Shown here piece by piece: positions 1 to 64,000 of a DNA stretch of 64,000 nt. The notes beneath the pieces are model-generated. The model had not been told where the DNA came from and did not search any database. It saw nothing but the letters and a program-made list of their open reading frames with translations. Position 1 is the first letter of the stretch. The number at the start of each line of letters is the position of its first letter. The stretch spans positions 21,628,573-21,692,572 of the forward strand of contig CM026426.1 in assembly GCA_014871385.1 (NCBI GenBank), in the 5' to 3' direction. The DNA comes from Ceratodon purpureus (lineage: Eukaryota; Streptophyta; Bryopsida; Pseudoditrichales; Ditrichaceae). A program made the position numbers and the translations under genes.

Positions 1-417
1 GTTCCGTTAATGAATGAGTCACGATGACTTGCTAAAAGAGTCAATTTAATCGTGGGAATTTTCTATTAATTTCATTGTAATGCTCACTTCGTTACCAAAC
101 TTAATGTACACAAGAGTACTCTCTTTGAACACAGTGCACTCAGGTCTGAGTTTCGGGATGATTAACAATATAACAAGAACGCTTTGGACGTCTACAAGTG
201 GGTCAGATACGTGATAACGAGATAACCACATGACACCCCACCCACTATGACCCACCACTCACACAGCCTGTAACTACATGTAGATGCAAGGACAGAAGGT
301 ACGTCTGATTAGTCAATGGGACTGAATCTGTAACGATGACCCTTGTGCATGGATTTTAAACTTGAAACGTGCAAAGATGATAACGCATTATTACAGTAAG
401 AGGAGGGGTGTTGGTAC

Positions 418-2401
418 CTTCCAATAAGGTAACTCAAACAAACTCGATACCCTCTTGATGCCAAAGAGCCTCGCTGGATCAGAAGATGCTGGTGTAGCTC
501 CGAGCTGCACCCACGACTGACGTAGTGTCCCCCACCGGATGATGTCCGCAGCGGTTGCTTTAACTGGAGCAGGGCGATGTTCCGCCACACCGTCAAATTC
601 GGCACTTGCAGATCTCCAGGGATGTCCACAGGGCAAAAATCTTCGATGCTGGTTGTCGTAGACATTCTTGTGTAACGCCAGACTTCTCCTTGATATGGTA
701 TTCTCGCCACAGATTGGACAGCCTCTATAACCCTTAGTCACACAGCCTGCTACTATTCCATATGCAGGAAAGTCATGCATTGTCCAAAGCAAAATTGCCT
801 TCATGTTGAACCTTGGACTCCCCTGGTAAATCGCGGCATCATCTGTAGGCACCCCAGTATTCCAGAGTGTTTGAAGCTCTTCTAACAGAGGCTGGAGATA
901 AGTGTCAAAGTTATCCCCAGTTACAGATTTCTTGCCTGGAATAATGAGGCTCAACATTACAAAGTGTTTCTTCGTAGTCATCCACGGTGGCAGGTTATAG
1001 TTCATTATTAACACGGGCCAGGTGCTCCAGGTTGACCGCTTCACTGAAAAGGGATTTACACCGTCTGTTGCTAGTCCTAGACGCAGGTTTCGTGGCTCAA
1101 AAGCGAACTCATCATGCCATTTCCAGTTAACAAATTTCCACTGATGTGAGTCAACTGCTCCTCGCATTATTCCATCCTCACTAGCATGCCTTTGGTGCCA
1201 AGTCATGTACGAAGCTTGCAAAGGCGTACTGTACATACGCTGCAACCTGGGAATGAGGGGGAAGTGCCTAAGTACCTTCACAGGAACACGTGACTTGCCA
1301 ACCTGCTTGTACCTCTCGGCATTGCAGTACGGACATCGGAGTAGGTCCTTGTACTGAGCTCCGCGAAATAAGATGCAGGTTCGAGGACTGGGACAGCAGT
1401 GAATGGTCTCATACCCGAGTCCAAGTTGTTTCAGCACTTTCGAGGCTTGATACTCATTTGTAGGGAGGGAATTCACGGTTGGCAGCAGGGACTTACTCAG
1501 AATGGCAAAAATCTCGTTCACGAGCTGGTTCGTCGCACCGTGAGTACGAAGACAGTTCAAGAGCAGCAAAGTTCCACCCAACTGTGTGAGGCCGGAACCC
1601 GCGAATAAAGGTGTGCGAGCACTGTCTTCAAGTATTTGCTGACGAGATGGTGGCAGATGCTCCATCGCAGGTAGGTCGTCATCGTCCATTTCTTCATCTC
1701 CCATGTGTACGTCTTGATTTTCTCCCCCCATGTCTTGATCGTCACGGTGTATTCCCAGTCCCCGTGGTCCGTCAACCGCGACACCCGCCTCCTCCTCCCT
1801 TTGTGCTGTCCCATGAAGTGACTCTCCTTGAACTGTATCATCTACGTTTCCAATATTCGCCACTAGCCCATCGTAGACATGGAAAGTGTGCTGAACTAAG
1901 CCGTCCATGTCCATCCCAACGTCCAAGGGTCGATTATTTCTACTGGATTCTCCTCCCCTGACACCGAATTCTGCCCTGATCTCGATATCCCACTCTAAAT
2001 CCGACTCATCTGCTTCAATCCCCTGCAACATTTTCATACAAATTCACGCAAGTTGTAGTTGGATTAATTCTCACAATGGACACTGCAGAACACACATCAT
2101 CGAAACAGATTAGTAAGGACCGAAGTGGTGGACCAAGATATCGTACCTGTGTTGATCCCCTGTGATAAGGGTGACGTCCGTACCGTCGATGGTGCTCTCG
2201 AACCACGCCTCTAAACCTGTGCGACCTATTCTCTCCGCAACAGATGTTGCACGGGCATATTCGCTTGTGAGCTCCATTTCTGTCTGCAAGGCGTTCCTCT
2301 CTAGCTTCCAGTTTCAAATCTCTCGCAAGACGCCGCCTCTGATCCCTTACAGGAAGAGGACCGTCGTGATCCATTCCGTGAGCCAAACCACCCGGATCCA
2401 T
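418..2401 (-). CDS. TNP2-type CACTA transposase, two exons, 3' part off the window
   Basis: Catalyses excision and insertion of the CACTA element in the nucleus. I model exon 1 at 2401-2147 (85 codons, ATG start) and exon 2 at 2022-418 (535 codons), joined in phase 0 across a 124-bp intron with CAG|GTACGA donor and TTGCAG acceptor. Exon 1 carries the short cysteine-containing N-terminal motif ending in YGRHPYHRGSTQ, typical of TNP2 proteins. Exon 2 carries the Transposase_21/TNP2 core: LGLATDGVNPF, WPVLIMNYNLPPWM, LLWTMHDFPAYG and GCPICGE. It stops at LFELPYWK before a GGAAG|GTACC donor; the family normally goes on with a histidine-rich segment, which must lie left of position 1. No stop or frameshift is visible in the coding part, so this copy may be intact. 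Alternative: a 3'-truncated copy. Confidence 0.85.
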
Positions 2402-3626
2402 ACATACAATCCGGCAGAAATATCAGCAATTACAGAGTAACTGGTGACGAAGGCAGCGTTGCGTGTACACAATTAATTCTCGGGCCATATCGTAAACATG
2501 GGAGGGATACAGCAGAGTGTGATGTGTGATCCAGGGTCAATTCTGCGTGCCCACTAGGAGGCGGAGTGGCCCCTGACATGGACACGCCACACGTGTGAGG
2601 GAAGAGGGTCAGCCCTTTGCTGCAACGTCATTTTAGCTACCATGATACATTCTCAATTGCCACCCGTTGTATTCTATTCAAACACGATAACGCCCTACAA
2701 TTTGTGTCCTTTGACGTGCAGGATGACCGAGGGTTACAGAATAACATCATAATCAATCGAGACTTACGTTCATTTTAATCGGACATGGTGGAGGGACCGT
2801 TTTCACTAACCTCTGGGAGATCTGCTTCAGAATGGGCGTAGTAGGATACTTCAAGAGTAGTACAGAGGTAGTACAATTATAATCGCTCGGAGCTGCTTCA
2901 CACCGTACTCAGTCTACGTCACAATTATATCCCTCTCCAGCAATTTTCTTGATGCGCATAACTAAAACATGCATTTCAAATTTCACAGTACAAGGGAGCA
3001 ATTGTGGAAAAATTAGATGAAGGGGAGGAGAATTCATACTTGACAGTCTCGGTTGAGTTCACTCACAGCTCGTGGTATTATGCGTCATAATATTCCACAG
3101 CTAAGAGACAGTCTGGTAATGACGAGGATTTGAATTTACTAAAGAGCCGTGCTTAATTCGCCTGCATCCACAACCAGCACAGGCGACAGTAAGTAATTTA
3201 TTTTATGACGCAAGACGCCCTAGAAGACAGGAATTGCACAGCCTAACGTCCACTCATGAAATCGACATGAACAAGATGTGGATTAAATTAATCTCCAGGT
3301 TCATGCATACATTCCAATCAGGGTGGGTCTTTCTTACGATATCTAGAAAGACACAATCTCAATACATGAACGACAACCGCATGAGCATCATTGATTAGTG
3401 ATGCACCAATCATATCACGAAATTTGAAATATGGTAGACATTAATCATGCGAGACGGAAATCAAACAGGATTCTGGACACCTGATTCTTGGATAAAATCC
3501 GAATACTCGTATTTATTCATGGTTGGAAATGTTCACGCACATAGATAGATTCGAAATCCACTGTGGGCTAGTATGATCGGTATGTCTATACCAGCTTCTA
3601 CACTTCATAAAACATTCGGCACGAAG

Positions 3627-4172
3627 TTAACTAATAGAATCGGCCATTGACCCGCCCACAGTGTCTTCCCGGCGAATTACAAAACAGTGGGATAGTATGT
3701 GCACAATGAGGTCTAATCCAGTATCATTTAAAGGCAACCCCTCGTTCTGAATCACAGTACACACGACAGCAGTAAAGACCAACGCTAATCGACCAGCGTC
3801 GAGACTCCTACGCTGCCCTCCTAGGTGGACATGGTCAAAAACGTATTCCCCGGGCTCTAATGCGGGCATGTCCTGGGGCGCTTCTGGATTCGCCCGAGCG
3901 CAATGTTCCAGCTCTGGCATGATGTCGGTTATGCCATCTTCTCCCCAGAGAGGCCCGCAAACCCTGGTGGCCTCATCTTGATCAACAGCGTGCATTGGAG
4001 GGGTGCGTACCAGTGTTGCACTCTCTCTCTCGTCGCTTAAATCCTCACAATCTTCGACATCCTTCAGAGCTTCCTCTAACTCTCCAAAATTCCACACACT
4101 GACTATATTACCGTAACTGTCGACACGAGAAAACCCGTACCTCACCGAAGTGTTCGGACTCCAGGCTTCCAT
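3627..4172 (-). CDS. hypothetical ORF inside the CACTA element
   Basis: An ATG-started ORF of 181 residues between the transposase and the divergent gene. It has an acidic stretch near residues 30-50 (GELEEALKDVEDCEDLSDE) and a C-terminal half rich in hydrophobic residues without a clear membrane segment. I do not recognise a family. It lies on the transposase strand 1.2 kb upstream of the transposase start, so it could be a small accessory protein or an upstream exon spliced into the transposase mRNA. No decisive splice site was found. It may not be translated. Confidence 0.35.
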   Translation of the reverse strand: MEAWSPNTSVRYGFSRVDSYGNIVSVWNFGELEEALKDVEDCEDLSDERESATLVRTPPMHAVDQDEATRVCGPLWGEDGITDIMPELEHCARANPEAPQDMPALEPGEYVFDHVHLGGQRRSLDAGRLALVFTAVVCTVIQNEGLPLNDTGLDLIVHILSHCFVIRREDTVGGSMADSIS

Positions 4173-4474
4173 CTCAGCGAATGGACTCTTCAGTACACCC
4201 TGATTCGAAGACTACTTCGCACCTTCTATCACTATGTAGACTCCAGAGGAAACAAGTTGCAGACTCAAGTGTAACACCCACGTTCCCGACAAGACGCTGT
4301 TCCCTCGTTCCCATTCCCGCCGCCCAATTCCTAGCAGTCTCAGAGGCTATATTCTGTACTGACATGATCCAGCATGCAAATGGGACGTGCGGAGACGCCT
4401 GGACCAATGTCACGTAGCTCAGTGACTGCGCACCACCCTCTCACAAATAGATAGCATTTGTTACAGACCATCTA

Positions 4475-7400
4475 ATGCGGGTTGCCACGATGAAGTCTGC
4501 TTCGGAAGTTGTCATACTTTTCGGCAATCTAACCCCCGTGTCTATCTTTCTAGATCTCTATTTCCGAGTGGAGGCTAAGATTGCCGTGAATTTAGATCGC
4601 CGCCACGCTCTAACCCTAATGGATCACTCAGATATTTCGAAATCGCTTACCTGCTCTCACCTCGATGGCTGGAATTCCTTTGATGCAGTCTCTAGCTCCT
4701 CATCCACATCGAATACGGAGGGCACCAGTGCGGAGCAGTCGTCCTCCACGGTTCGGTGGTATCCACGGCGCCGTCCCTTGTCACAGCTGCGAGAGCGAAC
4801 CGCAATGGCGTTTCCAACCCGCTATGCTAGACTCCCCGTTGTAGAAGGCCGTCTGGTTGATCGGTCAATCCAAGGCGAGGTAAGCATACAAACCATAATG
4901 CACAGATTTGATGTCAGAATTCTCCACCATATATGTGCTTCTTTCACCAGTGTTCGGGCAAGACCCCAACAGTCCATCGTACTGACGGGTAGCAGCATGA
5001 GACAGTAAGACACTGAGATAATGCTTCAGAGAGTGTCCGCATACCTTATAGTGATAAGGCGAAAGTCATACGATTCCTCTCAATCCATTCATGACATCAA
5101 CTCACGTGGCTTCGGGTGTACTGTAAATCACGTCCTTTGTTCATCTTGCAGCGAGGTGGACAGACCGCAGAGACATGCAGGCCTCAAACTCTTGCGCCCA
5201 CTCTCTCCGGTGCTCACTCTAGCGGCCAGCAGAACCATCCGTTTCGCTCACCTCAGTCGGCTGCTTATTCTGTCCAAGTACCCTGGAGGGAAGACCCGAG
5301 AGGCTCGAACTCCGACTTCGCCCAAGAAAGACATCAGCCAACAAGAGCAGCACAGACAAGCTCTGGTCCAAGCAGTCGACCTCCTCCTCACAGTGGCCAT
5401 GATGAGCGTAGTCAGGAATGGCGTCCTCCCCAAGATGTGCCCACGGAGGAATATCGCCAAGAGCAGAATCGCAAGCGAACAGCGAATCGTGACTACCAGC
5501 GACCATACATGAAGGAGATGGCAGCGGCGCACGCAGAGAATCGTGACCCTGTCGTGCACATACCTGTCTGCAAATCAGGTACTGTTCTCGGCCTTAAAAG
5601 TCCTTGGCATCGGGCTGCACGACTGTGTGCCCGACAAACTTTGAACTTCAAAGTTAGAAGCTATAAAGCCAAACGAGAGTATTGGTTGTCTCAGGTTCAG
5701 AATATTGCAGAGAAGCTTGACCAGCAGTTTACATACTCCAGTCCATTAGACATCAATTATCTAGCTAAATTTCTAAAGAACACACTGAAAAACGATAGGA
5801 AATGTTGGAAAAAGTATTTCGTTGAACATAGTGGCTTGAAACATCCCCGCTGCCCGGAGGAAGCCTTCACGGAATGGCGAAAGTACTGGTTGAGTGTAGA
5901 GGGGAAAGATGAATCAATACAGATGACGGAGATGAGAAAAGGGAAGAACAAAGCCCAGCGAACAGAAGAGGTTTCAGGTGAACAGGGAAGCTTGCCTCAG
6001 TCTCAATTTCACGTAAGCGTTCCAATTCTTCGAATCTCCTGTCGTGCCGTTCAGATTGTCTTCTATCTGTGACAAACCTACGTTTCAATGAACATAAATG
6101 CACATATTTGTCTCACAATTGCCGCAGGTACTACCATCTCAACCGGGACAGGAACATCCATATCGAATGTATGGAACATCGATGTACCATACAGATTCGA
6201 CAACAAGTCATAGTACTGAATTTCAACAAAGTACACCAACAACTGGTTTTCATCATGTAACGACTTCTGCCTCGATAGGCGTACCTCGACATGAGGATAG
6301 CACGCCATATTTCCCGCAGGTGTGTTCTTGTATTCTCCCTTCGTGAACTTCATGTTATCATGTTCATCTCTCTTCCCGTAGTTGGACTTGTACTGGAAAG
6401 CTCTGACACTGCATTATCTTGTACGTAGAGGCCAGCTACACCCCCTTACATATTACGGGAGTCCACAAGGATACATGCGCTTGAATCTACCGTAGAGCGG
6501 ATGGCATCTGATTTATCAACGAGTAAAGACCAACTGAGGGAGGTGAAAGAATTACTACTCCGCTTGATCAACCCGGGCTCGACGCCCACACCGCCAGTGG
6601 TGAACAGAACTCCGGACCAGACGTCTAGTGGCGCGCCAGTTCAACCAGTAACCAACCTTCATAGATGCGAGCCTGCTGCCTCCTCGCACGTCCACTCCAC
6701 AGCGCAGGAGACCCACTCATCGGAACGGCTCCATACGTTGCCTTCGCCATGCGGTATGTCTACCCAAAATCCTGAGACGGCAGCAACGGCCCAAGTCCAT
6801 GCAGGCGTGGCACTATCGCCTTCCTGCGCCAGCGGGGATACGGTACCCCTCACACCCAATACATTGCTACAAAACTTCACTAACACCATGCCAATTGGTC
6901 GTGCTGTTTCCACAGACGTCTCTCTATCAGCAGGCACAACATCCTTCGAATTATCTCCACGGCCTGGCAATGTGCGCACCCCTTGTTCTGCTCTCAACGC
7001 CCCGGCTCCTCTTGCATCAGCTGATGCTATAGACTCTGAGATGGATGGTCAGGACGGCGTGACCACACGGGGCATGGCGATCGCAATGGACCCGGAAATG
7101 AGCAGAAGAGGACCGCGCCCGAAGTTTGACCTGACACTGCTCCCACGCATCACCAGCGATCCAATCGCAGCGAACACATTGTGTTTCATTCTCCATCCCG
7201 AAGCCGGAAACATGATAGTGGCAGAAGGGAGAACAGGTGGATCCTGGAAATCACCGAAAGGGAAATTTGGATCATTATGTTCACAGGGTGAGCAAATGGT
7301 CCAAATTCACAAAATCAACAAACCAGGTCTCCCGTTAGTTTTTATTGAGAATAGGCAGCCATTCAGCATACTAGAGCACGCCCTTGTCAAACCTTCGGGG

Positions 7401-7481
7401 TCGAGTGTTTATGTTAAGTGGCTAACCAGACTGCTAGTGAAAAAACCAAAAACATCATCCGGCAAGTGTCAATTAGACTAG
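4475..7481 (+). CDS. second CACTA-encoded protein (TNPA-like accessory), multi-exon
   Basis: A divergent gene in the CACTA element. My model uses exons 4475-4878, 5152-6012, 6128-6319 and about 6494-7481, with a possible small exon at 6382-6424. The first three exons join in phase 0 at canonical sites (GAG|GTAAGC, CTTGCAG, CAC|GTAAGC, GCCGCAG, CAG|GTGTG). Exon 2 has a proline/glutamine-rich linker, then a basic alpha-helical block with KSPWHRAARLCARQ, KFLKNTLKNDRKCWKKYF and FTEWRKYW, similar in layout to the DNA-binding product of Ptta/En/Spm elements. Exon 3 is Ser/Thr/Gln-rich. The last exon starts with a short coiled coil (about residues 1-25 of that exon), has a long Ser/Thr/Pro linker and ends in a conserved-looking domain with EGRTGGSWKSPKGKFG. 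The likely role is binding the subterminal repeats. The family match is by pattern only. Confidence 0.6.
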
Positions 7482-8240
7482 CTACTAACTTAGCGATTGA
7501 AAATCATGTGAACCTGAATTTCACATTATATATCAGGACTTACCATATAAGTAGGCAGTAGCAGAACACACAGGAGCTCCCACAGAGCACTATATAATCA
7601 CACGCGAAATGTAGACCGCCAGAGCTCCAACTCGTCCAATGCTCCGAGTTCTCAACTTGGTCGCTCCGTATTCTAATTCCAATGTGCTTTCAGAATTCGA
7701 AAGAATGCATGCCACTCCATTACCCGTGTACTACTGCATGAATCCGAATACACATTCACGTGGACTACTATATACTACTGTTCATCGATGGGATATTTGC
7801 GTCGAATGCCAAATATTACACAATATACCGAGCTTAATTTATCGAATGCGGTCAATAACGGATCCGCCTGCGCCAATACCAGAGAACCCTAAAAGACCCC
7901 CCAACCAACTAATTTACGAATATTCAAATCGCCTGTGCAGATTGGACAGTATATGGAGCCAAGATCGAATCGCCAAATCGCAATAAAATTCAAATCGTAA
8001 TAATATTCAAATCGCAAAATCCGATTGGACCCTTCGTAAAGCGCAGTTTCAAAATAAAATCCAAATTAAGCTCACGATGAACCAATAAATTTTAACCCTA
8101 ACTGTGAGCCCCAAATCCCTAATTGAGAATCTGCAAATCACAACCCACAAAGCTGCTGCACAACCCTATCCCTGAAACTTCGATTCCAAATCCCTAAGTC
8201 TGCTGCGATCCCTAAATCTGAAACTCACGCTTCGAAATCC
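7482..8240. other. 3' untranslated and internal CACTA DNA
   Basis: No gene is supported here. The stretch 7850-8240 carries many copies of short phrases such as AATCCCTAAA, CCAAATCCC and TTCAAATCGC, giving it a degenerate tandem look. It lies between the last exon of the plus-strand gene and the terminal region of the element. Confidence 0.5.
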
Positions 8241-8560
8241 CTAAATTCGATATACAGTATCCACTACCCGGATTGGCATACCCGATCGATGTTGGTACCC
8301 CATCCTGCTCATGGCCCATATACCGTTGAATACCGGGTACGTCAGGTACATGTGCCAATCGAAACCCCCTCGACGGGCATCAATGTCCGCCCCGGACGGG
8401 TACTTCATGTTCGACATAAACCGGATATCTAGATGAGAGAATATCAACTGCTCAATGCTCCGGGTACCGGTAAACATCGAAGGTAAAACATGTATTACCC
8501 CGTGACGACAACCGACGAAGCCCAACCTGGATGTGATTGAACATCATCCAGCGAGCGTAC
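8241..8560. repeat. CACTA subterminal region with clustered GATATCC/TACCCGG motifs
   Basis: About 300 bp near the element end contain repeated variants of a CCGG-centred motif on both strands: TACCCGG, ATACCGGGTAC, GGACGGGTAC, ACCGGATATC, CCGGGTACCGG. Clustered short repeats near the ends are the known binding sites of the accessory protein in CACTA elements. A similar array lies at 19960-20250. The binding role is inferred. Confidence 0.55.
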
Positions 8561-8780
8561 TGACTAGGTAATTACAGAGGCGGAATTTACCGATGAGAAG
8601 CGTGACCCCCGAGGAAATGGCATTTCCAAGTTTGGTACTCTGCGGGACCACCTACGAGACCTCCCGAGACCGCGTACTGACAGCCTTTCTTCTGTATGTC
8701 GTGCCCAATTACCCTGAATCAGAAAAGTTCAACACCATGGTGTCCTTGCCGAAAATAATCAGATTTCTGGTGTAGAATCA

Positions 8781-8809
8781 GGTGTAGTTAGACACCGTTT
8801 CCACTAGTG
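8781..8809. repeat. right terminal inverted repeat of the CACTA element
   Basis: Read inward from 8809 the sequence begins CACTAGTGGAAACGGTGTCT and continues to AACTACACC. The same 29 positions are found at both ends of the MITE at 59736-59876 (25 of 29 identical) and at the left end of the MITE at 26581 (24 of 29). This defines the edge of the left-hand element. Confidence 0.8.
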
Positions 8810-9788
8810 TAAGAATTTAAAAAATTGCCATATTTCATTGAAGCACATTTGTAGTGATAGCATGCACTAATTACAATAAGAATACCGATTACAATTGTTG
8901 ATAATTGAAAGAAGCAGCTACTGTCGGTGATGAAAGAAAGTTATACACGAACAAACTTCAAAGGCAGGAACATACCTTCACATCTTACCGAAGGATGTGG
9001 TACCGGTGGTTCGGTTGGTCGGTCGGTAGTTCGGTGGCCACTTTACCTCCGGAGTTGGGAACACAGCAGGTTCATTCCTTTCCAACATAAGTGAAACCGT
9101 TCGGCAATTGCTCTATTGCCAGCACTTTAACTTGGGGTTAATGTCTAACTTACAGATGTCTTCCACAAGCTCAGTTACAAATGCCACATCATTTAAATCA
9201 GTCCTCTGGTTGGCCGAATGACCGATGCAAACTGCAGTTCACAACACCTTCAGATTCGGTGGAGCTTCCACGACATTGCTGCAACTTAGAGTGATCAATA
9301 CTTTAGAAGACTTTCCTTCAAGATTGAAACCACTTCGCACATTGCCATCTTCATATCTACTTTATGATCATGCAATTCAGAAGGAGAACATAATTTGGAA
9401 CACAGTGAGGAAGCTTGCATTGAGGTTTGCTGTAATACGCGATTCATTCATGGACTCGCATGTTTTTAAAGACCAGATGAAATTTGAAAGACCAGAACCC
9501 AACAAAGAAGCGATACCAATCAGGTGACTTAGACATTCGCGCCGGCTTTGATAAAAAGTGAATGTGGAGGGACAAATATACAACTTCGCAATTTTGAAAA
9601 TTACAGTATCTTGGGAGTAAATGAATGTTTGTAAAAAGTGGGCGTCAAAACAATATTTTCCAGACACCATGGCGTACTGTCAGCCGTCACAGTGCCTGTA
9701 GTGCCCATTACCTGAATCTGTATAACTAGACAGCGAAACGTAACACTCTGCAAAAAAGGCATATCATGAGAGATAATAGCCAGAGCCT
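8810..9788. other. intergenic spacer between CACTA element and arginine decarboxylase
   Basis: Contains a plus-strand open frame at 9225-9527 (100 codons, ATG start) that I do not recognise and that may be chance or a gene fragment. The left part has a GGT-rich stretch near 9000-9040 (GGTCGGTCGGTAG). The right part should include the 3' untranslated region of the decarboxylase; no clear polyadenylation signal was identified. Confidence 0.4.
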
Positions 9789-11861
9789 TCAGGGGAAAAG
9801 CCTCTTGTTGAGTAAGTTGAAGGCACAACTCTGCGTGTTCACCGGGGGATCAAGGTAAGTGTAGGAACTGAAACTGGTCAGCAGGGTCTCCTCGGTCACC
9901 TTCTTCTCGAAAGTTCCATCCATCAAATAATCGTCCACACGCTCCTTGAGATTGTCAAACATCAGCTGCGGCTCGTGATGCATAGCCATCAGCACGCTCG
10001 CCAAGTTCTGACCTGGGAGAAACTTGGAAATACGGAAACCAACGGCGCTCTTGGATGGGACAACGTGAATGACATGGGGATTGCCAAACAAGTTATGCAT
10101 GCTTCCCAGCACCTCCTGGTAGGCACCACCGAGGAACATGCCCATGTAGTAGGGTTTGCCACATTCTAGCTCGTGGACGGGCAGGTGCTTCGCGGTCTCG
10201 GAGCCGAGCTTATCGTTCCCGATGAAAGTGGTGACTTTGCCGTCACTGTCACAGGTGAGATCGGAGAGAATCACACGCTCAGTGGGCTCGCACTCCAGAC
10301 GATGCAGTGGAACAAAGGGGAAAAGCTGGCCAATTGCCCAACTATCTGGAATGGACTTGAAGATGGATAAGTTGATGTGGTAGGTAGCAGAATAGCCGCT
10401 GGACGCTTTGCGAGACACACCCTGGTCCATGACCTCTTCTGCCTTCTTGTTCTCGGCCAAGACAGAGATGACTTCAAACAACTCATCAATGTCAGCACGG
10501 ACCTCCAGAGTGAGCAACCCCTGCTTGAAAAGCCGGGTACACTCATGTTTCAGCTTCTGCGCACACATGAGCGCACTCTCATAATCACCTTCATCAACGC
10601 TCCTCTCCAGGTCACCCCTGAGATGCATGAGGGCCTCCGGAAGACCGTCAATGTTGAGAGAGACTCCACGGTCGCAGTGATTCCCGCCGTTCTTGTGGGC
10701 AGAAAGAACGTCAAACACAAGGACTGAGTGGTGAGAAACGAGTGCACGCCCACTCTCGCAGCACAAAGTTGGCTGCTTCACATTCTTCTGAATGGTGGCG
10801 TCCTTGATAGCTTCCACCACTGTCTCCGCATACTCCTCCATGTTGTACCCAATGGACATGTCGGAAGATGAGGAATGGGTTCCATCGTAGTCCACACCTA
10901 GACCGCCTCCAATGTCGATAACATTCATGTTAGCCCCCATGAGAGCCAGCTCGCAAAAGATGTGCGCAGCCTCACTGACGCCCTCTCTGACAATGGCGAG
11001 AGATGGGATCTGAGAGCCGATGTGGAAGTGGAGAAGCTGCAGGCAATCCAGCATGTCCACCCGCCGCAAACGCTTCACAACCTGCACAATCTCGGAAACA
11101 GACAGTCCAAATTTGCCCTTCTCCCCGGAGGTCTCCCCCCAATGGCCGGCGTGCTTGGTGCTCAGCTTCGCGCGGACACCAATGACCGGGCGAATTTTCA
11201 ACTGCTTGCTGAGTTGGATAACAATGTCAAGCTCTTCCACCTGCTCCAGCACAATCACGGTGTTCAGGCCTATGCGACGAGCCACCAGGGCCATCTTCAC
11301 ATACTCCACATCCTTGTAGCCATTGCATATCAAGAATGCATCAGTGCTGGCGCTGCACATGGCGTCGATGACCATCAGAAGCTCCGGCTTGGAACCAGCT
11401 TCGAGGCCGAAATTCGTCTGGGCCCCGTGAGACACGATCTCCTGAATCAGGTACCGGTCCGGGTTGCACTTCACCGGGAACACTCCCTGGAAGCGGCCTC
11501 TGTACCGCTGGCGCATGATGCCCGTATCGAACGCCACCTGCAAGGTGTCCATGCGGTTCTTGACAATGTCCGGAAACCTGATGATCAGAGGCATGGAGGT
11601 GGTATCCACCTGGCTCGCCACCACCTTGTGAATAGCGTCCATGAGATCGATCTCATCGTTGGGGTCGGTCTTTGCGCCGTGAGGCCGCACGGCCATGTGG
11701 CCGCGGGCGTTGATCTTGAAGAACGGGGCGCCCCATCCGTCCACCCGGTAGAGCTGGGATGAGTTCTGTACAGACCATGGTTGAAAAGAAGGCTTCACGC
11801 AGAGAGAACTGGTGAGCTCGAAAGAAGGGTCAAAGAGCATGGGGTCTGCTAGCGGGGGCAT
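9789..11861 (-). CDS. ADC: arginine decarboxylase, biosynthetic (SpeA-type), complete
   Basis: Converts arginine to agmatine with pyridoxal phosphate, the entry to putrescine and polyamines in plants. The 690-residue ORF has no introns, as is usual for plant ADC coding regions, and is close to the family length of about 700. Landmarks: VDGWGAPFF near residue 40 at the start of the conserved core; PVKCNPD with PLP lysine K131; HFHIGSQ at 278-284; the phosphate-binding IDIGGG near 315-320; CESGRALVSHHS around 368-378; DLTCDSDGK with active-site cysteine C537; and MFLGGAYQEVLGSMHNLFG near the C terminus. The ATG at 11861 gives an N terminus that fits other plant ADCs (LYRVDGWGAP after about 37 residues). 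No break is seen. Its GC content is higher than the surroundings. It is the only clear host gene of the window. Some plant ADCs are reported in plastids; no strong transit peptide is evident here. Confidence 0.97.
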   Translation of the reverse strand: MPPLADPMLFDPSFELTSSLCVKPSFQPWSVQNSSQLYRVDGWGAPFFKINARGHMAVRPHGAKTDPNDEIDLMDAIHKVVASQVDTTSMPLIIRFPDIVKNRMDTLQVAFDTGIMRQRYRGRFQGVFPVKCNPDRYLIQEIVSHGAQTNFGLEAGSKPELLMVIDAMCSASTDAFLICNGYKDVEYVKMALVARRIGLNTVIVLEQVEELDIVIQLSKQLKIRPVIGVRAKLSTKHAGHWGETSGEKGKFGLSVSEIVQVVKRLRRVDMLDCLQLLHFHIGSQIPSLAIVREGVSEAAHIFCELALMGANMNVIDIGGGLGVDYDGTHSSSSDMSIGYNMEEYAETVVEAIKDATIQKNVKQPTLCCESGRALVSHHSVLVFDVLSAHKNGGNHCDRGVSLNIDGLPEALMHLRGDLERSVDEGDYESALMCAQKLKHECTRLFKQGLLTLEVRADIDELFEVISVLAENKKAEEVMDQGVSRKASSGYSATYHINLSIFKSIPDSWAIGQLFPFVPLHRLECEPTERVILSDLTCDSDGKVTTFIGNDKLGSETAKHLPVHELECGKPYYMGMFLGGAYQEVLGSMHNLFGNPHVIHVVPSKSAVGFRISKFLPGQNLASVLMAMHHEPQLMFDNLKERVDDYLMDGTFEKKVTEETLLTSFSSYTYLDPPVNTQSCAFNLLNKRLFP

Positions 11862-12252
11862 TTTTTCCTTCTTGAAGATGGGTGCAGAATACGACGCAGC
11901 ACGCTCCGGGCTAGCAGCCGAGGCCGCAGCCTCGGCTCGACCGCTACTGAATCAATTTTCTAAAGGCTGAGTGGAACCTGAGAGGGAAAGAGCAATAACG
12001 GTAGCAAACACTAGATTGCTTGAGGTCGCCAGCAGGGCTGTCTGCTAATCCCAAAGAGATAAAAACCCGAAAACCTGGTCCCACACACACAACCCCCCCT
12101 GACTCCTCACGCCACACCACACCACCACGAAACCCACTTCCGAAACAATGCAACCCCGCCAACCCAACTCACCCGCCGCACCAAAACACACAAAACTCCC
12201 CCAAAAACAAATGGGTTTTCGAGATTTTTCCGGAACTCAACCTCCTCTCCCG

Positions 12253-12267
12253 CTACAACCACAGCAT
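12253..12267 (-). promoter_or_regulatory. four-codon uORF in the ADC leader
   Basis: Reading upstream of the ADC start on the minus strand, this is the only ATG I find between 11862 and about 12600. It encodes Met-Leu-Trp-Leu and a stop, 391 bases before the ADC start codon. Short uORFs are known in some plant ADC and SAM decarboxylase leaders. It counts only if this part of the leader is not removed as an intron. Confidence 0.4.
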
Positions 12268-12618
12268 TGAACGCTCAACACCACCAATCTCCCCCGCGTC
12301 AGAAAAAAAATCCAAAAAAATCTCCCTCGTCAACACCCTCTCCCAATATCAAAAGGTTTATAACCGATACCCAAGAGAGAAAAAAACCCCACCACCAACC
12401 TCCACCCAAAAACTAAAATCTCCCAACGATCGCTCCTCCTCTCCCAAACCGACCGGAGATTTACAAGAAAACGCTTCCTGAAGACGTTTTGAACACGCTC
12501 CGAGAACACACACTCCAGAGGTAACCGAAGCGGAAGCGATTGCAATACTCAGACTGCGAGAGAGAACACCACGAACGAAGAGCAAAACCAGGCTCTGAGA
12601 GATAGTTATGCAGTTGGT

Positions 12619-12739
12619 TCTCTCTCTCTCTATCTCTTCCTCTCTGTCTCTCCGTCTCTCCGTCTCTCCGTCTCTCCGTCTCTCCCTCTCTCCGTCTCTC
12701 CCTCTCTCTCTGAGTCTCTGTGTGTGTATGTCTCTCTCG
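12619..12739. repeat. CT/GA microsatellite upstream of ADC
   Basis: An almost pure pyrimidine tract of TCTCTC with repeated TCTCTCCG units on the plus strand, so GA-rich in the ADC sense. GA/CT tracts are common in plant core promoters and 5' untranslated regions. It may be part of the leader or the proximal promoter. Confidence 0.8.
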
Positions 12740-12793
12740 TTTCAAGGGAGGGAGAAGGTTAGGAGTGATGGAGAATCCCAGCGGCGTAGGAAG

Positions 12794-12800
12794 TATATAA
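12794..12800. promoter_or_regulatory. TATA-like box upstream of ADC
   Basis: TATATAA on the plus strand; TATATA also reads on the minus strand. It sits 60 bp upstream (ADC sense) of the GA tract, about 930 bp from the ADC start codon, so it could serve an ADC transcript with a long leader. The orientation is ambiguous. Confidence 0.3.
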
Positions 12801-12839
12801 GGAGACGGAGATCCTGCACTCGGACTTACCACCCTTGGA

Positions 12840-13338
12840 TGAGGGGCACAAAAACATAGCATGGCGTCCAGGTGATACTATGACGCGCCTCCCCGTCCCC
12901 CAATCGCTCCGACCCACTTGCGGACGAAACCCCCGACCGAGAGATGAACCCCTCGACCGCTGGACGGGGAGGGGGAGCTGCGCACGATGCACCGTTTCTC
13001 TGTTTTGGTTAAATTTGTGGGATTCGGGAGCGCCACCACAAACACGGTCTGCCCCGGGCTTCCACCTCCCGAGGCGGGTGGATGAATGCGGGGGGATGTG
13101 GAGGGATGGGGATGAAGTTGCCCCCAGGGGGAGGGGGAGGGGGCGGGCCCCTCCGGGATGGGTACCCTAACTTTACCCGCGGTGGGGGGAGCGGCGGGCA
13201 GCCCGGGCGACGGCAGTAGTCATGTCTGTGGGATCGCTAATCCGGGCAAGCTCGCCGTACGCGCCTTCCGCGTCCCTTCGCGCGCCCCGGGGCTGCGCAT
13301 TTGTTTAGCGCCCTGCCCGTGGGCCCGGGCCGTCCTCA
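12840..13338. other. GC-rich block, no supported gene
   Basis: A CG-dinucleotide-rich block with G and C runs (for example GGGGGAGGGGGAGGGGGCGGG near 13127-13147) in an otherwise AT-rich window. Several frames are open for 80-110 codons only because GC-rich DNA has few stops; none has recognisable motifs. It may be an unmethylated island upstream of ADC or the start of a divergent transcript. Confidence 0.4.
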
Positions 13339-13474
13339 AAGGTTGGAGTCTTTTTTTTTTTTTTTTGAAGCAAGGATTTCCATTGCAAAGATAGAGATTG
13401 CAAGCCCATAGGGAAAAAGACCCCCGGGGAGAGTTACCAAAAGATAATGGGACTAGCACAAGGTTGGAGTCTTT
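13339..13474 (-). mobile_element. retroposed SINE/LINE tail fragment with 15-bp target duplication
   Basis: A 106-bp insert (13354-13459) with a poly(A) tail in minus-strand sense (T run 13351-13366) is flanked by perfect copies of AAGGTTGGAGTCTTT at 13339-13353 and 13460-13474. A long duplication plus poly(A) is the mark of target-primed reverse transcription. Upstream of the tail it reads TTTGCAATGGAAATCCTTG, the same 3' signature as many other tails in this window. The insert is short and likely 5'-truncated. Confidence 0.8.
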
Positions 13475-16316
13475 AAGGGAAGAAAGTTTTCGGATGCCTG
13501 CCCCTTGGAGGGGGAGTGAATGCTGCTCACGCGCAGTCAAAGAGGCAGTTGCTGGACTTTCCATTCCGTGGGGGTGAAGCTTGCAATGGGGGTGGCTTAC
13601 TGAGATGGGGGCTGTGGACTGTGGACTTGCCACCGCAGCCAACCGAGCCCCATTTCTTGTCTGGCTTCCTGGACTTTTTAATTTGTTTTTTGCTTTTTTT
13701 TTAAATGCAACTAGTGAGTGATTTGGGTTTTCTATTCATGTCCTACAGTGTACGTGGGTTGCAGGTGTGTTTGTAATTAGTTCTACAATAATTAAACCAA
13801 CCCAACCAAAAAAAAAAAATCCAAAATTTGAAGGTTGGAGATGTGAAATATGAGGAATTTTTTATTTTTTTATTTTTTTTGGGGCGAAACAAATATGAGG
13901 AATTGTTTTTAGTGATGCTTATTTATGTTAAGATGAACATATATAGTGCACATGAAATAGAAGTGTTGTTGATTTATATGTGGGATTTTTATTAAAGAAT
14001 GAAAAATGATTATAAATTTACAAAAAGACAAGGGTTTTATGTAACATAGATTGTACTAAATAATATGAACTACAATCTTTTTGAGTACTGGTAGTGATTA
14101 ACGACCTACAAAGACATGCTTCCAAAATTTAAAATTTATTTACAAGTTGATACTAGAATTAAAATTACAAAATTCCACAAAGCATATGTTTTTTCTGACA
14201 TTTACCTTAAACACAAAAAGAAATATTTATTATATTTTACTCTCCATTAAATAATTCATTAACTTTACATTTAAAAAAAAAAATCTTAGTACCTTATGTA
14301 TAAGCATTAATATGAAATGTATGGAAGGCTTGAATGATTTACTAATGGTCTTTAAGGGTTCAAAATATCAAATCAAAATATGTTTTATCATTGATTGTAG
14401 TTTTAAATAATATGGGAATGAATCATGCCATGTGAACCATCTATTTTATTTAAAAGCATGAAAGAGAATGTAATAAAATAAGCCATATTACATTATTTTC
14501 CATTGCGATTTTCATCCATGATTGAAAACCTACCATGAAAAAAAAGTACATTTCAGATTTGTAATGTTACTTGATTTATAACGTGTGTCAATTCTACATG
14601 TGATGTATAAAATTTATAGTTTTTGACCCCAACTCTATGATTGCTCTCCACCTCTCTTGGAGCTCTCTCTCCAATCACATGTCGAGTCAAGCTCGTTTCT
14701 GTCTATAAAACAGAGTAACTCCCGAGTAACTCCACTCGGCACTCCCGAGTAACTCCACTCGGCACCCAGAACTTCCCCTTTCACGTTACAAACCACCAAT
14801 ACTGAACACTGGGTTGTAGAATATTCAAACATGGAGGCTCATACTACAGCTATGATAGGGAGCCCATGTGGTTACTGAGCTGCCTCTGGAAATTCTGTTT
14901 CAACCATCGCGGACCCTGCAACTTTCACATACACAGTATGATCCATCTTCGGTCCAACTGCCGTCATGAACTGAGGTCAACGGTTGTAGTCCATAGCTTA
15001 AGCTTAGCTCCAGTCTCTGTCCTCACAACCACTTCTTAACGCAGGCAAGGCACAGTGATGTGGCGCTTATGTGGCACTTTGTTGAACAAGCAATCGTACA
15101 CAAAACCTCCAGTATTCAGGCTCAAGAGTCACTTTTTTGAACGAGTTGGCCCCTGGTGGCCTTCCTGAAAATTTGAGGAACATGTGCTTCAATCAACCAC
15201 CTCTGTTATTTGACGCGAGAGTCCTTTTTTTCGACGAGGGTCCCTTACACTGTCAAGATACAAGCAGTTGACGCAGTCACTCCTTTGATTACATGTTCAT
15301 GACCTTGGTGGCCTCCAGTCTCCATGCATGTGTTTTTTGGTTTGCCAGTGCTGCACATGGTGGCCTGATTTCCACCAAGCATGCCAGTAACGAGATGCCA
15401 TTATGCCATATCATACAACACCTTGCACTATTTCTCTGTGACAGAAATGTGGGAGAGCCCTTCCGCCTGATAAAGGTAAAAGAGAGGGAAGTGGGAAAAA
15501 GAAAACCACATACGTGGCCGTCGTATATCGAAACACCTCATCCTGCCTGAGTGGGGTGAGTGGTTACACTGATCCAGTGTGTCATTCCATAAAACCTGAT
15601 TCTTGAACAGAATGATTCTAGTATTTCAACAACAAGTTCTACACATGTCAGTAACTTGGCCCCCAAAATTGTGGAAGCAAAAGTGGTGAGTATGCATGCA
15701 TGCCCACTCAGGCTGTGCATTCTAAAGATTATTTTATTTTATTTTTTTGACACAAACGAGCAAAATTTTATTATCCGTTGCAAAGAATGGTACACATATT
15801 CTAAAGAATTTTGGGAAGCTCACTTGACCCACACCAATAAAACCAACACAAAATGTGGCACCCCGCAACTATCCTGCAACGAGCGAGAAATTCACGTACA
15901 ACTACCCTGTTTAATTTTGTACTCGTGTAAAATTTAACCCATTCACTTGGACGGCACCTTTAACCAAATAACATAATAGTGTAGTTTGTAGAAAGTAACT
16001 ATGGTAGACATGTAGGTAGTACTATTTGCAAAGCAGGCCAGTGTCATTGGGGCATCGGAGATCATGGCCTGGTCATGGAGTCATTGTGAAAGCTCTCGTA
16101 CTTAAGTTAGTGGAGTACCGGTATTTGAAATGCTGTGATCATTGAAGGCTATGGTCGCTGATGGTCCCCAACGCCCTTTTCTTTCATGTGACCCTGTGCT
16201 CCGGAATCCAGAAAAGCACAATCCTGATGAATCAGCCCTTCCCTGACTCAGGGAGTGTACTCAGCAAGGCACATACCAAAGCAACCAAAAGAGGGGGGAA
16301 AGTCAGGTAGGGATAG
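13475..16316. other. AT-rich non-coding stretch
   Basis: No gene is supported. Contents that can be seen: A/T-rich tracts at 13800-14600, a perfect 2 x 23-bp tandem repeat at 14718-14763, and a tail of the SINE type at 15735-15790 in minus-strand sense (TTTGCAACGGAT then TTTGTGTCAAAAAAA). The remaining open frames are short and have no motif. Confidence 0.5.
14718..14763. repeat. two perfect 23-bp tandem copies
   Basis: The unit begins ACTCCCGAGTAACTCCACTC and is present twice back to back with no mismatch, suggesting a recent local duplication. Confidence 0.8.
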
Positions 16317-16321
16317 TTTTT

Positions 16322-16322
<1 letters not shown>

Positions 16323-16383
<61 letters not shown>
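16323..16383. repeat. 61-bp T homopolymer
   Basis: An uninterrupted T run of about 61 bases. The length is prone to sequencing and assembly error. It could be the poly(A) tail of a minus-strand retroposon, but no body or target duplication was identified. Confidence 0.85.
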
Positions 16384-16387
<4 letters not shown>

Positions 16388-19300
16388 ATTTTTTTAATTT
16401 TTTAATAATCAAATGGGTGAGGACAGTTTTCAAAAGAAGAAATCATAATATTCTTCTTCTTTTAAAATTAATCACCGGTGGCTATGGAATAAAGTCACCA
16501 TTTATTTCAAAATAAAAAATAAAAAATTAATCACCGGCAGGTACTTGTACTTAGTGGCAGAGAATGCATCATTTTCCTGAACTAGAATCGTTCTGGTATT
16601 TAAAATCAGAGTGACCACATAAGTTGGCTAGTTCTAGTTTGCGGTCTCCAGTCTGCAATGTTTCATGTCTAATCCCCCTTGTGCTTTTTCTCCTTTTATG
16701 AACATCGTTACTTTCAACCCAAAAAAAAATTGTTTCATGTCTAATTTTGCTTATAACTTCTGCACTTTTTTGCTTTGGAATAGGTGTGCTACCTGCCAGG
16801 TGTACCTAGCCTATAAATTTCGTAGGCTTTTTCCCCTCACAGTGTTGGCTCAAACAAGGAGTCCCCTAAGAGTTCTGAAAGGGCAAATTTCACACAAATG
16901 GGTACATCCCAGGAGATGGAAGGGCTGCCCCAATTTTAGCCACCTCAGCACTACAATTCTGCGTCAAAGATGTTGAGTAACGTGAGGTATTAGCAAGTTA
17001 TCTGCACCGTGACCTGGACAGCGATATAAATTCTCACGAATGTCAAAAATATATTCAAATATTTTCTCCGCCGGCTTGCGTCACCAAGCCTGGTTAGCAA
17101 CGGTGTACTTTCTTTTTGCAATGGAATTTTCACTATTTGACTAAAAAATATACATATTTATATAATATATATAATATATATTATAAATACTATATATATA
17201 TTATATATATATAATATATATTAAATATTTAAATATTGGCTTACTACATTTTTACTACAATTAAAACTACTTTTTAAAAATTTAAAAATTTCAAATTTCA
17301 AAAAAACGATATTGGAAATGACTAGACACATATGAGCTACAAATTGGAATTTGGATTCCTTCATTTTTCCTACAATTAAAAGTATTTAAAAAATAAATTA
17401 TATTGAGTTTATAAATGACTAGACACATATGAGTTACGCGTGTATTTTGTGGTAGGCTTGTTACTTGGACCATGTTTTGTCTATATCATTCATATGGTAT
17501 AAGTATTCATTCAGATGAAATTTATAAGGCTTTGATAGAACTTTTTTACTGAGACTTTAACATTCATTACCTCTAAGTATGATTTTATGGATGTAAGTTG
17601 CTCACACTAATAATTTGTTGTCATTTTGTTCTTACTTTTTTACCCTTATACATTTATCTCTCTAGTATACTCATTTGTATTCACTTCTACATTGTGGGTA
17701 AATCGAAAGCTCCATTCTAGGAGTTTTTTTATTTTTTTTATTTTTTTATTTTATAATTATTATTATTGTATTGTGAGTATGAAACTTTGTGGGAAATTGT
17801 GAAGTTTGCTCAAATATTATCCTTCTTGATTCTCTACAAATAACTATAAGATGTCTTCAAAAGTCACCAATTGTAATTTATTTATTTTTTATTCCGTTTT
17901 CAAATTTTTCAAAGAATATTTTTATCATTAATGTTCAATAAGGTAGTTAAAGGTGGATGAAGTTTGCCATCTTGAAATATGTATTTCAATTATGAGTCCA
18001 AGTAATTCTAAAAGAAGGTGAGCTTTAAGATGAATCTTTAGGTGACAAATCATATGAGTTCACAAGGAGCTCTATTAGATGTAGAAGAGTTCAATACTCT
18101 ATCGTCTCAAAATCAAATTATTTTTTTATAAACTTTAAAAACAAACTAAAAAATTCTACAAAATAATCTGATTTTTTTCTTTAAAACTTTAAATCTATAA
18201 AGCCCACTTGGAGATGATTTAACCATGTAGAGTGAGCAACAAGTACAATTTTTCATGGTGTTTATAGCTCACATTTCACATAATTGTAATTGCATGCCCA
18301 TGCATGTGAAAAATGTGATACTAACTGAAATGAGCTATTTTGTGCTTTGAGTGTGGCCCTAAATTCGAGAGCAAGCTTAATGTGCTACCTACTCTCGACC
18401 TTAAAAAATCAATCCATTCCAGTTCATGACTGGTTTGTCATGATGGGAGTGTGATAACCACACAGTGGATAATTAGATATGATTCCACTAAGTTAAGTGC
18501 TGGCAAAGCACACTTTCGGTGATTGGTTGCGGTTCTCGAGCCTCCCTCTCTTGTAGACTAACTTGCTCTCTTGTGGTGGGCAATGCTAAGAGCGGCTCCA
18601 TTTTCAAGTAGGTGAGGAATGAATCTCACTTTTCAGGCTAGGCTGGGAAGTTGGAACCCTGCTCTTAGCATAGTTCTGCTTGTGAATTGCTCATTTTGAT
18701 AGCTTGTAAATTTACATGACCCATACCGTACCTTACTAGCAGATTCGGCACAAATTAATTCTAAAAATTAATGCCTAAAATTTTTGGAAATTATGGACAT
18801 CTTTTGCCTAATAGTATGAAATTTAAAATTCATCATTGCCTAAAATTGAGAAAAATCTACCCTTCTATAGATTATATCTCACTATGAAGCTTCGAATGAT
18901 TGAAATGAGGGAGAAGGTGCTCCTTTTGTAATCAAGCCCACTTACACTACTCCACAAAGAATATGGGTTAAGAAGTAACAAGACTCTAGGTGGGGTTTTC
19001 GAAATGTGTTGTACACAGATTTTTGGACTGTGATTGAGCATAGAAGATGAAGTTATATGAAAATGTGATGAACTAAGAAAAGTTGAGTAACCAAGCCTTC
19101 TTCCATCTCCAACAAGATTTATGTCAAAAAACGTTTTCATGCAAAAGATATGGACAAAACAGCACGTAAAGGTCCATGTATCAAAATGTGTTCCAAACAG
19201 TTTTTTTAAAGCTCAATTGTGCATAGAAAATCAACTTTTTTTAAAATATTTTGGTCTAAGAAAAGCTTTAAAATCATGCTATCTTTCACCTCCAACAAAT

Positions 19301-19710
19301 TTTGTGTCATTTGGAGACTTTTTGCAAAAGCTATGCTTGTTATTAAAATGAAGACTAACTAGTTGTTTCAACTCAAAGTTCACATATCCCACATGCATTG
19401 TTGAATATAACTCCATTCCTCGTGTATAAGTAACTGAGCATTCTATGCCTTAGATGTTGGATGAGTGTCTAATCCATATTTAATTAAGATTCACAAGTGC
19501 CTAACCTTTTGGATATCATTTTTTGAGGTGCCTAACCTCATTTTCCCACTTTAATTAATTATTAGGCAGTGAGGTGCCGAACCTGCTAGGAAACTACGGT
19601 AGTCAGAACATATGTTGCATGAGCATGGAACACTGAGCCCAATCTGTCACTAAAAAATCTGAGGTAATTTTTTTGCATTGTCATAGTTTTTCAATTTTTC
19701 ATTATTGTGA
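16384..19710. other. AT-rich non-coding stretch
   Basis: Includes an AT dinucleotide block at about 17145-17235 and many A or T homopolymers. No open frame above about 100 codons has recognisable motifs. A possible LTR start (TGTGATAACCACAC after a GGGAG purine end) lies at 18451, without partner LTR or coding region, so I did not annotate it as an element. Confidence 0.4.
17145..17235. repeat. TA/AT-rich low-complexity repeat
   Basis: Alternating TATA/ATAT sequence with short interruptions, able to form hairpins and prone to slippage. No function inferred. Confidence 0.8.
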
Positions 19711-20260
19711 CACTACTGGAATGTGTGACCACTTCCACGGCCACTTCCACAGCAAATTCCACCCCCTTTCACCCTCTCCACGCAGGTGGACTGAACCGGC
19801 TCAAGGTGGAGTTCGGGGCTCCCAGATTATCTCGTTCTGAAAACCATTAAAATAGTGCGGGGTGTGTCAGTCCCACATAAAGACGGTCGTGATTTGCGCT
19901 GACGGTAAGGGCCAGGCTGTGCGGGTCTAGGCCGATTCGTATCCTGTGAGGTTAGCCGTAGGTGACGTCAACGGTATGGATATCCGGTGCAGCAGATACT
20001 CTTATCAGGCCTGCTATTGACGCCCGCTTTTCAACGGATACCCGGGTTCAGCGATATTGCACCCGGATGAAATGCTATATGTCCGTATTTGGATCTATAT
20101 CCTAGTGCAAGGTATAATACCCGGAATGAAAGAACGATGTCTGGTCTTGGATGTATATCCGGTACATGAATTCGATACTCTTTTCGTGGATTCGATACCC
20201 CGTTTCGTGGATTGGTATCCGCCTTTTTAAGCTTATATCCGGTGGTGCTTGATATCCAAT
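19711..20260. mobile_element. CACTA-like left end with subterminal repeat array
   Basis: At 19711 the sequence begins CACTACTGGAATGTGTGACC, followed by repeated CCACTTCCAC phrases. From 19960 to 20250 comes an array of GGATATCCGG / GATACCCGG / GGTATCC variants, about a dozen copies in 300 bp. A CACTA start plus a dense subterminal array is the layout of a CACTA element end. No matching right end (CCAGTAGTG) was found within the window, and no transposase frame follows, so it is probably a truncated or non-autonomous copy of a different family from the one at 1-8809. Confidence 0.45.
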
Positions 20261-22766
20261 TGTTATGAAGACGATTTAGGGTTCGAGTGAGGATTCGTTG
20301 CTATGAGCGTATTATATATGTTGTAATCCATGTTGAATCCCTTCAATGATCGATGGTAGTATGCGTAATACGAAACACAAACTGTAATGATTAGCATTCA
20401 AACAAGCAAGACATCGTGGGATACCTGTGAGGGCCACCCTTAACCAGCCCCATATTAATTGCACAATGATTGTCTCCACATTCATTTCGAATTGCGGTAT
20501 TGTCCTACTTGTAGTCACAACGGGTTGAGACGTTTGAGCTACAACCTAAGCTTCATTTGGGCATTGTAGAACAACGTTGTGGAGGTGATATCACACCATT
20601 GCTAACATATGCGATAGCATGCTTGAGAGGAGCACGATGATCACCAAAGGAAATTCTCTGAGCATGCGATTAAAGATGGTGCGGTTTATGGTCGAGTGCT
20701 TGTTAGGTCCTCCGTTGCAAGAGATGATGCGCCTACTTCACATAAACAAAGGAGTTCTCGGGTGGTACCGTTGCCTCGGACAACGTTAGGAAGGGCTGGC
20801 ACTCATGATTTGAACTTCTTCTACATGCTATGCAGGGGCCACCACAACCCATTGCACCCATTGCAACCAGCAATAATTTTTCAGGGCTGCATAGATTTTT
20901 GAATTTTTTTAGTAAATTTCAATTGATTTTTTGTAAGAGAAATTCTTTTACAAAAATGAATTCACAGCATTCTAAATTTGGTTTGGATCGTTCAATTAGC
21001 ACATCGACCATCAAAAAATGAGAACAATCATTATCCATCACAATGGGTTACAAAACATCCCTGGCGGCATTGTGGGAGTTGATGCAATTGTAAAATGGCC
21101 ATTCTTCGGCATCATGATAAAATTTCGATCAGTCAACTGTGGATCGAAGCCCTCCCTCCTCCTATTGTGTTGGTACAGAAAAGTGGATCGAAACTGCCAA
21201 CTCCAGTGGGGGGGGGGATGGGGAATCAAAGCCATCAGTCCGAGTTGCAGTCAAACACTTGCAGTTACAAGAGCTACGCGTTCACTCCATGCGAATGTGT
21301 GTGCTTGGATGAGAATGAATATTGAATAAAGGAAGGTCAAGCCCAAGTTCACAGGAACTGCATGGAAATAGTTGCACTTTTCTGAGTGGGAAGTCGCCAA
21401 TCGGGCTAGCCTCACATGCACCCCACATGTGTGCACTTAAAATGGCTGATTCCCAAGTGATACAGAAGAAAGCTGGAAGGAAATGTTGCAATTGATCATT
21501 AACCCTTGTGCGAGTGACGTGGGTTTCTCCATTGTTATCTTAAGGTGCTTGCTGTATGCTTTGGTTTTTCTTTCCTGCGCAAACATCTTGGAGCATCATT
21601 TTGTCACCTTATTCCATTTCACGTCGTTGCACATGGCAGCCATCTCCTGTACCCAATGACCCAATTCAAGCTTGACACTTATCAGAATTCTCAACATCTT
21701 ATCTCTCCACCACAATATACCGGATTCGTTATGAATGTTTTAATGTTGCGACGTTGTGCTACCCATGTGCAGAATATTCCAAAGCTGCAGGCCGGTATCT
21801 TTCGCAATTTGAATCAAACAAACTTGGGGGGCTTCCTGGTAGTGCGAGCACTAGGATTGCTTGACAACAACACAATACCTATAAATTGTCCTCCAGATGA
21901 ATGGGCAAGAGGTAAAGTGTTGATCATGGAACTCCACCAGCGCAGTTCATTATGCTACCCTATAAAATGTACAAATTCACTATACCTTGGCCCCTATGGA
22001 GTTGATTTATCGAAAACTAAATCAAGGCGGAGGTTACCTAACTGGGTACTTGAGTATATTTGAATTTTTTAACTGGGTATTTGAGTATATTTGAATTTTT
22101 TACACTGAAATAAATTATCTACTTACCTTTAAAAACAATGACAAATATACCATTTGTTCCACACCAAAAAAAATTTAAAAGAGACAAAAGACATAATAGA
22201 AAATCATGAAACAATGAGTTTCAACAACCATGATTTCCAGTCGAGACAACTCCAATCAAACTGTGAAAATGTTGTGAAATTTGGACATGTTGTTTGAACA
22301 CTGTATGACACTATGTTATTTACACGAAAACGTAAATAACTATTTCAAATACAGATATTCATAAATTTATTCTTCTCTCTTTTACAATGTTTATAAAATT
22401 GATTAGATGATGTAATTCCGTCCAACAAAAATTAGAAGTGGGAAAAATTGCTTAGCAAACTAGAAAGTATTCAAATTTAAAATCTTGTTCACTATTTTCA
22501 CATCTCTTGTCAACATTTATCATTCAACTTTTAGCTATATTAGAAGCATATAATGCAAAAAAATACATTTAATTTATGATGTACTACATGAATTTGGTGA
22601 AAGCCGCACCTTCTAATGAACACTATATTCTTCTAGCTATCTATTTCCATGCTTCATGTGCTACATTATAATCCATAACTTTAGACAGAATGATTTCATC
22701 ATATTTTCAATGTAAATCTAATTCAATCAAGAAGCTTCTTTCTTCCAACCTCGTTCTTCTTTAATA
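20261..22766. other. region with weak unrecognised ORFs
   Basis: Contains plus-strand frames at 20696-20902, 21018-21329 and 21545-22063 (172 codons). The last has no recognisable motif; it ends in a basic run (KTKSRRRLPNWV). Base composition is less AT-rich at 20600-22000 than around it, which hints at an old gene or element body. A direct repeat of about 35 bp (AACTGGGTATTTGAGTATAT and following) lies at 22040-22102. I cannot assign any function. Confidence 0.3.
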
Positions 22767-22868
22767 CTTCCTCTGTCATATAATGTATGACCAGTAGGTT
22801 CTTTGAAATCTACTAGTGAGGGTAGATTTGAAAGAACCTATGGATCTGACACTATGGGACAAAGGGAG
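22767..22868. mobile_element. Stowaway-like MITE, 102 bp, TA target duplication
   Basis: Flanked by TA on both sides. The left end CTTCCTCTGTCATATAATGT and the reverse complement of the right end CTCCCTTTGTCCCATAGTGT match over most positions and resemble the Stowaway consensus (CTCCCTCCGT). The interior is a second inverted repeat (17-bp arms GGTTCTTTGAAATCTAC with one mismatch and a 9-bp loop). It would be mobilised by a Tc1/mariner transposase; none is seen here. Confidence 0.8.
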
Positions 22869-23452
22869 TACACCCATTGCCTTCTTAAAAACTGTTAACG
22901 AACATGAATGTAAAAAGAAATGGTGTAGTACCATATTAGGTTTGTCCATAATTAATTCTAAAATAAAAAACGTACAAACTATAAAGATATAATAAATAAT
23001 TTCTTATAATATATTGTTATTTCTAAGCCATTCAAGATCATTTTTACTGATTTTTTGCTACAAAACGAAAACTGGGAAATTCAGTTTTTGAAAAGCCAAC
23101 CTTATTTTTTCAAAAGATATATACTTGTTCACTAGGTGGCTAACCTGCCATAGTGTTATGGTACAACATTTGAGTACATGCTGTAGACTGATGAACTTGT
23201 TGCTCAAGAAAAGACATGGGCAACCTTGCATAGCCACTTGAAAGCTGGGCAGTGGTTGATGGCCACAGTGTGTTTTTTCACGTCCTGTTGGAATTTGTAC
23301 AGAATCATGGCCCATGAGTCACCTTCATGATTATCATGCTCTTTGTTTTGTGTAGTATAGTGTCTCGTTTGCATGGCTTGTCCACATTAGTAAACCAGTA
23401 GAAAGTATGGCCGAGTGCATTATATTCACAATCACAAGCAAGTCCATGGATT

Positions 23453-24876
23453 CAAGGCTGATTTTTCACAAAGTTTTAACTTGTCCATGTCCAAAAACCT
23501 CGAATTGAAAGGCAAAAAAAAAAAATGGAACCCGTCCCAAAACGGGTAATCTCAAAACCAACCCGTCCATGGAAAGGATAAAAAAAAAAACAACCCGTCC
23601 CAAAACCGGTTCAAAAAAGAAATACCCGTCCCATATGTTTATAAAAAAAATCAAAAATTAAAAATTAAAATAAATAAACCAAAAAGTAAACATAAATAAA
23701 TAAATAAACCAAAAATAAACACAGAAAATAACAAGGCGAAGTTTGCGGGGTCCCGGCTGCAGGTGCAGAGCCTGGCTTGGCTTGGCCCGGCTCTGAAGCT
23801 TGGCCCGGCCCGGCCTCAGTGGCTGCACTCTGTGCTCAGTCTGTGCACAGAAACTGCGAGGTTTTTTTTTAGTTTGTTTTTTTTTTGGACAGCTTTTGCA
23901 CAGCTCAGTGCTGCGTTTTCAGCTTGGAAGTGATTGTTCAAGGTGGACTAAGGTAGGAATACCAACAACGATTAAAATAAGGTGATTTGACCAAAAGTAA
24001 TGGAGTTAGAAATTATGTGAAATTTTTTTGAGATGAAGAAGAAGAAAGGATGAAGAATGCAAGTTATATCCTATTTCTATTCCCCGTAACTAATTATCTA
24101 TAATTTTTCAAAGTAGGAAATTTGTCAAACCCCCTTTTTGTATACTAAACTCTTCCTAAACTAAACGTGATGGTATTCTAAAACGGTTAACTAATATCAC
24201 AAAAAACTAAACGTAAGAAAATCATACTTGACATTATGTGGCGGAATATGATTGGTCCACCAAAACTTGGTTGGTCATGCAAAAATTCTCCGTTTCCAGT
24301 CGACCATGTCCATGTTGCACTGTAACTCTACTGCACGCCTTGTGGGCATCAACAATTTATGATTTTCCTACCTTAAAGCTTCAGGACCTATGTATGTTTG
24401 TTTACTTTTATATATATTTTTTTCCAACCGATAGAAAAGTAATGTATACAAGAATCAACATAGAGTCTAGGTTTAGGGTAAGTCATACATTTAGGGTTTT
24501 TGTATTCCATGTGAGTGGTGATTGAATTTAAATCTCTGACATTGTGCTTAAAAGGTTCTAAATATTGTGGTTGATGAATCAATGTGTATAGGTGAATCAA
24601 TCTCTTGAAGATTGGTATTTTGATTAAGTATTAATGACTTGACTCCATTGTGTTCACATTCACATTTCATATATGACATGATGTAATTGATATTTGCATC
24701 ATTCATTTTTTGTGGGAGAATTTTTTTTAAATGTATATTTTTAGAACCCGTCCAAAGTGAATTTGACACGTCCAAAAACCGGTTCATTTTCAAAGAACCC
24801 GTCCACTGGAAATGTTTTTTTTTTTTCCAGAACATGTCCCTGGACATGTTAGGGACCTTGTGAAAAATCACCACTG
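23453..24876. mobile_element. non-autonomous hAT element, 1.4 kb, 8-bp target duplication
   Basis: Perfect 8-bp direct repeats CATGGATT flank it at 23445-23452 and 24877-24884. The left terminus reads CAAGGCTGATTTTTCACAAA and the right terminus, inward, CAGTGGTGATTTTTCACAAG, a hAT-type TIR. The subterminal parts carry several copies of AACCCGTCC, probable transposase sites, on both sides (23520-23635 and 24745-24810). The interior has no open frame with transposase motifs. A related fragment lies at 32790-33151. Confidence 0.85.
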
Positions 24877-24884
24877 CATGGATT

Positions 24885-25740
24885 CCCCTAAACCCACTTG
24901 GATGACTTCGTGCCCAGTCATGACATATCTTCCTACAACTTGGGGTATCTTATTTGGCAATTATTGTCCTATCTATCACTTGTACTAGCTTAACCAATCC
25001 ATATTGGGTCATTGGATACTTTTACTCCATCACCTCTCCTTCACGAAATACTTTTGATAAATAGTTTATAAAAATATTGTCTTATTCAACTTTTCAAATG
25101 TTAGATTTGGTATTATTGGAATGTGTTCTTTGCTAAAATTACTAAGGTTGAAGTATTAAAACTTTGACTATACCAAATTTGCATTGACTTTAGTTCAAAA
25201 ATGATCTTGAAAAGTGATGACATGATTTAGGCAATAAACAAAATTTAAAAAAAATTTAAAAATTAAAAAAAAAAAAAAAAAAAACAACTTAATCAATAAT
25301 ACATCATTCCAAGCCAACTTCAACAACTCAAGTTAAAAAATGTTGATTTCTTTTCTGAAGTTTAATTAAAAGGACTTTAAATCATAAGTTTTATATGTTA
25401 TAATAGAATATCAATAATAAAATCATTAATTCAATTGTATGGATAAAATCTAAATACTAAGTCTACAACTTCCATTCATATATCATCTCTACAATGGTCA
25501 TCAAGAGTAGTATTTTATAGTGGTTATCTGTAATCTTCTATTTTGAAAACATCTTTGGCCATTTTCACACACATTGTAAATTGGCTTGAGGAACTCCATT
25601 GATATGTGATTAAGTTAGAAAAAACTACAAGAAACCACTCAAGATTACGTGTTATTAAATTTTATTTTTTTCTAAAATTACTTCTAAACTTACATGAAGA
25701 TGTTACTATGTGCTCAAAATTGCGAACAACCCCACATTGA
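24885..25740. other. AT-rich non-coding stretch
   Basis: No gene seen. An A-rich run of about 30 bases lies at 25248-25284. Nothing else stands out. Confidence 0.5.
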
Positions 25741-26155
25741 CATTAATTAATTAATGAGGGCTGCATGAGGAGGAGTGATGTAGAGGGATCCATGTGGCAT
25801 GAGGTGGCATGACATGGTGATGGCATGGTGACGGTGATGGCATGGTGATGGCATGGTGATGGGATGGTGATGGCATGGTGATGGGATGGTGATGGCATGG
25901 TGATGGCATGGTGATGGGATGGTGATAGCATGGTGATGGTATGGTGATGATATGGTTTGGAATTGGGGATTTGTTCCATATTGTTTGAAAATGCTGAGAA
26001 ATTGAGGTTGTATATGAGTTGTAGAGAAATCACATAATTCAAAAGAGTGTTCTTTTTGTATTAATTAATTGATGGAACCATGAAGAGGTGCCATGTGGCA
26101 CCTCTTTAAGGAGGTCCACGTGGCACCTCTTCAATGCCCTATTAATTAATTAATA
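25741..26155. repeat. foldback-type repeat enclosing a minisatellite
   Basis: The left side starts ATTAATTAATTAATGAGGGC and the reverse complement of the right side reads ATTAATTAATTAATAGGGCA, so the whole 415 bp could be an inverted-repeat element. Inside are the GATGG minisatellite (25810-25955) and a second, smaller inverted repeat at 26058-26155 whose arms share GAAGAGGTGCCA. No target duplication is clear. Confidence 0.5.
25810..25955. repeat. ATGGTGATGG(C/G) minisatellite
   Basis: About 14 imperfect copies of a 10-11-bp unit ATGGTGATGGC/G in tandem. It opens a minus-strand frame rich in His-Pro-Ser (25743-26042) that is an artefact of the repeat, not a gene. Confidence 0.9.
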
Positions 26156-26580
26156 CCAAAACAGTGCCAATGACACTATCAGGATGTTACTACATTAGGT
26201 TTGAGTTGCAAAATCTGAAAGTTTAACAAAAAATTGAAAACTTACGAGGACCAAAAAAATTAGAACAAAGGGTGGTCTTAAAAACAAACAATAAATACAT
26301 ATATGACATATAAATTTAGTTCCAAATAATGGATCAAAATTCATGACGGAGTTGCAAAACATTCTTTGAAATGAATGAAATCATGTAAATTTGCATGATA
26401 AAGTGTTCAAGGATTAAGCTAAAGCATCTCTTGTAGTTTAAGAAAAGAAACAATCACAAATCCAAGTTGTGAATATGTTGATGATCACCGTATGTCAATA
26501 GCAAGTTTGTTCATAAATAATTATAAAAAAATGAAACAAAAAAACGTGGAAAATATAATGATGGAAACACAAAATATGAG
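26156..26580. other. AT-rich spacer
   Basis: No gene or repeat supported; high A content. Confidence 0.5.
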
Positions 26581-26719
26581 CACTAGTGGAAAAGGTGTAC
26601 AACTATACTAATGAAGAAGACCAAAATGTATCCAATTATATCAAAAAATATTTTTTTGGTGTAATTGAACACAATTTGGTGTTCTTCATTGGTATAGTTG
26701 TTCACCTTTTCCACTATTG
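26581..26719. mobile_element. CACTA-type MITE, 139 bp, GAG target duplication
   Basis: A foldback element that starts CACTAGTGGAAAAGGTGTAC and ends with the complementary arm closing in CACTATTG (one change in the terminus). GAG flanks both sides (26578-26580 and 26720-26722), the 3-bp duplication typical of CACTA. The arms pair over most of their length. Its end matches the large element ending at 8809, so that element or a close relative is the probable source of transposase. Confidence 0.85.
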
Positions 26720-27283
26720 GAGAAATCATCTTATATGGTATTGGTCTATTCTTAACCCATGACCGCCCAAGCGGACATATTATGTCCGTTCAGAATTGCA
26801 AAACTCGGTGTAGGGTAAACAGATGATAATTCGTGAATAAGGTCATAGAAGGTAGTGAATCCGTGAAACACCAGCTACCGGAACAAAGCGGAGGTGTATC
26901 AAAATTACACAATCCGTACAGTGTTTGGGTCGGGGAAAGATATGATGCAGAACAGTGGACATGGCCATTGCCTGCATTGTCCGAACTGTGACCGGCAGTA
27001 GGCGGTGGTAGGCCGTTTAGGGTGACGTCACTGCCTTGGATCCCAGTTGAAGGCACGCAGAGGAAGCGAGGACGATCGCGATTGTGGTTTAGGGCTTCCT
27101 AATTGTTGCTCGACACCTGCATGGATTGTCCGGCCGTCTGTCTTGAGAGTGATGAGAAGAGCGAGTGGGTAGGGGAGTGGAGGTCACAAACAGGAGTAGA
27201 GGCTGTGCGCAATATCATTCTCGCATTTCGGCAGAGTACTTTGCGCCGGAGCAGTTCAAGGCGCACTACTCCCACTCAAATTT

Positions 27284-27865
27284 TTGGAGTCACTTAAGGG
27301 TTCGTGGGCAATGGCGAAAGGGGGGGAGCTTGGATGTACAACCGCCGAGGGGTTGGTTGAAGTGCAGGACAGTTTGTTCAATTGGGCGCTACCAGAGGAA
27401 GCCTCCAGAATCACTGCTCAACAGATCGTCAATTGCTTGCGGGAGGATTTCCTACTGCAATTGCCCGCGCTTGAGAGAAATCACCGCTGGCCGCAACATC
27501 CAGGGAAGAGGAATTGGCGGTATTTGTGTCGGAGGCAAATTGCGAGGTTGTTGGGTTGGCCGGATCGTGTTCCTGAAGGAGATCCAAGGGGCATTCTGGA
27601 TTTTCTCAGCATATTACTGAGAACTACGTATTGGCCAGCGAGACGTGATGAAGAGAGATGCGAGGGCAGCGGCGGCAGAGCGATTGGGCACACGGCCCAC
27701 ACAGCAGCGGCAGAGGCAGGGCCGATCAATTCCACCGGCCCCGGGCCTTCCCCCTCCACCGATCGCTGCAGCAGACGTCGCGGTCGTAGAGCAGCTCCTT
27801 ACCGCAGACAGAGGCATGGACGCCGAGGCAATGCCGAGCGGAGTCCTAGTCCTCCAACCGAATGA
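27284..27865 (+). CDS. first ORF of the piggyBac element, unknown function
   Basis: A 193-codon frame upstream of the transposase in the same orientation. The first ATG-type start near 27311 gives MAKGGELG. The N-terminal half looks like a folded helical domain (ITAQQIVNCLREDFLLQLP, RQIARLLGWPDRVPEG, ILDFLSILLRTTYW); the C-terminal half is Pro/Ser/Arg-rich linker. I do not recognise the domain. It could be an accessory protein of the element, a first exon of the transposase, or captured host coding DNA. An overlapping frame at 27645-28043 may be its continuation after a frameshift. Confidence 0.45.
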   Translation: MESLKGSWAMAKGGELGCTTAEGLVEVQDSLFNWALPEEASRITAQQIVNCLREDFLLQLPALERNHRWPQHPGKRNWRYLCRRQIARLLGWPDRVPEGDPRGILDFLSILLRTTYWPARRDEERCEGSGGRAIGHTAHTAAAEAGPINSTGPGPSPSTDRCSRRRGRRAAPYRRQRHGRRGNAERSPSPPTE

Positions 27866-28261
27866 GCAATGCCTGGCACTTCCGAGTGTGCGCGGTCGGG
27901 GTAGAAGAGGGAGAGCCGCCGTTTCACGTGGTCAGGGTAGAAGTGGAAGAGCAGGGAGTTCGGAACAGCAGATATGTCTTGAAGGTGACGGCCCTGTTTC
28001 AGACGTCCAAATTTCGGGAGATGGGCAGGGGCGTCGGTGTTAGGGGAACTAGATATGAATTCGGGGTTTTAGAATTTCAATGATGAGAGAACAATTGGAG
28101 AAGGGCAGAGTAGCGACGGAGTTGCCGCTGGCTGTGGTTAAGGAAGGGGCAGAATTGCCCGTGGAGGAAGAGGGAGAATTGGGAGGGGTGCTGCACTTGC
28201 GCGAAGGCCACGCAGGTGGACGGCCACGGAGATCACACCAAGTGCTGGCTCACCTAGGACT

Positions 28262-30332
28262 TTGCGAGGCAGAGAGTGCCCAGCTTGTGGGAAGTTGCGT
28301 CGTCCATGGGATGCTGAGCATGTGTGCCCACTGTGGACTCATGGGCACATCCCGAATCAGGCACGAGCAGAGAGCAGCGGAGCTCGCACAGAGGACTGGC
28401 TCACGACAGTCACCAATTTGGCCGACGTCTACATGCCTGACGTGGAGGTGTCTATGGAGGGTGCAGGTACTTCCAATGATGGAGCGCTGCTAGGAATCAA
28501 TGTTGACCCATGTCCAAGCAAAGGAAGGCTTGGTCGATTGCAGAATCAAGCTGGCATTCGTGAATTCCAGTCTCCGCCACTTGCTGCGGCTTAGTTTGAG
28601 GCAGAACTGGGAGGGTGGAGTACGGATTCGGTGGACACCGCCTGAGAGGCAACCTTTGAAGATTTCAAGGGCTTTACATGTAATTCATCTGAAGACGAGA
28701 ACTCTGATTGGTTATTAGATGAGGGAGATGATCCAGGGATTGAGGAGGCTTTCGACATTGAGGAGTACACCGAGTTCACCTATGTTGATGTAGACCAACA
28801 TGGTGCCAAGGAGAGAATTTGGCATTTGTGTCGGGATGAGGAGTGGGATGAGTCTCAGTCCTTCCTAGACGGCAATCGAAGTGGCTTCACAGGACCCCAT
28901 CAAGGCCTAACACAACGAGGGACTCGGAACAGACGGAGGGCACGGTCGTTTTTTGACATGTGGTGGGATGATAGAAGCATTGAGTGGCTTGTAAGGGAAA
29001 CGAACACCTACGCTTCACAGCTATGTACGAATCATAACGACCCGAGGAGGAGGGGTCGACCTGCTGGTTTGAACGAAGGGCCGGGCTGGGTGCCTACAAC
29101 TGCCGTGGAGCTGCGTGCCTGGCTTGGAGTAGCCATCCTCATGGGCCTGAAACAAATGTCTGATATTCGGGCGTACTGGCGATCAGAGGCTTTTTGGCAC
29201 TGTGGGATCATACCGAAAGTGTTCACCAGGAACCGATTTGAGTCTTTGCTCCGTTGCCTTCACTGTGTAGACAATTCCACAGTTCTTTCTCGGGATGATG
29301 CAGAGTACAATAAAATCCACAAGGTTAGGTGGGTTCTAGAAACAATTTGTAGAAGTCTCTCAAGTGGTATACAACCCTGAAAAGATCATTACCTGTGATG
29401 AAATCATGATTTCCTAGAGGGGTTTCAGATCGCCAATACGACAGTATATTCCAGCGAAACCCACTTGGTACGGGTTCAAAATATGGGAAGCCGTTTGTAG
29501 CCAGAGCCGGTACATTTATAACATCATACCGTATCTTGGCAAGGGTGGCAAGAAGGCAGAAGCTGGACTTGAAGAAAGAGTTGTGCATCAACTGACAGCC
29601 GACTTGGAGCACAAGAGTCACACCATTTGCTCTGACAATTTCTTTACATCACCGCAGTTATTTGATGCTCTGTAGAGGCCTGGCATTTATGCCACTAGCA
29701 CTGTGAAGGGTCGCACAATTGGCTTCCCGTTAGTCTTGTGTGGGTACACGAAGGAAGAGCACCAGAGATCCACCATGTTCTGGTCAATGCATTCAAGCAA
29801 GCGGATAGCAGCCACTACGTGGTACGACTCCAAACCGGTCTCATTTTTGTCCACTTCGGCTGATCCGGTTGGCGAGGCCGTGGCTCTACGGTGGATCAAG
29901 GGTGTGCGAGAGGAGGTTCCCACAACACCCCAGCGGGTCGAGTATCAAGCCCACATGAGAGGTCTGGACCTTGTGGATCAGATGAGGCGCGACTATACCG
30001 TGCAATTCCACTCGAACAAGTGGTCGCATAAACTATTTTTCTTCGCAGTGGATTCCTGGCTTCAAAACGCATAGGTCTGTTATCGGGCTGATCGAGCTGC
30101 TCGTGAAGAAGACCCGGGGGAGCGATTGCAGTTCCACTACAGCTTGGCTTGCGAGCTCATACTCCCAAAGATTGCCCAACCACGTACATGCTGCCCACAT
30201 AACCGCCGACCGAATGCTGTGCATTACACTGAGACTCATCCAACTCTAAGGCGCCAGTGTTGTCTCTGTTCTAAGAAGCAACGGCAATATTGTGCAGCTT
30301 GTGGAGCCTTCGTCTGTGAAGGTGCTTTCTGA
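28262..30332 (+). pseudogene. piggyBac-type (DDE_Tnp_1_7) transposase, inactivated
   Basis: The domain catalyses cut-and-paste at TTAA. Order: a Cys/His motif CPACGKLRRPWDAEHVC near 28270; an acidic stretch; the DDE_Tnp_1_7 core from about 28940 (FFDMWWDDRSIEWLVRETN, ELRAWLGVAILMGLK, AYWRSEAFWHCGIIP); first Asp in IITCDE (29397-29399); RQYIPAKPTWYGFK; second Asp in CSDNFFTS (29634-29636); third Asp in WYDSKPVSFLST (29826-29828); GLDLVDQMRRDYT; and a C-terminal cysteine-rich finger RQCCLCSKKQRQYCAACGAF (about 30255-30320). Breaks: in-frame stops at 28592, 28643, 29415, 29673 and 30072, and one frameshift at about 29340-29380. All three catalytic Asp codons remain. An AATAAA signal follows at 30741. 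Confidence 0.9.
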
Positions 30333-30740
30333 AAGCGCATACTCAGAAGAAATGGGCCCTTCGTTGCAATGGACGCTAATTTTGCATGTGTGTTTTTGTA
30401 GCCTCAGTACGCGCCAGGAGGACTTCCGAGGTAGATTCTGGTTCGCTAAACCACAGCGGCCGTCGGCGAAGGATCCTACCTCCGAACTACAAGCCGCCGT
30501 CCCATGTGCACATCGACTGGGGTGACTTGTGGGGTTGGAGCCCGCCGTCACTTCCCACATCCGAGCTCTGAATCAAGCTGGCGAGGGAGCCTTCGAATTC
30601 TAACCACTGCAGAGCCGAGTGACGCGCGAGGCAATGGCAAGGTGTTCTGGTGCACGCCAAGCTCCTTAGGTGGTTTGAATGCTGAGCGGTAGTTTGGCCT
30701 GTCTTGTTTTGGCAAGGTTGTACGTGTTTGATGAACTTGC

Positions 30741-30746
30741 AATAAA
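30741..30746 (+). terminator. polyadenylation signal of the piggyBac transposase
   Basis: AATAAA followed by an A run, about 410 bases after the transposase C terminus and inside the element. Confidence 0.5.
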
Positions 30747-31579
30747 AAAAAAATTGAAAATCCATTTCGTCAAATTGTTAGGTCGTTGGGACATTTGCGT
30801 CAGCGGCTGTAGTCCATTCCTTCGATGTGTACGACCCGGTTGCCCTCGGTTCCCAGACCCTAAAGTGCATGTGCTTCAACTTTTCTGCGATCTGTGAAAG
30901 ACGGCTTCAACCTCTACAGGACTCGCATTTTTTACGGGCGATTCCACACCATTAACACCCTAAACCTAGCGAAGGATCTCACAATTCAGACTCTCCCGCA
31001 TACAGAACACTGATCCTAAGCATTCTCGACCTCAAAATCGTCGAAGTTTTTTGTTAGTGGGACCACAATCAATCACTATAATTTACAAATCCACTAGGTG
31101 GATCTCCGTAAATCCTTGCACAAACGATGCAGACGTAGGTCAAAAGTCTATTTCAACAGTGAAGTTCTGCGACTCTGCAAGGGATCACCGATTGTGTGCA
31201 ACCCCAAATTCAATGTAGTTGCCGCCAACAGCGTCACAATGACGCTTTTCTGGTGCGTGCGGTGAGGGGTTAATCCATACAAGGCTATTTTCACTGATAC
31301 ATTTTGAAAAAACTAAAATTTAAAAACTATTTTTATGGAAGGAAAAACTTATTTTTCCAAAAAAATAAAAGAATATTTGTTCAAGGGTAAACAAACCTGC
31401 TGTTATTGTACGGTAATTAGCATTTATTTAACCTGATTGAAGTTCATTGTTTTCAAGATGAAAAAATACTTAAATTCTCCTCTTCGTTGTGGAATAGAAA
31501 TGCTCTAGGTGTCTCAACAAAACAAAAAACAAAGTAAATATTAAAATAATTAAAATTTTAAAAACGCAACTAAGAAGAA

Positions 31580-31919
31580 GAAGAACTCCAGCCCAAAGGG
31601 ACTAACATGAATATAGTGTTTGTTCATTCTATTCACTAATCTGATGGCTGCTGGACAAAGGATAATGAATCTAGAGCTTCTCCCTCCTTTCGAAGGTAAT
31701 CACTTTTCTACACTAGGTGCCTCTACACTAAGTGCTTTGAAGACAACCGAAATGTCATCCCCCCAAGGTCTTTTTGGGTACCCATACAACGAGGACTCAA
31801 GACCCCCCACCATAGTTGGGTGGACTATGGTAGTAGCCACCACGTCGGCATAAGATTCGAACTCACAACCACCTCGATGGTGTGCCATGACTCAAACCAC
31901 TACACCAAGGCCGTGGTGC
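31580..31919 (-). mobile_element. tRNA-derived SINE
   Basis: In minus-strand sense it starts GGCACCACGGCCTTGG and carries an RNA polymerase III A box TGGTGTAGTGG (31908-31898, full match to TRGYNNANNGG) and, 36 bp on, a B box GTTCGAATC (31862-31854, full match to GWTCRANNC). The body after the tRNA-like head runs to about 31580. The spacing fits a tRNA-derived head. The 3' end is not exactly defined and no target duplication was seen. Confidence 0.75.
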
Positions 31920-32789
31920 CTTTAAAATGCAATTACAAAAAAAATCGAATAAAAAAAGGATAAAAAACTGAAGCAATTTGGGGGCTGGTGGGAAGGAAAG
32001 AAGAGGTCCATTGTTTTCAATTCAAAAGAATATCAAAAATCTTCTCATAAATGTGGAACAAAAAGCTCCATTTGTCTCAAAGACAAATAAAAAATCAACA
32101 ATAAAATAAAAATAAAAATACACAATTAGAAATAAACAAAAATGAATAATAAAAGGGATGAATAACTGGAGGGATGTTGGGGGCTGGTAGTTGGGGCCTG
32201 CCTGTCGGGTCGTCTCAGTATGGGTCCCTCTAAATTTACTTTCATGATGGGAACATTAATGAGGAGTAACCCTGGAGGTGATTTAATTTGTAATTAGTTT
32301 CTTAAAATCGGGGTATCCATTTCCTGGGGAGTGGCAACTTGGTCCAGAGGGCGTGCTTCAGCACTGCCCCGCCCATCGGAATGCATGTAGCACAGGTTCC
32401 GGAACCCAACTCCTCCTCTTGCCCCTTGAAACAAAATTAATTTCTAGGAAGAAAAAGAAAGAGGTTCAAAAACTTCAAACAAACTCATTTCTAGAAGGAA
32501 AAAAAACAAAAAAAAAAAAAATGGAGAAAAAAGAGAACACGACTTAATCCAACAACCAAAAACTTAAGAAAATAAATTCACACAACTTTAAAGATATTAT
32601 CTGAAGGTAAATAAATCAACCCAAGACTAACTAATATAAGCAAACATGTTTTTGAAATAAACAAACAAACCATTTACCATTGAAAAATAATATGAATTCT
32701 TTTGTTCTTTACATTTCTTCAAAATTTTACCATTGTTTATTTCCGAAAATTATATCTTCAAAAAAAAAATAAAAAATGCTATTTTCAGA
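31920..32789. other. AT-rich non-coding stretch
   Basis: No gene supported. It includes a TAGTTGGGGCCTGCC phrase near 32190 related to the inverted repeat at 33774-34096, and A-rich tracts at 32450-32530. Confidence 0.45.
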
Positions 32790-33151
32790 ATCCTCCTAAA
32801 GCAAACTTGACACATTTTCTAAAAACCCATCCATTCAAAATGTTCTTATGATAAAAACAATGGAATGAATTGTCTTCATTCCAAAAACTACCATTTTCTA
32901 GTTGTTTACGGAAAGAATACTGTAGAAAAAGTTGGATATTATATCTATTTATTGTTGTAACCGTAAGATTTGACACTTACCTCAATCTAAAATAATATCT
33001 CTAAATTTTCAAAGTAAACTGTAGTCACTTGGCGGATCGCAACGTTAAAAAAAAAAATTAAAAATCATACAAACATGCCCAAATTTACCGAAAACCCAAA
33101 GTGGGTGTCTTGTCCCTTCACGAATTAAGAACCTTGTGAAAAATCACCTCT
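32790..33151. mobile_element. right-hand fragment of a related hAT non-autonomous element
   Basis: Shares with the element at 23453-24876 both an internal block (AACTTGACACATTTTCTAAA, corresponding to 24755-24780) and the terminus CCTTGTGAAAAATCACC at 33132-33148. No left end or clear 8-bp duplication found, so it is probably truncated. Confidence 0.55.
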
Positions 33152-33773
33152 CCTTCCAAGCAGCCAGCCTTAAAAGGATCTCTCTATTTTCCCCCAACTA
33201 ACCTCATATTCAGATAATCCATTTTTCTAGCCCTGCCCGTTTGAGAATTCTAAAGTTTTTTGGGGGCATGCAGCCCCCATTACCCCCATGGACCAAGTAG
33301 GGCCCCCTCCCCACTCCCTCCCAAGCCACAGCTTGCTGGATTTTATTTAGAGAAATCCAGGCTAAAAAGTCAAGCCCATCCCCAAAAACAACACTATTCT
33401 CCAACTATTCTTCAACTATAAAAAATATTAAGATAATTAACTATTTAGTTGGCTGTCCGTTCCTGATCTATTTCTGGAATACCGTTGGTGGCTTCCAAAA
33501 CTCAGCCTATTCATTCTCAGGCCATTTGTCTTTTGGGGCCTGGGATGGGTCCCTTGAAACCTTTGACTACTCAAATTTTTTTAAATAAAAAAAATAAAAA
33601 TAAAAATCACCGCATGGGATTAATGAATTCCTTTGCATGTGCCACCCTGTGAGACTGCATTTTGTCATTTTTGTTTTTATAAAAATATAATAGTTTCCTC
33701 CCTCTTCGGAGTTTGAACTCACATGATCTCTATCCTTGTAAGTTGTGTCCCCACAAAGGAAGTGAATTCAAAA

Positions 33774-34096
33774 CCCCGTCTCTAAATCCCCCAGTGGTCT
33801 TAATGACCGGGAGGGCCCCAACCCTCCTCCTCCCCTCCCGGTTTCTATTTTTAGTGGGCTTGTGGATCTTTTTTAATAAATTATATATTTTTAATGGAAT
33901 CTAGGACCCTGAATTACTCCCAAGAGACCCACTCGATTATTTTTAGTTAGTTTATGTATTTTTATTTTTTTTATTTTTTTAATTTGATTTTTTTTCATTA
34001 ACTAGCAAAATATAAAGGGCTTTTTGCCCCCTTCAATGGGAATACTAGTTGGGGCCCGCCCGGTCATTAAGACCACCGGGGGATTTAGAGACGGGG
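33774..34096. repeat. 46-bp inverted repeat with 231-bp spacer
   Basis: Arms 33774-33819 and 34051-34096 match at 44 of 46 positions in inverted orientation; they start CCCCGTCTCTAAATCCCCC. This may be a foldback element or two inverted copies of the same retroposon end. No target duplication noted. Confidence 0.8.
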
Positions 34097-34162
34097 AATT
34101 CAAACTGCCAAACCAGTCACATTCCTTCGAATCCGTGTTACTGTTCAGCAACACGACGCGGT

Positions 34163-34418
34163 ACACTAACTAATACCCATCGAACTTCCCGGGTGGGCCC
34201 ATGTAGAACCTCCCAACTTGCAAGCTATTGGTTCTACGGTCCGCGGGAAGGGTTCTCTGTCTAAATTTGGATTGTAGAACCCAAACTTGCAAAAAAATTC
34301 TAAAAAAAGACTATAGAACCCCGCATTTCTAATTTCAGGGTTCTACATGTATAACATGAATAGTGTTCTATATGCTAAAAAAGGGTTCTCCGGAAGTTCG
34401 ATGGGTATTAGTTAGTGT
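34163..34418. mobile_element. 256-bp MITE with perfect 27-bp TIR
   Basis: The termini ACACTAACTAATACCCATCG (continuing AACTTCC) are identical over 27 bp in inverted orientation at 34163-34189 and 34392-34418. Inside, TAGAACCC or its complement GGGTTCTA recurs about seven times on both strands, probably transposase-binding subterminal repeats. CACTA begins one base in, but no 3-bp duplication is visible, so the superfamily is open. Confidence 0.7.
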
Positions 34419-34844
34419 GCTCCCTGCACCACCAGGAACCATCCTCGAATATATATTGTTTTGTTTATTTGTAATCTCACCCACTTTCTCATCTAGTGTA
34501 GTTGTTTTGAAAGGCCATATCGTAAAGGAAAAGCCCCGCCGGAGGAGTCATGGGTTGGGAGGGCGCCTGAGGCGCACGTAGAGGATGACGGCGAAGCCAG
34601 TTCCAAGTTGAAAGGCGACGTCCTTGTTCAGGAGCCTGGACGGACAAGTGCTCCTTTTGCGTAATGCTTGTGTCATCCTTTGAAATGCTTCTGCCTATAC
34701 TGCCTAGGTTTTTCGGCAGGGTGGGTTTTTTTCTTGTGGAGGGAATTGCACTGGAAAATCCGGGAGGAATCTTGAGCATCAAATAACGCCACGAGAGGTT
34801 TGTTTAGCAAAATGGACAAATCCCCCGTATGAGGTTATGTAAGA

Positions 34845-34848
<4 letters not shown>

Positions 34849-34888
<40 letters not shown>

Positions 34889-34990
34889 GGACATAGATGA
34901 GGGGGTATTCTTCCATGGCAAGGTTCCCATCACACAAGATGGGGATTTCACGGCCATGAATTGAATCTATCACTCTTAGACCATGGAAGT
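34849..34990 (-). mobile_element. SINE-like retroposon with 39-bp poly(A) tail
   Basis: In minus-strand sense a body with an A-box-like TGGTCTAAGAG and a B-box-like ATTCAATTC ends in a run of 39 A (T run 34849-34887). The two boxes are closer than usual for a tRNA head, so the head may be rearranged. Confidence 0.5.
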
Positions 34991-36222
34991 TTACAGTAGA
35001 TGTTATAGTGTATTGAAGCTTATGAAATTAGGTTATTATAGAATTACAAGCTTCATTTTGCTCATCGATACACCAGACCAAATTGACAAGCGGTTTTAAA
35101 ATGACTCAAGGCAAATTCTACATGTGAGACTAAAATCAGGTAGGTGCCAAAAAATAATCGGATTCATTCTTCTTGTTGGTGTAGAAGTTGAAATTGGCCT
35201 CGATTTCTTTTAATGCCTAATTGAAACCATCCTAAACTCTAAAATTTATATTCATTGTACCTTGTTATTTTTTAATACCAAAGATTTATTGTATAAGATG
35301 ACTTCAACAATTGAAAAATACAACTATTAAAATAGGCCAAACAAATTTTGAAAGTGAACAAATATCCTTGAGTAAAATCAACTTAGACAAGAACACATGT
35401 TCGTGGAAAATATATTACAGAACATATATTATACATCTAGATAAATTAAAATAGATGTTTGAAAGTTGAATCAGAGAAGTGGAATCAGCAATTGTTTTTT
35501 TGGTTTGACGAATGTAGCGTGAGTGGCTACACCTGAACCGCCCATGGCCGATTTTGTAATGAAAATCCACATGTAGTTAGTAAAATCATGTGGCTCCCTT
35601 AGGTAAAATTAATGTATAGTATTGGCAATTAAATTTTCACGTGAATGAATTGAACATTGTTCACGTCTGGCTCCTTTCATTCATTTTGTTCGCTTATGTG
35701 GCAAATCTCTCTTGATCTTCAGTCACTTATGTGGCGAGTAAATTTTTATTTTTTTCCTTATAAATCATGCATTGGCTGGAGGAATCAAACCTTCGCCAAG
35801 AAGGCCCAGCCCATTGCAAAAGTCAATCCCCCCTACCCCACAAGGGGTTTGCACACTAGGGTCATCAAACTGTGTGTAATGTCATGTGTGTGCAAGGTGT
35901 TCCACTAAGGCACCGAAAGGGATGCACAGCTAGATGAACAGTAATCATTTACCTGGTTGAATTTTAACACTGCTGGTAAAGTGAGACTTGCATTGTGGAT
36001 TTGTTACTTCCCGACGACTTTGCTGAAAATGGGCTGACAGTAATAAGCCACGCTTATTTTGACTCCAGCATGGCCCGGGTAGATGCGGTGATGCCGGAAC
36101 GGCTTTCTCCGTACTCTATCTTGTTACCATCACTCATAGTGGAATCTTGTCTTGGCTGCAGCGCCGTGGTGGATTGCGTGTAGTTAAGGCTTCCTTTGAC
36201 CTGAAGCGCGGTTTAGGGAGTC
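34991..36222. other. non-coding stretch before the RING-like gene
   Basis: No gene supported. At 35760-35930 a phrase pattern (GTGCCTTAGTGGAACACC in minus sense) looks like another degenerate tRNA-related SINE. 36000-36222 is less AT-rich and may hold the promoter of the gene that follows. Confidence 0.4.
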
Positions 36223-39200
36223 ATGGCCAAGCAAATTATGAATGGTCGCGCAGTAATGGATAGTGATGAGCGGGTTAGTGCAGGTGAAAACAAGATCCCC
36301 GAGAGTATTAGGCAGGTTCGACCAAAGCGAGAATTGCCCGCAAGTGCGAAGAAGCGGAAACCAGCGTTTGTTGTATGTGACCATGCTCATTTTGTGGGTC
36401 TAGGATTTTGGGGCAGCGGTGCTAAACCCTCAGCAATTCGATTGTCCAAGCAGGTTACAGTAGATGAGTGTGAAGCGCTGTTTGGATCTCCGCAAGGCCA
36501 ACGCCAGAAGTTTCGCTACACGGCCTGTACAGATCGGGAGATGGTTGCCAAGATCGAGGCATATTGGCCAGGCTTGCATTCGAAATCTGAGATGCCCAAT
36601 AATTGTTTGCTCTCAATGGAGTTTATAATGGGGATGATAGCAGAGGATAAGAAGATTAAAGTAAATTGGGCGGCCTTTGGAGTAGAGCAGAACATCAAAC
36701 AGCGTGCTGGAAGCGCAAAGGGTGTGATCGAGTTGTCCCACGACGTGGAGGAGTCGGGCGGTTTAGGGTTACAGAGCGTGGGCTGTGCGTCCGGATCGAA
36801 GATGACCGGATCTGAGTCTGTGGAGAAATCGCTTGCATCTGAGATTTCTGCGGAGAGGCGAAGTGGTGAGGATTCGGGAGGCTTGACAACTGCGTGGTCA
36901 CAGAAACTTGCATCAGAGGTTTTGGATCTCCTGCATCTTGCTTCGGTTGAGTGGTAAGCGAGTAGGCAAGCTGTCCTACGCCAAAGCACTGAGAACGTGA
37001 AATTGGAAGAGAAGACCAGGGGCGAAATGCACGTGATGGATTCCTTAGTTGTTGGAGTAGAGGTCCAGGCTGTGCAGTTGCAAGAACTTGAGCTCGCGGC
37101 CGTGCGCAAGGAGAAGGAGCACCTGAACGACGTTTTGGTATCTCACGTTAATCTTCAGCATGGGGTCGAGAGCTGCGAGAGGAGCACGGTTCTCCAGGGA
37201 GAGAGTGCGGGTTGTGGTGGCACTGATCTAGAAGTGCGACCTGTTCTAGCTGCAAACTCAGCCAGCGCCGTGACCCCTTCGGTTGCAGATGCATAGAAGT
37301 TGTTGTCCTGCCGACAGAAGCATGAATGGCTGTCTGTGATGGCGCAGGATCACAAATTGGCAAACGAAAGGTATGCTGAAGATTTGGAGAGAAAAAAAAT
37401 TGCGCAAAAAGAAGAAGAATGCAAACGTGATTTGCACGAGGCTATGCACGTTATGTTGGGTGAGCAACATGGAAAACTGAGCAAAGGGCAGTCTGGAGTG
37501 GCGATTTTCCCTCACCCGCTGCCATATCCGGTGGCTCACTTCGATGAGGAGGGTTTTGCCCTAAAGATTACTCATTGCGTTAAGTGCAAAGCTGGATTTA
37601 GGTTCAACGACGTAATTCTTTCGTCTTGTCGTCACGCATACCACCCGTGGTGCGCAGCTCTTCATTATAAAAAAAGTTATCATTGTGCCTATCAACCATG
37701 TAAGGGATTGGCCAGCCCGGAATGGACCAAGAGCTTCGGATTTAGAGAGTTTGACAAGCATATGATGGAAAAGGAAGTGTCGGAAGGTTGTGAAGAGGCT
37801 AGGGTTCACACTATACATGTTAGGAGGGAGCTTGCTTTGACCAATTGCGGCAGTGTAGGCAACTCTGAAGATCTCGACAAATTTCTAGCTGATCTTATTG
37901 GTGAGAACTCCATCATCTCAATCTGTGATCTCTTGTGCTGCTTGCGTGAGAGTTTGCTTTATCATGTGAGGTTGCAATGTATATTAGTGTGCATGAGACG
38001 TCAAGCCTTTGCCTGTAATGTACGATTCACGTCTGTGTGATGCTTTGTGTGTAAACTGCGGGCATCATGGCCAGAAAGGGTAGGTGGTGGCTGTATCACA
38101 ATGGTCTGGAGTGTATTACTAACGTCGGAGGTGGGCACATGGGTGTCTGTGTGTGTATCACATATGTTTGGTTGTACGTCACAAGTGTGCGAATGTGTGT
38201 CACATATGTGTTTCTGTGTATCATTTATGCCCTAGTGTGTATCACACATGCTTCCGTGTGTACCACTACTGTCCGTGCGTGATAAATATTTTTGGAAGTG
38301 TACCTTTGTGTATTGAGGTGTATTAGAGGTGTACGAATGTGTACTAATAGTCTCACATATGTGTCTACAGCAAGGAATACCAGGGCGTGCTTACTGATTT
38401 TCACCTTTGATGGAGCTGCTCAAAGAGCTTGTGCTAACGTGGGGTGCATATTTATGTAGGTCCTCATGCAAACCCAGCTACTTGGCTAGGTCCGATGCCA
38501 GGACATACTGCCACGGGGAGTGTCGGAGAAACAAGCAGACACTTGCAAACCAGTAGCACCCATGTCAGAACACCACTGCCTGTTTGACCCCTTCTGTCGA
38601 GAAGGTCTCCTGCACCCAACCTCAACTCAGCTAGCAAAGCGGCCTCTAATGCAAAGAACCCGGTATTGTTAGATGACGAAGAAGATGTCATGGAGACAGG
38701 GCCTCCCTTCATTCCTGCCAGGGTGAAGATTGAAGGTAACTTCTAGATATTTGAGTTTGAATCTTCCAATTCATGTGCGGGAATTTTCATGCGTCTACAA
38801 TGATCAGCAGCTTTCATGGAATGAGCTGGCTTTTTCCATTTGACAAAGTGGCCTGATCAAACCGTATTTGAATGCCAGGTGAAATTGTGCTCGATGACAT
38901 AGAACGATCGGGGGATGAAGAAGAATACAACACCGGGGACAGTGACTTCGCAGATTCCCCGCCGCGCCGTGGTACAATCAGAAATGTGTGCGTAGATGTG
39001 GATGAGAATGATGCCATATTTGAAGAACCGCAGCCCCGCAAGTCCAGTAGAGAGAAGTCGGCCGCAGGTGTAGCTGCTCGGATGAAAGAGATTGCTTCGA
39101 ACTCTGGAAAAAAGTTGGCCTAGCATGCATTCAAAACCCCGGCTCCAAACTTGAGCACCCCGAGTCGTGGCAAGAAATCAGGATCTGAGCCGAAGATTGC

Positions 39201-39432
39201 TGGAGAGAAACAACCTGCAAAGGTTGCTGAAATTTCCAACAAGATTGTACGCCCAAATACTCGCGGGAGCAAAGTGAAAGGTTTGGATCCTGATGGTGAA
39301 ATAGTCGAGGCTTTGAGTCCCGCTGTTGCAAATCCCAAGTTGGTTCGGGATGAGTCAAAGTCGCCAGGGAAGGGTGGCCCATCCAGTGAGCCAAGGAAGA
39401 GGGGAAGACCTTCCAAAAAAACCAAGGTATGA
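36223..39432 (+). pseudogene. coiled-coil / RING-like zinc-finger protein with AT-hook, broken by nonsense codons
   Basis: A single frame runs from ATG 36223 to 37900, then exons 38460-38735 and 38879-39432 join in phase 1 at both introns (ATTG|GTGAGA, GTAG; GAAG|GTAAC, CCAG). Order: N-terminal domain with VTVDECEALFG and VNWAAFG; a Glu/Lys-rich coiled coil (about 37000-37130 and 37300-37460); a cysteine/histidine finger CVKCKAGFRFNDVILSSC followed by HAYHPWCAALH; acidic exons (DDIERSGDEEEYNTGDSD); a C-terminal AT-hook RKRGRPSKK. Four in-frame stops break it: 36955 (TAA), 37294 (TAG), 38585 (TGA), 39121 (TAG), each one C-to-T change from a Gln or Arg codon. A homologue with the same domain order lies at 56188-57612. 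Family unknown to me; the AT-hook suggests DNA binding in the nucleus. Confidence 0.65.
38100..38350. repeat. degenerate GTGTGTATCACATATG repeats
   Basis: About eight imperfect copies of a 16-24-bp phrase GTGT(GT)ATCACA(TC)ATG lie in the first intron of the RING-like gene. Similar sequence in the opposite orientation occurs at 43800-43920. Confidence 0.6.
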
Positions 39433-41657
39433 GAGGCCGAAGGCTGGTGATACGAAGCAAGAATGTGAGTTTCGATTTTTAGGCGTTGGTGCTGTAACAC
39501 GGTATGCGGTTTGAGTAATTTTTTGATTCGTATGCAAGGTATATTAGTATTTTCAAAGTGTGACTGCAGTCACAGAAGCATCACTATATATATTTATTTG
39601 ATTACTTCCGTGGATCGTGGAAGTGCATGGTTGGAATATCATGCAATATGTTGTGATTTCGGGCGAATCATTTCAGCAGGTTTGGCTCAATCTCTAGCCT
39701 TCAGTTTTGCGTTTCAATCAGCTTGTGTCGCAGTTTGGATTCGAATGTCAATGATGAATTAAAGGTCTGTACACATGTGTATCACGACCCGCCGCGGCCA
39801 AGGTTGTGATTAGCAACTGTCATCCACCTAGTTTTTGTGTCCTAAAAGGGAAGGGATGCTTGCAGCATTTGTCTTTGGTTTTGGTTGCAGGCATTGCTAT
39901 CATGTTATTGTGATGTTGGCATTATAGCCACCCTTTTTTTAAGTTAGAATACAAGTACATTGCTGTCCAATTACTTGTTCGTCCAGTAATTCCTGTGTTT
40001 TAAATTTCTAGGATATTTGTCATATAGCTGCACATGGTCTCTCTAATCTTTACGGGATGTTTTTTATATTTTTGGGTCCGTTGTGACCAGGATGAAACAA
40101 CTGCTAGGATCCTCCTCTGGCCGCGGTACTGAGACATGTTTGAGGTTATTGATTAGTGTTGTGATGTCGTTTGCACAATAGCATCATATGCAAGTGGTTC
40201 TGATCTCTTGTGAGTTGGTTATGGCAGATTGACACTGCGGACGGACGGGGTGGCAAATCAAGCACCTGTGCAAAGTGTCAACATCCAGGGGTAGTCATCA
40301 TTGTAGCTCGCAGTGAACGGCTCATGTGTGAATTAGTCAAATTTCGGAGCATAAGCCTGTTTAGTGCTGCAACTTTGCTCGTTAGTTGCTCTTGCTATTC
40401 TCCCTACCTGAGTTATTCATTATGATTGTGCACAGTATAGGATGCGAAAATTAATTGCACCATACTTCCTGGAGGAAACCTTGCATGTTCCATATGCTCT
40501 AGTGTGCTAACTTTCTAATGCTAAACTCGATTTAGGCCAAGTTACAATATTGTGGCACTAGAAATACATGTTGAAACGTTGAAACCAGTTTGGGGCACAT
40601 ACTATAAAAAAAAAAAGTGGCAATTCTGTATCCTTCACAAAGTGTACTGTGGTATATACAATCATAATTGCAAACCATTTGCTCCATTCTACTGTGATAG
40701 AAGGTGCAAACAAAAATTGGATCTTCCAGAATCAAGGTATCTAGCACTAGTTAAACCTAATTGTTTCTGAAAAGGACCCTTTAAAGCTATAAGCCCACGC
40801 TCTAACTATTATAAGCCACTAAACTGGTCATGAGATTCGGAATCCTTACTCACAGATACCTCCCAAAACAACCATAAAGTGATACCTCTGCAAATACATA
40901 TCAGACCATCACTTTTGCCATCAATGATCAATAAAATCTCCACATTATATGAGCTCTTCTGACATTTCAGTACAATTACCATACACAATAGCAAACATAT
41001 TGAGGTCAACGAAGCCATTGTCTTGCGGCAGTTGCTCAAACCCTCGCATTTGAAATTCTCAAGACTGGCACAATTAATCTTTGCAGGACTGTTATTGCTT
41101 TTGCACAAGCTGCGCAGCAATAAAAAACAGAAAAGCTATACACCTTGGTGCTCCCACTAGTTGGAAGATGTTCACTATCCTCCATTGTTGAAAATTCAGC
41201 AAGCTAGGGGGGCTTACTATGGCAACCAAAATGTCACAGTGCCACGGAATCGACTTTGCAACCTCTTCCCTTCCTCTTCGACCTGCAAAAAGAAACCAAA
41301 ATGATCTATTCATCAATTCCACGTAACCAATAAAAGCAAGTATCAAGAAAGCGACCAATGCACAGGTTCCCACAGAAAATTCAGGTGACTTATAGTACGG
41401 TCAAATGCAGAGACCTAGGCAAGACATCTATTGTGGCTGATTCACTAGAGTGATACAGAAACTTACAACTTTGCGAACACTTTCATTGCCAACAGAAGCA
41501 CCGCCAATGACATTCTCAGGTAAGTAGGGTTGGTTGACGCAGACATCATTCATGACTACAATGGTCGTCTTATCCCACCTACAGGGTAGCCTATTCCATT
41601 CACAGCATCCCACTATTAGGTGGCTTAAAGCACAGTCAAGTGGTAATGAACAATCTT
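39433..41657. other. region between convergent broken genes, no supported gene
   Basis: Only short frames are open. Minus-strand frames at 41092-41373 (hydrophobic) and 41428-41613 could be remnants of the 3' end of the transposase gene that follows on the right, but they carry no motif I know. Confidence 0.4.
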
Positions 41658-43679
41658 TTAAGCTATGGTAAACAGGAGATCAGCAGCTCCAAGAGAAATC
41701 AAAAAATCAAAAAATTCCACATTCTCGTCGTTGCCAGGCATAGCAGGGACTGCGAAATTGTCGCCCGGTTCCAGCAGGTCCGATAGACCTACACCATCAC
41801 CACCATATTGGGAGTCCTCTCCGTCTCTCTCTCGCACCATCTGCTCTCTCACATCTCTAGCAATCTTTGTTTTGATCCTCAGACACCGCCATCTTGGGAC
41901 ATGGGCCGAATTTTCACAAGCATTCCAGTCACGCATCAAGCACGGTCCACAAAAGCAGCTCAATTCTCTGACCATCAACTTAGTCGGATCTGCTCCGGAG
42001 ATGCTTGAGAACGAATGTAGACTGCTAGACCCGTCTATTGTGGTGCACTGCCACTTTTTACGTCGATTGGTCTCAGTCTCGCCGATGTGCCAGAATTTGC
42101 GGAATATCCTATCTTTTTTTCTTCTGATAACTCGACTCTGCACGTCCAGGCAATGCAACTCTCAAATAATCAACGACATCACCCGCATTCTGCAATTTCC
42201 TGCAGCCATGATTCCACAGCTGCTCTTGTTCGAGCTTGTTCTTAACGGTTGCACCTGCCCCGTCCCATTCACCTAGATAACACAAACATGGGTAAGTAAT
42301 TTGTTTCAATTATAAGCCAGCGCACAGTAATCAATTGCCCCAGCAATGTCCTAGCTTAAACTTGAATTACAAGCAGCATATGTGCAAACTCATAATAAAG
42401 AACGCAAGTATGTACGAGTGAACTTACCCTTTCCATGGCTTGTGCCGAAGAAATGCCATTTCATCTGACATCCCTTCGTCAACCCGGGGTATCTACACAC
42501 GAAGTAAAAACCTCTGCAATTCTTGAACTGAGCCGCTGAGCCATCACTGAATACAACGTGTTGTTTCGGGTTTATGCCATGCTGATCCAGCCACTTCCAA
42601 TGTTTGAGCATGCAATGTTGCACGAACAAAGTATCATGCTCCTTGTCGTCACTTATATAAAAGTGCGACTCTTTCACAATCTTCTGGACTTTTGTGCTTC
42701 GATTAACCACAACTCGATAAGTTATGTGAACTAGGATTGTGCAAGTGAAACTCGTGAAATATTCAGATTAAACCTCCACACCGGGCTAGAATGTATAATT
42801 TTCGGCAAAGTCGATGTATGATAAAGTCACACCTTCATGTAACGACTTTAATGCTAGCTTTGATTGCTCATCTTGCCATCTAGCTACGAAATTGTGTGTA
42901 ATAAATCTTTGAAGCGTGGGTTTGAGATACTGCACCAATTCGTAAGGTGAAGTCTGCTTGTAGACCTCCTTGATCCGCCTCGCAGGATTGCCATCCTCGT
43001 CCTTCCCAATTTCGATCCGCTCAAAACAACGCCACGTGACCACAGCTGCTGAATTTGGGTTCAGTTCGGAGGGACAGAAAGATAACTTCCGATCTACGCC
43101 ACATCGCGTGCATGTACCCATCAAACACTCCCTTCTATGCCAGCGATCAAGTGCTCCCTTTTCGCATACACAGGACTGCCACAACTGAGTTGTGCCAATG
43201 TAATGCGTGAGGCTGGCTCTGCAACCGTCGCGGCCTGATGAACCTGGCGGACAGCAAATATCACAAAAACAATATTCACCGTGAGTTCCATGGATACCAA
43301 GTTTCACATCACGCATACGATTCAAGGCTTCCTTCATCAATATAGTCTCTACGTGGTAAATACAACAACATAGCGCACGATCCTTCATCGGTTTAACAAA
43401 GTAAGGACACAATTTAAGAAATGCCCTTTGCTTAACAGTCTCCAACGGATGGGCTTTCTTGTAGCGGAAGAAGAAATTTGTCTGCACAATTTCAAACCAT
43501 GCGATGAGTCAATACTAGCTTCTTCAGAATAGTGATACAGAACTCGTACACTATCAATGACCACTTTGTGTATGAACCCTGTATGCATGCATGAAACATG
43601 TGCTCACAATACCCCATAGCTACACTCTTGATGCTCGACTGTGCCTTTTAACAGCGATCGTGTACAACATGTGTACCTC

Positions 43680-44000
43680 AGATCACCACTCAGGCTATAC
43701 TCAACACTTCAGTACACCACCGATGTCCCCTTTGTGTATGTAGCACATCCCAGGGCATACAATTCCGATTCCAATGCACCCCCTGTACACTGGTAGTACA
43801 TAGCAGATATACACGGGCATGAAATATGTATCACACACATGCTTTGTGTCACATACACACATCTGAAATATGTATCATACACACGATCACACACAGATGC
43901 TTTGGATGTATCACCAGTATTAATTGAAGTACCACCATTACAGTAAAGACATAGTTTGTGTACTTGACAGGACCCAAAGATGCACACAGCTTGGATTATC
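43680..44000. repeat. degenerate ATACACACATGTATCA repeats inside the first transposase intron
   Basis: Imperfect copies of TGTATCACACACATG and ATACACACATCTGAAATATG, in inverse orientation to those at 38100-38350. Confidence 0.5.
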
Positions 44001-45060
44001 CATGTAGCATGTGTCCTCTCAAATAGCTGCATCAACACCGGGCAAAACGAACAACTTTAAATAAATAAATCCTGAATTCACAGGTGCTGAAACAGGACTC
44101 AAAGAATACGTACGAAATTACGAATGCCACACAATGAGAAGGACCCAAGATCAATCACAAAAGGGTGTTCAGAAATGCTACTAATTTGTCTTAAGATTTA
44201 AACAACCCAAAATAACATCAAGGGTAGCTACAAAATCTAGGAATCTGAAACTTTATGACTTTCGAATGAAGCATAAGTATTTCTACACTTGTGTGCAGAA
44301 TGATGTTCCTCAAAACAACTTGGATCTGAAGGCACGAATTGTGACACAGGCAACTTTGTAAAATACAGACAATCTGATCCGATTCAGATGTGTGGGTTCA
44401 AGCTTTCCTGTGAAGTTGACGATCTGTCTAGGCTGCAGGGTCTCACCCCCGGTCTAGTAATACTTCTGAGCTATTAATCTCTTCCACTGAGTGACTGAGT
44501 CTTCTACCAGACTCGAAATATGATAAAAACTTGCGGATTATGTTACAAATCCCAGAAGCTGAATTGTCGTGACATGACATAACGCCCAAATTGGTATCGA
44601 AACAAGAAATTTTACTACCATGGAAAAGGCCGAAGTATACCAGCTACAAAATCAAACAATCTCAAGGTAAAGGGTGTTCACAACAACCCTCAGCACAAAA
44701 AAAGATGCAGATGCGAGCATCTCAAATTGCTGCGACCAACTACTGCAAAATGCGAATAACAACAAACTTGTACTCTGACAAACTGTGCATAAGTTCACTT
44801 GATCACACACAAACGATCACACACAGCGCACAATTCAGAGACCCGTTCCCTTTTGAATTCATCTGAATTCTGTACACTTAATTTCCGAGGTGAGATCATT
44901 CAGCTGCACAGAGGCCAAAATCACAGTTTGACGTTGTTGCAACGTTACGAAGCAAATTGAACGTACTTGGCCAATTAACTAGAGTGATGCTAAGACATAA
45001 CACCAAGCCCTTAAACCCAACACTCTCACAACTTAAACAAAAACAATGTGCCAAATCTCA
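44001..45060. other. intron of the transposase gene, no other feature
   Basis: Part of the 1.6-kb intron between exons 1 and 2 of the minus-strand transposase. No coding or repeat structure beyond short motifs is seen. Confidence 0.45.
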
Positions 45061-45975
45061 GAAGTAACATACCTGAGTCTCACACAAGAAGTGTGTAGGA
45101 TGCTCGTCATGCACGTTCGGTGCGAGTCTGTCCCTCACGATGTCCTTTTTGTTCGGGCTGACACGTGTTTCTGTTGTCCACCAATTGACAATCGATTCTA
45201 CACTGAGAAAAGAAAGACCCGGCCTGTGTGCTCGAGTTGGTAATTTCCACACCGACTCCCCCTCTGTAACCGCAGAATGCCTCCGCTGACAAGCTCGTCT
45301 CACGTTGGCTGTATTGGTTCCCAAAATGCGCGCGTATCCACAAATCTCACAATTCCTGAGTCCGTCTCCAACAACGCAATTCAGTAGTGCACCTCTATAC
45401 GCGAGCTTCTCAGCAGATTGAACGCCTTTAACTTCATCTAATCCCACCCTCACATTGGACACTACCTTCGCACAAATCCGTGCGTCCTCTGGTCGAAAGT
45501 AAAATTCTGGCATATGTGGCCGAATCAGACAATGGTCAAACAAGAACTCCAAAACGGCCTTCCTACCGAGGGGACCCGAACAACATTCTTGGAGCTGCCT
45601 GCTTACGTAACGTGCACACAATCGAGAAGTCGCTTTTGCCTTCGTCCTGTTCACCACCTCAGCTGAGGTTTGAGAATGTCGTGCCAGATCCGCTTCATGG
45701 GCCTCTTCTGCCTGGAGGGCATCTTCAATTGAGCGCCTCCTTCGGCGCTGCCTGTCACGATGGTATGCCAACCGCTCTTCTTCTTTGTGCGCCTCCAAAC
45801 CCGCTTGCACAAGAGCCTCTTGTAATCACTGCTGCTCCAATCGTTGTGCTTCAAGATCGTTAGCCTCCCTCTGAGCACGAAGTCCTTCATTTGCTAGCGC
45901 CTGGATGCAGGCTGCCTCCGCCGCGACCCTCGCTCTCGCTGATGGCCCGGGCCTCGCTGCAATTGTTCGCGCCAT

Positions 45976-46922
45976 GGCGCCCCAAAACTCCAAACCCTAA
46001 TCCGCTTCGCAAATTCCCCTAAGTCACCCAGGACTCCAGCGTTGGGAGAGACGAAGCATCGGCTGTTTGCCAGAGCCCCGATCTGAGGGATGCTTCCGAG
46101 ATTAGCTCGCACTAAAACCCTTGCTGAATTCCTTCAAAAGTCTGTTCCAGGCTATGCACAACATTGTTAATTACAAAGCAAGGTGGAAGTTGGAATTGGC
46201 GCCCAGTATGCAAGGTAGATCCGCGTTGCTGCTGGTTGCACAGACTGTTGCTACGACACAACTGCCAGCGTGAAAAGTCCTCATCCCTGATCAGTGAAAG
46301 TTCTCCAAACTGTGGGCCAATTTTTATCAAATTCGATTTTGAATTGGTTTTTTTAAAAACCAAAGACAAGCCATCCTAGAAAATTGGATGTGCAATATGA
46401 AACTAGTCTTAATCATTGAAAAATGTTAACCCTGAGTACATGAAAATCATTTTTGGTTTATAAGTTTGGTTGTCATTCAAAAAAAGCAAAAAAATCCATA
46501 AATAGTGTGGGTACTAAAATTGTATCTAGTTTACTATAACTAACACCACCAAAAAATCCCGTGACTTAAATCCTATTTTAACATGCACATTGCTTAATTA
46601 AGGGTGTAATGTACACTGCTACGGACACCAACTTTTGCTTATTTTGATGTATTTCTATTTCGCCACATGCTATTTTTAAAAAATTACCAATATGATAAAA
46701 TAGTAACTAGAGTGTTCATCATTCATGCAAAAAAATAGAATCTCAAATTACTTTTAATAATTTTTTATTGAATTTTGAAATTGTTGATAGTACAGTAGTT
46801 GACGTCTTGCTACAAAAAAAAGGGTGTACCCTAGTGTGCAAACTCCCCACAGCCAGTTAATAATTTGAATAAAAATTTCCAAGCAACCAAAGTTCCTTAC
46901 ATCATGAAAACAAGTGTTAGGA
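45976..46922. other. upstream region of the transposase gene and AT-rich spacer
   Basis: 45976-46130 is GC-richer and may be the transposase promoter. A short frame on both strands at 46112-46379 has no clear family. From 46380 the DNA is AT-rich with nothing recognisable. Confidence 0.4.
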
Positions 46923-49184
46923 TTAGTTTTCTACACCGTTCCGTTTCAAAGCCTCACTCCAATGCGAGATGGCTGCTGAGTACGGGAATGTTTCTTGGTT
47001 AAACCAAGGGTATGCGAAAGTTTTCACACATGTGTCAAGATGACGATCCAACCGGTTCCTGACTTTAGACTTCATAAACCCGAGAGTGTAGAATGTAAGC
47101 TCATCCTTCACACTACCAAGCACTGAGCATATAGCAATGTTCGCGAGTTTAAAAAACTCAAACAAGCAGCTGAGCATCAGACCATTCTGGCCTACCTTCT
47201 ATCACAATTTGGTCATTGGATTTACATCCCTTGGTTCAGCCATAGCCGAATTGGAGTTGGATTTCATGGTGAGCTTAAAGAGCGACGTCAGAATTCTAAG
47301 TGTGCGAGCATTGAGCAAGGCATCATACTGGACCAGGACATGTTCGTCGTTTGTTCCAATATTGACTAATTTGGCTACACAAAAATGATGTCGAATAGTC
47401 TTCATGTATAGAAGAAAGAGGTTGTCATAGTTAGACTGCAACCATAATTGAGGAAAAACCACCAAAAAAACATTCATAAGATCTGAGTCGGGAAACCTCT
47501 TGTCAAGCTCGGCAATTAAGACCTCGGCATCGTCTCGGCTCTGGCCTTTGACAGAAGTCACGACATCATTGAAGTAACTTTGGCTCAGAGGGAGCTCCTT
47601 CCTCGAGGTGGGACACAACTTATGAGCTGCATAGGTGTGATCAGAAATCCGGAAGGACAAGCTCTCTACCCTATCATTCAAGTCCACCACCCACTCTTGG
47701 GAGATGGTGTAAGACTGGTCCTCCACAACATCACAAAGCTGTTCAAAGTGTTGCTTATAGGAAGGAAGAATTCGAATCAATGTACATCATGTACAACTAT
47801 GCTTGGCAGATTTTTACAGTTGCCGCATAGTCAGAGACATGTACGTGAGTAGACTAAGCAAACTTCATCAAACAATTCACAAATTCAAGCAAAGGCATGA
47901 TACACGGCAAGGCTAGGAGGGTGCCAATGTCATACAACAAGTTACAATTCAGCCGAGCTGAATCTCTTGCAGCTGCTTGCTTGGCCGTGAGGTCAGGCTC
48001 TTTTAGAGCCGTGTCCTCACACATTTTGACAATGAAAGTGTTATACTCTCTTAAAACTCTTCGAAGTGGATTAATAAAAGAGATCCACCGGGTTTTGACA
48101 TTTCGTAACATCTGCAGACCCTCTGTTTCCATGAGGCCATGAAGTTTCTAGAACTCAAGGTGCTTCTTTAGAGAAGAACTTAAATAAGCATACATTGCTT
48201 GGCAAAGTGACTCCAACTTTGGCACAATGGGCAATTGGAAATGCGAGATTTGTACAATGGGCCATGCAATGCACCCCCAACATAAAAAGGGAATGTTTGT
48301 CCTTCAACTATGTAGTAACTCTACTTTGAGATCCTTAAAGAACCAACACACCATCTGCTCAAAGGACACACATTTTACTACAATCTGATCTCCTTTAAGT
48401 CCTCCATATTGCTGCACACTAGTCAGTATAGCTTCCAAAACAACTGTAGCTCCATTTCCCTCTACAAGATGTTGCAATGCTAATAAGATGGAGACTCTCC
48501 TAAATTCGACAACTACATAATTGTGCGGACTCAACCAAGACTGATGATCCACAGTTGTTACCTCATCAGCTAAAAGGGAGAAATATGGTGCATGTGCAAT
48601 TAATTTTTTTGTGTGATTTGAGAGAACACACGTCATAGAATCAGCCATTTCCTAGCCACAAAATTCCGACCGGTTCTTCCGAGGCATGTCGTTGACATGC
48701 AACTGAGAAAGCAATCCCTGCATGCTCTTATAGTTGGCCATTGGCCTGCCATTGGAGAGCAAGCACAAGATTAAGCAAAATTGCACAAGCTTCTTCTTTT
48801 CCCTTACAGCACCTTCGACCACCTTCAGAACAATTGTTTCAAAGCCGCCCCTTGCAAAATATATCCTCTCATTCTTGACGTGCTGGCATGTACAGAGGAA
48901 ATAACGCTGGCCCTTAGTTACCTTCCCGAATCCAACCAGCGCCCTCCTTCTCCCCGCATGTTTCTAGAAGGAATCCAATTTTGGCATGAGTAGCTTGTCC
49001 CGACCTTCAACATCGAACAAATTTTGCAACAAAGTTGGCACACATGCCCGTCTTTACCAATCACTGACTTTGCCCACGGTAGTTTCGCAGCCCAACTGTC
49101 CTGGAAATGGCGGTTGAATTCATAGCTTTTCCATCTGCGTTGTGCTGCCTCAATCACCGGCAATTCAATCGCTAGGTCCAGCAC
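46923..49184 (-). pseudogene. hAT-like transposase with BED/TTF-type N terminus, decayed
   Basis: Minus-strand fragments in family order: HFQDSWAAKLPWAKSVIGKDGHVCQLCCKIC (zinc-binding N terminus, about 49090-49010); KHAGRRRA; HAPYFSLLADEVTTVDHQSW (48610-48520); METEGLQMLRNVKTRWISFINPLRR (48132-48060); RISDHTYAAHKLCPTSRKEL (near 47640); and a C-terminal part ICSVLGSVKDELTFYTLGFMKSKVRNRL (near 47110-47030) from the dimerisation region. This is the uncharacterised hAT-derived family found in many plants and animals. Breaks include in-frame stops at 48964-48966 and 48652-48654, further stops between the fragments, and at least one frameshift. Terminal repeats were not found. Confidence 0.8.
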
Positions 49185-49516
49185 CTACAAGTCCAAGTCC
49201 GAGCTTGCAGCAGGTCGCGCTTCGAGCCTCGTCCCCACAAAGACGTTGTCCTTAGAATGCAGAGTGAGGAAATGGCTCCCCTCCAAAACAAAGTTAATCT
49301 GAGAAGGTGGCGATTGGTCTGAAATTGGAAGAGAAGGTGGCGATGAGTGGAGATTAGGATGGTCATGGGGGGCGACACGACTTGACAGATTGGTGGGGAC
49401 TTTGGCGACTGGGCCCCCCACTCATGCCACCCAGGTGGCGAGGTGACCCGGCACCAAAGTCCGTGGTGGGCAAATTCCCTCCAAATCCGTGAAAATTTGC
49501 AGTGTCTTATTTGCAA

Positions 49517-51836
49517 TCATTAAAAGGATGTAGGCAGCTGGCAAAATTTGCCAACTTCACAAACACTAAGTGGAGTCAATGTAGGAACATTTTGGCATTT
49601 CATTAATTATACTCAAAGATGAGTACATTGATGTGTTTTTAATATCAAACTTCTTTGAATTTCACTCACCATTGTTGCCATAAATTTTTTGTTGACAATA
49701 GATTGTAAGGTGCAATTATATTTTGAGTGCTGCTCCATACTTGATTTGCTTGTGCCACTCTTAATGCACCTTAGGGACCAAACATTGACCTCATTCTACT
49801 TGATATGTATGTAATTACCTTCAAATATATGATACATTGTAGAAAACAATTACACACAAAAGACAAGTGCAACATGTTGAATAAAATAGTTTTATGAATG
49901 TTACATACAAAAGAATGTTATTTCATATTTCTTTCCTAGAAATTCTATTATGTTGTAAAGTCCCAATCCAAACTGTCAAAGTAAAGATTGATGTCCATAC
50001 TTTGAGAGGAAAAAAGAAAAAAACTCAAAATAATAATTCTAAGTTTTATGAAGGAAAGAAGAAGTTTTTTTAATACATTGCCTGAAATGGTGAGAAAACT
50101 TTGATATTTTGTGAAGTGAACCTTTTGTATTGAAAGAAGTTTTTTTTGGAAAATCTCAAAGATGAAAACACTAAGTATTTATAGAAAAAATCTCAGAGGT
50201 AACAAATATATTTAGCGTGGCTGCCCAAATTGCCCGCCAAGTACCAAATTTCACTTCGGGTACCACAACTATTTTTAAAAAATGTCTAATTGAAAAAAAT
50301 AAAATTGATTGTCTTAAAGTCCTTGCTACGGCAAACATTCACGAAAAGTTTCAAAAAATATCAACTTAAATTGAAGTCATAGTTACATGCCCAAATTCAA
50401 AAAAAGTCCAAAGGGGGCAAATTGTCCTTTAGAAGTTAATGAAATTCTTCTTGTTTCGCTTGATGGATTTGAAAATCCTTAGATTGCTCATATAATTTTG
50501 TGAGAAATTTATAATTGTTTTTAAAAAAAAACTCAATTTAATTAATTAATCATTTTATTTCTTAATATTTTCGTGTGTGGAGCAGTAACAATTACAATAA
50601 CATATAGTAATCTCGAACTGTATGTTGGTTTACATCCCTTGCCATTACTTGTTTTGTGTCTTTTCTAAATTCCAACCTATTAGGTGACAAGCCTATTTGC
50701 ACTTCCATTGACGCACTCTCAAAAGTAGTCATTTGCTGCCACTTACTACCCCTAGTTATTAGTGCACCTAGACTTAAAAGTCCTACAAAGTTCCTTATGC
50801 TCCTACTTTAAGGTTAAACATCAAGCTCACAAGTTCAGAATTTATTATTTATTAAACGACATCATGACACAAAAAGGGCATTAATAAAATATCATATTGA
50901 CAAGTTATTCTTTGATGTCATGTCATGTAAAAGGAAGAATCTTTATTTATTTATTTTTGGGGCAAATGAACAAACTTCATTGTAGAAAGAAAAGTACAAT
51001 CCTCATTGGATTTTCATCCAAGGCAGAAAGTAACCAAAATTAGAGAGGGAGAACTCTAATTAGTGTGAGTTGGGGATAACTCCACTTGGCAGGATGAGTA
51101 TCCATCAAACAATAAGACCTGTCATGTATTCCATGATGTTTCTAATCAACCGCCTTGAGTCACAAACTTTTACTAAGTCTTGGATAATCTCTTCAGCTTT
51201 TGTCTCAGAAAGTAAGAATCTTTAAAGTGATGGTGCTGAATTTTCAACCAATGTCAATTTTCAACCCCTAGGATTAAAAGCTTGGTCTCCAAAACCACTT
51301 GCTCTTGTTTTAAGAAGTTCCAAGAATGTCTTTAAGTACTTCTATGACTAGAAAAGTGAGGTAGTACTTTCGGAGTGGGTCGTTCAGGGTGGACGAGTAC
51401 GAATTTAGGCAAATTCTGTTGAAATGTAGACCACGTGGTAAGAATTATGGACCAGTATGTAAGTGACGGAAACTGTGTCAGCATGAGAAACGCGCTCGCC
51501 GATAATCATTCATCGGGGAAGGGTACAGAAATTGAATACAGAGTTAACATATACATGTGCCAAGACGAATACGACGAGTACACGTTCAATGATGGTAAAC
51601 TCATTCATCCAAAGCACGTATAAGTGGGTATTATACAAGGTTCGAGTACAATACGTAATACACCTCTGGACGTACATGAGGTTGACGACTTGATCTTGCT
51701 TTCGTTATTGATAACATACAATGGATGAAATGGCTGCGCCGATGTTCCATAACTCGTAGTACACGAGTTCGATTCCGAACGCCGACAGCAACAATCACCA
51801 GAAAGAAGAAATAGAAAGCACATCACAAATATCTGA
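49517..51836. other. AT-rich non-coding stretch
   Basis: Mostly A/T-rich with no supported gene. It includes a SINE-type tail at 50940-51000 in minus sense (CAATGAAGTTTGTTCATTTG then CCCCAAAAAT). A 62-codon plus frame at 51435-51623 has no motif. Confidence 0.45.
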
Positions 51837-52343
51837 AAGATGGCGCCGGCGCCATCTTGTGCGACATGCGACATAGCAAATTTCAAAACAAAATAAAGGT
51901 GATCTAATACAAAAGCGTGATTTGGCGCCGGCGTCATTTAGGAAGTACAAAGACCGAGGGTGATCCTCGAAATAAGGTTTCACAGGTTTTGTTCAAGGTA
52001 TAATCATCACACCACAAGGAATGAAAACGCAAAGCAATGCGCAAATTAACCCATCAGAAGAACAAGATATATACTGATGGAGCATACAATAATAGCCTGG
52101 TACAAGGCGAATTCTTAATAAAACGGAGCAAAAATCCTCCCAAAATGTGTCATTATAAATAAAAAACAACTGAGGCCCGAATTATATTGGAGCGAAATCT
52201 AACCTCGAGACTGCATACCGCTTAAGGATGAAACTAAAACACTAAGCCCAACAAAGTGTAATAGGTGTGGCGCCAGCGGCAAGAGTGTTAACAAGACACA
52301 GGGTTCAAAAAACACCACCAGACGTCGTCGAAATCTAACCACA

Positions 52344-53159
52344 TCAAGAAGGGCCGCCTGCAAACGAATACATAGTTTCTCGAGGTGATGAGTTCACCAA
52401 ATGCCGAAATGCAAAGACAAAACAACATATTACAAACATTAAACACATGGCGGGACATGTGAACTTACCAAGCGAACCGTCTGGGCATGAATGACCGGCA
52501 GGGTCAGGAAACGACAATTCATCCTCAGATCGCTTCTCCGACTCATCGTCAACGCGGTCGTCCAATTCTTCACTCGCGCCATCACAATCATCCCCAGAGT
52601 CAGAGAGAACAATCAAGGGAATCGAATTCGGGGATGAAACGCCGGCCCGAGGAGGTGCGCACCGTTCTTTTGATCAAGTTTTACACTCGCAATGCCGACG
52701 AACATTAACGATATCAAGCGCCCATAGATCTCGGCGCCGTCTCTCGAACCGAGGAGACCTGCTCACTTGGGGCTGGGTCGACTCTTCCGCAAGGCGGACC
52801 CCTAGTGGAGGATGCATTACGCGGGAGGCGTTAGCTGCAGCCTGGAAGCAAAGAATCGCCTTCGGCGTCCATACTCCGGACCAAGCAGGAGCTGCGAGGT
52901 CCCACACCGCCTTCAAATTTGGGCACTCCAACCCGGACACTGCTTCAAACTCCGAAATACCTTCCAACCACTGCATCAAATTGGGCAACGTCTTCGGGGC
53001 ATCCCGAAGATGCTGAAACTCATCAGAACTCCGAAATGCGGAACCAATCCATACAGGTAAATCAGGTTTTTCCCAGTCAATGACACCCACACACTCGAAA
53101 TTACACTCAAATACAGCAAACGTCCTCTTCTTGCACTTCCGCCTATCAACCCCTTCCAT
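52344..53159 (-). pseudogene. unknown protein with acidic tail, one nonsense codon
   Basis: Start ATG 53159. One frame runs to 52469, then an intron 52468-52358 (CTTG|GTAAGT, TTTGCAG) and a five-codon last exon ending at 52344. A TGA at 52674-52676 interrupts the frame; a C-to-T change from CGA explains it. The N-terminal 150 residues look like a folded domain (VFECNFECVGVIDWEKPDLPV, LPNLMQWLEGISEFEAV, WDLAAPAWSGVWTPKA). The C terminus is acidic (VLSDSGDDCDGASEELDD). I do not recognise the family. It shares strand and the GGCGCC palindrome cluster with the RING-like gene 3 kb upstream, so the two may belong to one element. Confidence 0.45.
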
Positions 53160-53210
53160 TATGACTGCTGCGACCCCGGAAAAACTCGAATGCTCACTTC
53201 GTTTGTACAC

Positions 53211-56187
53211 TGAACTTTCTAAACCAAAATCTACTCCACGAACAACCCGAGACGTTGAACACTGATGATGAGAATGAGCAGACTCTGAGCGAGAATTTGA
53301 ATGGACGTGCAGGTGGGGCCGCTTTAGATTTCTGTAGATATCACAAGCAATGGAAACAGTGATCTGTATCTACCAGGAGGGAACAGCAATGGCCTCTCGA
53401 AAGCACGAGAAATTAGAAGACGTCAGTTTCCACTTGATATGACCTGGACCAGGCTTTAATGCGCCGGAATTTCCATTTCAGTACGATGTTGCCCAAGAAG
53501 AAAGAATGATCAATGACTAGCTGAATGGAAATCATCACTTTCAACCAAGCGTAATAAATCATATACCAGAAGGGAACTCATTTCAAACCATACTGACAAT
53601 GGGTAACATCATTATAGCTGAACCCAGTGTTTAAGATAATTCGAACTCCAAAACATTTTGGTAGTAAAGCTCCAAAACATTTGATTCAAAAAAAAAAAAA
53701 AAAAAAACATTTGGTAGTTCCAAGCTAGGCTTAGTTCTTAAACACAATTCGTATGGGGATTGAAATATAAGCACCCCATAAACAAGTTAGTTACGAAACT
53801 GACATGTATTTTGAAATATCGTCACTCATCTATACACTCGCTCATCTAGCATAAACTGCAACCCGCGCCAGCGCCATCTGCAGATTTCAGATGTTGTGGT
53901 CGAATTCTCATGTTTTAAGCGTAGGGCGTGCAAAAGCAAAAAACTTATTGAAATTCAATGTGATTATCACCTTCTATACTGCAACCTTCGCGACCCCCTG
54001 CCCATGCTCACTGTCATGCTGAGCGAAATAAAGAAGCCAGTCAGAATATGCTAACCAGCAGTTCAGAATAACAGTGGTGGACTCACATATGGCGCCGGCG
54101 CCACTTGATGTTCAATTAAATATTTCCAGCGGTCGCGCAATAATAAGAAAGAGTGCCACAACCTCACAGTGCAAACAGAATCAAACTTGTGAACTATGCA
54201 GGCACTTGTCCATGAAAAAGCGCCTGTATTTCCTTTCAATAATCTCAGTTTATGGCAGATGTTTAAGACCAGGGTCCCGCGGTGTATTTTTTTCTTTTTT
54301 GAGTCAAATGGTGAACTTCCATTGCAATAAATTGGCAGGTGTATTCGGTCATTGCAGTAATGAAGTTTATTACGTGTCTTCAAAAAAAAAAAAAAAAAAT
54401 GTCAGTCACAAAAAACGCGAAATTTAAAACCTTTAGCAACATATCTATTACACTTCAAGTGCTTGGATAACGTTAAAAGATTGGAAGCAGTTTTTCTTGG
54501 TGGCTGATACTTGTGCTTTTCAATCGCCAGTTAGGGCTCCTGGCCTTGACTCGACTAATTGAGTGCATCTGTTTCGTTGTTTATTCACATTAATTATATG
54601 AGTGCCATTTGTCTCAAAAAAAAAAAAGAAAAGATTGGAAGCAGATAAATACAATCATAGTATTGTCTCCACGTGACCATGAAATCAACCATCAGACTAA
54701 GCATACCTCGAATTCATATATTGGTGTTATATACCGGTGAGGACATGTAATCTTTATTTTTGCAATGAATCTTCGTTTATTGCTTCAAAACAAAATATCG
54801 GTGTTACATTCAAAGAACATTGACTCCGTGTAAAGAGATACACAGTCTGCCACGCACGCAGTTACTGAGTGAACCTTTTGCGAATGTCCCTGGATACGCG
54901 GATTTTCATAATAATAGATGCAATCATGTTCACTACTGTCAATTGGTCCCGAGTTCGGGGTGGAGTCATGGTGACTATCGAAATCTCTTGGACCCTGATT
55001 CTCTCGCCACTAGACTCGGTGGTGATCAGGTCCTCTAGACAAAATTAAATTTAGAATGGAAAAATGATTCCAATGAGCGGAATTGTTTTTAGAGAAGACA
55101 ACACATCAAACTAAACGTCTCGATCTCACTTAAAAATTCCTTTTTCGAGTTCACGACAAGCGTAAATGCAGATCGTTCCTCCGTGCCGAAGTACTTGCCA
55201 GACTGCAACTTGAGACTACATTCATCCTTTGGTTTCTCCACGAGGGCGTTCATCGAAAGGTGATCTATTGACGTGAACAAAATCCAAGTGGTAAACAGTT
55301 GAGAATCGCACCACACTGCAATGGAACTAAATACTCCACAATACCAATGGCCAATTCCCAATATACTTTTCTCACGATAAGCATACGGCTTTCTCTCCAG
55401 ACAACGTTAATTGTAAAATCAACGATCCAAGGTTCAAGAGTAAGAGGGAGTGATTACCAGCTAAAGGCCTTAGCAAGCTGTCACAAATACAATATCCAAA
55501 GTTTGTGTAGTTTAAGATAGTTTGCTTCTTAAAATAAAAAGTAATTTAGCGCTTTTCTAGGCCAGAATGTTTGCCTAGCTTGTGGTAACCGGCAAATAAA
55601 AAGTTCCATAGATATCATCAAGATTAAGTAGAGAAACTAAATTCTATGGTCAAAACATTCAAGAAATATTCGTTCAAGATCTTATATATCCTTGCGTACA
55701 TGTCAAAATCAACTGCCCAAAAAATCTCCCAGATCACTGAAAGGTAAAGTTCAAATGCTCCATGCTCCCCTCAGCATCTGATCAAAAAATGACAAACATC
55801 TTGGATTAGAATAAGCGCAGAGATAGCAATCGGCTAAAACATAGAGAGTCAAAATTATTTGCAAAACAAACCTTATTATCTGTAGAGGACATCAGGTATA
55901 AAGAGAACGTCGTGCAAAGGATAAAAACGAATTAATTCACCATCTGACTTAATAAAATAAAAATAAAAACAAAACAACACAAATTTCAGTACCAGTTAAG
56001 TGACTATAGAATTCAGGCTACCTCGGAAAGGAGAATCACCATGTTACAAGACCAACTACAGATAATTTTTCAATCCCCGAATTTAGAAATCATCGATCAG
56101 GGACGCATTTGAACTCAACTCTATTCAATAGCTCTTTCCATAACAGTTAATTCTCTTGGATAACCGACCTCGAAAAACTCTGATGTT
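53211..56187. other. spacer between the two genes of the palindrome block
   Basis: No gene supported. Contains two palindrome copies (53863, 54090), several retroposon tails (54286-54330 minus sense; 54340-54395, 54585-54625 and 54750-54790 plus sense) and a possible tRNA-like SINE head at 54930-55035 in minus sense (A-box-like GAGTCTAGTGG). A 90-codon minus frame at 55089-55361 has no motif. Confidence 0.45.
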
Positions 56188-57612
56188 TCAGGATTTACTC
56201 TTTCTGCGGCCGGGGGTTGAAGACTTCACCTTCTTGATGTAGTTATATCCTCCAATATCGGAATTGAGGTGCCTTGATCGTTTCCTTGACGGATCTCTAC
56301 TGCCTTCCGCAACTTCTGCCTGGATTGGATCTACAGAATGACAACAAGCGTTCCAAAATTCAAATTTTACACAGAATGGTCATAGTGACTGCAGGTCATT
56401 AATGCAAGGGAAAGTGTTGAGTGACATTGAAGCCCAATCTCTCTAGAAAATTACTTGTTGATAATATCTTACCTCCAATATCAAAATACCCAAAGCTCTT
56501 GAGCCATGGAGTCGGAAAATCACTGCAGCAGTTAGCAGTCGCACATTTCGGACTTATCCAGCAGTGCATAGTGGCGCACCAGGGGTGATACGCACAGTTG
56601 CACGGGGCGATGATAGCATCCTTGATCGGAAACCCTTGGTGACATAATGCGCACTTGGAGATGTAGATCGTTGTACCTTGATCGTCTTCGTCGTAAGCTT
56701 CCAAATGTGGCGATGGAGCTTGCAGGAGTGGAATCGTCGACCGGTCAACGAGCTTCTTGTGATAAGCCTTCAATTCAACGAGGAGTGCCCTCTCCTCCTG
56801 CTGCACCAAATCGAGCCGCTGCTCTTGCAAAACAGCTTGCTCGAGCTCAGTGTCAAGATGAAGCAGTTCGTTGTGCTTCTCCGAGACCTTCTTCTGCAGC
56901 TCCGCCATTTGATTAAGATCACACTCATTTTCTTCGCAGTACCATTTCTTCAGGAGGTCTTCGGTGCTCTCATCCATCTTATACTTCACAGCTATCCTCT
57001 TCCTATACCGTAGCTCGGTTACACCCAAGCTCTCCCTTAGACATTCGAGTTCGATCTTCAACATCGCCCTCTTAGGATCATTCACTTGGAGTCGGTCAAC
57101 GCTGGAAAGACTCTTTAATACTCAACTAGTTTGCTATGCTCTGCCGCAGAGTTTTTCCACTAATTCTCTGCCTCCTGGATCTGCTCTTCTAGTCGCCGAT
57201 CAATCTTCTCGAAATAAGTAAACCTTCTGTCGTCTCCTCGGTAGAGCACTAGCGGCTCCCCACTCTGCACCTTCTTGCCCTTACTCCAGCGATCCTCCGC
57301 GTACTTGGCCCAATTCATCAGGGTGTGATGACAGACCTCGGAAACAACTGCCCTCGCAAAGCTCTCTGGTACGTAGGGTGACTCTGGCATGCCAGCTAGC
57401 TGGAAAATTATAGGATAAAGCTCCACGACCCGATCCTTCACCCGTTTGGACCTTGCATTGACGTAGTCATACCCTGACCCCTGCTTCTTCTCTCCAAAAA
57501 TATACCGCAACTCCTCGTCTCTCACGTGATTACAATCCCTGCTCGGATCCAAACCCAGATTCGGGAGGCCTATCCTCTTTGCGAAGAATGTAGCGTTCCA
57601 CAACTCGTCCAT
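56188..57612 (-). pseudogene. coiled-coil / RING-like zinc-finger protein, second family member
   Basis: Start ATG 57612. Order: N-terminal domain (DEELRYIFGEKKQGSGYDYV, MPESPYVPESFARAVV, LMNWAKYAEDRW), a long coiled coil (about 57090-56760), then the finger CALCHQGFPIKDAIIAPC followed by AYHPWCATMH and PWLKSFGYFDIG. The last intron 56472-56331 (GGAG|GTAAGA, CTGTAG) joins in phase 1 to an exon ending at 56188 with basic runs SRKRSR and TPGRRKSK (nuclear localisation or AT-hook-like). Between 57160 and 57085 the frame is broken by one TAG (57160-57162) and one shift; reading through gives a continuous coiled coil, so I call it a pseudogene, though an unrecognised intron is possible. It aligns along its length with the gene at 36223-39432. 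Confidence 0.6.
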
Positions 57613-59735
57613 GCCGATAGACTGGAGCGCTAAACAAAGAACGCTTCTCGACCCACCACACCCACCTCAACTCTCCCAGTTTCCCACAGCTCCCTAAGTT
57701 CGTTTGTCGCTTCCCCTCCAGTGTATGGAAACGAGTGTCAAGTGTAAAACTCAGACTGCTCACGATATGAGTGATTTGAAAATGAACCTCAGGCACATAA
57801 TGCAGCAAAGTGGCGACATTGATTATAACTCATTCACGAACCCTAACACGTCCATTCAAAATGATGCAAGGAAATATATAAGTTTAAGCTATCGAAGATT
57901 TACCCAACTAATTTGGACATTTCGGATATCTGTCTCAAGGTAATAATAAATGTTTACATCATTGGCAATAATCTGCCAGATAATTTGTAGGCTAGTACTT
58001 GAGGCTCCCTACTAAGTCACGTTAAATTGTCATCAACAAGTGGATAGAAATATGAAACCATTCCTCCAGGGTAATCATCGTATTGGATTAGCATCTGAAC
58101 CATGTCGATGAATCATTCACTGACAAATTATACCAGACTTGAAATGGCGCCGGCGCCACTAGCCAAAGAGTTGTATGTGTGCCCCATACAAATAAAAAAA
58201 AACTTATTCCAGTTTGTTCACGGATATGGCCAATTCCGCGTCAGAATCAGATTTCAAATTATGCTCCGTTCACGTGGAATTTCTCTGTATCTAGTTTGAG
58301 ACAAGGTTACAAATAATAACACTCGTGTGTGTTTTTCATTTCTTTTCTTTTTGAGACAAATTATAATATGCCATTGCATAGAAATGAAAAGTAAACATTG
58401 GTGTGTTTGAAACTAACGCATTTTAATTTTAACTAATTTGCCCTAATTCAGTCCAATGCATATAAGCGCAATATTGAACTCCTTAGGTTCATTATCATGG
58501 CGCCAGCGCCATCTACAGAAGTCTGCCCAGGCTATTTCCCAAATAATTAGTGTATAGTGGTGTCTGAGACCGAGCTGGGCTTTGAACAACAAATGGTGGC
58601 CACCTGGTACTCAACTGGTTCCTCGACGTCGTCTTAATTTAATTCTTTGCTCTTGACTCTAAATTCTTAGTAACTTTTGCTGGTTCCTGTTAAGACCAGG
58701 GCCTCTTTGGGCCCTTGGCAATTGTTTGCTTTATTTGCAGTCATAAACTTTATTACGTGTCATAAAAAAAAAAACAATAACTGTGCATGTCATCTTGTTT
58801 AGATTAGCTCAGTGTATATTTTCGAAATTACATTTAGAATAGTCCTACATGTCAAAGCATTCTTCTTCATGTCTAAACATCGACAAGATACGATCGCTAG
58901 TGCTGAGTAACTAAAAAATATATTGACAACTAGTAGAGTAGGAGATGAATTTGTGACGGTTCCAGTTGTTTCAAAGTAAAAAATCACATGCCAATATCAG
59001 ACTTAGATTATGATCCGGCGTTACTGTCTTAGGTAGGTAAGGTATTTGGTTTTTGGTTAGGTTTGGTATGGTTTGGTTCATGCCGGCTGCTTCTTGCTTC
59101 CTGGTTGCGCGACGGTTACTTGTTTTCTTCACTTTGCAGTGGAATAATGTCACCATTGGCTTCAAACAAAAAAAATAAAATCAAATAAAAATAAATTGAA
59201 ACAAAATGAATTCGTGACCAGGATGAGTATCATAACCATTCGATCATCGTCGTCATCGTAAAAATGGTATGGAATTTCCATTCTCTGCAACGGTGAATAG
59301 AATTTTCTCGTTTGTGTCAAAAAAAGTAAAAAAAATGGTATGGAATGGCGGTTGGGTCTATTGCATTATATTTTGTTATTCTTTTTAAACTATCAAAAGA
59401 CCTAATTTATAAGATTGTTGTAAAGCAATGTACAACTGCCAAGACCTCAAAGTGCCCTACATTGGATTATATTAGAATATTTCTCACCTAAGATGACATT
59501 TGAATTGCAGTTTTTAACGGAAATGATTCATGTTACACGGTTGACCTAATAACACAGCAAGCTCAAACTTAAAATTTGAAATTCAACACCAACGTACAAT
59601 TACCATGATCCCAATTACTTTTGCATCCGAAAACTTCTACATGTAGCAACTTACCTGCATACTAAAACCATAGGAATGGCACGAAGTGTTACAATTTCTA
59701 AATTGGCGAATTCTCGGTGGTAACTGATGCTGAGG
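57613..59735. other. upstream of the RING-like gene; retroposon tails
   Basis: Contains the last two palindrome copies (58145, 58498) and several A-tailed 3' ends: 58345-58378 (minus), 58735-58775, 59130-59180 and 59285-59335 (plus). No gene supported. Confidence 0.5.
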
Positions 59736-59876
59736 CACTAGTGGAAAGGGTGGACAACTACACCAAAGATGAACACCAAAAACTGCCCAATTACACCAAA
59801 AATTTCAAATTTTTGGTGTAATTGGGCACTTTTTGGTGTTCATCTTTGGTGTAGTTGTCCACCCTTTCCACTAGTG
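59736..59876. mobile_element. CACTA-type MITE, 141 bp, AGG target duplication
   Basis: A near-perfect palindrome along its whole length: starts CACTAGTGGAAAGGGTGGAC, ends with the exact complement, and the arms meet at an AATTTCAAATTT centre. AGG flanks both sides (59733-59735, 59877-59879), a 3-bp CACTA duplication. Same family as the MITE at 26581 and the large element ending at 8809. The high arm identity suggests a recent insertion. Confidence 0.92.
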
Positions 59877-59879
59877 AGG

Positions 59880-62800
59880 TCAATTCTCATATTGTCATGG
59901 AGTAATAAGTCCAAGAAGCAATCAGAATGAATAGAAAATATTACTCATTAATTGTATTAGCATTTTACGATAAAATGCCTTAAATTACTAAATTAACAAA
60001 TTTTTATTTTTTTTTCTTTCTTCGTGGGGAAGGACGGAATTTCCATTGCAAGTAAAGAAAGTACAGCGTCGCACAACTCAACTCAAAGATTTTCAGGGTT
60101 AAGTGTCTTGATAATTTTTAGATTCTAATCGTACATGCGGAAAGATAGTTTATTCATCAAATGCGAATTTTTTCAAATCTTTCTCAAAAATTTCAAAATA
60201 TATTCTACGGTTGTCACACATACTTGAGTACATACTTGAGTACATACTTAGATAGCTCACCATTCCTACAGAAATTCACACTCGATAATAATTTAAAAAT
60301 GAAGTCCTAGCCCTCTAATAATTTTAGATTTATTATATGATCTAGTTTATAATTTATAAAATATTTGGTTTAAATTTATTAAAATTAATAAATTTTTATA
60401 TTAATAAATTTGTATATCCATAAAATAATATTTTTAATAAATTCTTTACCACAAACACTTTAAAAATATTAAAAAATTTGTTTGATTATTTTCAGTGATT
60501 CTTAATATAGATAATTTAGAATTAAATCTTGAACTTAGAACATAAGGCATTGATTCTCCATTCAATAATCATAAATTACATTTATTTAAACCATATTTTC
60601 TAATTTACCTCGTAATCCATGTATGAGAATGTCTTGTCATACATGTTACATATGTCAAGCGTTATTAATTTCATTTCACATTTATACTCAATAACTGGTG
60701 AAATCAACTCAAATAACATTCCTATCGTTTTTTTTTTGAGGCCAACATGATTTAAGGAACAACATATCTAAACCAACGATTAATTCAAGGGCTTCTTGCT
60801 TGGGTTTTAGAGGTCTGGAAGTTATATAATTTAAAAGAATACAAATTAATAGATTATTTATTTTTCAATTAATGCATATTATTCAATAAATTTATTTAAA
60901 GGTCTTTATTCAATTAAATCAAATTAAGTAATTCAATTCACCCAATTTATAAATTCAATTCATTCATTTTTCTAATTTATATACTTCATTTTTCCAATTC
61001 AATAAATTTGGAAAAATGAATTTTTCCCTACAAATACTTTATTTGGAAAACAAATTATAAATAAAGCGTTTAACATTTTAAAGCGTTTATATGGAAAACA
61101 AATTATAAATACTTTATTTTTCCCAACAAATTATAAATAAATGAATTTTTCCCTACAAATACTTTATTTTTTTGAATTCAGTTATATTATTTTATCCTCA
61201 AAGTTTTTTATGCGTTTTTGAATACAATGAATTTTTTTTGTTAAATGAATTTATTCATTTTCCTTAGTCAATTATTTTATTAAAGCGTTTAACTTTTTAA
61301 CAAAGAAAATCAGATAAATAGATATGATATATCATTTTTGATTTGATAAAATTAGTCACTAAACAGTAGATCACTACCGACAGATGTCATGTATAAATTA
61401 TTAAAAGTCAGGCATTCATTCAAACTTGAGTTTTCATATTAAAGACTACTTATGAATCGCTATGAATTGTTGAATTGAATAAACCTACCGCACATAAAGA
61501 GATCACTTACGCTGACTTATTTATCCTTAGAAGAGTACTAGAAATTTTGAAATTGCGATTTTCTAACTCACAAATATTCACTAGTTAGCATTTCACTTCA
61601 ATTGTGTGCATTTAAGTAGCAATGGCTATCTGGAGGTTGGATTTATACGTCGCCGATTGTTATCAACAATGTCATTTACAGTTTGTTTTTTAGACATAGT
61701 TTTTAGTTAATTATTACCAATACTAATTTTTAAGCAATTAAAGATTTTCAGACACTTACTACTTATTGTATAGCTAAAATAACGTTTCTTCTAACAAACA
61801 TTACAGAAAATAAAACCTTAATTTTAGATACGAACAAATTTATTATTTAGTTTTGGTAGTTACTAAGGAAAGAAAGGCTGCGAAGAAGGCTTTCCGTTGT
61901 ATGTTTAACTCTAAACAAACCGTTTGAATTTACATTTATTCATATTCAATGCAGAAACTTCCATTTTCTAAATTCCAGATTCATAATGAAACCATTAGCG
62001 GGATTGTAACTATATGTTTCCTATACAATAACAGCAAAAAATACAATCAGCAAATTTTGAAAGGACTACATTCAGATTTTACAGACCATTGCTAAGATTC
62101 TTCTAAATTAAATCAGATTAATAATACATCTTGTATTAACCACTATATTGAGTTCGCTCGGTGCACATCACAAAACCCTTATTGTTGTTTTTTAAGACGA
62201 TATTTTTTTTTTGTTTTTTTGTGAAGGGTTAAACAGACAATGAATCACGTTGTATTATCAACCAAAATTGACTATTGTAACATTTTTATTCAAATCAAAT
62301 TATAGCTCTTAAGATTCTACAAAATGCAATTTTCATTCGTATATTTAAGCTTACAAAAAGATATTAAAAATGAACAGATAGTGAGTTTTGATCCTCTTTA
62401 AAATATTTGTAATAACTACGTTGTTGTTTAATATTTGTTGAATTTGTTTAATTAGCAATACGCCATTAAGTTTGTAAAATCAAATATTATTTTATAGTCT
62501 CAAATCGCACATCATGCATATGATTTTGTAGTAAAACCGAATTTGTCATACAAACCAGGTTTTTCTTGGAATTAACCAAATCTTAATGTATGATTTGATA
62601 TAATTTTTTGTTTTATAAAACCACAATTTTTTAAAAACCAATTCCATTTAAAAATATAATATTTATTTAAAAGAATTTTGTTTCCAGCTTATTTTAGACC
62701 AAAAAACTATGGCTTAAGGTGTGTCAAGCTTTAATACAAGTATTATTTTGACATGTTTACGAAAGTACGATAAATGAAATTTACACATCTGGTTTAAAGC

Positions 62801-64000
62801 TCATGCTTATTGAAACACGTAGTCATTAAGTTTTTAAAAAAAATTAAAATGGTATAAACACGGGTCCTTCAAAATAATGAATATGAATGTGCACCGTGAA
62901 GAACATGAGGTGCAATCTAATTTAAAGGTCATGGTTATTGAAACACGTAGTCATTAGGTTCATTATCATTTTCGTATTTGGTTGAAATCTAGGTACTCAC
63001 GGATTTTATTTTTCATTTTATTTTTTATTTTTTATTTTATTTTATTTTAATTAATTTATTTTATTTACTTTTCTTGATTCATACACTAAATATTTTAGTA
63101 ATATATTTTTATGATAATTCTAATAAGAAAAATATTTATAAAGTGACGTTTAATAATTCAACTATTACATTCGATTCTTTCTAAAAATATAAAATTAATT
63201 GGATTTATTTGGTCAAGTGATTATTTAATGATATGAGATTCTTTGCATCGTAATTCCGTGATTTTGATAATTTAAAGTTTTATTTATTTTAAAGATTATA
63301 TGGACAATAAAGAAACGACTATAAAATCCAAAATTCATTGTGATCAATTCTAGCTACCTCGATATCGTTGTCTTGGATGAAAGTTAATGACTTGACAAGC
63401 AATGAGTCCGACGTATGACCTTTTGCCTTTATTCAAGCTTGTCTCACTCCGCTCCATGGATTGATTATATAATTATATGAGCATTAAGTTTTATTTGTGA
63501 GACTTAATTTAATCATTTACAACGCCGACACGATTGTACACCGGAGTTAATATTTTGTATTACTTTGCAATGGAATAAATTCACCTTTGCTATCAAAAAT
63601 TTAAAAACTTAAAAAAAAAAATAATAATAAAAAAAAATAATCTGTTACTCCTTTGCTTCATTAGTTACTCAGTTAACTGATTGTATTCTATTTAATAAAA
63701 AAATGCTTAAATAATCAAAAAATAAAAAATTTCAACAAAATAAAAACTCTCTCCATGCTTAAGAGCTTGGCATTCGTGTGTAATTTTCTTTTGTACAATT
63801 TGCTAAATTGGTGTATTAGTCATGTTATTAACCCCCTAACGTCCAACGAACCTGAATTGGGCTTCTGTGGCTGGATTTTGGGCTATAACTTTTTTTCTAC
63901 AAAGAATTACATTCTGAGCCCAACTAGAGAGTTGTGAGGAGTGAAGTTAGCTATCCAACGCACTTTACCAATCAAGAATCGAAGTCTCTAGTCAAAAGTT
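59880..64000. other. very AT-rich non-coding stretch
   Basis: No gene, RNA or complete element seen. Two or three retroposon-type tails (60005-60050 minus; 62190-62240 minus; 63545-63600 plus, with TTTGCAATGGAATAAATTCA). Short duplicated phrases occur, for example AAAGCGTTTA and TATGGAAAACAAATTATAAA near 61040-61140, and GGTCATGGTTATTGAAACAC near 62925 with a close copy near 62795. Confidence 0.55.

Follow-up and report, generated by a model that had tools for sequence, protein, structure and literature searches.

The element at positions 26752-31273 of a 64,000-nucleotide stretch of the moss Ceratodon purpureus (GCA_014871385.1, contig CM026426.1, positions 21,628,573 to 21,692,572; the window) is, with high confidence, a piggyBac copy that was once autonomous and is now dead; its low-copy family forms part of a large, mixed population of such elements. 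It is flanked by TTAA, combines short inverted ends with a piggyBac-type transposase, and adds to a known superfamily a dead member from an unusual host. The original prediction of a full-length piggyBac element in a land plant is borne out by the PF13843 domain, the ends, the TTAA and the moss host, "full-length" being right in the sense that both ends remain. The host-wide piggyBac population is of greater interest than the window copy itself.

Structure of the Element

The following features have been assigned in the window.

26752-26755, no strand: left TTAA target-site duplication, read from the sequence; TTAA likewise at the copies L034, L035 and L036
26756-26770, + strand: 5' terminal inverted repeat CCCATGACCGCCCAA, shared with other copies (18-base end pattern, 2160 versus 144 in the control)
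26771-26789, + strand: 5' subterminal palindrome (hairpin), DNA fold z -2.6, not above shuffles in three relatives
27410-27655, + strand: conserved transposase domain at the N-terminus, matching L040 residues 76-153 at 40% identity (E 3e-12)
27656-28948, + strand: transposase linker, decayed; seven in-frame stops at 27863-28139, then 28592 and 28643
28949-29347, + strand: DDE_Tnp_1_7, first part (frame 2), PF13843 73.3 bits
29348-29369, + strand: frameshift, tblastn frame switch from +2 to +3
29370-30074, + strand: DDE_Tnp_1_7, second part (frame 3), PF13843 62.1 and 44.9 bits, T. ni piggyBac 6x67; stops 29415, 29673, 30072
30246-30329, + strand: C-terminal cysteine-rich finger, aligned to the L040 cysteine finger; natural stop at 30330
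31230-31246, + strand: 3' subterminal hairpin AGCGTCA/TGACGCT, DNA fold z -1.1
31256-31269, - strand: 3' terminal inverted repeat CCCCTCACCGCACG
31270-31273, no strand: right TTAA target-site duplication, read from the sequence

The predicted TTAA duplication has thus been found at both borders. Counting in the TTAA, the inverted repeat (26752-26766 and 31259-31273) is complementary at 13 of 15 positions. Taken alone it is little proof, since it is very short and the two 200-bp ends of the copy align locally no better than shuffled sequences do (best score 26, against a mean of 24 and a maximum of 40 for the shuffles). The inverted ends nevertheless stand above chance because three further end-to-end copies of the family, on C6, C4 and C3 (L034, L035 and L036), bear the same ends, each with TTAA; the CCC-starting repeats of the original prediction are confirmed in this way, and the second genomic copy on which that prediction depended exists threefold. 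Altogether, ends and TTAA have been found in four of four end-to-end family copies, the one exception being the 5' side of L036, which reads TTAG instead of TTAA. The genome-wide count of the 18-base end pattern given above allows up to three mismatches and has the reversed pattern as its control. On C1-C3, with 37 PF13843 matches used, 8 of 91 listed ends face inward to a PF13843 match at most 6 kb away and one faces outward (∼0.25 expected for each orientation).

The termini of the window family are CCCA/CCCC, and those of the L040 family, an intact relative, are CCCT. According to the passage concerned in PMC10175614, ends of the piggyBac superfamily are short inverted repeats of 12-19 bp starting with CCYT, from which the window family differs, whereas the L040 family fits. 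The subterminal hairpins, predicted for both ends, are present in the window copy, and their status as a conserved feature of the family is only partly supported, the DNA fold z of three relatives being 0.2, -0.6 and -0.3 for the 5' hairpin and -2.3, -2.1 and 0.6 for the 3' hairpin. That the fold strength of the 5' hairpin is not kept among relatives is a point against the explanation preferred here. The joined flanks of the window insertion, compared with the moss's own genome, gave no match across the junction; the lack of an empty site for this very copy likewise speaks against that explanation.

Decay and Extent of the Transposase

The window copy contains PF13843 (DDE_Tnp_1_7) in three pieces of 73.3, 62.1 and 44.9 bits, each above the cut-off of 22.4 bits. 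The three predicted catalytic Asp codons have been located at 29397, 29634 and 29967, and one more conserved Asp stands at 29976. The DDD triad aligns with that of the Trichoplusia ni piggyBac (residues 268, 346 and 447), and its columns are conserved among the moss proteins. A match to the T. ni protein (PDB 6x67) has been obtained for 29418-29675 with an E-value of 4.9e-10. The C-terminal cysteine finger has likewise been recovered, and the L040 finger to which it aligns is common to nine moss proteins. An intact transposase frame is absent, as had been predicted: the same five in-frame stops (28592, 28643, 29415, 29673 and 30072) lie within 28592-30332, and the frameshift falls between 29347 and 29370. 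Seven more stops at 27863-28139, in the linker 3' of the N-terminal domain, had not entered the earlier count. The transposase has once been under purifying selection, as its dN/dS is 0.15 against L034 and 0.07 against L035 over 428 codons each, the latter comparison having a dS of 2.0, which is near saturation.

The transposase begins further upstream than originally read, with a conserved N-terminal domain that has 150 scored matches across the genome. Among the 116 scored DDE domains it has been detected 5' of 30 and not near the other 86, and many piggyBac members of the genome, not all of those sampled, bear this extra domain. A Pfam search with the domain returned no convincing match, its profile found no such domain among PDB sequences, and NCBIfam, run on three full proteins, had no match for it. 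As a guess, it may be an accessory DNA- or protein-binding module.

The piggyBac Population of the Moss

The 116 PF13843 domains, all over the cut-off, are distributed over C1-C13 and C53; they are the scored subset of 998 first-look candidates, a subset that favours high-scoring copies. Scored relatives reach 253-289 bits. No stop interrupts the match in 93 of the 116, and in 54 of these 93 the frame is 900 aa or longer, so that open frames of 900-1207 residues are present in 54 of the 116 scored moss copies. At least six transposase groups occur in the genome, the six sampled groups being 32-45% identical among themselves and only 23-28% identical to two animal proteins.

The contig that carries the window copy (C6) measures 110.5 Mb, or 30.5% of the 362.5-Mb genome. 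For Ceratodon purpureus, the passages concerned give a genome of ∼360 Mb with U/V chromosomes of more than 100 Mb each, ∼30% of the genome (PMC8000587, PMC13120521), and the 110.5-Mb chromosome is probably a U/V sex chromosome. Scored copies are under-represented on it, 19 of the 116 against 30.5% of the length, in a sample that favours high-scoring copies.

The L040/L041 family shares with the window copy the superfamily, the N-terminal domain and the TTAA. Unlike the window copy, it has an open frame of 1073 aa, two copies that are 99% identical and another terminal sequence, CCCTTAAACGTCA, and its transposase is 37% identical to that of the window. L040 matches the T. ni piggyBac with an E-value of 1.8e-31 and piggyBat with 4.1e-30. 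L040 and L041 are 99.08% identical over 3904 bp, with differing flanks and TTAA at both ends. The L040 junction is spanned at 38 other places of the genome, these empty sites being unoccupied copies of a host repeat; in ten that were fetched, TTAA stands at the exact place in nine and is shifted by one base in one. Judged from this one closely similar pair of sequences, at least one piggyBac group of the genome appears to have moved recently. The pair L038/L039 aligns in two long blocks that are only 92.6% and 82.4% identical.

Origin of the Window Copy

By the chemistry of the superfamily, the transposase would have bound the element ends and excised the element through hairpinned ends, and the excised element would have joined into another TTAA, with donor sites left with a single clean TTAA. 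The window copy would then have inserted into the 110.5-Mb chromosome and decayed there, among the many and varied piggyBac elements of this genome, which fall into at least six transposase groups.

The prediction had called piggyBac rarely reported from land plants. This fits the passages of the literature concerned, whereas "never" would not: PMC4438587 there counts PiggyBac among the superfamilies present in all its groups, including land plants, and the fern repeat table of PMC6890710 has PiggyBac. Patchy reports from plants would suit a recent horizontal transfer from animals or fungi, which we consider unlikely. Six or more groups at 32-45% identity in one genome, together with a dS of up to 2 inside the window's own family, point to long residence or several old entries. 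One scan each of viral contigs and of prokaryotic genome contigs with the transposase alignment gave no relative, and the tree set the moss groups against two animal PDB sequences. It is possible, and tentatively proposed here, that an old and diversified piggyBac branch of their own has persisted in mosses under purifying selection and moved recently, its transposases reaching up to 900-1200 residues and bearing an N-terminal domain unmatched in Pfam-A. If true, mosses would be a land-plant stronghold of a superfamily regarded as belonging essentially to animals, fungi and protists.

A domesticated piggyBac-derived host gene might be suspected from the low copy number of the window family and the low dN/dS between copies. 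Both ends and the TTAA duplications are retained, as in three copies at other sites, and the reading frame is destroyed, so this reading is rejected as highly improbable. Animal or fungal contamination of the contig or its window piece, suggested by the fact that piggyBac is best known from animals (in the passage concerned, PMC12732532), has a negligible probability. What excludes it is the position of the copy within a contig of 110.5 Mb, the moss-like LEAFY of the genome, the further family copies on C6, C4 and C3 and the spread of scored piggyBac domains over all of C1-C13; the six moss groups are also closer to each other than to the two animal proteins.

Another DNA transposon superfamily of the host, Lanisha, is said to have been described from Ceratodon by Maumus, McDaniel and Carey. 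Lanisha (proposed in Repbase Reports 2020, cited in PMC12730594) is cut-and-paste too, and the 2-5 bp duplications of its wider group are compatible with a 4-bp TTAA, so that duplication length does not discriminate, but an EnSpm-like transposase and mostly CA..TG ends, as described in the passages of PMC12730594, set it apart from the PF13843 domain and CCC ends of the window and leave it hardly any probability. The window copy is best read as a dead, formerly autonomous piggyBac.

Comparison With Known Systems

The use of piggyBac tools is widespread because excision is clean. In the passage concerned, rice work employs the insect element (PMC5505980); a plant whose own genome encodes many piggyBac transposases that look intact may offer plant-adapted relatives for such tools, and a moss with giant sex chromosomes may serve as a test of the life of a TTAA transposon in a plant.

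Among characterized systems, piggyBat (PDB 9c0f), a bat element of 578 residues, aligns with L040 in the DDE domain and the C-terminal cysteine finger, whereas its identity to the moss groups is 23-28% and the moss-type N-terminal domain is undetected in it. The T. ni piggyBac has a TTAA duplication and short inverted ends, both in common with the window element. Its DDE domain is likewise present with aligned catalytic Asp residues (PDB 6x67, 6x68), but the moss-type N-terminal domain is undetected in the PDB sequences, and the protein, with 594 residues against moss open frames of 900-1207, is 23-28% identical to the moss groups.

The window element and its host

The element at 26756-31269 of the window is a decayed piggyBac copy, ordinary in its kind and unusual in its host. 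The span given in the original prediction has proven exact, with TTAA at 26752-26755 (left) and 31270-31273 (right), and the inverted repeat at the ends comprises 15 nt with 13 pairs, the TTAA counted in. The transposase domain PF13843 has been recovered in three separate pieces, all well above the family cut-off, and for the piece at 29418-29675 the PDB search finds T. ni piggyBac with an E of 4.9e-10. As had been read from the sequence, the three catalytic Asp codons (29397, 29634, 29967) and the cysteine finger (30246-30329) are retained, and the transposase is interrupted by five stops (28592, 28643, 29415, 29673, 30072) and one frameshift between 29347 and 29370. Directly left of the element lies a palindromic, MITE-like repeat of ~139 bp (26581-26719), with numerous genome copies on both strands (79-87% match), and the right flank holds another dispersed repeat (~31571-31673), found on many contigs with mostly 86-91% identity. 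Two further features have been identified in the window:

tnp2 transposase of the CACTA type, 391-2043 on the minus strand (236.7 bits to PF02992)
ornithine/arginine decarboxylase, 9789-11951 on the minus strand (720-codon open frame, PF02784), likely a host gene

The window is located on contig C6 (21628573-21692572), which makes up 110.5 Mb of a genome of 362.5 Mb in 151 contigs. The genome carries a LEAFY gene, the best among 7 SAM_LFY matches, and its DNA-binding domain scores 239 bits to 4bhk (best) and 178 to the next chain; 4bhk is annotated as FLORICAULA/LEAFY homolog 1 and is presumably the Physcomitrium patens protein. LEAFY is not known outside land plants and the algae related to them. 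C6 is probably a sex chromosome (U or V). It holds 19 of the 116 scored piggyBac domains, fewer than expected from its 30.5% of the length (binomial p 8e-4), a count taken from a sample biased toward high-scoring copies. For Ceratodon purpureus, one paper gives U and V a length of >100 Mb apiece and a share of about 30% in a total of 360 Mb (PMC8000587), and another gives 358 and 349.5 Mb (PMC13120521).

Relatives of the window copy

With the whole element as DNA query, 25 matches from 19 candidates have been obtained in the own genome. The search for other copies proposed in the original prediction has been borne out by three that run end to end, one of 4891 bp at C6:91.54 Mb, one of 5110 bp at C4:5.16 Mb and an internally shortened one of 2841 bp at C3:13.81 Mb. 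They share the ends of the window copy, differ in their flanks and are bordered by TTAA except for one TTAG. A fifth place of the family, C2:2.18 Mb, has the 5' end, and most of the remaining matches are short ones (<270 bp) that belong to related families. In two of the copies, L034 and L035, matching blocks are 71-81% and 60-73% identical to the window element, with dN/dS of its coding part at 0.15 and 0.07, respectively. Low coding dN/dS despite such high DNA divergence means that the lineages split with selection still acting on the protein, and the window copy lost its function later.

An N-terminal domain

The transposase gene of the window copy starts well upstream of 28646. Positions 27410-27655 align with residues 76-153 of the 1073-aa frame of L040, a copy of another piggyBac family of the moss (40% identity, E 3e-12), in which this N-terminal domain and the DDE domain lie within a single open frame. 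An alignment of eight members, including one near-identical pair, has 11 invariant columns, and no convincing match has been seen among Pfam and PDB sequences. The own-genome search has given 150 scored matches, 149 of which were set against the 116 DDE hits: in 30/116 the domain is found on the same strand, 1.1-2.8 kb upstream (~0.14 by chance), it occurs in 0 cases in any other arrangement within 6 kb (149 vs 116), and none has been detected near the remaining 86/116. Judged from this pairing, the domain is a regular component of at least some moss piggyBac families; at a guess, it might serve accessory binding of the ends or of partner proteins. In another moss piggyBac transposase, L062 (C2:10599000-10602600), with an open stretch of 1144 aa, the N-terminal half is long, rich in RG and of low complexity, and by eye it is unlike this domain.

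The piggyBac population and its movement

A first look has given 998 PF13843 candidates, of which 116 were scored, 116/116 over the cut-off and on C1-C13 and C53, the unscored rest not counting as confirmed copies. A stop-free match is present in 93/116, and a frame of >=900 aa in 54 of those 93. The end pattern of the window family (<=3 mismatches) occurs 2160 times in the genome, against 144 for the reversed pattern, and is found as pairs bracketing PF13843 hits. Among the ends listed for C1-C3, which are the first ones among the matches (each <=2 mismatches), 8/91 face inward to one of 37 PF13843 hits within 6 kb and 1/91 outward, 0.25 being expected per orientation. C1:7053283-7118201 holds eight piggyBac-like ends on the plus strand, five regularly ~3.88 kb apart, and is apparently a tandem array holding a TTAACCCCTAAACGCCCA-type end.

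L040 (C9) and L041 (C10) are 99.08% identical across 3904 bp, the match stopping at TTAA plus two chance-agreeing bases, with flanks that do not match. L040 is inserted inside a repeat, and its joined flanks match at least 38 other genome places across the junction (40 scored of 488 candidates, the remaining two being its own halves). Of ten fetched empty sites, nine carry TTAA at the exact insertion point and the tenth (L050) carries it offset by one base. These comparisons point, as good evidence, to TTAA duplication for this family, which is not that of the window. The empty TTAA sites sought by the original prediction have thus been obtained for L040, but not for the window copy, where 0/57 matches of the joined flanks to the own genome span the junction. 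A second pair, L038/L039, has long blocks of 92.6% and 82.4% identity and is older than L040/L041. It is this population, with its many open frames, a recent pair and a common unnamed N-terminal domain, that deserves a second look.

Comparison with known piggyBac elements

According to a 2008 grapevine paper, only five superfamilies had by then been described in plants, piggyBac not among them (PMC2528002), and a 2025 paper calls it occasional in plant genomes, with red algae as the named case (PMC12732532). PiggyBac is listed for every taxonomic group studied in PMC4438587, and a table of fern repeats gives the values 1230 and 122,417 for it (PMC6890710). No description of a moss piggyBac has been recognised among the papers listed for piggyBac with Ceratodon, moss, bryophyte, liverwort or streptophyte, a scope mostly outside subscription journals, and priority is not claimed. 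The 13 moss transposases in the sample form six groups, with 32-45% identity between and 53-91% within them, and T. ni piggyBac and piggyBat are 23-28% identical to these moss proteins.
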